From positions 91,637 to 125,237 of the forward strand of contig JACRDK010000025.1 in NCBI GenBank assembly GCA_016218585.1: DNA of 33,601 bases, read 5' to 3'. The notes below the pieces were generated by a model that was not told the DNA's origin, ran no database searches, and saw nothing but the letters and a program-made list of their open reading frames with translations. Origin of the DNA: Candidatus Doudnabacteria bacterium. GTDB taxonomy: Bacteria > Patescibacteriota > Doudnabacteria > UBA920. Below, piece after piece: positions 1 to 33,601 of the stretch; position 1 is the stretch's first letter; every line of letters begins with the position of its first letter. A program made the position numbers and the translations under genes.

Positions 1-782
1 CCGGCAATCATTGCCGCCCTGAAAGTGGTGGAGGAAACTTGGCATAAGCCGCCTCCGAATTCAGGGACAGTGCCTTCTTTTTTAATAACCAGTTCCGGCA
101 AAAATCCGCTCTCCGCATCAACCGGACCCAAGTATTTATTAAAGCTAAACTCTTCTCCTTTTTGAATAATTAGCCCTTTGAACTTTTCTACGCCAACTTC
201 AATATTGTGCCGGCGATTTTTTGGGCTGCCTTTAAAACTGGAAACTCCTTCGGCGATTAATTCATTAATGCCTAAGGCGTTGGTTTGGGCCAGGGTATTT
301 TTTGGCAGGCTTTCTTCAACAGTTATTTCGCTTTCGCTGCGCCCGGCCGACAAGTTTCTTAAAGCGTCCAGCGCGCTTTTGTAGGAATCAACGGCCAGGC
401 CGTTTTGCGGCGGGGTAAATTCTACGGCCCTGTTATTTTCAATTTTAAGAATTGTATCGGCTGAAGTGGTGTTTACAGTTTGCGCGAAATTATTAATAAA
501 AGCGTAAATTGGTTTTAAGCGGAAGCTGTAATTATTTACAGAGGCTGGCGCTGTTGTTTTATTGCCAACATAATTTTGCAGTTGTTGTTGAAAAGTTTTT
601 GAGGCGCCGGGAAAAACATTGCTCGGGGAGACGGCTTGCGCGCCTTTCCAGGAGTCCAAAGTTTCCTGGTCAACCGGGATTTTTTTGTCGCCATAAACCA
701 AAGAAAAATTATCCGCCGCCCAAGCTTTGGGCGACGCGGTTAGCAGCAAACTAAAAATAAAAATAATAAAATATTTTTTCAC
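1..782 (-). CDS. VanW family secreted protein (partial, C-terminus beyond the left edge)
   Basis: The minus strand is open from a GTG at 782 to the window edge, giving about 260 residues. Residues 1-23 form a signal peptide (basic start VKKYF, hydrophobic core, then AWA|AD as a plausible cleavage site). A VanW domain follows from about residue 175: I see GVSSFKGSP, HNIEVGVEKFKG, GEEFSFNKYLGPV and EFGGGLCQVSSTTFRAA, which is the conserved VanW core. VanW proteins are extracytoplasmic; some lie in vancomycin-resistance clusters but their biochemical role is unknown, and lone copies in CPR genomes do not imply resistance. The GTG overlaps the tsaE TGA in a GTGA arrangement, which decides the start and implies translational coupling with tsaE. 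The family call is confident; the function is not known. Confidence 0.88.
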   Translation of the reverse strand, partial: MKKYFIIFIFSLLLTASPKAWAADNFSLVYGDKKIPVDQETLDSWKGAQAVSPSNVFPGASKTFQQQLQNYVGNKTTAPASVNNYSFRLKPIYAFINNFAQTVNTTSADTILKIENNRAVEFTPPQNGLAVDSYKSALDALRNLSAGRSESEITVEESLPKNTLAQTNALGINELIAEGVSSFKGSPKNRRHNIEVGVEKFKGLIIQKGEEFSFNKYLGPVDAESGFLPELVIKKEGTVPEFGGGLCQVSSTTFRAAMIA

Positions 783-1171
783 CGGGATAAGAATTTAATA
801 ACTTTAGTTTTTTTAGGGAGATGCCTGGAAATTTTATCGGCCCATTCAATAAAGGTAATGGTATTTTTTTGCCCCCAGAATTCCGTTAAGCCCAAGCTCT
901 TGGCTTCTTTAAAATTTTTCGTTCGGTATAAATCCAAATGGTATAACAACACGGTTTTTTTGGGTTGTTTAAGCTTAACCGGAAAGCAGTGAAGCAGTGT
1001 AAAAGTTGGGCTGGTAATGCGGTGCCTGAGCTTGAGGTTTTTAGCTATTGCTTTTACAAAAGTGGTTTTACCGCTGCCCAAATCTCCAATTAATGCAAAA
1101 ATTTCTCCGCCCTTTAGGCTGTCTGCTATTTTTTTGGCTTGTTCGGGTATTTGCGTGAGTTCAATGTTCAT
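779..1171 (-). CDS. tsaE: tRNA N6-threonylcarbamoyladenosine biosynthesis ATPase TsaE
   Basis: This 130-residue P-loop protein has the Walker A GDLGSGKTT (about residues 29-37), the SPTF motif, the H-x-DLYR segment (YHLDLYR) and a late IEWADK, the usual TsaE landmarks. TsaE is the ATPase that works with TsaB and TsaD to install t6A37 on tRNAs reading ANN codons. It is slightly short for the family (140-155 residues) but has all the motifs. A short tsaB lies at 27.6 kb; tsaD is not in the window. It is cotranscribed with, and overlaps, the VanW gene. No strong Shine-Dalgarno sequence is visible; a GGAG lies about 17 nt upstream. Confidence 0.93.
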   Translation of the reverse strand: MNIELTQIPEQAKKIADSLKGGEIFALIGDLGSGKTTFVKAIAKNLKLRHRITSPTFTLLHCFPVKLKQPKKTVLLYHLDLYRTKNFKEAKSLGLTEFWGQKNTITFIEWADKISRHLPKKTKVIKFLSR

Positions 1172-1249
1172 AGTTATATCCGGTTTTACTCCCTATATTT
1201 TAACATATTTTTAACAAGTTCGGGACCAAAAAGGAGTCTTTTGCCGCGG

Positions 1250-1278
1250 TTGACGAAAGGCCGTAAATTAACTATACT
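1250..1278 (+). promoter_or_regulatory. Promoter of the DHH gene
   Basis: A TTGACG -35 box and a TATACT -10 box are separated by exactly 17 nt. The start codon at 1306 is 27 nt downstream of the -10 box. This is a good sigma-70-type promoter in the divergent gap between tsaE and the DHH gene. Confidence 0.75.
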
Positions 1279-1305
1279 AATTAACTAATCTAAGTTAAAA
1301 ATCTT

Positions 1306-2451
1306 ATGGAAATTTCTGTTGAGCAGCAAATATTTGACCAGTTTAAACGGGCGGCAAAAATTGCCGTTGTTTTGCCGGAACATTTAACAGCAGACAGCGT
1401 GGCTACCGGCCTGGCTTTAAAGTTATTTTTGCAAAAGTTGCAGAAAGAGGTGGTTATTTGTTCCAGCGGAGAGATGCCTTTAAATTTGCGTTTTTTGCCC
1501 CAGGCCAACTCTTTCCAAAAACAGGTTTCCCAAGGCAGCAGTTTTGTAATTAGCGTGGATACCGCCGTAAAGAAATTGGACGAAGTAAGCTATCAGAAAA
1601 GAGAAGATAAAGTGCAAATTTATTTAAAATCTTTAGCTCAGGAATTTGACCAAAACGATTTAAACTTTTCTTTGGAAAAATCCCCGCTCGATTTAATTGT
1701 GGCGGTTGGCGGAAAGTCCCTGGAAGATTTTGGCCGAATTTACGAACAGTCAGCCGATCGTTTTTTTGAAACGCCAAAGATTAACATTGACCATAAGCCG
1801 GGCAACGAATATTTTGGCACAATTAATTTGGTGGATATTACCGCAACCTCAACCGCGGAAATATTAACCGAGCTGTTTCAGAAATACGAAGAGCAGTTGG
1901 TGGACGAAGATATTGCCACTTGTTTGCTTGCGGGAATTATAGAAAAAACCGCCAGCTTCCAACACGTCCAAACAACCCCCAAGGCGTTTATTAAAGCCAG
2001 CGAGCTTATTTCCTTCGGCGGACGCCAACAGGAAATTATAAAAAATATTTTTAAAACTAAATCTCTGCCTTTGTTGAAATTGTGGGGCAGGGCCTTGGCA
2101 AGAATGAAAGTGGACGAAGGCGCCGGCCTGGTTCATTCCGTGCTGGCATTGTCCGATTTTGAGAAGTCAGAAAGCAACGAGTCGGAAATTTTACCGGTGC
2201 TTCGCGAATTTGTAGACAACATTAGCGGATATAAAATAATTGCCGTTATTGCCGAAGCACAAAAAAATCAGCCGCACTTAGTAGTCGCAGTCCATGAGCA
2301 GGTGCCTGCGGCGGCTATTATGGAACGGTTGGGCGCCAGCGCCAAGCTAATGAATTTCCAGTTAGGCAATTATAAGATTATTGAGCAGTCTTATGACAAC
2401 GCCACTCTGGAAAATATTGAAAGCAGATTTCTAGGAATTGTAAAATCATAA
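1306..2451 (+). CDS. DHH-family phosphoesterase-like protein with degenerate active-site motifs
   Basis: This 381-residue protein has the layout of NrnA/RecJ-type DHH proteins: an N-terminal strand-turn with HLTADSVATG (residues 26-35), VISVD (about 81-85), INIDHKPGN followed by TSTAEILTEL (160-190), LLAGIIEKTASF (207-218), then a C-terminal DHHA1-like region with VVAVHEQVPAAAIMERLG. Active enzymes use HxxxDxD, DHH and a D-T-G motif to bind two metals and hydrolyse oligonucleotides or cyclic dinucleotides. Here the second Asp of motif I is Val, DHH reads DHK and the late Asp is Glu, so metal binding is probably impaired. It has its own promoter and a strong terminator and precedes the pilB-like ATPase gene. 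It may be a pseudoenzyme or have altered specificity. Confidence 0.8.
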   Translation: MEISVEQQIFDQFKRAAKIAVVLPEHLTADSVATGLALKLFLQKLQKEVVICSSGEMPLNLRFLPQANSFQKQVSQGSSFVISVDTAVKKLDEVSYQKREDKVQIYLKSLAQEFDQNDLNFSLEKSPLDLIVAVGGKSLEDFGRIYEQSADRFFETPKINIDHKPGNEYFGTINLVDITATSTAEILTELFQKYEEQLVDEDIATCLLAGIIEKTASFQHVQTTPKAFIKASELISFGGRQQEIIKNIFKTKSLPLLKLWGRALARMKVDEGAGLVHSVLALSDFEKSESNESEILPVLREFVDNISGYKIIAVIAEAQKNQPHLVVAVHEQVPAAAIMERLGASAKLMNFQLGNYKIIEQSYDNATLENIESRFLGIVKS

Positions 2452-2457
2452 AACCAA

Positions 2458-2489
2458 CCCCGCCCAAATTTAATTTGGGCGGGGTTTTT
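2458..2489 (+). terminator. Rho-independent terminator after the DHH gene
   Basis: A perfect 12-bp GC-rich stem (CCCCGCCCAAAT with its complement), a 3-nt loop and five T residues lie 7 nt after the stop codon. Confidence 0.92.
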
Positions 2490-2517
2490 GCTAAGCCCTG
2501 CCGGTCAATGTTATAAT
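2488..2517 (+). promoter_or_regulatory. Promoter of the PilB-like ATPase gene
   Basis: TTGCTA and a consensus TATAAT are spaced by 18 nt. The -35 box begins inside the T tract of the preceding terminator, showing how compact the region is. The ATG at 2561 is 43 nt further on. Confidence 0.65.
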
Positions 2518-2560
2518 ATCTAGGCAAAAAGAGTTTAAAATAAATTCAACAGAAACAAAA

Positions 2561-4216
2561 ATGTCCGGAAAATTTTTATCCAGCACCCCAAAAGAACTTG
2601 AGGAAAGCCTAAGCGAACTCAACCGAAAAATGGAAGAGCAGGAAACCCAGGCCAAAGCCGGTTCTTTAGGCTTGCCCTACATAGATTTGCACAATTTCCC
2701 CGTTGATTTAAGCGTTTTGGGCATTTTTACCCAGGAAGAAGCCTCAACTATGGGCGCCGTCCCATTCTATAAAGAGTTATCCGATTTGCGCATTGGCACA
2801 GTTGAGCCAAAGCATCCGCTGTTGCTGGAAAAAATAAAAGAGTTGTCGGGAAAAAATAAAATTAGTTTGTATTTTATTTCCAAACATAGCCTTGCGCAAA
2901 CTTTAAAGTTTTACAGCAAGGTTTTACGGCCCAAAGCAGCGATTGACGATACGGTTAGAGCTAAAACCGGAGAGGACTTTTTAGCGCTTTTAAAAGATTT
3001 TCAAAATGAACAGGTGCAAAAGCAGGCAAATGCCACCAGATTTTTAGAAATTATTTTTGGCGCGGCTATGGCCTATAAAGCCTCCGACATTCACATGGAG
3101 CCGGAAGATCATTTTATTAAGTTGCGCTACCGAATTGACGGCGTGTTGCAGGATTTTTTACATATCTCCAAAGATTTGCAGCGCCCCATAACCAACCGCA
3201 TAAAAATATTAGCCAAGCTAAAAAGCAATGTAGAGAACATTCCCCAGGATGGACGCATAACTTTTTATTATGCCGATAAGCCGATAGATGTCCGTGTTTC
3301 CAGCCTGCCTTCTTCTTATGGCGAAGAAATTGTAATGCGCCTTCTTGGCACCGGCGCAACAAATTTAAAGTTAGCCGATTTGGGTTTTAGCGAACAGGCT
3401 AGAGAAGTTATCGAGAGGCAATTGCAAAAACCAAACGGAATGATAATTACCACCGGTCCAACCGGCAGCGGAAAAACCACAACCCTCTATGCTTTCTTAA
3501 ATCAGTTAAATCAGCCCGGAGTAAAAATAATAACTTTAGAAGATCCGGTTGAATATCAGCTGCAGGGGATAGTACAAACCCCGATTGACCATAATGTAGA
3601 CTTTGATTTTGCCAAAGGCTTGCGCGCAATTTTACGCCAGGACCCCGATATAATTATGGTTGGTGAAATTCGAGACCAGGAAACGGCGGAAACGGCAATG
3701 CAGGCGGCGCTTACCGGACACTTGGTTTTTTCTACCTTGCATACTAACGATGCTTCCGGCGCGGTGCCGAGATTGCTGAATATGGGGATCAAGCCTTTTG
3801 TAGCGGCTCCTGCGCTATCCTGCGTTCTGGCTCAGCGTTTAGTCAGGAGGCTTTGTCCTTCATGCAAAGCCCCGGCTAAGCTTTCGCCCACGGTTATGGA
3901 AAAAATTGTAAGCTTGCTAAAAAATTTACCCCCGTCTGCCGGAGTTGCTTTGCCTAAAGAACTGCAGTTTTACCATTCCTCAGGTTGCGCCGAGTGCAAT
4001 AATTTGGGCTACAAGGGGCGGGTTGGCATATATGAAGTATTGGAAAACACCGAGGCCGTGCAAAAATTAATTTTGGCCGAGAATTCTTCAATGGCGGAAT
4101 TTAAAAAGACTGCCGTAGCTCAAGGGATGGTAACAATGGTTCAGGATGGTTTGTTAAAGGCTTTAGCCGGTCTTACTGATGTTGAAGAGGTCTTCCGCGT
4201 CGCGGGAGGGGATTAA
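2561..4216 (+). CDS. pilB: Type IV pilus / type II secretion assembly ATPase, PilB/GspE family
   Basis: This cytoplasmic hexameric ATPase of 551 residues powers pilin assembly. The N-terminal T2SSE_N-like region covers about residues 45-135. The core has SDIHMEPE and LRYRIDGVLQD, Walker A GPTGSGKTTT near residue 300, the Asp box ITLEDPVEYQ, Walker B DPDIIMVGEIRD, and the His box TGHLVFSTLHTNDA. Two CxxC pairs (CPSC near 432, CAEC near 476) form the zinc site typical of PilB/GspE and absent from the retraction ATPase PilT, which argues for an assembly role. No other pilus genes are adjacent; the next gene downstream encodes a large surface protein. No Shine-Dalgarno sequence is evident before the ATG. 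The gene symbol is by family, not proven orthology. Confidence 0.92.
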   Translation: MSGKFLSSTPKELEESLSELNRKMEEQETQAKAGSLGLPYIDLHNFPVDLSVLGIFTQEEASTMGAVPFYKELSDLRIGTVEPKHPLLLEKIKELSGKNKISLYFISKHSLAQTLKFYSKVLRPKAAIDDTVRAKTGEDFLALLKDFQNEQVQKQANATRFLEIIFGAAMAYKASDIHMEPEDHFIKLRYRIDGVLQDFLHISKDLQRPITNRIKILAKLKSNVENIPQDGRITFYYADKPIDVRVSSLPSSYGEEIVMRLLGTGATNLKLADLGFSEQAREVIERQLQKPNGMIITTGPTGSGKTTTLYAFLNQLNQPGVKIITLEDPVEYQLQGIVQTPIDHNVDFDFAKGLRAILRQDPDIIMVGEIRDQETAETAMQAALTGHLVFSTLHTNDASGAVPRLLNMGIKPFVAAPALSCVLAQRLVRRLCPSCKAPAKLSPTVMEKIVSLLKNLPPSAGVALPKELQFYHSSGCAECNNLGYKGRVGIYEVLENTEAVQKLILAENSSMAEFKKTAVAQGMVTMVQDGLLKALAGLTDVEEVFRVAGGD

Positions 4217-4259
4217 TTTATTAAAACCCCACAAATAAAAGCATAAAAAATTTAATCCA

Positions 4260-4295
4260 TAAGAGCAAAAGAAAATTTTTTCTTTTGCTCTTATT
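4260..4295 (+). terminator. Terminator after the PilB-like gene
   Basis: A 15-16-bp perfect stem (AAGAGCAAAAGAAAA and its complement) with a 2-nt loop is followed by TATTTT. It abuts the -35 box of the next promoter. Confidence 0.82.
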
Positions 4296-4324
4296 TTGAC
4301 AAAAATTTTAATTTCTGCTATAAT
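4296..4324 (+). promoter_or_regulatory. Consensus promoter of surface protein 1
   Basis: Perfect TTGACA, a 17-nt spacer and perfect TATAAT. The last 7 nt of the spacer, the -10 box and the next 17 nt (through AGTCGATTAAA) are identical to the promoter at 9306. Transcription is predicted to start near 4331. Confidence 0.9.
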
Positions 4325-4330
4325 ATATTT

Positions 4331-4450
4331 AGTCGATTAAACTTACTTTCGCGCCAAAATAGTGCGAAAGTTTGAAACAAAAATAAAATTAAATTACAAA
4401 ATCAATTCAGGGCTCAAAATTAGCTCTGCAAGATTTTGCAAAGGTGTTAT
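4331..4450 (+). promoter_or_regulatory. Structured 5' leader of surface protein 1
   Basis: The leader of about 120 nt starts with AGTCGATTAAA. A hairpin follows with an 8-bp stem (ACTTTCGC at 4345-4352 with GCGAAAGT at 4364-4371) and the 11-nt loop GCCAAAATAGT; then comes TTGAAAC. A second hairpin (CAGGGCT with AGCTCTG, 4409-4429) lies nearer the start codon. The first hairpin has a covarying counterpart at 9356-9384 with the same loop. The ribosome-binding site AAAGGTG (4440-4446) sits just before the ATG at 4451. Confidence 0.7.
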
Positions 4451-7400
4451 ATGAACCCTTATGCTTACCAGAAGACGCCAATGCGTCCTTCTGTGAGTGC
4501 CCAAGAAGGCGAGTCTTTAACCGGACTAGCCAAGAAGTTTTTAAGTGCCTTAGCGGGAGCGAAAATTAGCGCCGTTACCGCTGTGGCATTTATTTTATTT
4601 GCAGCGGTTTCCGTTGGTGCGATTACGTTGGTTAGTTATTCGGAAATTGCCGGAGAAAATGGTTTGGTAAATGCGGTCCAACCGGTTAAATCAAAAGTTC
4701 TCGGCGTGGCCACCTATGGCTACAATCAGCCAATCTGCCAAAAAAATACCGCCAACTGTTTAAATTACCAATTAATAGGTTACTCCGGCGCGGGTTGGCA
4801 AGTTCAAATAAACTATCAATTGCAGAATAACCTTAAAGGCGCGATTAAGGTAAATACTTGGAATTTTATGGATAATATAGTAGGCAGCGGCAATGGCCGC
4901 ACCGGTTACGATTTAATTCCTGGGAAAACCTATACTTTTGTCTTATATGCCAAGTCAGGATCATCTCTATATAAACTAACAAGCCTGAGCATTACCGCTC
5001 CGCAGGCCCCGACTGATCCGGTTGCTTGCGCGCAAGACGCTTACCTTTGCCCCGATGGATCATATGTCGGAAGAACTGCTCCGTCATGCAATTTTATTTG
5101 CCCAGCGGTTCCGGCTTATGGATATACAACCGCAAATGTTGGTCCTGTTAATCAGGGGGAGTGGAGAGAAGGTTGGATCGAAAGATTTAGCGCAACTAAT
5201 TACGCCACCGAGCCTTCAGATGTAACAATTGAAGGTTGGGCTTATGATTCAGGTAAAAACATTGACTTAAAAATTGTTCTTAAAGATGCTGTGACCGGTC
5301 GCGAGTACCAAGGGCAAATGGTGGCACAGTCGCCTCTAAGAAGCGATATCGTTTCGTATCTAAATAAAATTACCGGCAGCAATAAGTCCAGCACTTCCGG
5401 CATGTTTAGGATGTTGTTTTCTAATGTCCCGGCTGGAAAATATTATTTAGCAAATGCCAGATATAATGGATATTTATTTAATATCCATAGCCAGGCCAAC
5501 CAGCCTTTATATATTAGCGCTAAGCCTTCTTATGGGTATAAAGGCGGTTTGAATATTTACTCTTGGGATACTACCAAACAAGTTGAGACCTCCGCTGGCA
5601 AGACCGGAGTAGAATTATTTTCTTTCGAGGTTAGCAATAGTGCCGGAACCGGCCCTTATGCTTTAAGCAGTTTAACTTTCAGCTCAGCTTCGGCAGATGC
5701 GTTAAAAAGTCTTGGCAACTATTGGGTTACCGACGAATATGGTAACATTATCGGAAAAAAAGATACCGTGGTTTCACCAAGTGTAACTTATGGGTATAAT
5801 GTGATTTTTACTTCGCCTTTAGTTATTTCTGTTAACGCCGTAAGATATTTGAAATTCAAAGCCGACATATTAAGCACCGCGCCAAACACAACTTTTCAAC
5901 TCCAGGCCCTCGGAATTGGCTATTGGTATCCAAATACATATGGATATAGCTATCCCGGCCAAGTTAACGGTTTAAACAACCCAATAAGCAAAACAATTAT
6001 TATTACTTCATCAGCTGGGCAAACTGGTTCGCCCAGGGTGGGGCAGTTAATAAATAAATCAGGCACTGTGTTTTTGGTTGGCAATGGTGTGATTTATGGC
6101 ATTCCTTCTTTGGCCGTGTTTAATTCTTGGGGTTGGAATTTAGGGAATATTGTAAATTCTAATTCGTCTGAAGACGCGCTTCCTCAAGGCGGCGTGGTTC
6201 CATTTAGGGATCCAAATTGCAGTACTGCTTTAGACCAGATCTTGGGCAAGTGTCCGGTTAGCGCTAAGCCAATCGATGTCGCAATTTCCTTAAACAACGC
6301 AGTGGCATCGCCGATAATAGTTATCCCAGGGCAAACAAATCAGAAAATTGCCTCATTTGTAATTAGCAGCGGAACCAGCGGGGAAGTTAATGTCTCATAT
6401 ATTGGTTTCTTTGCTCAAGCAGGGATAGAAAAATTTCAAAATTTGAAAATGATGGTTGGTTCTACCCAAGTTGGAGCGACAGTGGCGGCTCCTATTGCCG
6501 GACAAAATTACTATTTTAGCCCCTCAGCTTCGGGCTTAAAGATTCCGGCAGGCGGCCAAATAATTGTTGACGCTTACGCTGACGCAACAACAAGCGCTAA
6601 TGTTAACAACGCAATACTTATAGCAATTAATAAAATTTCAGGAACGCTGACCGCCAGTGGCAGAGCTTTGCCTGATGGTTTGGGATTGACAGGGCAGTTA
6701 ATTATAACTGACAGCGCCGCAGCAGACAGTGGCTTTAGTATTAAGGCAAGCTCTTTAGCATACTCATTGACAGTAACACCTGGTTTGGGCAAGCAAAAAA
6801 TTGGTTCGTTTGATTTAACAGCCAGCGTCGCAGGAGACGTTGCGATTAACACTATAACTGTTTATATGACAAGAAATGTCATCGGTGATAGTTTTAGCGG
6901 CCTATATTTAAGGGATGGGCTTACAGGTTACCCATTAGGTTCTGTTCAATCTTATGTTACCAGCAATGGCATCTATACATTTACGCCAGGCAGCCCATTG
7001 GTTATTGCCGCCGGTTCTAAAAAGGTGATTGAGATTTATGCTGACATAGCGGCCAGCGCCTCATCTTTAAACATTAGCGGACAAAACTTATTAGGGATTT
7101 TAAAAGTAGCCGCTTATAAATATAATACAGGCGTGGCTATAAATATTCCTTCTCCAGTCGCCGGGCAGTTAATTTATTTTTCAAACACATCCGTTAATCA
7201 TGCTCCGTCCGCTCCGAGCATTCCTTTTGGTTTGGGAACCGCTTTGCAGCCTGGCGTTTCGCAAAAGATACAATTTGTCGCCAACGATGCCGATCAGGAC
7301 CAGCTTACTTATAACATAGTTTGGGGCGATGGCTCAGCTACTACTACGCAAACCGGACTTGCCGGCACAACATTGGAAACATCTCACGTTTGGGCCTCTG

Positions 7401-7861
7401 CCGGGACGTATATTGTCAGAATTTTTGCCAGTGATGGCAAAGGCGGATCGTCTAGCAATTACTATATTGCAACAGTAATAGCTACGGTACCGACGCCGAC
7501 CGTTGCTTTGTCCGCAAGTTTTGTATCTCAAAGTGTTCCTTCTACTGTGGCCGCCGGATCTTATTTGGATGCCGTAATAATATTTAAAAATACCAGCACT
7601 CAAACCTGGACTAACAGCCTTAGTAACTATCAGTTTCAAATTGGTTCTCAAAATCCAACCGGGAATAAAACTTGGGAAGGAAATGCTTTAACTCTTTACA
7701 AAGATATTTTGCCTGGAGAGACGGTAACTTTTGCATTTCACGTTAAAGTTCCCACAGTAGCAGGGACTTATAATTTCCAGTGGCAAATGCTACAAAATAC
7801 TTCCGCTGGGGCGAAATATTTTGGTGATTTAACGCCGAACGTTCAAATTGTTGTAAAGTAA
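4451..7861 (+). CDS. Large membrane-anchored surface protein with PKD and NBR1-like Ig domains
   Basis: The start at 4451 (MNPYAYQK) is preferred over an in-frame ATG 15 nt upstream because AAAGGTG lies just before it and the paralogue at 9579 begins MNPYTYHK. The product has about 1136 residues. One membrane segment lies at about 37-66 (AVTAVAFILFAAVSVGAI), with the rest outside, followed by a VKSKVLG motif. A domain ending TGYDLIPGKTYTFVLY is shared with the paralogue. Next come a cysteine motif (CPDGSYVGR...C...CP, about 195-217), a segment with GQLINKSGTVFLVGNG and VFNSWGW (about 530-580), two similar beta-rich repeats near 620 and 775, a PKD domain with WGDGSATT and HVWASAGTYIVRIFASDG (about 913-1010), and a C-terminal NBR1-like Ig domain (ending FGDLTPNVQIVV). 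It is probably a cell-surface adhesin or envelope component; no enzyme motif is seen. Confidence 0.82.
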   Translation: MNPYAYQKTPMRPSVSAQEGESLTGLAKKFLSALAGAKISAVTAVAFILFAAVSVGAITLVSYSEIAGENGLVNAVQPVKSKVLGVATYGYNQPICQKNTANCLNYQLIGYSGAGWQVQINYQLQNNLKGAIKVNTWNFMDNIVGSGNGRTGYDLIPGKTYTFVLYAKSGSSLYKLTSLSITAPQAPTDPVACAQDAYLCPDGSYVGRTAPSCNFICPAVPAYGYTTANVGPVNQGEWREGWIERFSATNYATEPSDVTIEGWAYDSGKNIDLKIVLKDAVTGREYQGQMVAQSPLRSDIVSYLNKITGSNKSSTSGMFRMLFSNVPAGKYYLANARYNGYLFNIHSQANQPLYISAKPSYGYKGGLNIYSWDTTKQVETSAGKTGVELFSFEVSNSAGTGPYALSSLTFSSASADALKSLGNYWVTDEYGNIIGKKDTVVSPSVTYGYNVIFTSPLVISVNAVRYLKFKADILSTAPNTTFQLQALGIGYWYPNTYGYSYPGQVNGLNNPISKTIIITSSAGQTGSPRVGQLINKSGTVFLVGNGVIYGIPSLAVFNSWGWNLGNIVNSNSSEDALPQGGVVPFRDPNCSTALDQILGKCPVSAKPIDVAISLNNAVASPIIVIPGQTNQKIASFVISSGTSGEVNVSYIGFFAQAGIEKFQNLKMMVGSTQVGATVAAPIAGQNYYFSPSASGLKIPAGGQIIVDAYADATTSANVNNAILIAINKISGTLTASGRALPDGLGLTGQLIITDSAAADSGFSIKASSLAYSLTVTPGLGKQKIGSFDLTASVAGDVAINTITVYMTRNVIGDSFSGLYLRDGLTGYPLGSVQSYVTSNGIYTFTPGSPLVIAAGSKKVIEIYADIAASASSLNISGQNLLGILKVAAYKYNTGVAINIPSPVAGQLIYFSNTSVNHAPSAPSIPFGLGTALQPGVSQKIQFVANDADQDQLTYNIVWGDGSATTTQTGLAGTTLETSHVWASAGTYIVRIFASDGKGGSSSNYYIATVIATVPTPTVALSASFVSQSVPSTVAAGSYLDAVIIFKNTSTQTWTNSLSNYQFQIGSQNPTGNKTWEGNALTLYKDILPGETVTFAFHVKVPTVAGTYNFQWQMLQNTSAGAKYFGDLTPNVQIVVK

Positions 7862-7869
7862 CTAAAATA

Positions 7870-7907
7870 AAAAAATCCCGTTCCGAGAAATCGGAACGGG
7901 ATTTTTT
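7870..7907. terminator. Bidirectional terminator between convergent genes
   Basis: A 17-bp perfect stem (AAAAAATCCCGTTCCGA at 7870-7886 with its complement at 7891-7907) has a GAAA loop and A/T tails that serve both strands. It overlaps the stop codon of the minus-strand gene. Confidence 0.92.
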
Positions 7908-9270
7908 AGTCGGAACATTTGTAGTTGTAGCGAAAGAAATTTTCAGAAACAGGTATTAGGCATTGTTGCAAAAATTGGCTTTGTAAGCGGTAGCTGCGCT
8001 GGTAAAAAAATAACGGCCGCGGGTAATGGGAAATAAATTGAATTTCATTTTGTCCTTGCCAAAAGTTTTGCCAGTCTTCGTAAGAATTAGGGTCTTCCAG
8101 CAAACCAGGGGCGCCTAAACGGGCATTGTTGCTAAAGCCTAACAGCCACGGAGCGTCGTCCGCTGAAGTTGCTAAAATAAAAGCGCCAGGCTGATTAAAA
8201 TTTTTAATTTCCTCAATCTCAGCTCGGCTAATTAAAGGCTGTTTGGCGGCGGTAAATTGAAAATTTAAGTAAAACAAAAACAAAAGAACCAAGGCAATGC
8301 CCAGTTTTTTGCCCCAGTGTTTGTAATCGATTTGTCCCAAAAAATATGCGCCATAATAAATAAGCGACAAATCCAAATAAATTAAAAATCTTCGGTAAAA
8401 AGGCAGCTTCAGTAAAAACCAAGCCAGACAAACTAGCGAAAAGACCGTCGCAGTTAAAGACCCTCTTTTTTTAAAACTTAAATAAATTCCCGGAAGAGCC
8501 AGAAGCAAGTAGGGCCAGAATAACAAAAAAAGATTTTGCCCGTCCAAAAATAACCCGGTGCGGACGCTGTCATTCTTATTCTGCAGCAATTCACCAACCA
8601 CCGATTTTAAATGCGGAATAAAAATAACCGCTAAGGTTAACGCGAGTCCGGCAGCTAAAGGTAGTGTAATTTTCCGGTATTTTTTATCTAAAATTTGTTC
8701 AGTGAGATAGGATGCCGCCAAAGACAAGAGCAGGACTATTAAAGTTGTCCGGTGAGTTAAAGCAACTGCTAAAGCGCTAAAAATTAGACCGTTCCATTTT
8801 TTTTCCTGATAAAATTTTATTGCTAAAAGCAAAAACGGCATCGCCGCCCAGCTTTTCCACAAAAACATAGAATAGCTTTCGGTTTGGATGAGAGAGCCGG
8901 CACATAGCAGCACAGCAAATAATGCGGATTTTTTATTATTGCCGAATAGCCAATAGAAACTTAAAGCCAACAGCGGGGAAAAAAATAAATAAAATTCATT
9001 AATTAGGATGTTGGGAGGAATAAAAAACAATTTGGCTGCATAAAATAACGGATTGCTATAGCCTCCCCAAAGAGCTACCAGCCAACCGGAAGCTGAGAGT
9101 GGGTTTAAATGAGTTGCGGCAAAAAGGTAGAAACCGTAGTCGTAACCAAACAAACCGACAGGTCCTTTAGCAAGTAGAACCAGTCTAATAATAAGCAGCG
9201 GAACCAAAGCAAACAATAAATAGGCCAATGGGGGAGTAGAAATTTTTGTTTCAGGATTTTTCATTACCAT
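7906..9270 (-). CDS. Polytopic membrane protein, possibly GT-C type glycosyltransferase
   Basis: This 454-residue protein has about ten hydrophobic segments (for example LAYLLFALVPLLIIRLVLLA near the N-terminus and LGIALVLLFLFYLNF near residue 320) and a soluble C-terminal tail of about 110 residues. The first loop contains GLFGYDYGFYLFAATHL. An acidic motif in the first extracytoplasmic loop is a hallmark of GT-C glycosyltransferases using lipid-linked sugars, so that is my best guess, unproven. It lies between the two surface-protein paralogues on the opposite strand, which would suit a role in surface glycosylation. Two starts (ATG at 9270 and 9264) are possible. TATAAT on the minus strand lies immediately upstream, with no Shine-Dalgarno sequence. 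Confidence 0.6.
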   Translation of the reverse strand: MVMKNPETKISTPPLAYLLFALVPLLIIRLVLLAKGPVGLFGYDYGFYLFAATHLNPLSASGWLVALWGGYSNPLFYAAKLFFIPPNILINEFYLFFSPLLALSFYWLFGNNKKSALFAVLLCAGSLIQTESYSMFLWKSWAAMPFLLLAIKFYQEKKWNGLIFSALAVALTHRTTLIVLLLSLAASYLTEQILDKKYRKITLPLAAGLALTLAVIFIPHLKSVVGELLQNKNDSVRTGLFLDGQNLFLLFWPYLLLALPGIYLSFKKRGSLTATVFSLVCLAWFLLKLPFYRRFLIYLDLSLIYYGAYFLGQIDYKHWGKKLGIALVLLFLFYLNFQFTAAKQPLISRAEIEEIKNFNQPGAFILATSADDAPWLLGFSNNARLGAPGLLEDPNSYEDWQNFWQGQNEIQFISHYPRPLFFYQRSYRLQSQFLQQCLIPVSENFFRYNYKCSD

Positions 9271-9305
9271 TTAATTATAACAGGAAATAAAAAAATGATT
9301 TTATT

Positions 9306-9334
9306 TTGACAAGAGCTAAAATTTCTGCTATAAT
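9306..9334 (+). promoter_or_regulatory. Consensus promoter of surface protein 2
   Basis: Perfect TTGACA, 17 nt, perfect TATAAT. The downstream flank (ATATTTAGTCGATTAAA) is identical to that of the promoter at 4296. The start point is predicted near 9341. Confidence 0.9.
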
Positions 9335-9340
9335 ATATTT

Positions 9341-9578
9341 AGTCGATTAAAAATTATCTGTTGTGCCAAAATAGTACAATAGATTGAAACCCCGGTAGTA
9401 AAATTCAAATGTGATTTTATTTCGGGGTAGAAACAAAAAGGTTACTATCTTGCCCGCGTGCAATGTTATAAAAACATTTACTACGGGGCAGGCAAAAATA
9501 AAAATTAATTAGGCCAGGTTTGATTTTGCGTTATAGCTATACGCGAAATTTTCTAAATTTGCGCCCAAGGAAGAAAAA
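9341..9578 (+). promoter_or_regulatory. Long structured 5' leader of surface protein 2
   Basis: The leader of about 238 nt holds at least four hairpins. (1) 9356-9384: a 9-bp stem with one G-U pair around the loop GCCAAAATAGT, matching the hairpin at 4345. (2) About 9388-9428: CCCCG/CGGGG outer and TAAAAT/ATTTTA inner stems. (3) About 9450-9500: TGCCCG/CGGGGCA outer and ATGTT/AACAT inner. (4) About 9528-9547: GCGT/ACGC around a palindrome. AAGGA lies near 9567, before the ATG at 9579. The length and structure suggest post-transcriptional control; no known riboswitch class is recognised. Confidence 0.62.
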
Positions 9579-10397
9579 ATGAATCCTTACACATACCACA
9601 AGCCAAAAAGAATGGCTGTGGCCGCAAGTCAGGACAGTCCTTCCGGCTCGCCTAAAGGCGGCGGGTCGTGGCTAAGCAATATAATTAATGCCCCTATAAA
9701 CTCCGCTGTTGCCCTGGCTTTTGTTTTGTTTGCCGCCAGCGCAACCGCAGGCATTGCTGCTATAGCATCGCCGGAAATTGCCATGGACAATTCGAGTTTA
9801 CCAGCAACACATATAGTTGTGTCCAGAGTTTTGGGAGAGTCGGTAACCCAGCCGGTTATTGACGACGCAGCTTTGGAAGCCGCAGAGCCAACCGGTTATT
9901 TAATTGCTAAGCCGGTTAATTTTGACGCTACTTTAGGGCGTTGGGATTATAAATTAAGTTACGAAGTCGCTAACTTAACCGGTCCCGCGGTTTTGTCGAT
10001 TGGCAGCTATGCCGTGCAAAGCAATATTACTGCTTCCGGCACAGTCGAAACCGGTTATATTTTAAAACCTAATAGGGTTTACCGGGCGACTCTTTGGTTT
10101 ACTGATTCAGCCGGCCAAAAAGTTAAACTGGCCAGAGTGGAAATTAAAACAGACAAAGCACAAAAGCCTGGAAAGAATGACCGCAAGCCGATTTTGTGCC
10201 CGCAAACGCAGGTGCAAGGCCAGGTTGCGAGCTCAACGCCAAGCACCAAACCTTCCTTGTGCGTGAAGAAGGAAGACGGCACGCTGGCTTGTTTGCCCCA
10301 GCAGTGTATTGTTCCGGAATGGAAGCCGGAAGATAAAAACGCCAGCGGCACTTCTGAAGGGCTGTTGCATAAAACACCTCTTGCCCCAATTCGATAA
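9579..10397 (+). CDS. Membrane-anchored surface protein 2, paralogue of the 4451 protein
   Basis: The 272-residue product begins MNPYTYHK, has a membrane segment at about 45-68 (AVALAFVLFAASATAGIAAI) and then VVSRVLGES, paralleling VKSKVLGVA in the larger protein. The following domain, with YEVANLTG, TGYILKPNRVYRATLWF and KLARVEI, aligns with the shared domain of the larger protein. It lacks that protein's PKD, Ig and repeat regions and instead ends in a linker and four cysteines (CPQTQ, CVKKEDGTLACLPQQC). It is predicted to sit on the cell surface with its N-terminus inside. The paralogy with the neighbour, including promoter and leader, suggests a regional duplication followed by loss or gain of domains. 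The function is unknown. Confidence 0.78.
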   Translation: MNPYTYHKPKRMAVAASQDSPSGSPKGGGSWLSNIINAPINSAVALAFVLFAASATAGIAAIASPEIAMDNSSLPATHIVVSRVLGESVTQPVIDDAALEAAEPTGYLIAKPVNFDATLGRWDYKLSYEVANLTGPAVLSIGSYAVQSNITASGTVETGYILKPNRVYRATLWFTDSAGQKVKLARVEIKTDKAQKPGKNDRKPILCPQTQVQGQVASSTPSTKPSLCVKKEDGTLACLPQQCIVPEWKPEDKNASGTSEGLLHKTPLAPIR

Positions 10398-10406
10398 TAA
10401 TATATT

Positions 10407-10447
10407 AAAATACCCTGTCCCATTTTATCGGGACGGGGTATTTTTTT
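10407..10447 (+). terminator. Terminator after surface protein 2
   Basis: A 12-bp stem with one G-U pair (ATACCCTGTCCC with GGGACGGGGTAT), an 8-nt loop and a run of T residues. Confidence 0.9.
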
Positions 10448-10474
10448 ATGCTTCTGTTTTTAAGTAAACTTAAG

Positions 10475-10480
10475 TATAAT
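10475..10480 (+). promoter_or_regulatory. -10 box giving a leaderless polA transcript
   Basis: TATAAT ends 7 nt before the polA ATG at 10488, so transcription should start at or next to the A of the start codon. There is no ribosome-binding site. The -35 region (TTCTGT) is weak. Confidence 0.6.
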
Positions 10481-10487
10481 ATTAGAT

Positions 10488-13265
10488 ATGACTACTCCAA
10501 AAACCCCTAGATATATGCTGGTGGATGGCAATGCATTAATCCATCGCGGTTATCATGCCATTCCGGTGTTAAATACAAAAAGCGGCGAACAAACCAATGC
10601 TGTTTATGGTTTTACCACAATTTTATTGCGCGCTATTAAGGACATTAAGCCGACCCATATTGCCTGCACCTTTGACCTTAAGGGGCCGACTTTTCGGCAT
10701 TTGCAATATAAAGAATATAAAGGGACCAGGGTAAAAACCGACCAGGAACTATATGATCAGATCCCCCGGGTAAAAGAAGTTGTAAGAGGTTTAAATATTT
10801 CCATTTACGAGAAGGAAGGTTTTGAGGCAGATGACCTGCTTGGAACTTTGGCTGTAAAAATCCATAAAGATGATCCGGAAGCGGAAGTAATTATTGTTAC
10901 CGGAGATTTAGACACCTTACAATTGGTTAACCATAAAATTCGCGTTTATACTATGCGCAAAGGAATTACCGACACGGTGATTTATGATGCGCGCGCCGTG
11001 CGCGAGCGCTATGGCTTGGCTCCGGAACAGATGGTGGACTATAAAGCTTTGCGCGGCGATCCGAGCGACAATATTCCCGGAGTAACTGGAATCGGCGAGA
11101 AAACCGCGGCCGGACTGATTAAAGATTTCGGCAGTTTTGAGAATTTATACAAGGAAATAAAATCCGGAAAGGCCGAAGGTAAAATTAAGGCCCGGGTTTT
11201 GGAATTGTTGAAAACCCAGGAAGAGCAGGCAATTATGTCGCATCAATTGTCCAAGATTGATTGCGCCGTGCCCGTGGAAATAAATTTGCCGCAATACGAT
11301 TTAGACAGTTCACATTTGCAAACCACAGTAAAATTATTTCAAACTTTAGAGTTTCGAAGTTTAATAAATAAGCTGCCGAAGACAGAGAGTCAGAGTATCG
11401 GAGAATCAGAGAGTAAGAAACAAAACAAAGAAGATATTCAGACCGATGTGGTATTGTCAGATATAGGAAAGCAAGATTATATTTTTGTTGATACCGAAAG
11501 CAAGTTAGGTGATATGCTAAAAGAATTATCTAAGGCCAAAGAGTTGTGCGTAGACACCGAAACAACAGGTCTTGATCCGTGGCAATCTGAATTAGTAGGA
11601 GTGGGCTTGTGCGCCCTCCCGGGAAGGGCTTTTTATGTTCCGGCTAAATTGGCCGGAGCAAGCCAGGAGCTTAAAGATTTGTTGGCCAATGAAAAAATTA
11701 AAAAAATCGGCCACAACATCAAGTTTGACCTGGAAGTCCTGCAGGCAAATGGTTATAAGCTGGGAGCTATAAGCTTTGATACTATGATAGCCTCTTATTT
11801 GCTTAATTCTGCCACACGCCAGCACAATTTAGATGCATTAGCATTTAATGAGCTGGGCTATCAAATGCAGCCCATAGACGACCTAATTGGCAAAGGGAAA
11901 AAGCAGATTACTATGGATCAGGTAGATCCGGCTAAGGTGAGCTGGTATTGCTGTGAAGATGTGGATATGACTTTAAGGCTAAAAGAGCTTTTTGAACCTA
12001 AGGTTAAAGCCGAAGGTTTGCTGAAAATTTTTGACGACATTGAAATGCCTTTGGCGGAAGTTTTGGGCGGCATGGAAAAAAACGGCATCAAGCTGGATGT
12101 AAAATTTTTAAACCGGCTTTCCGGGGAAGTAGAAATAGATTTAAAACAGGCCGAGAGCGATATTTATAAGTTATGCGGCCAGGAATTTAATATTAATTCC
12201 CCCAAACAGTTAAAAGAAATTTTGTTTGATAAATTAAAGTTAGAGCCGATTGAAAATCGCAAAACTAAAACCGGACTATCTACCGCAGCGGGAGAGCTGG
12301 AAAAAATGATGGGCCAGCACCCAGTAATTCCAAAAATTATGCAGTATCGGGAATTGGCCAAGCTACAATCAACTTATTTGTTGGCTTTGCCGGAATTGGT
12401 AAATAAAAAAACCGGGCGGCTGCATACCAATTATAACCAGACTATTGCCGCCACCGGGAGGCTGTCTTCCACTGACCCGAATTTGCAAAATATCCCGGTG
12501 CGCGGCGAAGGCGCTGGCAGTAAAATACGCCAGGCCTTTGTGGCGGAAAAAGGATACAAATTACTATCTATCGATTATAGCCAGATAGAACTGAGAATTG
12601 TGGCACACTTGGCTGGCGACAAAAAAATGCTGGACGTGTTCAAGCGAGGTGAAGACATCCACACTAAAACCGCCATGGAAATTTTTGGCGTGAGCAAAGA
12701 CCAGGTAACTAAAGATATGAGGCGGGACGCCAAAACCATAAACTTTGGAATTTTATACGGCCTGTCGAGCTTTGGGCTGTCTGCCCGCATTGGCGAAGTG
12801 TCCCGCGTTGAGGCCAAGCAATTCATTGCAAAATATTTTGCCGCTTATCCGGCCGTGGAAAGTTATATTGAACAAGTGAAATTGCAGGTTAACGAAGAAG
12901 CTTTTGTAAAAAATGAACTTGGCCGCATCCGCAGGTTCCCGGAAATTCGTTCCTCCCAATTTTTCATTCGCGCGGCAGCTGAACGGGCGGCGGTAAATTT
13001 TCCTATTCAGTCTTTGGCTGCAGATGTAATTAAGGTGGCGATGATAAATATTTTTAAAGAAATTGAGAAATCAGGAAATTCGGAAATAAAAATGTTGTTG
13101 CAGGTGCACGATGAATTGGTTTTTGAAGTTAAAGAAGACAAGGTTGATTATTGGGTCAAGCAATTAATTCCGCTGATGGAAAGTGCCATTAAACTTTCTG
13201 TGCCAATTACGGTGGAGGCGAAGGTGGGTGACAATTGGGGAGAGATGGAAGCGACAAAATTGTGA
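10488..13265 (+). CDS. polA: DNA polymerase I
   Basis: This 925-residue enzyme fills gaps and removes Okazaki primers in replication and repair. The N-terminal 5'-3' nuclease domain (1-290) has LVDGNALIHRGYHA, EADDLLGTLA, VTGDLDTLQLV and GDPSDNIPGVTGIGEKTA. The 3'-5' proofreading domain (about 340-510) keeps the acidic residues: VDTETTGLD near 354, IGHNIKFDLEVL, and WYCCEDVDMT. The polymerase domain has motif A SIDYSQIELR near 695, motif B RRDAKTINFGILYG near 745 and motif C VHDELVFEV near 873. All three activities look intact. A repeat-like linker (RESESIGESESKK, encoded at about 11387-11418) separates the nuclease and proofreading domains. The mRNA is probably leaderless. Confidence 0.98.
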   Translation: MTTPKTPRYMLVDGNALIHRGYHAIPVLNTKSGEQTNAVYGFTTILLRAIKDIKPTHIACTFDLKGPTFRHLQYKEYKGTRVKTDQELYDQIPRVKEVVRGLNISIYEKEGFEADDLLGTLAVKIHKDDPEAEVIIVTGDLDTLQLVNHKIRVYTMRKGITDTVIYDARAVRERYGLAPEQMVDYKALRGDPSDNIPGVTGIGEKTAAGLIKDFGSFENLYKEIKSGKAEGKIKARVLELLKTQEEQAIMSHQLSKIDCAVPVEINLPQYDLDSSHLQTTVKLFQTLEFRSLINKLPKTESQSIGESESKKQNKEDIQTDVVLSDIGKQDYIFVDTESKLGDMLKELSKAKELCVDTETTGLDPWQSELVGVGLCALPGRAFYVPAKLAGASQELKDLLANEKIKKIGHNIKFDLEVLQANGYKLGAISFDTMIASYLLNSATRQHNLDALAFNELGYQMQPIDDLIGKGKKQITMDQVDPAKVSWYCCEDVDMTLRLKELFEPKVKAEGLLKIFDDIEMPLAEVLGGMEKNGIKLDVKFLNRLSGEVEIDLKQAESDIYKLCGQEFNINSPKQLKEILFDKLKLEPIENRKTKTGLSTAAGELEKMMGQHPVIPKIMQYRELAKLQSTYLLALPELVNKKTGRLHTNYNQTIAATGRLSSTDPNLQNIPVRGEGAGSKIRQAFVAEKGYKLLSIDYSQIELRIVAHLAGDKKMLDVFKRGEDIHTKTAMEIFGVSKDQVTKDMRRDAKTINFGILYGLSSFGLSARIGEVSRVEAKQFIAKYFAAYPAVESYIEQVKLQVNEEAFVKNELGRIRRFPEIRSSQFFIRAAAERAAVNFPIQSLAADVIKVAMINIFKEIEKSGNSEIKMLLQVHDELVFEVKEDKVDYWVKQLIPLMESAIKLSVPITVEAKVGDNWGEMEATKL
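11387..11418 (+). repeat. In-frame AGAGTCAGAG-type repeat in the polA linker
   Basis: CAGAGAGT occurs twice around CAGAGTATCGGAGAAT, giving a purine-rich degenerate tandem that encodes the Ser/Glu linker between the 5' nuclease and proofreading domains. Confidence 0.6.
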
Positions 13266-13289
13266 ATTAAGAATTAGGACTTAAGAATT
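13266..13289 (+). repeat. Short direct repeats between polA and the RhuM-Fic gene
   Basis: The 24-nt gap is made almost entirely of TTAAGAATT-type words (two full copies, the second preceded by GGAC) and ends at the ATG. No ribosome-binding site is present. It resembles the word arrays bordering the other accessory genes in the window. Confidence 0.55.
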
Positions 13290-14297
13290 ATGGAAGAAAC
13301 AAAAAACGGAGAGATAATAATTTACAAAGCAGAAGAAGGGCCTCAATTAAAAGTGCAAATGGACGGGGAGACGGTTTGGTTAAATACTGCTCAAATGGCT
13401 GAGCTGTTTGCAAAAGACGAAAAAACAATTGGGGCTCATATACGCAATATATATGCGGAAAAAGAGTTAATAAGAGAAAAAACTTCTCTTAAACAAGCCA
13501 ATACTCAAAAAACAAGCATTGGCTTAAATAAGCCAACTACGTATTATAATTTGGATATGATTATATCTATCGGATATAGAGTTAATTCTAAGCGCGGAAC
13601 TCAGTTCAGGATTTGGGCAACACAACGATTAAAGGATTATTTGGTTAAAGGTTATGCGGTAAATGAAAAACGGCTAAAGGAAGAGCATGACTTAAAAATG
13701 AAGGAGTTGCAAGATACCGCCAAGCTGTTTAGAAATGTTCTTGAAAGCCGGCGCGCGGAGGGTTACGAAAAAGATTTGCTTAAAATAATTACCGACTATT
13801 CCGGCACTTGGGCGCTGCTGAATAAATATGACAAAGGCGAACTGGCAATTGAAGGCGTAAGCAGGCGCGCGCCGGTAGAACTTGCTTATGAAGATTTAAA
13901 AAAGAGCATTGCAATTTTTAAAAAGCGCTTAGTAGTAAAAAAAGAGGCCGGAGATTTATTTGGCCAGGAATCCGGAGAAAAATTTAAAGCGGTTTTAGGC
14001 AGCATAAACCAGACTTTCGGCAGCAAACAGTTATATTCTTCCCTGGAAGAAAAAGCCGCCCATCTATTATATTTTTTGGTTAAAGATCATCCGTTTGCCG
14101 ACGGCAATAAAAGAATTGGTTCGCTTATTTTTATGCTCTATTTAATTCAAAACAACGCATTATTTAGCAGCAAAACCGGAGAGCGAAAAATAAATGATAA
14201 TGCCTTGGCGGCCTTAGTCCTGCTGGTAGCGGAAAGCAAGCCCGCGGATAAAGATGTTATGGTTAAGTTGGTGGTAAATTTAATAACCAATAAATAA
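13290..14297 (+). CDS. RhuM-Fic/Doc fusion protein
   Basis: This 335-residue protein has an N-terminal RhuM (virulence RhuM) domain, about 15-125, shown by MDGETVWLNTAQMAELF, YYNLDMIISIGYRVNS and GTQFRIWATQRLKDYLVKGY. The C-terminal half is a Fic/Doc domain with the motif HPFADGNKRIGSLIF near residue 268. Fic/Doc enzymes transfer nucleotide or phosphate groups to target hydroxyls; Doc toxins use HxFx(D/N)xNKR, to which this motif is close. No antitoxin gene is adjacent and no inhibitory [S/T]xxxE[G/N] motif is obvious, so a toxin role is possible but unproven. It starts 24 nt after polA, within repeat words. An internal palindrome (TTGGCTTA with TAAGCCAA near 13525) encodes part of the RhuM domain. 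Confidence 0.87.
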   Translation: MEETKNGEIIIYKAEEGPQLKVQMDGETVWLNTAQMAELFAKDEKTIGAHIRNIYAEKELIREKTSLKQANTQKTSIGLNKPTTYYNLDMIISIGYRVNSKRGTQFRIWATQRLKDYLVKGYAVNEKRLKEEHDLKMKELQDTAKLFRNVLESRRAEGYEKDLLKIITDYSGTWALLNKYDKGELAIEGVSRRAPVELAYEDLKKSIAIFKKRLVVKKEAGDLFGQESGEKFKAVLGSINQTFGSKQLYSSLEEKAAHLLYFLVKDHPFADGNKRIGSLIFMLYLIQNNALFSSKTGERKINDNALAALVLLVAESKPADKDVMVKLVVNLITNK

Positions 14298-14305
14298 AGG
14301 TTCCT

Positions 14306-14328
14306 CGGATCCGCCTCAGGCGGGTGCA
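14306..14328. repeat. Palindromic GGATCCGCCTCAGGCGG element
   Basis: The intergenic word contains CCGCC-TCA-GGCGG, a GC-rich palindrome standing out from AT-rich surroundings, like the CCTGCCTG-type palindrome inside the femAB gene. It is probably a dispersed palindromic repeat. Confidence 0.5.
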
Positions 14329-14352
14329 ATGGTTAAGATCACACATAGTAAA

Positions 14353-14397
14353 AAAAACCGTCCCGCCTTTTATAACGAAAGGGCGGGACGGTTTTTA
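14353..14397. terminator. Bidirectional terminator
   Basis: AAAACCGTCCCGCC pairs with GGCGGGACGGTTTT around a loop of about 15 nt with one bulge, with A and T tails on both sides. It serves the RhuM-Fic gene and the convergent cupredoxin-like gene. Confidence 0.85.
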
Positions 14398-14402
14398 AAT
14401 TG

Positions 14403-14882
14403 TTACTTTTCTACATTCAACCTGGCGCTGCCGCCGCCATCACAGGTCATAACCGAAATGCCTTCTGTTCTGGCATAAAGGATTTGGTAATCGTAAGGAG
14501 CGATTCTAATGCTTTGGCCGCTTACTTTAATGGTGTGAGCGGTTTTGTCGCGGTTGTCTAACATAACCGGAGAATTTTTCTTAACTGACATAGTGCCCGG
14601 GTTGGCGCTGCAGTTTACAAACTGGAAACGGTAAGGGTAGGCTTTTATGGCGTCGCCATAAGAAAGTTTTTTGGTGCCGGTTCCTCCGGTGGTGGAAGCG
14701 TTGTCCGGCAGTGGGGCGCCGGTTCCAGGTTCCAAACTTTCTAAGCCATTTTGGCTCAGGCCATCCCCGTTGCCCGGTTTGTTTTTATTGCCGGCCATTT
14801 GGAAATATACGCCAATGCCAATTGCGACTACTACAACTACCGCGATTGCGGCATACACATACTTTTTGTTTAGGTTGTTCAT
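14403..14882 (-). CDS. Membrane-anchored protein with a cupredoxin-like domain
   Basis: This 159-residue protein has a short basic N-terminus, a membrane segment at about 8-28 (YVYAAIAVVVVVAIGIGVYF), a Gly/Pro/Thr-rich linker to about residue 70, and a beta-rich domain (about 80-157). That domain has YRFQFVNC, MSVKKNSPVMLDNRDKTAHTIKV and ISVMTCDGGGSARLNV, an arrangement like plastocyanin-type cupredoxins exposed outside the membrane. Copper sites need H, C, H and M ligands; I see the first His (AHT) and a Cys (MTC) but no His or Met after the Cys, so a normal type 1 copper site is unlikely. A putative -10 box (TATACT) lies upstream. The domain call is tentative. Confidence 0.6.
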   Translation of the reverse strand: MNNLNKKYVYAAIAVVVVVAIGIGVYFQMAGNKNKPGNGDGLSQNGLESLEPGTGAPLPDNASTTGGTGTKKLSYGDAIKAYPYRFQFVNCSANPGTMSVKKNSPVMLDNRDKTAHTIKVSGQSIRIAPYDYQILYARTEGISVMTCDGGGSARLNVEK

Positions 14883-14978
14883 GTTGGTTTCATTATTTGT
14901 TAGCTTAGGTTAAGTATAGTATATATCGCTTATCTTTGCATAGTTGTTTCCGAGCTGTAAATAAAAATATTTTTTTGC

Positions 14979-14984
14979 TATACT
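14979..14984 (+). promoter_or_regulatory. -10 box of the micro-ORF transcript
   Basis: TATACT, with a weak TGTAAA 16 nt upstream. The predicted transcript begins near 14991 and first forms a CTTCTT/AAGAAG hairpin (about 15007-15021). Confidence 0.5.
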
Positions 14985-15042
14985 GATATAAATTAATAGT
15001 TAGCGACTTCTTTTTAAGAAGCCCTATTTTTTTAAACAAAAA

Positions 15043-15120
15043 ATGGAAAAAATAATAAAAAAAATTGAAATTTTTGTCAGTTTCCTAATTCATTTTATTG
15101 CCGGTTTGTTCTTAGGATAA
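15043..15120 (+). CDS. 25-residue hydrophobic small protein (candidate)
   Basis: An ATG at 15043 opens a 25-codon frame that ends with TAA exactly at 15120. The product starts with a basic-amphipathic MEKIIKKIEIF and continues with a hydrophobic stretch (VSFLIHFIAGLFLG), so it would be a small single-span membrane peptide. It has a promoter-like TATACT 59 nt upstream and an excellent terminator directly after its stop codon, which argues that the transcript is real. There is no visible Shine-Dalgarno sequence. It could be a small regulatory membrane peptide, a type I toxin-like peptide, or chance coding within a small RNA. Confidence 0.45.
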   Translation: MEKIIKKIEIFVSFLIHFIAGLFLG

Positions 15121-15157
15121 AAAATCCCGCTCTTTCGAAGAAAGGGCGGGATTTTTA
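15120..15157. terminator. Bidirectional terminator between the micro-ORF and rpsT
   Basis: AAAATCCCGCTCTTTC (15121-15136) and its complement (15140-15155, one G-U pair) enclose a 3-nt loop, with A and T tails on both strands. Confidence 0.92.
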
Positions 15158-15162
15158 AAATT

Positions 15163-15426
15163 CTACTTTATTTTACCAATGGCTTTGGTAAGGCGGGATT
15201 TTTTGCGGGAAGCGGTGTTCTTATGAATAACTCTGTTTTTGGCAGCCTTGTCTAAGGTAGACATGGCGTTTTTCATAGCTTCAATGGCTTCGTTTTTCTT
15301 GCCTTCGGCAATCAGCTTTTTTACTTCTTTAACAGCGTCTTTGAATTTATCTTTAGTTTTAATATTGCGAACTCTGCGGCGGATGGACTGTCTCATGGCT
15401 TTAGCCGCGGATTTGATATTTGGCAT
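15163..15426 (-). CDS. rpsT: 30S ribosomal protein S20
   Basis: This 87-residue, very basic, helical protein begins MPNIKSAAKAMRQSIRRRVRN and ends with VIHKNTASRKKSRLTKAIGKI, the conserved S20 ends. S20 is a primary binding protein of 16S rRNA that stabilises the 5' and 3' minor domains. It is monocistronic and ends at a bidirectional terminator. The upstream 150 nt contain no other gene. Confidence 0.97.
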   Translation of the reverse strand: MPNIKSAAKAMRQSIRRRVRNIKTKDKFKDAVKEVKKLIAEGKKNEAIEAMKNAMSTLDKAAKNRVIHKNTASRKKSRLTKAIGKIK

Positions 15427-15543
15427 AGTATAGTTAATTTACGATTTAGTGTATAAAATTTAAGCCACAACAATTAATCTACTGCGACATAGACAACCTT
15501 TGTAGCGACTTGGATATTCTACCATTTATTAAGAAAAATGACA

Positions 15544-15574
15544 AGTCCCGCTCTTTGGCACAAAGAGCGGGACT
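15544..15574. terminator. Terminator hairpin downstream of the beta-barrel-like gene
   Basis: A perfect 14-bp stem (AGTCCCGCTCTTTG and complement) with a 3-nt loop lies 17 nt past the minus-strand stop codon. The T tract on the minus side is broken (TTGTCATTTTTC). Confidence 0.78.
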
Positions 15575-15590
15575 GTTGTTTGAGTGAGGG

Positions 15591-16262
15591 TTAGTGCCAG
15601 ATGATGCTAAGGTATCCGCTAAGATACTTATCGCCGCGCTTACCGATTTCGTAGGCCGTGCCTATTAAAAACAGGCTGTTGCGCCAGCTGGCCATAGGAC
15701 CGACGTAAACCCCTCGTTCAATCGCGGGAATGGTCTCGTGCCGGAGTCCGTGCTCGCGTTCGGCCGCCGCTTCATTGGCCGGACCCATGTAGCAACTGGC
15801 TGTTGCGCCAAAGAAGAAGCCGCGGCCGATGTGACGCGAGGCTTCGGCCAACGGCTCGCACGTGGTGAAGTTGACCTTCCCCCGGTAACTATCAATCCAG
15901 GAAGCAAGTATCCACTTGTGCGTTTCCAACTCCAGCCTAGCGCCGAAGACGGCGGTGTTGCCGAGCTGGTGGCCGTGAGCCAGTCCAGCGTGGGGCTCGA
16001 AAAAAACTTCGCCGTTGCCGTGCTCGATCTTTCGCTCAAAGCGATAACCGGCCAGGGCAAAGCCAAAGCGTCTGTCCTCAGAAGAAGCGTAGCCCGGAGT
16101 GAGTACCCAGTTCTTCCACCCGGCAGTGAAACTTGCGCGCTTATATGGCTGCGAGTAAATACCTTCGGTTGAGAAGCTGGTTTGGTCCCGGCTGTGGTCT
16201 TCCTGGGCATAGCCGGGAAGAGCTGCGAGCGCGAAAAAGAAAAGAACGAATCTGACCCTCAT
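15591..16262 (-). CDS. GC-rich secreted protein resembling an outer-membrane beta-barrel
   Basis: This 223-residue protein has a signal peptide (MRVRFVLFFFALAALPGYAQ, with AQ|ED as a likely cleavage point). The mature part is rich in alternating aromatic and small residues (ASFTAGWKNWVLTPGYAS, RRFGFALAGYRF, GYLSIIWH at the C-terminus), as in beta-barrels ending in an aromatic strand. I do not recognise a family. Base composition and codon use are visibly GC-richer than the neighbours, and an excellent AGGAGG sits 9 nt before the ATG, whereas most nearby genes lack one. CPR cells are not expected to have a lipopolysaccharide-type outer membrane, so this gene is probably foreign or has a different role. 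Its promoter (16334-16362) is followed directly by a 5' hairpin. Confidence 0.65.
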   Translation of the reverse strand: MRVRFVLFFFALAALPGYAQEDHSRDQTSFSTEGIYSQPYKRASFTAGWKNWVLTPGYASSEDRRFGFALAGYRFERKIEHGNGEVFFEPHAGLAHGHQLGNTAVFGARLELETHKWILASWIDSYRGKVNFTTCEPLAEASRHIGRGFFFGATASCYMGPANEAAAEREHGLRHETIPAIERGVYVGPMASWRNSLFLIGTAYEIGKRGDKYLSGYLSIIWH

Positions 16263-16295
16263 TTAAAGGATCCTCCTATTTTTGATGGCATTTGA

Positions 16296-16325
16296 AAAAT
16301 CCGCTACCAGTAGTAAGCGGATTTT
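16296..16325 (-). promoter_or_regulatory. 5'-terminal hairpin in the beta-barrel gene leader, possibly also a terminator
   Basis: A 10-bp perfect stem (AAAATCCGCT with AGCGGATTTT) encloses a 10-nt loop. On the minus strand it begins 1-2 nt after the predicted start point near 16327 and ends with a TTTTTC tract. It could protect the 5' end of this mRNA and also terminate transcripts arriving from the operon upstream (16406-18704). Confidence 0.6.
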
Positions 16326-16333
16326 ACGTAAAA

Positions 16334-16362
16334 ATATTACTTAAAATTAGGGCTTATGTCAA
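16334..16362 (-). promoter_or_regulatory. Promoter of the beta-barrel-like gene
   Basis: Minus-strand TTGACA (16357-16362), a 17-nt spacer and TAATAT (16334-16339). The -35 box is one arm of an inverted repeat (TGTCAA-12-TTGACA, 16357-16380). Confidence 0.75.
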
Positions 16363-16405
16363 GCCCCCTATGTCTTGACACGTATTAGTCGCTGAGGCAT
16401 TAATC

Positions 16406-17485
16406 TTAACTATTTTCGTTAAGAACTTCTTTTTCAAAAATATCAAATCCAAAAGTCTTTTCGAATTCTTCAAGATTAGTCATAAATACTCCATGAGGAA
16501 TGACGTTTTTCATTAGGTCTTTGTTTACTATTCTGCTTATCATCTCTTCTGTGGGGCGCCAGTCCATGCCAGCTTCGGTGTATATTTTTTCCAATTGGTA
16601 AGATTCTTGCAGCATAACCATGCGCTTCAATTCTTCAAAGCTTTTACTCCTTATATTTTTATAAATATTTTCTGCTTTAGTTCCAAGTTCTGCTATTATT
16701 TTTTTTATTTCTTCCACAGTTAAAGTTTTTCCATCAGCAACTACAGAACACCATTTAAGCCCTTCGATTGGATTGCCATATTCTAAAGTCGTGTGGCATC
16801 CAACACAATTTATGCGCCATTTAACGCCTTTAAACAATTGAAAAATTTTAATTTCCTTTACCGATGCCAAATAAGACTCTGGCCATAGTTCGCTTGGCTG
16901 GAGGTTTGGAAAATGTCTTATTAAAAATGAGTATTTTTCATCACCAAACTGAGTATCTTCGTAAGGTCCGTAGGCATCCCATCCTAAGTCGGTAACAACA
17001 TCATTATATAGCCCATGAACCAGTGATCCAGCAACAGTAATAAGCTGTCCATTTGTTCTTGCTATTTCCTTTGTGCCCGGTTCCCATAATATATTGTTTA
17101 CCATTTCGTTAATTTGTTCCGGGGTGTGAAGTGGTGTTGATAATAAGCCAAATGGGTCTGTGGGACAGCTTTCCATAAGCATCCTTGCAATAAAATTAGT
17201 AAAATCTTTAAGGTCGGCCTTTGAGTTATGGTCCATGCCCAGATAGGCTGGTATTGTTTTTTGTAGCAAAGCCCTTAAGTTTGATGGCGGTGGAAGTAAC
17301 TGCTCTAAGTCCTTATAAGATTTTTTCAGAGCACCTATTTTGCGCAAGGCAACAAGATTTCTTTTAATCCACAGGTCATACCATTGCGGGAAAAAATGAA
17401 AAAAATCTAATGGTTGAAACCCATCTATCGTTTGTCCCGCGCTGATTGAATAAATAGCTTTTGAAGCATCTTTAATCCAGTTCAT
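16406..17485 (-). CDS. Uncharacterised 359-residue protein next to a phosphohistidine swivel domain
   Basis: I do not recognise this protein. I place the start at the ATG at 17485 (MNWIKDASK), because GGAG lies 7 nt before it, rather than at an ATG 24 nt further upstream. It overlaps the end of the swivel-domain gene by 14 nt, implying coupled translation. The sequence is cytoplasmic in character, with no signal peptide or membrane span. It has an aromatic N-terminal region (FQPLDFFHFFPQWYDLWIKR), a central HGLYNDVVTDLGWDAYGPYEDTQ (about residue 170), a CVGCH sequence (about 227-231) that could bind zinc, and a helical C-terminus. By position it may be the kinase, acceptor or target partner of the swivel domain; this is inference only. 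Confidence 0.6.
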   Translation of the reverse strand: MNWIKDASKAIYSISAGQTIDGFQPLDFFHFFPQWYDLWIKRNLVALRKIGALKKSYKDLEQLLPPPSNLRALLQKTIPAYLGMDHNSKADLKDFTNFIARMLMESCPTDPFGLLSTPLHTPEQINEMVNNILWEPGTKEIARTNGQLITVAGSLVHGLYNDVVTDLGWDAYGPYEDTQFGDEKYSFLIRHFPNLQPSELWPESYLASVKEIKIFQLFKGVKWRINCVGCHTTLEYGNPIEGLKWCSVVADGKTLTVEEIKKIIAELGTKAENIYKNIRSKSFEELKRMVMLQESYQLEKIYTEAGMDWRPTEEMISRIVNKDLMKNVIPHGVFMTNLEEFEKTFGFDIFEKEVLNENS

Positions 17486-17798
17486 ATATTTCTCCTTTTT
17501 CCCCGTCAACTAAAATTTTCATTCCGGTCTTAATAATTTTAGTAGCTTCTTTGGTATTTACTACGCAAGGAATACCCATTTCACGGCTAAGGATGGCAGG
17601 GTGGGAGGTTATACCCCCAATATCTGTAACTATTGCCAAAGCTTTAACCATGGCATTTGCCATTGTTGGGTCTGTTAAGGTTGTTATCAAAATTTCTCCT
17701 TCCTCAAGTTTAGTCAAATTTTCCGATGGAAGCAGAATTCTTGCGATGCCTTTTGCGGAGCCAGCGCTGGCTCCAAGTCCTTTGAGTATGAGCTTCAT
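17472..17798 (-). CDS. Stand-alone PEP-utilising enzyme mobile (phosphohistidine swivel) domain
   Basis: From the ATG at 17798 the product has 108 residues; a longer upstream frame overlaps the phosphatase gene and has no support. It matches the mobile domain of PEP synthase and pyruvate phosphate dikinase: GLGASAGSAKGIARIL, GEILITTLTDP, then TDIGGITSHPAILSREMGIPC with the His that carries the phosphate, and a closing KILVDGEKGEIYEL. In full-length enzymes this domain shuttles phosphate between an ATP-grasp domain and a PEP/pyruvate barrel. Neither partner domain is encoded here; the neighbours are an unknown protein (overlapping by 14 nt) and a histidine phosphatase (13 nt upstream). It may act as a phosphocarrier. 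Confidence 0.88.
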   Translation of the reverse strand: MKLILKGLGASAGSAKGIARILLPSENLTKLEEGEILITTLTDPTMANAMVKALAIVTDIGGITSHPAILSREMGIPCVVNTKEATKIIKTGMKILVDGEKGEIYELD

Positions 17799-17811
17799 AA
17801 TTGTTACAGTA

Positions 17812-18704
17812 TTATTTATTGTTTTTTGCCAAGAGCTGATTATATATTTCCTGGTCAATTTTATAATTTTCTCCGCGAATTTTAATAACAGTAATAGGAT
17901 TGCCTTGCTCATCGGTCTTGGTAATGCTTTCCCATTGGTCAAGAATCTTTAAACTTCCTTCAATATCAGAAAGCTTGGTGATTCTTTGGTTATCTTTTTC
18001 TCTTATTAGCACACCGGAAGCAAGAAACGGTTCCGTTGCTGTTTTATGTGTTGTGTTAAACAAATCAATTTCCGAATTTGGATTTAGCTTTTGCGCTATT
18101 CGTTCGTGCCGCTGATTAAATAAGTTTGCAAATTTTGCGGCTTGAATTTTAGGAGGAAATTTTTTGGCCAATGTGCTGTCGGGGTTATCTATCCACTCTC
18201 TTATTACAGGCTCTTCCGCCGCTTCGGCTATTTCTTCTTGTTGGTCGGAAGTTAGTTTTGCGAATTCTGTATCCGGGTATTTGCCCTCTTTTATTCCTTC
18301 CATAAGAATTATTTTTTTGTTTGCACTCCACTTAGCATCATATTCCGCCATCCATTCCTTAGTGCCTGAAGGAGAAAGCAAGGCCTCTCTGACCCTAACT
18401 TTTTCTTTAATTGGCGCAAATGGATTATTCTCTTGGTACCCTGCATTAGGCCGTCAAAAGTTTCTTGGGTTCTGGGTGAAGTGCTTGTATATCCCTTAGC
18501 GCCATCCTTACTGGCTTTAATATTCATACCTCTTGTTACCGCTCTCTTTACGCCCTCAGGCGAAAGGCTTGATGTAGAAATGGCGTTGCCGGCACTATTA
18601 AAAACTTCGCCGCTGGCTTTTTGTGAATGGCGGATCCAGTAATTATGGATTTGAACATTTGTTCCCCGCTTATTTTCTTGTTTTTCAAAATTTAAAGTTT
18701 CCAT
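17812..18704 (-). pseudogene. Histidine phosphatase family protein, frameshifted
   Basis: Two overlapping minus-strand frames together make one histidine phosphatase (branch 1) of about 297 residues. The first (from ATG 18704) has the catalytic-loop variant IRHSQKASGE, LSPEGVKRAVTRGMNI and TSTSPRTQETFDGLM. The second continues with EKVRVREALLSPSG and holds a late THKTATEPFLASG, the second catalytic His region. The switch is at the CCC on the plus strand at 18439-18441 (GGG on the coding strand): one extra G there would restore a continuous frame. A sequencing error in a homopolymer, a recent mutation, or less likely a -1 recoding event are all possible. It is the first gene of the swivel-domain operon. 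The RHG motif reads RHS. Confidence 0.75.
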
Positions 18705-18768
18705 ATTGTTATTTTTTGTGGCTTTATAATTATTATATATTAAAATTAATTAAAAGAAATAGTGTGGT

Positions 18769-18793
18769 GGGGAGAGGTTTTTGGCCTCCCCCC
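18769..18793 (-). terminator. GC-rich terminator after the second histidine phosphatase
   Basis: On the minus strand GGGGGGAGG pairs with CCTCTCCCC (one G-U) around a 7-nt loop, 14 nt after the stop codon; only a weak T-rich stretch follows. Confidence 0.55.
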
Positions 18794-18806
18794 TGAGTGC
18801 GCCGGG

Positions 18807-19511
18807 CTACACAAGCGTGAAGTCCGGGTTGAATTCCGCAACAACGCCGTTTGGGGCGTAAATAATGCCGCCGCCGTTTTTTGGAACCCAGGCCGAGGGG
18901 TCGTAAGGGATGTGCTTGCGCGCAAACCCTTTGACATCCATGTAGTGCAGGAGCACGAGCTGTTCGAAGTTGAGGTCAAACAGCACGGGGCCTGACAGGT
19001 GAAAGCGTCCGATGTTGTTGATTGCGGAATGAATTCGATCATCAAACACATCGGCGGTCTCAGTCCACAGACCTTGCAACTCCGGGCTGTCAGCCAAATA
19101 GGCGTGGGCCGCGAAGTCACCAAACTGTTCCCATGCAGGCACCACCTTTGTGGCGTCGTAGTAGGGGTAGGTGACGGCTGGGGATCGGAGCACAGACAGG
19201 GGGTAGTCGCAAATTTTTTTGACTCCTGCTGCCGTTTGCAGTCCGCCTTCATAGTTGCGCAGGTCGATTCCGGTGATGATTTTGGCCGGACGGACCCCCA
19301 TTTCGGCAAGAAGCTCGCCTTGGCGAAACATCATTGCCGAGCCTTCGGCGTTGAGGCCGAGAAGGTTGGAATCTATGGCCCGCGAATAGATTAGCGCGCA
19401 CATTGTATTGTTGTCTACCGGCAGGCTCGGCTTGTTATAGGTGGCGTGCCGGCGCACAATGGCGCGTACTCCATTTTCGTTCACGAAGTCAGCGATGGTT
19501 GCGGTATTCAT
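18807..19511 (-). CDS. GC-rich histidine phosphatase superfamily protein
   Basis: This 234-residue protein shows the branch 1 pattern in divergent form: VRAIVRRHATYNK (RHA in place of RHG), LNAEGSAMMFRQGELLAEMG, then IITGIDLRNYEGGLQTAAG (S/T-x-R-x-x-QTA), and a late LVLLHYMDV that may supply the second catalytic His. There is no signal peptide. Like the beta-barrel gene it is much GC-richer than its surroundings and has AGGAGG 10 nt before the ATG; the two ribosome-binding regions are alike (AGGAGGATCCTT and AGGAGGACCTT). It has its own promoter (19620-19648) and a structured leader of about 100 nt. It could act on a phosphohistidine, as SixA does, or on small phosphoesters. Confidence 0.65.
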   Translation of the reverse strand: MNTATIADFVNENGVRAIVRRHATYNKPSLPVDNNTMCALIYSRAIDSNLLGLNAEGSAMMFRQGELLAEMGVRPAKIITGIDLRNYEGGLQTAAGVKKICDYPLSVLRSPAVTYPYYDATKVVPAWEQFGDFAAHAYLADSPELQGLWTETADVFDDRIHSAINNIGRFHLSGPVLFDLNFEQLVLLHYMDVKGFARKHIPYDPSAWVPKNGGGIIYAPNGVVAEFNPDFTLV

Positions 19512-19613
19512 TTGTTAAGGTCCTCCTCAAGATTTTCTGCGTATTTAACAACTCCCGCCGGAGTATCACCCCAAGTTTATTGTCCCGTGGGCTCTCTGGA
19601 CTTTTTGTTTTAA
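19512..19613 (-). promoter_or_regulatory. Structured 5' leader of the GC-rich phosphatase gene
   Basis: The minus-strand leader starts with an AT hairpin (TTTTGTT with AACAAAA, plus-strand 19603-19618), followed by GTCC/GGAC and ACTCC/GGAGT hairpins (the latter around 19553-19566), then AGGAGG. No known riboswitch class is recognised. Confidence 0.5.
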
Positions 19614-19619
19614 CAAAAT

Positions 19620-19648
19620 ACTATACCATATATTTATAAATATGACAA
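19620..19648 (-). promoter_or_regulatory. Promoter of the GC-rich phosphatase gene
   Basis: Minus-strand TTGTCA (19643-19648), 17 nt, TATAGT (19620-19625). The -35 box is one copy of a direct repeat TTGTCATA-N4-TTGTCATA, a plausible operator for the neighbouring TrmB-type regulator. Confidence 0.75.
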
Positions 19649-19712
19649 TAGTTATGACAAATTAAATAATAAAAAAGCTTTTAAATAAAAGTAAAATTTA
19701 TGATTTTAAATA

Positions 19713-19752
19713 TTTGTCAGAATTATTGACAAAATGTTCAAAATGATATAAA
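19713..19752 (+). promoter_or_regulatory. Operator-like palindrome and promoter of the first TrmB gene
   Basis: TTTGTCA-N7-TGACAAA (19713-19733) is a perfect inverted repeat that overlaps the TTGACA -35 box (19726-19731). TATAAA (19747-19752) follows at a short 15-nt spacing and ends 8 nt before the ATG at 19761, so the transcript may be leaderless. The layout fits autoregulation. Confidence 0.55.
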
Positions 19753-19760
19753 CTTAATGT

Positions 19761-20516
19761 ATGGAAATTATTGAGGTTTTAAATAAAATTGGCCTTGAAG
19801 AAAAGGAGTCCGCTGTATATTTGGCTTTGTTAGAGCTTGGTACTGCAGATGTTGGCGCAATTTCATCAAAGGCTGGAATAAAGCGTCCGACCTGTTATTT
19901 GGTTTTGGATGGTTTAAAAAACCGCGGGCTAGTTTCTCAGGTGCCGGCTAAGGTGAGTTTATTTACCGCCGAAGGGCCGGAAAAATTATCCGGGGAGTTA
20001 TATAAAAAACAGGAACTTTTAAAAAGGTTTTTACCAAACTTACAGGCGCTGCACAATTCAAAAAAAGAAAAACCCCAAGTTAAATTATTTGAAGGTAAAG
20101 AGGGCATTAAGGAAGTTTATAATCAGATTTACAATGCCGACAGCGTTTCTTTTTTTGGCACGGTGAAGGAAGCTTTGTTTTATGACCCCGAAGGCCTAAA
20201 TGCATTTGTTGATCGGGCCGCCAAACACAGTTTTAAAATTCGCGATTTACTTACTTTATCACCTGATGATATTGCCTATGCGAAGAAGGCAAAAGTTGGT
20301 AAGGATTATGAAATTCGGTTTATTTCAACAGGTGTCGGTTTTTTGACCGATAACGCTTTTTTTAACGATAGCGTAGTTTTCTTTTCTTTTCATCCACAAA
20401 TATTTGCGGTCGTGATAACTAGTCGCGAGGTAAGACAGGCAATTGCCACTTTATATGAGTTTGCCTGGAACGCGGCCATGCCTTATGAAGAAGCTATAAA
20501 AAAACAGCTCCATTAG
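19761..20516 (+). CDS. TrmB-family transcriptional regulator (first copy)
   Basis: This 251-residue protein has an N-terminal winged helix-turn-helix of the TrmB type (about 5-75: GLEEKESAVYLALLELGTAD, SSKAGIKRPTCYLVLDGLKNRGLV), a short coiled linker (about 80-100) and a C-terminal ligand-sensing-like domain (KLFEGKEGIKEVYNQIY, DSVSFFGTVKEAL). TrmB proteins are best known as archaeal sugar-responsive regulators and are abundant in CPR. The ligand is unknown. It is divergent from the accessory block at 15.6-19.5 kb and shares TTGTCA/TGACAA words with that block's first promoter, so it may control both itself and the phosphatase gene. Confidence 0.87.
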   Translation: MEIIEVLNKIGLEEKESAVYLALLELGTADVGAISSKAGIKRPTCYLVLDGLKNRGLVSQVPAKVSLFTAEGPEKLSGELYKKQELLKRFLPNLQALHNSKKEKPQVKLFEGKEGIKEVYNQIYNADSVSFFGTVKEALFYDPEGLNAFVDRAAKHSFKIRDLLTLSPDDIAYAKKAKVGKDYEIRFISTGVGFLTDNAFFNDSVVFFSFHPQIFAVVITSREVRQAIATLYEFAWNAAMPYEEAIKKQLH

Positions 20517-20530
20517 TGGAGCTGTTTTTT
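20499..20530. terminator. Bidirectional terminator between the TrmB gene and uvrB
   Basis: CAGCTCC (20505-20511) and GGAGCTG (20518-20524) with A6 and T6 flanks; the TrmB stop codon is in the loop. Confidence 0.9.
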
Positions 20531-22590
20531 TATTTTTTATTTTGAAGTTTTTTTACTTTTTTTATTTCTTCGATTTTATCCCGCAAGCGGGCGGCAAGTT
20601 CAAATTCCAAATTTTGTGCGGCTAAATCCATTTGCTCATTTAGCTCGTCCAAATAAAATTTAATTTCTTCCCCGGTCATTTTAGTCGGGTCAACTTTGCG
20701 CATCTCTTCATCTTCCTCTGCCACTTTTTGTCCGGCCAGGCGGGAGTCGCGAATAGCCTTAATAATTGTTTTTGGAGTAATGCCGTGCTCTTTGTTGTAA
20801 TCTTCCTGAACTTTGCGGCGGCGGGTGGTTTCGTCTATAGCTGCTTTCATTGAGCCGGTGATGCGATCGGCGTACATAACCACATGGCCTTCCACGTGGC
20901 GGGCAGCGCGTCCCATCATTTGCATAAAAAATGTTTCCGAACGCAAAAAGCCTTCTTTGTCCGCGTCGAGTATGGCAACTAAAGAAACCTCCGGCAAGTC
21001 CAAGCCTTCGCGCAGCAAGTTTATGCCAACTAACACATCAAAAACCCCAAGCCTGAGGTCACGCAAAATTTCCAAGCGGTCAAAAGTGTCCACGTCGGAA
21101 TGTAAATACTGCACTTTTATGCCGTCTTCCTTTAAGTATTCGGTAAGCTCTTCAGACATGCGCTTGGTAAGAGTGGCTACCAGCACGCGCTGGCCTTTTT
21201 TGGTAGTGGCTTTAATGCGTTCCATTAAATCGTCCACTTGGTTTTTAATGGGCTTTATTTCAATGGTCGGATCCAGCAGTCCGGTAGGCCTTATTAACTG
21301 TTCAACAATAGAAGGGTAGTTTGCCGATTTATCGGCCTTTCCCGATTGCCCATAAATGGGCTTACTACTTTTATCTTGCTCCAAACATTGCTGGATTTCC
21401 CATTTGCCAGGGGTGGCAGAGACAAATACTGTTTGATCAATTTTTTCCAAAAATTCGGGGAACTTAAGTGGGCGGTTATCTAATGCCGAAGGGAGGCGAA
21501 AACCGTAGTCAATCAACGTGGTTTTGCGCGACCGGTCGCCTTCATACATAGCTCCGATTTGCGGGATTGTTTGGTGAGATTCGTCTATAAATAGCAAAAA
21601 GTCGTCCGGGAAGTAATCTATTAATGTGGAGGGCGGACTGCCGGCCGGCCGGCCTTCAATAACCCGGGAATAGTTTTCAATGCCCGAAACAAAGCCGGTG
21701 TTGCTTAACATTTCCAAATCAAAATTGGTTCTTTGCTCAATCCTGGCCGCTTCCAAAATTTTCCCGGCGCCTTTTAGTTCTTTAGTCCGCTCGGCTAGTT
21801 CTGTTCTAATATCGTCGACTGCTAATTTTAGCCGGTCTTCCGGAGTTACAAAATGTTTAGCCGGAAAAATTGTAAATTCGGTTAAGTCTTCAATCTTATG
21901 GCCGGAAACCGCTTCCAGCCTTTCAATTTTTTCCAAAGTGTCGCCAAAAAAATCCATTCTAATAATGGTGTCTTCGGAAGAAAGGATTATTTCCACCACA
22001 TCGCCGTGGCTGCGAAAAGTTCCTCGCACCAGTTCGGTGTCGTTGCGGTGATATTGCAAATCCGTTAGCCTTCTAAGCAATTTGTCGCGTTTAATTTTTT
22101 CTCCCTGTTTAACGTCTAAGGCTAAATCTAAATAGTTGGCCGGATCGCCTAAGCCGTAAATGCAGGAGACGGAAGCGACAATAAGCACGTCTTTGCGCGA
22201 GAGCAGGCTTTGGGTGGCGGCATTGCGCAGACGGTCAATTTCTTCATTAATTTGAGTTTCTTTTTCTATGTAAGTATCGCTTCTTGGAATATAGGCTTCG
22301 GGCTGGTAGTAGTCATAGTAGGAAACAAAATAATGCACCGCGTTGTCCGGGAAAAATTCCTGAAATTCCGCGGCCAGTTGCGCGGCCAAAGTTTTATTAT
22401 GGGAAATAATCAGCGTGGGCTTATTTATTTTCTCTATAATATTGGCCATAGTAAAAGTTTTGCCGCTGCCGGTAACCCCAAGCAGGGTTTGGAAGCGGTT
22501 TTTGGCTTTTAAGCTTTTAAGCAAGCCGTCAATGGCCTTGGGTTGGTCGCCAGCCGGAGCAAATTTTGAAGTAAGACGAAATTTATTCAT
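20530..22590 (-). CDS. uvrB: UvrABC excision nuclease subunit B
   Basis: I place the start at the ATG at 22590 (MNKFRLTSKFAPAGDQ), giving 686 residues; an upstream ATG 27 nt earlier adds residues with no counterpart in UvrB. UvrB is the damage-verifying helicase-like subunit of nucleotide excision repair. Visible landmarks are Walker A GVTGSGKTFT (about 38-47), the beta-hairpin YYDYYQPEAYIPRSDTYIEKE region (about 90-110), DESHQTIPQIG, the helicase motif GINLLREGLDLPEVSL, and a C-terminal UVR domain (LNEQMDLAAQNLEFELAARLRD). Length and motifs are normal. A TATACT box ends 5 nt before the ATG, so the mRNA may be leaderless. Confidence 0.97.
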   Translation of the reverse strand: MNKFRLTSKFAPAGDQPKAIDGLLKSLKAKNRFQTLLGVTGSGKTFTMANIIEKINKPTLIISHNKTLAAQLAAEFQEFFPDNAVHYFVSYYDYYQPEAYIPRSDTYIEKETQINEEIDRLRNAATQSLLSRKDVLIVASVSCIYGLGDPANYLDLALDVKQGEKIKRDKLLRRLTDLQYHRNDTELVRGTFRSHGDVVEIILSSEDTIIRMDFFGDTLEKIERLEAVSGHKIEDLTEFTIFPAKHFVTPEDRLKLAVDDIRTELAERTKELKGAGKILEAARIEQRTNFDLEMLSNTGFVSGIENYSRVIEGRPAGSPPSTLIDYFPDDFLLFIDESHQTIPQIGAMYEGDRSRKTTLIDYGFRLPSALDNRPLKFPEFLEKIDQTVFVSATPGKWEIQQCLEQDKSSKPIYGQSGKADKSANYPSIVEQLIRPTGLLDPTIEIKPIKNQVDDLMERIKATTKKGQRVLVATLTKRMSEELTEYLKEDGIKVQYLHSDVDTFDRLEILRDLRLGVFDVLVGINLLREGLDLPEVSLVAILDADKEGFLRSETFFMQMMGRAARHVEGHVVMYADRITGSMKAAIDETTRRRKVQEDYNKEHGITPKTIIKAIRDSRLAGQKVAEEDEEMRKVDPTKMTGEEIKFYLDELNEQMDLAAQNLEFELAARLRDKIEEIKKVKKLQNKK

Positions 22591-22624
22591 ATAAAAGTAT
22601 ATTAAGTTTAACACCAATTTTAGA

Positions 22625-22663
22625 CAAAAAAAAGAGGGCCGCCCGGAGGAGGTGGGTCGGCCC
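22625..22663 (-). terminator. Terminator of the candidate ncRNA
   Basis: On the minus strand GGGCCG pairs with CGGCCC, with an inner CCC/GGG, followed by a T-rich tract of about nine residues (plus-strand A run at 22626-22633). It is GC-rich and strong. Confidence 0.85.
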
Positions 22664-23063
22664 GTGGGAGAAGACCAGGCTTTATTGGTCTAGTCCTTGC
22701 AGGTGGTGAAATCCTGCAAGAGGGTAACGGGTGGCGGTGCGCAAATGCGCTTAGGCTTGCCAAAAGAGAGGAGAATGGCACAGCTTCCACACCACCCGCT
22801 GACGGAAGGACGAATCAATGGCCGAACGCGGCAAGGCCAATTGTTTTTGGCTAGCCCTGGCAGGCTTTGCCAAAATCGTCTCCCATCAAAGTTTAGAGAT
22901 TCCTCTTTATTATATTGCAAACTATGATTGCTTGGACGAAAAGGCTCTTAAACGTCCATTGGGCTTTGGGCATCTTTCGATGCCGTGTTGTTAGGGTCTT
23001 TGCGCCCAGAATATTTTACCCGCTGACGGGCAATGGAGCCTTTTAAACTCTTTATAATAGAGT
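22634..23063 (-). ncRNA. Candidate structured non-coding RNA of about 430 nt, family not recognised
   Basis: This gap holds no credible protein gene but has a consensus minus-strand promoter and a strong terminator. Two helical domains are visible. Domain I is closed by AAAAGGCTC with GAGCCTTTT (23036-23044 and 22939-22947, 9 bp) and contains CCATT/AATGG, CCCG-TCAG-CGGG, and GGCATC-GAAA-GATGCC with a GNRA tetraloop (22969-22984). Domain II is closed by TGGGAGA with TCTCCCA (22879-22885 and 22665-22671). It contains two hairpins with 7-8-bp stems (TTTTGGC/GCCAAAA; CAAT-GGCC/GGCC-ATTG), a CTTCC/GGAAG hairpin whose loop CGGGTGG pairs with a downstream CCACCCG (a pseudoknot), and CTTGCAGG/CCTGCAAG and AGACC/GGTCT hairpins. 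The core motifs of RNase P RNA, tmRNA and SRP RNA are not seen. Confidence 0.72.
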
Positions 23064-23069
23064 AAACAA

Positions 23070-23098
23070 ATAATACTTACAACAGGTCTTTTTGTCAA
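23070..23098 (-). promoter_or_regulatory. Promoter of the candidate ncRNA
   Basis: Minus-strand TTGACA (23093-23098), exactly 17 nt, TATTAT (23070-23075). Start point predicted near 23063, where a small ACTCT/AGAGT hairpin begins. Confidence 0.82.
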
Positions 23099-23120
23099 AC
23101 ACCCGGGGAATTGGTAGAAT
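23092..23120 (+). promoter_or_regulatory. ruvA promoter, back to back with the ncRNA promoter
   Basis: Plus-strand TTGTCA (23092-23097), 17 nt, TAGAAT (23115-23120). Its -35 hexamer shares five base pairs with the -35 of the divergent ncRNA promoter, so the two may exclude each other. Confidence 0.72.
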
Positions 23121-23141
23121 TAAGTTAATTAAAGAACAAAA

Positions 23142-23693
23142 ATGATTGCTTACTTAAAAGGAAAGGTTTTGGAAAAAAGTACAAGCTTTTTAATTTTAGA
23201 AAATAATGGTATTGGTTATAAAGTTTTTGTAACTCCTGAGACTTTGGAAGCAAAAACGGGTTCCGAGGTTGCGGTATATATCTACCACAAAGTTTCGGAA
23301 GACGGGCAGTCGCTTTATGGCTTGCCTGATTTTTCAACCTTACAATTTTTTGAAATGTTAATAACGGTTTCCGGAGTGGGTCCAAAAGTTGCTTTAGCAA
23401 TTTTGTCCGCCGCCAGAGTAGATGCGGTTCGCCAGGCAATTGCCAACCAGGACGCGGGAATGTTTAAGCGCATTTCCGGCATTGGCACCAAAACCGCAGA
23501 GAAAATAATTGTGGAATTGAAAGATAAGGTCTTAGGAGGCGGCGAGGGGGCTGCGGGCAGCAGCGAGGTTTTTGATGCTCTGCTGGCCTTAGGTTATAAC
23601 AATCGAGAAGTGCGCGAGGTGATAAATAAAATTGATGCTTCCGCCAGCCAAGGGGAGCAAATAAAACAAGCTTTGAAATTACTTGGAAAGTAA
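23142..23693 (+). CDS. ruvA: Holliday junction branch migration protein RuvA
   Basis: This 183-residue protein begins MIAYLKGKVLEKS, the conserved start of the RuvA OB-fold domain (1-62). Two helix-hairpin-helix motifs follow (VSGVGPKVALAIL near 76 and ISGIGTKTAEKII near 111), then a short flexible acidic-glycine linker and the C-terminal UBA-like domain that contacts RuvB (DALLALGYNNREVREVI). RuvA tetramers hold Holliday junctions for the RuvB motor. Slightly short for the family but complete. ruvB and ruvC are not adjacent. No Shine-Dalgarno sequence is visible. Confidence 0.96.
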   Translation: MIAYLKGKVLEKSTSFLILENNGIGYKVFVTPETLEAKTGSEVAVYIYHKVSEDGQSLYGLPDFSTLQFFEMLITVSGVGPKVALAILSAARVDAVRQAIANQDAGMFKRISGIGTKTAEKIIVELKDKVLGGGEGAAGSSEVFDALLALGYNNREVREVINKIDASASQGEQIKQALKLLGK

Positions 23694-23701
23694 TCTTTAA
23701 A

Positions 23702-23845
23702 AATTATTCTAATTATTCTAATTATTCTAATTGACCTAAATAAAACCTAATTTCTAAATTTTAAGAAGTTTCAATTTTAGAAATTAGGCATTTGGAGATT
23801 GGATATTGATTAGGGCAATTAGGTCAATTAGGTAATTAGAAATTG
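23702..23845. repeat. Tandem and nested inverted repeats between ruvA and femAB
   Basis: The stretch starts with a 9-nt tandem (AATTATTCT, 3.4 copies, 23702-23732). CTAATTGACCTAA then pairs exactly with TTAGGTCAATTAG further on, enclosing CCTAATTTCTAAA paired exactly with TTTAGAAATTAGG (about 23746-23788). Nearly the whole gap can fold on itself. It is built of words like those bordering the accessory genes elsewhere in the window and may be a site without cargo. Confidence 0.72.
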
Positions 23846-24886
23846 TCCAACTTAAATTTAATTCAAGTCAATAATAATCAGAAGGAAGATTATAATCGGT
23901 TTGTGGCCAGTTCGCCAAACGGTAGTTTTTTGCAATCCTGGGAATGGGGTGATTGGCAGCAGTCTTTAGGCAGGGAGGTTTATAGATATTTGTATTTAGA
24001 TGAAAACAATAAGCCAATTGTCTCAGTCCAATTAATAAAAATGCCCCTGCCTTTAGGTCAGTATTATTTGTATGCGCCATATGGACCCGTTTTCGCCGAA
24101 GGCGAAAATTTCCAATTTCCCTGCCTGGCCGGCAGGCAGGCAATTTCCAATTTCCAAAAAGACATCAAAGAAAAATTTCCTGAGACATTGTTTGTTCGCA
24201 TCGAGCCAAAGTTTTTACTATCCACTAGTCACTATCCACTGGTCACTAAATCCCCAAACGTTCAGCCGGGAAAAACGCTGCTAATTAATCTTGCGCAAAC
24301 CGAAGAAGAGTTGCTCGCGCAAATGCACCATAAGACTCGCTATAACATACGTTTGGCGCAAAAACACGAAGTGGAAATAAAAGATGAGTTTAATATTACA
24401 ATCGGCCACGGTTTATTTGCCCAAGAAGCAGCCGGCTTAATTGTGGAGACAGCCAATCGGCAAGGCTATAAGGCTTATGGCAAAGACTACTATGAACATC
24501 TTATAGATTTTTTTACCGTGCAAAACAGAAGCGGCCTTAAGGTTCGTATTTATAAAGCGATTTATCAAAACAAACTTTTGGCTTCGGCCATAATGGTGGA
24601 CTGGGGCAAAACTCGCACCTTTTTGTTTGGCGGGTCGGCCGAGGAAAATAAAAATGTTATGGCTCCTTATTTAATGCATTGGCGGGCAATGGGCGACGCA
24701 AAAAAACAAGGCCTAAATTTTTATGATTTTTGGGGCACGGAAACTTCCTCCGGGCAGTTGGCGGGTTTTGTAAGGTTTAAGTTGGGCTTTGGCGGGCAAG
24801 AGATAACTTATGCGGGAGCTTATGATTTAATTCAAAAAAAATGGGCGCATAAACTTTATAAAGTATTAAAAAAAATCAGACATTAA
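23843..24886 (+). CDS. FemAB-type aminoacyl/peptidyl transferase (lipid II bridge-forming)
   Basis: This 347-residue protein has the FemAB pattern of two GNAT-like halves: an early SFLQSWEWGDWQQSLGREVYRY, YLYAPYGPV, then EEELLAQMHHKTRYNIRLAQKHEVEI, a central ASAIMVDWGKTRTFLFGGS, and YDFWGTETSSGQLAGFVRFKLGFG at the end. Family members add amino acids from aminoacyl-tRNA to the peptidoglycan stem peptide at the membrane. The start is a TTG at 23843 embedded in repeat DNA with no ribosome-binding site, so it is uncertain by a few codons. Residues of about 80-135 contain several repeat-derived segments not expected in the family: a TTTTCGCC palindrome, a CCTGCCTG palindrome flanked by direct repeats, and a 14-nt tandem. 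Confidence 0.87.
   Translation: MSNLNLIQVNNNQKEDYNRFVASSPNGSFLQSWEWGDWQQSLGREVYRYLYLDENNKPIVSVQLIKMPLPLGQYYLYAPYGPVFAEGENFQFPCLAGRQAISNFQKDIKEKFPETLFVRIEPKFLLSTSHYPLVTKSPNVQPGKTLLINLAQTEEELLAQMHHKTRYNIRLAQKHEVEIKDEFNITIGHGLFAQEAAGLIVETANRQGYKAYGKDYYEHLIDFFTVQNRSGLKVRIYKAIYQNKLLASAIMVDWGKTRTFLFGGSAEENKNVMAPYLMHWRAMGDAKKQGLNFYDFWGTETSSGQLAGFVRFKLGFGGQEITYAGAYDLIQKKWAHKLYKVLKKIRH
24089..24155 (+). repeat. In-frame palindromes and direct repeats inside femAB
   Basis: TTTTCGCC-GAA-GGCGAAAA (about 24090-24108) is followed by AATTTCCAATTTCC (24107-24120), a GC-rich quasi-palindrome CCTGCCTG-GCCGGC-AGGCAGG, and a second AATTTCCAATTTCC (24142-24155). All are translated in frame. Confidence 0.75.
24217..24247 (+). 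repeat. In-frame 14-nt tandem repeat inside femAB
   Basis: ACTATCCACTAGTC and ACTATCCACTGGTC are adjacent, followed by a partial third copy (ACT). They encode part of LLSTSHYPLVTKS just before the conserved core. Confidence 0.75.
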
Positions 24887-24921
24887 AAAATCCCCAAACT
24901 TTTTGAAAGCTTGGGGATTTT
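24887..24921. terminator. Bidirectional terminator
   Basis: AAAATCCCCAA and TTGGGGATTTT form an 11-bp stem extended by CTTT/AAAG after one mismatch. It serves femAB and the convergent Clp-N-like gene. Confidence 0.88.
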
Positions 24922-24931
24922 AATAACCAAA

Positions 24932-25837
24932 TTATTTTCCTGAGGCGAGCTGGACAAATTTTTCGTTTATAATGCTGATGTCCAGGGACTTGGCTGTGAG
25001 TGAGGCTTTAACAAGGTATTGCAGAGCTTTTTTGTGGCGCATATCTATATAATAGTCATGGCTCAAATTTACCGCCTGTTCAATAGCCGGAAATTCAAAA
25101 AAATATCCAAAGGATTCTTCCAGGGCCGTGGCCTGGCGGCAGCAGTACAGTAATTGTCCGGCCGGGGAATTATTTGGGAATTCATAGTTTAAGTTTAGGG
25201 TCCAAACGGAAAGAATTTTTAATTTTTCCAGATTCAAATTGATGTTGGAAAAAATAGCCTGTAAAATATTATTTTTTGGGGTACATTTAAGCAACGCGCC
25301 CAAAAGCATAACGCAGCCGACCGAAGGGCTGTGAATGTCTACCGCCAAAGCAAATGCCTCAAAGGGCAGGAGCTTAACCGCGTCATCGCTGGTTTGGCGG
25401 GAGAGCCGCAAATAATTACTTAAAAAAGTTTCCGCGGTTTTAGTGTTGGTTTTCATTCGGACAAAAATCTTTTTTACATTTGGTTCGTCCAACAGGCTTA
25501 AAAATATGTCCTCCACTCCTAGTGGCCGTTTATGTTTGGCTGCGCGCTTTAAGGCTTTGGTCCAAGCGCGTTTGGCGTCTTTGCTAAACAAATCATAAAC
25601 ATCAACATTAGTAATTAATCCTTTCGTTTCCTGAGGCTGCGGCTTATTAAAACGCGCGGCAAGTTTATGCCAAAGGCCTTCGGGTTTTGCGCCGGCGCTA
25701 AAAATTAGGCGATAGCCTTCGTATAGAGCAGTGGTTCCCCAGCCTTCGGCAGTTTCCTGGTACTTTAATGCCGCAGGGCTTGAAATTTTCTGCTTTATTT
25801 TAGTTTGAATTGTTGGGTTGTTGATTTTTGTTTCCAT
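24932..25837 (-). CDS. Stand-alone Clp N-terminal-domain-like protein
   Basis: This 301-residue soluble protein contains two segments like the Clp N-repeat. The first is about 86-150: VYDLFSKDAKRAWTKALKRAAKHKRPLGVEDIFLSLLDEP, matching the Clp pattern (A..AL..A...A... ...I..EHLL.ALL). The second, near 160-215, is weaker. No AAA+ ATPase module, P-loop or membrane span follows. In ClpA/ClpC the N domain recruits adaptors and substrates, so a free copy could be an adaptor or decoy for a Clp ATPase encoded elsewhere. The flanking regions (1-85 and 215-301) are unrecognised. It is divergent from the Mur ligase gene. Confidence 0.55.
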   Translation of the reverse strand: METKINNPTIQTKIKQKISSPAALKYQETAEGWGTTALYEGYRLIFSAGAKPEGLWHKLAARFNKPQPQETKGLITNVDVYDLFSKDAKRAWTKALKRAAKHKRPLGVEDIFLSLLDEPNVKKIFVRMKTNTKTAETFLSNYLRLSRQTSDDAVKLLPFEAFALAVDIHSPSVGCVMLLGALLKCTPKNNILQAIFSNINLNLEKLKILSVWTLNLNYEFPNNSPAGQLLYCCRQATALEESFGYFFEFPAIEQAVNLSHDYYIDMRHKKALQYLVKASLTAKSLDISIINEKFVQLASGK

Positions 25838-25919
25838 ATAGCACCCGATTTTAGGTAAACTATAGTTTGCTTTAAAATACTTTAATATTATAAGCGATTT
25901 CTAAATTTTTGGCTATTAG

Positions 25920-25925
25920 TATAAT
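25920..25925 (+). promoter_or_regulatory. -10 box giving a probably leaderless Mur ligase transcript
   Basis: TATAAT ends 8 nt before the ATG at 25934; no ribosome-binding site is present. Confidence 0.55.
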
Positions 25926-25933
25926 ATATAGTT

Positions 25934-27229
25934 ATGGTTAAAAAAATAATCAAACAAATTATCCCGTCTTCCTGGCTTAAACCTTTGCGTCCCGCATACC
26001 ATGGCTTGGCGGCCTTAGGCGCAAGTTTTCATTTTGGCCGGCCATCGGAAAAAATGATTGTGGTGGGCATAACCGGCAGCGTTGGCAAGTCTACCACGGC
26101 CGCTATGCTGGCTTATATTTTAAACCAAGCCGGAAAAAAATGCGGCTATATTACCACAGTAAATTTTTACAATGGAGCGGTTGATGTGCTAAATAAACAC
26201 GGGCTCTCTATGCCGGGCGGCTGGTTAATGCAAAAGCAGCTTAAGGAGTGTTATAAAAACGGCTGCAAGTACGTAATAATAGAGTGCACTTCGGAAGGTT
26301 TGGCGCAGAATCGCCACTGGGGAATAAATTTTGATATGGCTCTTCTTACTAATTTGAGCAAGGCTCATTTGGAAGCTCATGGCGGATTTGAAAATTATAA
26401 AAACGCGAAAAAGAAATTATTTTTTGCCACAGCCGGGTCTGCGGTAAAAAATAATTTTGGCAAAAAAATCTTTGGTTCAAACCTAGACGGAGGATTCGCC
26501 GAAGAATTTTTGCAGCTATCCGGGGCGGAAAAATTTGCCGTCAGCCTTCGCGGAAATAAACCCTCAGTTTCTTTAAAAATGTTTAATATAAATCCCGGGG
26601 ACATAAAATTAACTATGGCCGGGGGTTTTAACGCCGACAATGCTGCCTTAGCGGCTGCCGCGGGAGATATTTTAGGCGTAGGCTTAGTCGAGGGCTTAAA
26701 ATATTTGGCTGGGTTTAAGGGTGTGCCGGGCCGAATGGAAGAAATTGAAAACAGCCGGGGAATAAAAATTTTTGTTGACTATGGCTGCGAGCCGGCCTCT
26801 TTTACCGCGGCTATTAAAGCCGCCGCTGCTCTGGCTCCCCAAAAACTTATTCATGTTTTTGGCTCTACCGGAGGACATCGCGATAGCGAAAAAAGATTTT
26901 TGTTTGGCCAAGCCAGTGCGCAGTACGCGAACGAAATTATTATTACCAATGACGACGTCTATGACAGCGACCCGGAAAAAATAGCTAAAGATATAGAATT
27001 AGGAATCAAGAATCAAGAATCAAGGAAGGGGTTACAGGTTCGGACAATTTTGGACAGGCGCGAAGCAATTAGATACGCCATATCAACAGCAAAGGCCGGC
27101 GACTTAGTTTTAATTACGGGAAAGGGCAGCGAACAGTTTTTGGTTCTACCGGGAAATAAAAGGATTGTCTGGGATGACAGGGAAGTGGTAAAACAAGAAT
27201 TGGGACAAAATAGTTCATCAAGTTTATAA
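25934..27229 (+). CDS. Mur ligase family protein (MurE-like, lacking the N-terminal domain)
   Basis: This 431-residue ATP-dependent amide ligase has the P-loop GITGSVGKSTT (about 38-48), IECTSEGL, LLTNLSKAHLEAHGGFENYKNAKKKLF, the linker GVPGRMEEIE, and a C-terminal domain with VFGSTGGHRDSEKR and TNDDVYDSDPEKIAKDI. These correspond to MurE-type motifs, but VDYAHTPDS reads VDYGCEPAS and the usual N-terminal UDP-MurNAc-binding domain is missing. It may act on a different acceptor in cell-wall synthesis. A repeat (three GAATCAA units, about 27003-27023) encodes GIKNQESRKG near the C-terminal domain. The last residues (SSSL) and the stop codon are formed by the repeat bordering the next gene. Confidence 0.85.
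   Translation: MVKKIIKQIIPSSWLKPLRPAYHGLAALGASFHFGRPSEKMIVVGITGSVGKSTTAAMLAYILNQAGKKCGYITTVNFYNGAVDVLNKHGLSMPGGWLMQKQLKECYKNGCKYVIIECTSEGLAQNRHWGINFDMALLTNLSKAHLEAHGGFENYKNAKKKLFFATAGSAVKNNFGKKIFGSNLDGGFAEEFLQLSGAEKFAVSLRGNKPSVSLKMFNINPGDIKLTMAGGFNADNAALAAAAGDILGVGLVEGLKYLAGFKGVPGRMEEIENSRGIKIFVDYGCEPASFTAAIKAAAALAPQKLIHVFGSTGGHRDSEKRFLFGQASAQYANEIIITNDDVYDSDPEKIAKDIELGIKNQESRKGLQVRTILDRREAIRYAISTAKAGDLVLITGKGSEQFLVLPGNKRIVWDDREVVKQELGQNSSSSL
27003..27025 (+). repeat. In-frame GAATCAA tandem in the Mur ligase gene
   Basis: Three tandem GAATCAA units encode IKNQES, between a conserved acidic segment and the next strand of the C-terminal domain. Confidence 0.65.
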
Positions 27230-27253
27230 AGTAAGCAAGTTTATCAAGTTGGT
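27217..27253. repeat. Left border repeat of the S23-type gene
   Basis: CAAGTTTATAAAG and CAAGTTTATCAAGTT are related words. AAGTTTATCAAGTT (27237-27250) is the inverted copy (13 of 14) of AACCTGATAAACTT at 27614-27627, on the other side of the gene. Confidence 0.72.
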
Positions 27254-27598
27254 ATGAAGATTGAAAACTTTGAAACTATTATTTCATGGCAGAAGAGTAC
27301 TCAACTGGCTGTTTTAGTTTATACGATCTTGAAGGACAATAAAGATTGTGGTTTTAAAGACCAAATTCAGCGAGCAGCAGTTAGCATAGGCAATAACATC
27401 GCAGAAGGTTATGAGAGACATAGTAATAAGGAGTTTAAACAATTTTTGTATATTGCAAAAGGTTCGGCAGGTGAGGTTCGCTCGATGCTGTATATAGCAA
27501 AAGAGCTTGGGTATATATCAGCAAAAGATTTTGAAAACATGTATAATTTATCTATTGAAATATGCAGGTTAATATCCGGTCTTATTAAAACTTTATAA
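27254..27598 (+). CDS. Four-helix-bundle protein of the S23 / 23S rRNA intervening-sequence family
   Basis: The 114-residue all-helical protein matches the S23/IVP family: FETIISWQKSTQLAVLVYTI, DQIQRAAVSIGNNIAEGYERHSNKEFKQFLYIAKGSAGEVRSMLYIAKELGYI, and a last helix LSIEICRLISGLIKTL. Family members occur inside rRNA intervening sequences, as stand-alone genes in many CPR genomes, and are related to Avd of diversity-generating retroelements; their function is unclear. The gene sits between the Mur ligase and tsaB and is bounded by near-perfect inverted repeats, so it looks like an inserted cassette. No reverse transcriptase or rRNA is near. Confidence 0.92.
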   Translation: MKIENFETIISWQKSTQLAVLVYTILKDNKDCGFKDQIQRAAVSIGNNIAEGYERHSNKEFKQFLYIAKGSAGEVRSMLYIAKELGYISAKDFENMYNLSIEICRLISGLIKTL

Positions 27599-27628
27599 CT
27601 TGAAAGACTTGATAACCTGATAAACTTT
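27599..27628. repeat. Right border repeat of the S23-type gene
   Basis: Related words AACTTGA, GACTTGATAA and CCTGATAAACTT run into the tsaB ATG. AACCTGATAAACTT (27614-27627) is the inverted copy of the left border. Confidence 0.72.
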
Positions 27629-27958
27629 ATGACTTTATTTATAGACACCACAGATTTTAATAAAATGACTTTTGGTTTGGAGGATAACGGAAAAATCAAA
27701 CAAAAGTCTTTTAAAATTGATTCTCATAAAAGCCATGAGACTTTGCAAAAACTTGACGAGTTCTTGCGTGAATCTAAAATCTCTAATCTTAAATCTGGGA
27801 TTCGGAAAATCGTTGTGAACAAAGGCCCGGGCAGTTACACAGGCACCAGAGTAGGCGTAACTATTGGCCAGGCGCTAAGCTTGGCCTGGCAAGTTCCGGT
27901 AAAATTTGTTAGCGCAAGCCAATTTAAAATCGCGGATACGCGGATTGGGAACAGATAG
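27629..27958 (+). CDS. tsaB: Short TsaB-like protein (t6A synthesis), C-terminally truncated
   Basis: The 109-residue product has the TsaB N-terminal ASKHA half: MTLFIDTTDFNKMTFGL, and KGPGSYTGTRVGVTIGQALSLAWQVPVKFVSASQF, the conserved TsaB/TsaD-like signature. Typical TsaB is about 220 residues; here the second half is missing. TsaB is the non-catalytic partner that dimerises with TsaD and binds TsaE. The C-terminal FKIADTRIGNR and the stop codon are encoded by a repeat word (AATCGCGGATACGCGGATT), so repeat insertion may have truncated the gene. A second repeat (AATCT words at 27771-27795) encodes the RESKISNLKSG loop. tsaE is at the other end of the window. Confidence 0.82.
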   Translation: MTLFIDTTDFNKMTFGLEDNGKIKQKSFKIDSHKSHETLQKLDEFLRESKISNLKSGIRKIVVNKGPGSYTGTRVGVTIGQALSLAWQVPVKFVSASQFKIADTRIGNR

Positions 27959-28032
27959 CACAAAGAAAAACACTCCTATGGAGTGTTTTTCTTTTATCCG
28001 CGCAATCCTGGTTTATCCGTAATCCGCGATTA
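27931..28032. repeat. GCGGAT-type repeat words around the tsaB 3' end
   Basis: AATCGCGGAT occurs at the tsaB 3' end and, inverted, as ATCCGCGATT near 28023-28032 next to the ABC permease stop codon. Between them are ATCCGCG, ATCCGTA and the terminator. Confidence 0.6.
27962..27995. terminator. Bidirectional terminator after tsaB
   Basis: AAAGAAAAACACTCC and GGAGTGTTTTTCTTT form a perfect 15-bp stem with a 3-nt loop. Confidence 0.88.
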
Positions 28033-28033
28033 T

Positions 28034-28777
28034 TTATTCTTTGAGCTTAAAAACCTTAACCGTGATAAACAAAATAGCGATTAGCCAAACAGTAAGAATT
28101 AAAATGTCAAAACCAATTTTGTTAAAGTTAAAGGGAAATAAATAGGCTTGTCTTAAACCGTCGGCCAGATAAGTTATGGGCAGGAGTTTAGCAAAGGTTT
28201 GTAGGGCGCCGGGCAGAGAATCTACCGGGTAAAAAATATTGCCTAAAAAAGTTAGAGGCAGTCCCACGGCAGAGGTGATTGGCGCCGCAGTATCGTAGCT
28301 TTTGGCAAAGCTGGAGATAATCAGTCCGACACACAAGAAAATTGCCCCGCCAAGTAAGACCAGAATTATTGTTGAAATAATGTTGCCGGCAAAGTCAGCT
28401 TTAAAAACAAATATTCCAAGCAAGGTAAGAATAATTGTTTGAGCAATTACCACAATCAATCTGGCGCTTATTAAACTCAAGGCCAGTTGCCACTGTTTAA
28501 TTGGCGTAGCCATTAACCGCTTTATAATGCCTCGGGACTTTAAGTCAACCATCCAGTAGGCCAGGCCATATATGCCGCCCTGCATAATAGTCATGGCAAT
28601 AATTCCGGGGAGGACATAATTGGAGTATTTTATTTGCGCTCCTGAGAATTTGCCGATTGGCAAGACGGACAAAGCAATATAAATAAATGCCGGCATTAGA
28701 ACGGTCCAGAAAAAACCTTCCTTTTCCCGCAGAAACATTTTTAGGTTGGCCTTGAAGAGCTCAATAAACGAATTCAT
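28034..28777 (-). CDS. ABC-2 type transporter permease
   Basis: From the ATG at 28777 this is a 247-residue membrane protein with six hydrophobic segments: FFWTVLMPAFIYIALSVLPI, YVLPGIIAMTIMQGGIYGLAY, ARLIVVIAQTIILTLLGIFVF, ILVLLGGAIFLCVGLIISS, VGLPLTFLGNIFY, and a last span near the C-terminus. The ABC-2 signature is ITSAVGLPLTFLGNIFYPVDSLPGALQTFAKLLPITYLADGLR (a GxP...PxxxLP...P-type pattern). It works with the ATPase at 29265 to export a drug, lipid or polysaccharide. The usual adjacency is broken by a GxxExxY gene and repeats. A GTG 9 nt upstream is possible but lies within the repeat. Confidence 0.9.
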   Translation of the reverse strand: MNSFIELFKANLKMFLREKEGFFWTVLMPAFIYIALSVLPIGKFSGAQIKYSNYVLPGIIAMTIMQGGIYGLAYWMVDLKSRGIIKRLMATPIKQWQLALSLISARLIVVIAQTIILTLLGIFVFKADFAGNIISTIILVLLGGAIFLCVGLIISSFAKSYDTAAPITSAVGLPLTFLGNIFYPVDSLPGALQTFAKLLPITYLADGLRQAYLFPFNFNKIGFDILILTVWLIAILFITVKVFKLKE

Positions 28778-28850
28778 AATGAACACAGATTAATTACGGA
28801 AAAATATAAAAAACACAGATTGGTTATGGATTAACACAGATATGAGCTTT
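28778..28850. repeat. AACACAGAT-type border repeats of the GxxExxY gene
   Basis: AACACAGAT occurs three times (near 28782, 28812 and 28834), with ATTACGGA and TTATGGAT words between. The array runs from the permease start codon into the last codons (ICVNP) of the GxxExxY gene. Confidence 0.72.
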
Positions 28851-29261
28851 ACGGTCGTTAGTATAAATTTGCCTTTTTAAATATAGCGGTGAACTACAGA
28901 AATTTACAAGAAATCCAACTTCGTATTTACTGGCTTTTAAATATGAAAGTTGTTGTTTTTTTGCTTGCTCAATAGTGAAATCGGTCGCTTTAATTTCTAT
29001 AATTATTTTATCCTCAACAACAAAGTCTGGAATAAAGGTGCCAAGAATTTTGCCCGTATTGAGAGAGTTAATATTTATTCTTTTTTGCTGTTCAAATTTA
29101 ATTTGTAATTTATTAAATTCTTCAGCGAGTGCTTTTTGATATATAATTTCCTTTAGGCCTTTGCCATATGTATTAGAGACTGTAAAAATGGCGCCCCTAA
29201 TTTTATAAGTTAAGTCGTTAAATAACAAATCCGTGTTCTTTTGTTTGTTATCAGTGTCCAT
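28824..29261 (-). CDS. GxxExxY protein (PD-(D/E)XK nuclease-fold, PDDEXK_3 type)
   Basis: This 145-residue protein contains the family signature GKGLKEIIYQKALAEEF (about 33-49) and a PD-(D/E)XK-like core: IPDFVVEDKIIIEIKA (about 77-92), with PD and E-x-K correctly spaced, then QLSYLKASKYEVGFLVNF. The fold suggests a nuclease, but activity has not been clearly shown for this family. It lies between the ATPase and permease genes of one ABC transporter, 3 nt after the ATPase stop, and both ends of its reading frame are made of repeat words (NTD at the start, ICVNP at the end). This looks like an insertion into a transporter operon. It may also serve as a polycistronic passenger. Confidence 0.9.
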   Translation of the reverse strand: MDTDNKQKNTDLLFNDLTYKIRGAIFTVSNTYGKGLKEIIYQKALAEEFNKLQIKFEQQKRININSLNTGKILGTFIPDFVVEDKIIIEIKATDFTIEQAKKQQLSYLKASKYEVGFLVNFCSSPLYLKRQIYTNDRKAHICVNP

Positions 29262-29264
29262 TAT

Positions 29265-30230
29265 CTATTGTTCGTATTCTTTCCCCGTTAAGTCCAAATA
29301 GACATCTTCCAGGCTGGCGGTTTTGACGGTAAAACCATAAAAAATAATTTGTTTGGTTTTTAGCAAATCAACAATCGCAGAAATTTTATCCAGTGAAGAG
29401 ATTTCTAAAATTACTTTAGGGTAATCGGCGTAAACTTTTTTTATTTCGGGGATGCCGGAAAAAACTTCTTGGTTTAATTTAGTTTCGGTAAAAAAAGAAA
29501 TTTGAGTTGTGTCGGAAAGCCGGTCAATAAGTTTTCTTGGTTCATCAATTTCCAAAAGCTTGCCGCTGTCCATAATAGCTACGCGATGGCACAAAAATTC
29601 GGCTTCTTCCATAAAGTGGGTGGTGAGAACTATGGTAATGCCTCTGCGGTTTAAAGTTTTAACGAGCTCCCATAAATCACGCCTGGCTTTTGGGTCCAGC
29701 CCGGTAGTAGGTTCGTCTAAAAAAAGAATTTCCGGGTTATGAACTAAAGAAGTGGCTATGGTAAAGCGCTGTTTTTGCCCGCCGGACAAATCTTTTACTT
29801 CAGCATTTTCCTTGTCGCTCAAATTTACCAATTCCAACAATTGTTTTCTTCCGTGTTCATCTGTTCTTGTATCCGTGCCCATCTGTTTTTTCCCGTAGAG
29901 GGAACTGAATAAATCCAACAACTCGCCTAAAGTTAGGTGGTGCAGATATTGGCTGGATTGCAGCTGTATGCCGATGCGTTTTTTTATTTCATCAGGCTGC
30001 TTTAAATTGTCTAACCCTAAAACCGTAACTGTGCCGGAAGTTTGGGTGTTTAACCCTTCTATAATTTCCAAGGTTGTAGTCTTGCCCGCGCCATTGGGGC
30101 CCAAAAGCCCAAAAATTTCGCCTTTTTGCACGGTAAAGGAAATGCCTCCGACAGCAGTAAGGCCTGTTTTGTTTTCCCCTTTTTTTGAATAGGTTTTAAC
30201 TAGGTTATCTATTTTTATCACGTTTTCCAT
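29265..30230 (-). CDS. ABC-2 type transporter ATP-binding protein
   Basis: This 321-residue protein has Walker A GPNGAGKTTT (about 43-52), the Q-loop IQLQSSQYL, signature LSGGQKQRF, Walker B ILFLDEPTTGLD and the H-loop TTHFMEEAE, then the C-terminal DrrA-like extension to residue 321. It energises the ABC-2 permease at 28034. Between YGKK and QLLELVNL, in the helical domain ahead of the signature, the segment QMGTDTRTDEHGRK is encoded by repeat words (CAGATGGGCACGGAT, CAGATGAACACGG) of the same kind as those flanking the GxxExxY gene. It starts divergently from the GNAT-domain gene with almost no gap. Confidence 0.95.
   Translation of the reverse strand: MENVIKIDNLVKTYSKKGENKTGLTAVGGISFTVQKGEIFGLLGPNGAGKTTTLEIIEGLNTQTSGTVTVLGLDNLKQPDEIKKRIGIQLQSSQYLHHLTLGELLDLFSSLYGKKQMGTDTRTDEHGRKQLLELVNLSDKENAEVKDLSGGQKQRFTIATSLVHNPEILFLDEPTTGLDPKARRDLWELVKTLNRRGITIVLTTHFMEEAEFLCHRVAIMDSGKLLEIDEPRKLIDRLSDTTQISFFTETKLNQEVFSGIPEIKKVYADYPKVILEISSLDKISAIVDLLKTKQIIFYGFTVKTASLEDVYLDLTGKEYEQ
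29851..29890 (-). repeat. In-frame ACACGGAT-type words inside the ABC ATPase gene
   Basis: On the minus strand CAGATGGGCACGGAT and CAGATGAACACGG encode QMGTDT and TDEHG in the helical domain. They match the AACACAGAT/ACGGAT words at 28778-28850. Confidence 0.65.
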
Positions 30231-30269
30231 ATTAGGAATTATAACATGGATTTCTTTAAGAAAAATAAG

Positions 30270-30275
30270 TATACT
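30270..30275 (+). promoter_or_regulatory. -10 box of the GNAT-domain gene
   Basis: TATACT ends 6 nt before an in-frame ATG at 30282, which would make the transcript leaderless from that ATG. The -35 region is weak. Confidence 0.45.
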
Positions 30276-30281
30276 ATGGAT

Positions 30282-32498
30282 ATGGTATTTAGGCGTTCAA
30301 CAATAGAAATGGGCGGTATTCAGCCTGAGGCTGGTGCCGCTGCTAATCCTGAGCAGGAAACTGCTGTTTTTAAGCTTGCTGATAATGATGTGGTAGATTA
30401 TTACAAAATGGTTCGCAGTGATGTTGATGCTGAAAAAGAAAGGGTTAATGAAATAAAAAATCAAGTTAGGCAGGCGGATTTAAATTCCGATCAACTTATA
30501 AAAATTATGGAGCAGCCGGGGGATTATTACAAGAAATTATTAATTTTAGAAAATGTTCCAGAAAAAGCCCGTGGTGAAAAGTGGGCGGACTGGCTTGAAA
30601 AAAGGTTTGTATCTTCTGTGCCAGAAGAAGTGACTGGTGTATTGAGCGACAAGATCGTCTTGAATGTAATAAGTTATGATGGGGAGTATGTGAACAGTCC
30701 TTATTATGACACTTTATTATACGCATTGGGGGAAAACGGCCATGCTTCGGAAAAGTCATTATGGAAGATAATGGATTGGTTTAAGGAAAAAGACAGAAAA
30801 AAAATTGAGCGTAATGCCGGCTTAAATTATGAGGGTATGGTGCCGGGTGATGTTCACGCTGTAGATAACGAAGGCGATTTGTGGGATGAAGAATATAAAT
30901 CTCTGTACGACATAAATTATTACCAGAAAAAAGTTGTTCTGGATTTTTTGGGAAAGTTCGGCGGCGAACAAACAGTTTTGGGTATGGTGGATTTAGTTAA
31001 AGACGGCGATGTAGAATTTTTTAAAGAACAGATTACAGATGCTTTGTCTAATATTAATCCCGAGCTGGCATCCAGAGAGTTAATGAAAATTATAGCCGAT
31101 GCGCAAAACGAAGACATAGTCAGGCGCGATGCCGGTAAAATTCTTTATAGGCTGGAACTTGGCCGAATTGGTATGTCTAAAGAGGGTGTTGAATATTTGG
31201 GCAGGCTGTATGACCTGGGTAATTTTAATAATCCTGAATTTTTTGCGCAAAGAATATCCCCGGATGGCAAGGTTGGTATTTTTGACAAGAACCAGGAATT
31301 GCAAAAGTATTTTGAGTTGGGAGATTTAGCAGACCATCAGACAAGAATTAAAGCTAAGGTCCTGCATCTAACTCAAGAGATGATTTTAGAAACAGGTTCC
31401 TCCAGGTCCGTAAGCGAAGCGGAACGGAGGCGAAAAATCTTTGAAGAATTTAATGAAAAATACTTTGCTGTTAGCCAGGAATTTTTCGCCAATACAGGCC
31501 TGCATTTCAATAATTTTAGCTTGCAGGAGCAGGGTTGGTTTTTGCATTTTGTTGCGGAGGCAGAACAGCAACAGAGGAAAGAAGTATTTTCTTTGGCAAA
31601 AGAATTTGGGGAGTCCGGGGTACGTTCGTTTCTTAGTCTGGATTATGGTGATGAATTAGGCCAGGCAATTTTGGATATTGCCGCTAAACTGGATAAAAAG
31701 TCCGCCCAGGCTGTGTTTTTTAAATATTCGGAGATTGTAGATGCCGCTTACAAGGCTAAAGATTACTTAACCGGGCATTTTAATTCTGAGGCTGCGGGCC
31801 AAGAAGACATTTCCAGAAAACTAGCGGAAAACCTACTGAAAAAAGGAAAAAACCTGCTATCTGAATTTGCCAAAAACAACACGCAAATCGAAAGCGTGTC
31901 GGTTATGAATAAATTGGATTCGTTAAAGACAGAGGTATTGATGTTTGCCCAGGCTTTTAAAGTTTTACCAAAAGAAGCAAAATTTGATTTTAATGAAGTT
32001 GAGGGAACCGAAATTCAAGACAGGGATTCTTCTTTGTTAACCAGCGCTGAACGAGGGCAGATGCTTGAAATTTTTGAACTAAACAGGGTCGGAAATTATC
32101 CGGACGGATTAAAGAAGCAAACTTTGAAAGATTTTAGAAATTTAATTCACGAGCCCGGGCACACCTTTAGAATTTTAAAACATAATGAAAAAATTATTGC
32201 CTTTTTGCATTATGACCAGCTTAGCAAAAATGAAATTTATGTTGGTTCTTTAAATTTGCATCCTTCTGCAAAAGACAGCCCGGTGGCCACGGCTATGCTT
32301 AAATCCGCGCTGGAGGAGAAGGGCGGAAATAATTTACTTAAAGCGGTGGTTTGGGAAAAGAATCCGGCTAAAACTTATTATTCCATGTTAGGTTTTAGAA
32401 AGGTTGGAGAAGATACGAATTACGAAAATACCGGAGAAAAATATTGGCAGATGGAACGACCTCCTACAAACGAAAATAAATTAGAAAAAGCCGCCTAA
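30282..32498 (+). CDS. Large helical protein with a C-terminal GNAT-like domain
   Basis: In-frame ATGs exist at 30246, 30276 and 30282; I choose 30282 (738 residues) because of the TATACT box just upstream and because 30246 would leave only 15 nt from the divergent ABC gene. About 580 residues of mostly helical, acidic sequence are unrecognised; parts (ALSNINPELASRELMKIIADA, IVRRDAGKILYRL) look like degenerate HEAT-type helices. The C-terminal 150 residues fold like GNAT acetyltransferases: EIFELNRVGNYPDGL, FRILKHNEKIIAFLHYD, IYVGSLNLHP, and a closing WEKNPAKTYYSMLGFRKVGED. The acetyl-CoA P-loop (normally R/QxxGxG/A) reads KDSPVA, so catalysis or cofactor binding may be altered. No signal peptide is seen. 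Confidence 0.68.
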   Translation: MVFRRSTIEMGGIQPEAGAAANPEQETAVFKLADNDVVDYYKMVRSDVDAEKERVNEIKNQVRQADLNSDQLIKIMEQPGDYYKKLLILENVPEKARGEKWADWLEKRFVSSVPEEVTGVLSDKIVLNVISYDGEYVNSPYYDTLLYALGENGHASEKSLWKIMDWFKEKDRKKIERNAGLNYEGMVPGDVHAVDNEGDLWDEEYKSLYDINYYQKKVVLDFLGKFGGEQTVLGMVDLVKDGDVEFFKEQITDALSNINPELASRELMKIIADAQNEDIVRRDAGKILYRLELGRIGMSKEGVEYLGRLYDLGNFNNPEFFAQRISPDGKVGIFDKNQELQKYFELGDLADHQTRIKAKVLHLTQEMILETGSSRSVSEAERRRKIFEEFNEKYFAVSQEFFANTGLHFNNFSLQEQGWFLHFVAEAEQQQRKEVFSLAKEFGESGVRSFLSLDYGDELGQAILDIAAKLDKKSAQAVFFKYSEIVDAAYKAKDYLTGHFNSEAAGQEDISRKLAENLLKKGKNLLSEFAKNNTQIESVSVMNKLDSLKTEVLMFAQAFKVLPKEAKFDFNEVEGTEIQDRDSSLLTSAERGQMLEIFELNRVGNYPDGLKKQTLKDFRNLIHEPGHTFRILKHNEKIIAFLHYDQLSKNEIYVGSLNLHPSAKDSPVATAMLKSALEEKGGNNLLKAVVWEKNPAKTYYSMLGFRKVGEDTNYENTGEKYWQMERPPTNENKLEKAA

Positions 32499-32515
32499 GG
32501 TTAAGGCGGCTTTTT
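32485..32515. terminator. Bidirectional terminator
   Basis: AAAAAGCCGCCT and AGGCGGCTTTTT form a 12-bp stem; the stop codon of the GNAT-domain gene lies at the loop. Confidence 0.9.
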
Positions 32516-32517
32516 GT

Positions 32518-33315
32518 TTAAGCGGTAATTTTTTTGGCGGTTTGCCAGGTGGTGTTAAATAAAAATTTATGCATCTGATAAATTGTTGGATGTTCAACAA
32601 TCATTCCGATAATGTGTCCGTTGTATCGGCTAATGTATGAAACCTTGTTGTCATAAATAAACATTATGCTGGTAAATGGCTGGCTTGGCGGCAGTACGCG
32701 AATTTCTGTATTTTGTGAGTCAAAGCTTTTGTGGTGTTGGCGAATAAAAGGGGAATCTATGGTAATCATCCGCTTTTTTATTTGCTTGGATTTTCTGTCG
32801 CTTACGTAGGATTTGTTTAACTCCGGGAATTCTTTGTTTACCACTTCATTGTCTATATAAGATAAAATTTCCGTAGCCGAGGTTAAAGAGTCTTGGGCCA
32901 CTTTTAGGGCTCCTTCTAAGCCTTCATAAAATTTGACCCCTGGCTTGGAAGAAATTAACTGAAACATACTTCTTAAATCCGGCAGGGCACGGCCTAATTC
33001 TTCGGCGGCGTTAAACAGCGCTGCTTTTTTCTTGGCAAGCATGAGTTCCAGATTTTCGGGATGTTTGGCCAAAAACCGAATAGGTTTGCCTGGTTCGTCT
33101 AATTTTTCAACCAAACCTTTTTCCACCAAGCTGTCTAAGTGGTAATAGGCGTTGCCGCGCTTGAGACCAGTGTCAGAGAGTAGAGGTTTTATGCCTGTTG
33201 GCCCGGCCTTAAGCAGAAGTTCATAAATTTGGGCTTCTGCTGAATTTAACCCCGCGGATTGAAGGATTTCCGCATACTGGGAAGAATTAGTGCTGTTTTT
33301 ATTGGTTATTTCCAT
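32518..33315 (-). CDS. TrmB-family transcriptional regulator (second copy)
   Basis: This 265-residue protein has a winged helix-turn-helix (about 14-85: GLNSAEAQIYELLLKAGPTG, GLKRGNAYYHLDSLVEKGLVEKLDEPGKP) and a C-terminal sensor-like domain with VKFYEGLEGALKVAQDSL and a beta-rich end (IMFIYDNKVSYISRYNGHIIGMIV). It is related to the regulator at 19761 over its whole length but clearly diverged. Its promoter overlaps a TTGTCA-N9-TGACAA palindrome, which fits autorepression. It is divergent from an unseen gene to the right whose promoter carries a TTGACA-N3-TGTCAA repeat, a likely co-regulated target. Confidence 0.87.
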   Translation of the reverse strand: MEITNKNSTNSSQYAEILQSAGLNSAEAQIYELLLKAGPTGIKPLLSDTGLKRGNAYYHLDSLVEKGLVEKLDEPGKPIRFLAKHPENLELMLAKKKAALFNAAEELGRALPDLRSMFQLISSKPGVKFYEGLEGALKVAQDSLTSATEILSYIDNEVVNKEFPELNKSYVSDRKSKQIKKRMITIDSPFIRQHHKSFDSQNTEIRVLPPSQPFTSIMFIYDNKVSYISRYNGHIIGMIVEHPTIYQMHKFLFNTTWQTAKKITA

Positions 33316-33355
33316 ATACTTGCTACTTAATACTATTTTTGGCTTATCTAAAGGT

Positions 33356-33398
33356 ATTATATATCATTTTCAAAATCTTGTCAAGTTAAAACTGACAA
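33356..33398 (-). promoter_or_regulatory. Promoter and operator-like palindrome of the second TrmB gene
   Basis: Minus-strand TTGACA (33379-33384), exactly 17 nt, TATAAT (33356-33361). TTGTCA-N9-TGACAA (33378-33398) overlaps the -35 box. The leader contains GCCAAAAATAGT, close to the conserved loop word of the surface-protein leaders. Confidence 0.78.
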
Positions 33399-33467
33399 AT
33401 TTTGTGATGAATATACTTTAAATTACTTAATATATTGAATAATATGTATATTTATATCAGTATATTA

Positions 33468-33496
33468 TTGACACTTTGTCAAGAATGGGGTATACT
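33468..33496 (+). promoter_or_regulatory. Promoter of a gene beyond the right edge
   Basis: TTGACA, 17 nt, TATACT. The -35 box is half of TTGACA-N3-TGTCAA (33468-33482), a likely operator. About 105 nt of untranslated leader follow to the window end, beginning with a TCAACC/GGTTGA hairpin (33503-33522); no start codon with a convincing frame is seen before the edge. Confidence 0.78.
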
Positions 33497-33601
33497 GCTA
33501 AGTCAACCTAGAAATGGGTTGAGTACATTACAAAAGGAACGATAGTATTAAGTACCTTAATTCTTGATTCTATCTTCTAAATACTAATTTACATATTCTT
33601 G

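Follow-up and report, generated by a model that had tools for sequence, protein, structure and literature searches.

The gap between uvrB and ruvA in this Candidatus Doudnabacteria genome raises the question of whether a structured RNA gene lies there and, if so, what it might do. The locus was analysed within a window of 33,601 nucleotides (the whole stretch of DNA studied, to which positions refer unless a contig is given), in which a sequence-only reading had described an unassigned RNA lying between a promoter and a terminator and crossed by long-range helices. Every element that it had named was present, and all of them lie on the minus strand, where promoter, structured RNA (~430 nt) and terminator form one unit. 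The promoter, at 23098-23070 and thus just beyond the end then quoted for the RNA (23063), agrees with the consensus at 11/12 positions, and the predicted transcript starts ~7 nt past the -10 box and ends within the T tract. Gene layout, structure, synteny, motif enrichment and the shared promoter are all read here from the sequence, and the features are the following.

20530..22587, minus strand: uvrB, directly downstream of the RNA and on the same strand
22626..23063, minus strand: predicted non-coding transcript, with a fold z of -5.78, ORFs no longer than chance and no Pfam match
22626..22663, minus strand: intrinsic terminator GGGCCGACCCACCTCCTCCGGGCGGCCC-TC-T8, a GC-rich hairpin, then TC and a run of eight T
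22645-22654, minus strand: anti-SD loop CACCUCCUCC, part of the terminator
22665..22671, minus strand: UCUCCCA, 3' strand of a 7-bp long-range helix possibly closing the 3' domain
22722..22798, minus strand: three-way junction closed by CGGGUGGUG/CGCCACCCG and followed by UUACCC, with counterparts in L004 and L132
22759..22781, minus strand: hairpin A of the junction, with the loop AUUCUCCUCUCUUU (anti-SD-like CUCCUC)
22879..22885, minus strand: UGGGAGA, 5' strand of the helix possibly closing the 3' domain
22899..22912, minus strand: SD-like box UAAUAAAGAGGAAU, with no start codon at SD spacing
22934..22957, minus strand: hairpin GGACG-UUUAAGAGCCUUUU-CGUCC, with GAGCCUUUU in its loop; in L132 GGGCG-UUUUGGGCCUUU-CGCCC, with compensatory changes
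22939-22947, minus strand: GAGCCTTTT, second strand of the 9-bp long-range pseudoknot helix
22969..22984, minus strand: GNRA-tetraloop hairpin GGCATC-GAAA-GATGCC
23036..23044, minus strand: AAAAGGCTC (as RNA AAAAGGCUC), 5' strand of the pseudoknot helix; L132 counterpart AAAGGCCC
23070..23075, minus strand: RNA promoter -10 box TATTAT, after a 17-nt spacer
23093..23098, minus strand: RNA promoter -35 box TTGACA, in a palindrome whose plus strand supplies the ruvA -35 (TTGTCA)
23092..23120, plus strand: divergent ruvA promoter TTGTCA-17-TAGAAT, its -35 common with the RNA promoter
23142..23693, plus strand: ruvA, divergent from the RNA

The predicted minus-strand fold reached -161.1 kcal/mol, a stability equalled in 0/100 shuffles, and the plus strand gave a z of -2.43. 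The 9-bp helix makes a pseudoknot, because GAGCCUUUU sits in the loop of the hairpin at 22934-22957; taken alone, this helix is only mildly unlikely (p 0.04). The terminator was absent from the list of the automatic terminator scan, probably because TC precedes the T tract and the loop is long.

Known families did not account for the locus. Rfam, searched with both strands of the RNA, returned no family at threshold (lowest E 0.3, at 20 bits where the cut-off is 58.8), and the sub-threshold matches (ar14, suhB/mmgR and Xoo2) fell on the terminator. The earlier failure to recognise RNase P, tmRNA or SRP RNA was borne out by covariance models, none of which matched at the locus: class A RNase P RNA (RF00010) has its copy at G000:C27:58586-58930 (90 bits), tmRNA (RF00023), for which ARAGORN was negative here as well, at G000:C5:40405-40794 (131 bits), both on other contigs than the window RNA, and cmscan gave no match to 6S or SRP RNA at the locus up to E 10. 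A small protein-coding mRNA was also rejected, given a window ORF at p 0.17 and none of length at SD spacing past the SD-like box; two 76-aa frames of the RNA matched no Pfam family, and L004 and L132 differ by frame-breaking indels. A CsrB-like reading was dropped for having one GGA-type box only, and a T-box reading since no terminator/antiterminator pair was seen. Phage and plasmid collections yielded no meaningful match.

BLASTN across 98 relatives found no RNA homologue, and the comparison was therefore made at the uvrB-ruvA gap instead. There, a same-strand unit, in which a promoter is followed by 280-650 nt of structured sequence and then a terminator-like end, was found in 12/22 genomes of the family, the window's included (loci L003-L007, L009, L010, L012-L014, L022 and L132), making 13 RNAs since L012 holds two units; it was absent from L008, L011 and L142-L145. 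Outside the family no comparable RNA was seen where uvrB and ruvA adjoin, the gap being mostly 65-340 nt, and the gap of ~540 nt in L023 contains an ORF. The suggestion of a new or divergent RNA is upheld by these counterparts, and its possible extension to CPR at large gives way to one Doudnabacteria family. Primary sequence is almost unalignable among the family RNAs, and 12/13 of them fold with a z of -5 to -11, L132 standing outside that run. We consider this very probably a real, lineage-specific structured RNA gene.

Some loci showed further peculiarities. The two RNA units of L012 (G007) stand in tandem, and both possess a promoter, an SD-like box and a terminator of their own; in L022 (G004) and L013 (G016) tRNA-like genes fill the 5' part of the unit, and one tRNA-like sequence of L022 seems, by eye, to have a long hairpin inserted close to the D-arm. 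At L146/L147 (G017:C4) uvrB lies within a 1254-codon open frame interrupted by an insertion, possibly an intein.

The closest view of the structure came from L004 and L132, which belong to two genomes of one sister genus and clearly carry the same RNA (~60% identity including gaps), its structure kept through compensatory changes at the uvrB-ruvA gap, in keeping with the structured RNA first proposed. With structures selected by RNAalifold under a covariation bonus, a first alignment gave 136 pairs, of which 96 are unchanged, 24 differ on both sides, 12 have a one-sided change and 4 are broken, and a second gave 105, with two-sided changes in 17. The structure predicted from L132 alone showed 14 two-sided changes against 6.4 expected, a value reached in 2/2000 permutations, and that from L004 alone a weak excess (10 against 7.1). 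The antisense strand passes the covariation test too, as expected of Watson-Crick stems, so that the strand is decided by the promoter, the terminator and, in the window, the z-score. A covariance model (R1) built on this pair and run on 96 genomes recovered just those two RNAs, so no wider model was built; at the window locus it gave a weak match (E 0.19) on the opposite strand and did not recover the RNA's own strand, and homology of the window RNA to L004 and L132 therefore rests on position, promoter and shared elements. Homology based on sequence is firm for the L004/L132 pair only. Among the shared elements, the three-way junction (CGGGUGGYG/CGCCACCCG) is common to all three RNAs, with CUCC or UCCUCC in the loop of hairpin A in L004 and L132, and the pseudoknot is common to the window and L132, with AAAAGGCUC/GAGCCUUUU in the former against AAAGGCCC/GGGCCUUU in the latter and hairpin stems GGACG/CGUCC against GGGCG/CGCCC. 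Each pseudoknot helix alone has a p of 0.04-0.07 in the two RNAs, and the same arrangement in both is better evidence than either helix by itself.

The RNA promoter and that of ruvA go together. In 12/12 loci with the RNA, the palindromic TTGWCAA that holds the RNA -35 box also serves the divergent ruvA promoter, whose -10-like hexamer stands at the right distance in every case with a match of 4/6 to 5/6 (chance 0.02 for 5/6). On the RNA side the -10 is weak in L010, L013 and L022 (4/6, script-found). The ruvA -10 sits only 6 nt before the start codon in five loci, a spacing which suggests that the ruvA message may be leaderless there. The sole BLASTN match among the relatives, elsewhere in another genome, was itself promoter-like: L002 (G009:C2:15342-15397) has 78% identity to the RNA promoter, including TTTGTTTACT after the -10, and precedes genes that by eye resemble rpmF-nusB.

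Two short motifs, absent from the sequence-only description, recur in these otherwise divergent RNAs, the window's included. The most enriched k-mers were CTCCTC/TCCTCCG/CTCCTCC and GAGGAT/TAAAGAG/AAGGAGG. The latter correspond to a purine-rich SD-like box (UAAAGAGGAU/UUAAGGAGGAU), present once per family RNA and usually past an AU-rich stretch; L013 alone has a start codon at the usual distance from it (33-codon ORF). The CUCCUCC anti-SD motifs sit in loops predicted to be unpaired, often that of the terminator: unpaired UCCUC occurred 12 times in the predicted folds vs. ~1 in shuffles, and CUCC was in the terminator loop of 6/13 family RNAs vs. 3/315 genome terminators, in a scan whose tail rule skipped the window RNA's own terminator. 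Terminator-loop CUCC is missing in 7/13 RNAs, and the predicted folds of L006, L010, L012a and L013 have no unpaired CUCC.

These motifs are set in a genome (G000) with a canonical anti-SD at the 16S 3' end and few SDs, a 5-nt SD being found near the start of 44/791 long genes (~5%) vs. 16 in the control (loci L148-L224); at that frequency the transcripts within reach of anti-SD loops would be few. Many of the long genes (216 vs. 87 in the control) have a -10-like hexamer immediately before the start codon, and this, with the scarcity of SDs, suggests that leaderless transcripts are widespread in G000. Promoter-like sequence precedes at least 27 SD-led ORFs, most of them short, and compact units made of a TTGACA promoter, sometimes a leader hairpin, a strong SD, a short and mostly unnamed ORF and a terminator were seen at G000:C18:3110-4264, C18:5341-6316, C29:124546-125031, C30:42425-42945 and other places. 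A genome-wide scan for more units devoid of ORFs returned a mixed list and missed the window's own unit, and consequently says nothing on copy number.

Tentatively, and at rather less than an even chance, we read the RNA as a long trans-acting anti-SD regulator, inferring transcription, pairing in trans with SDs and repression from the features above. A non-coding RNA gene of one Doudnabacteria family would be transcribed divergently from ruvA through a bidirectional promoter with a common -35, giving an RNA made of a 5' domain (with the pseudoknot, in the window), the SD-like box, a 3' domain with the three-way junction and the terminator. The exposed CUCCUCC loops of hairpin A and the terminator would most likely pair in trans with SD sequences and block translation, the targets being the small minority of SD-bearing genes and notably short SD-led transcripts; the stems may be fast-evolving scaffolding that displays the anti-SD loops, and the SD-like box would probably tune activity through self-pairing or ribosome contact. 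Counting against this reading are the length of 280-650 nt, long for an anti-SD sRNA, the RNAs that lack CUCC in the terminator loop or in any unpaired position of the predicted fold, and the restriction of firm sequence homology to L004/L132. That the family RNAs form a new, hypervariable class of long regulatory RNAs, which display several anti-SD loops, are made from a bidirectional promoter tied to ruvA, and control a few SD-led transcripts in an SD-poor genome, is a more doubtful proposition, although one with an appreciable chance of being right.

The SD-like box could instead be the active part, binding the 16S anti-SD so that the RNA, a start-codon-less mimic of mRNA, holds the 30S subunit and its CUCC loops cover the box when idle. 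The canonical 16S anti-SD and the single box per RNA, past an AU-rich linker and without an ORF, would suit this role; several RNAs, however, match by the 4-nt GAGG only, the box is mostly paired in the predicted folds, and the several CUCC loops of each RNA are left unexplained, which makes it unlikely in our view. The complementarity of the two enriched motifs, together with the many helices and the pseudoknot, could also speak for a scaffold or oligomer, in which GAGGA-UCCUC pairing within or between copies builds pseudoknots or kissing loops and a large RNA particle. Yet, by our reading, TCCTCC is present in 0/4 RNAs with an AAGGAGG box vs. 7/9 with other boxes, the opposite of pairing covariation in what is a small sample, and we regard such a particle as quite improbable.

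The position of the RNA in the family loci, directly upstream of uvrB and on its strand, would fit a cis-acting leader or attenuator, a conditional terminator whose read-through controls uvrB; nearly every RNA, however, is followed by a hairpin and T tract resembling a terminator, promoter-like sequences were seen by eye between terminator and uvrB, and uvrB is kept without such an RNA in L008, L011 and L142-L145, so that we give this little credence. Equally little is given to a functionless remnant of an SD-led small-protein mRNA that lost its ORF, since, for all the promoter-SD-short ORF-terminator units of the genome and the ORFs that L008, L144 and L145 have at this place, ahead of ruvA or uvrB, the ORF-less versions in 12 genomes keep promoter and motifs and fold strongly, and L004 and L132 covary.

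The locus offers an RNA gene conserved in place and fast-changing in sequence, with a testable link to translation; were the anti-SD reading true, it would provide simple silencing of a small, defined set of transcripts where most genes are without an SD. As this case shows, RNA genes that escape sequence search can come to light through synteny, the symmetry of a promoter and short motifs. To our knowledge, few structured RNAs of CPR bacteria have been described beyond the universal ones, and our literature search found none of that kind for Doudnabacteria.

Among known systems, RNase P RNA and tmRNA resemble the window RNA in size and in multi-helix, pseudoknotted folding, with no match at its locus. 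The suhB/mmgR (RF00519) and Xoo2 (RF02241) models have a GC-rich terminator hairpin that aligned weakly with the window terminator; they measure 77-78 nt, and the matches (E 2-5) stay well under the cut-offs. Bacterial bidirectional promoters, as described in PMC12825309, are pseudo-symmetrical and can bind RNA polymerase in two competing orientations; the Doudnabacteria locus is alike in its symmetry and two orientations, and differs in that its palindromic -35, shared by an RNA and the divergent ruvA, is kept in 12 genomes of the family. The nearest parallel is offered by the alpha-r14 or cuckoo RNAs (RF02344, ar14), whose three hairpins have divergent stems and carry CCUCCUCCC in unpaired regions (PMC10746234), just as the anti-SD CCUCC motifs of the window RNA lie in loops predicted to be unpaired, those of the terminator and hairpin A. 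They gave its best sub-threshold Rfam match (E 0.3), but membership was rejected on score (20.0 bits vs. the gathering threshold of 58.8), size and extra domains: alpha-r14 RNAs are ~120 nt long, have three hairpins and belong to Alphaproteobacteria, whereas those of Doudnabacteria span 280-650 nt in two domains and have many hairpins, an SD-like box and a promoter shared with ruvA. Our best guess, by analogy, is that the window RNA may work like the alpha-r14/cuckoo RNAs without belonging to them.
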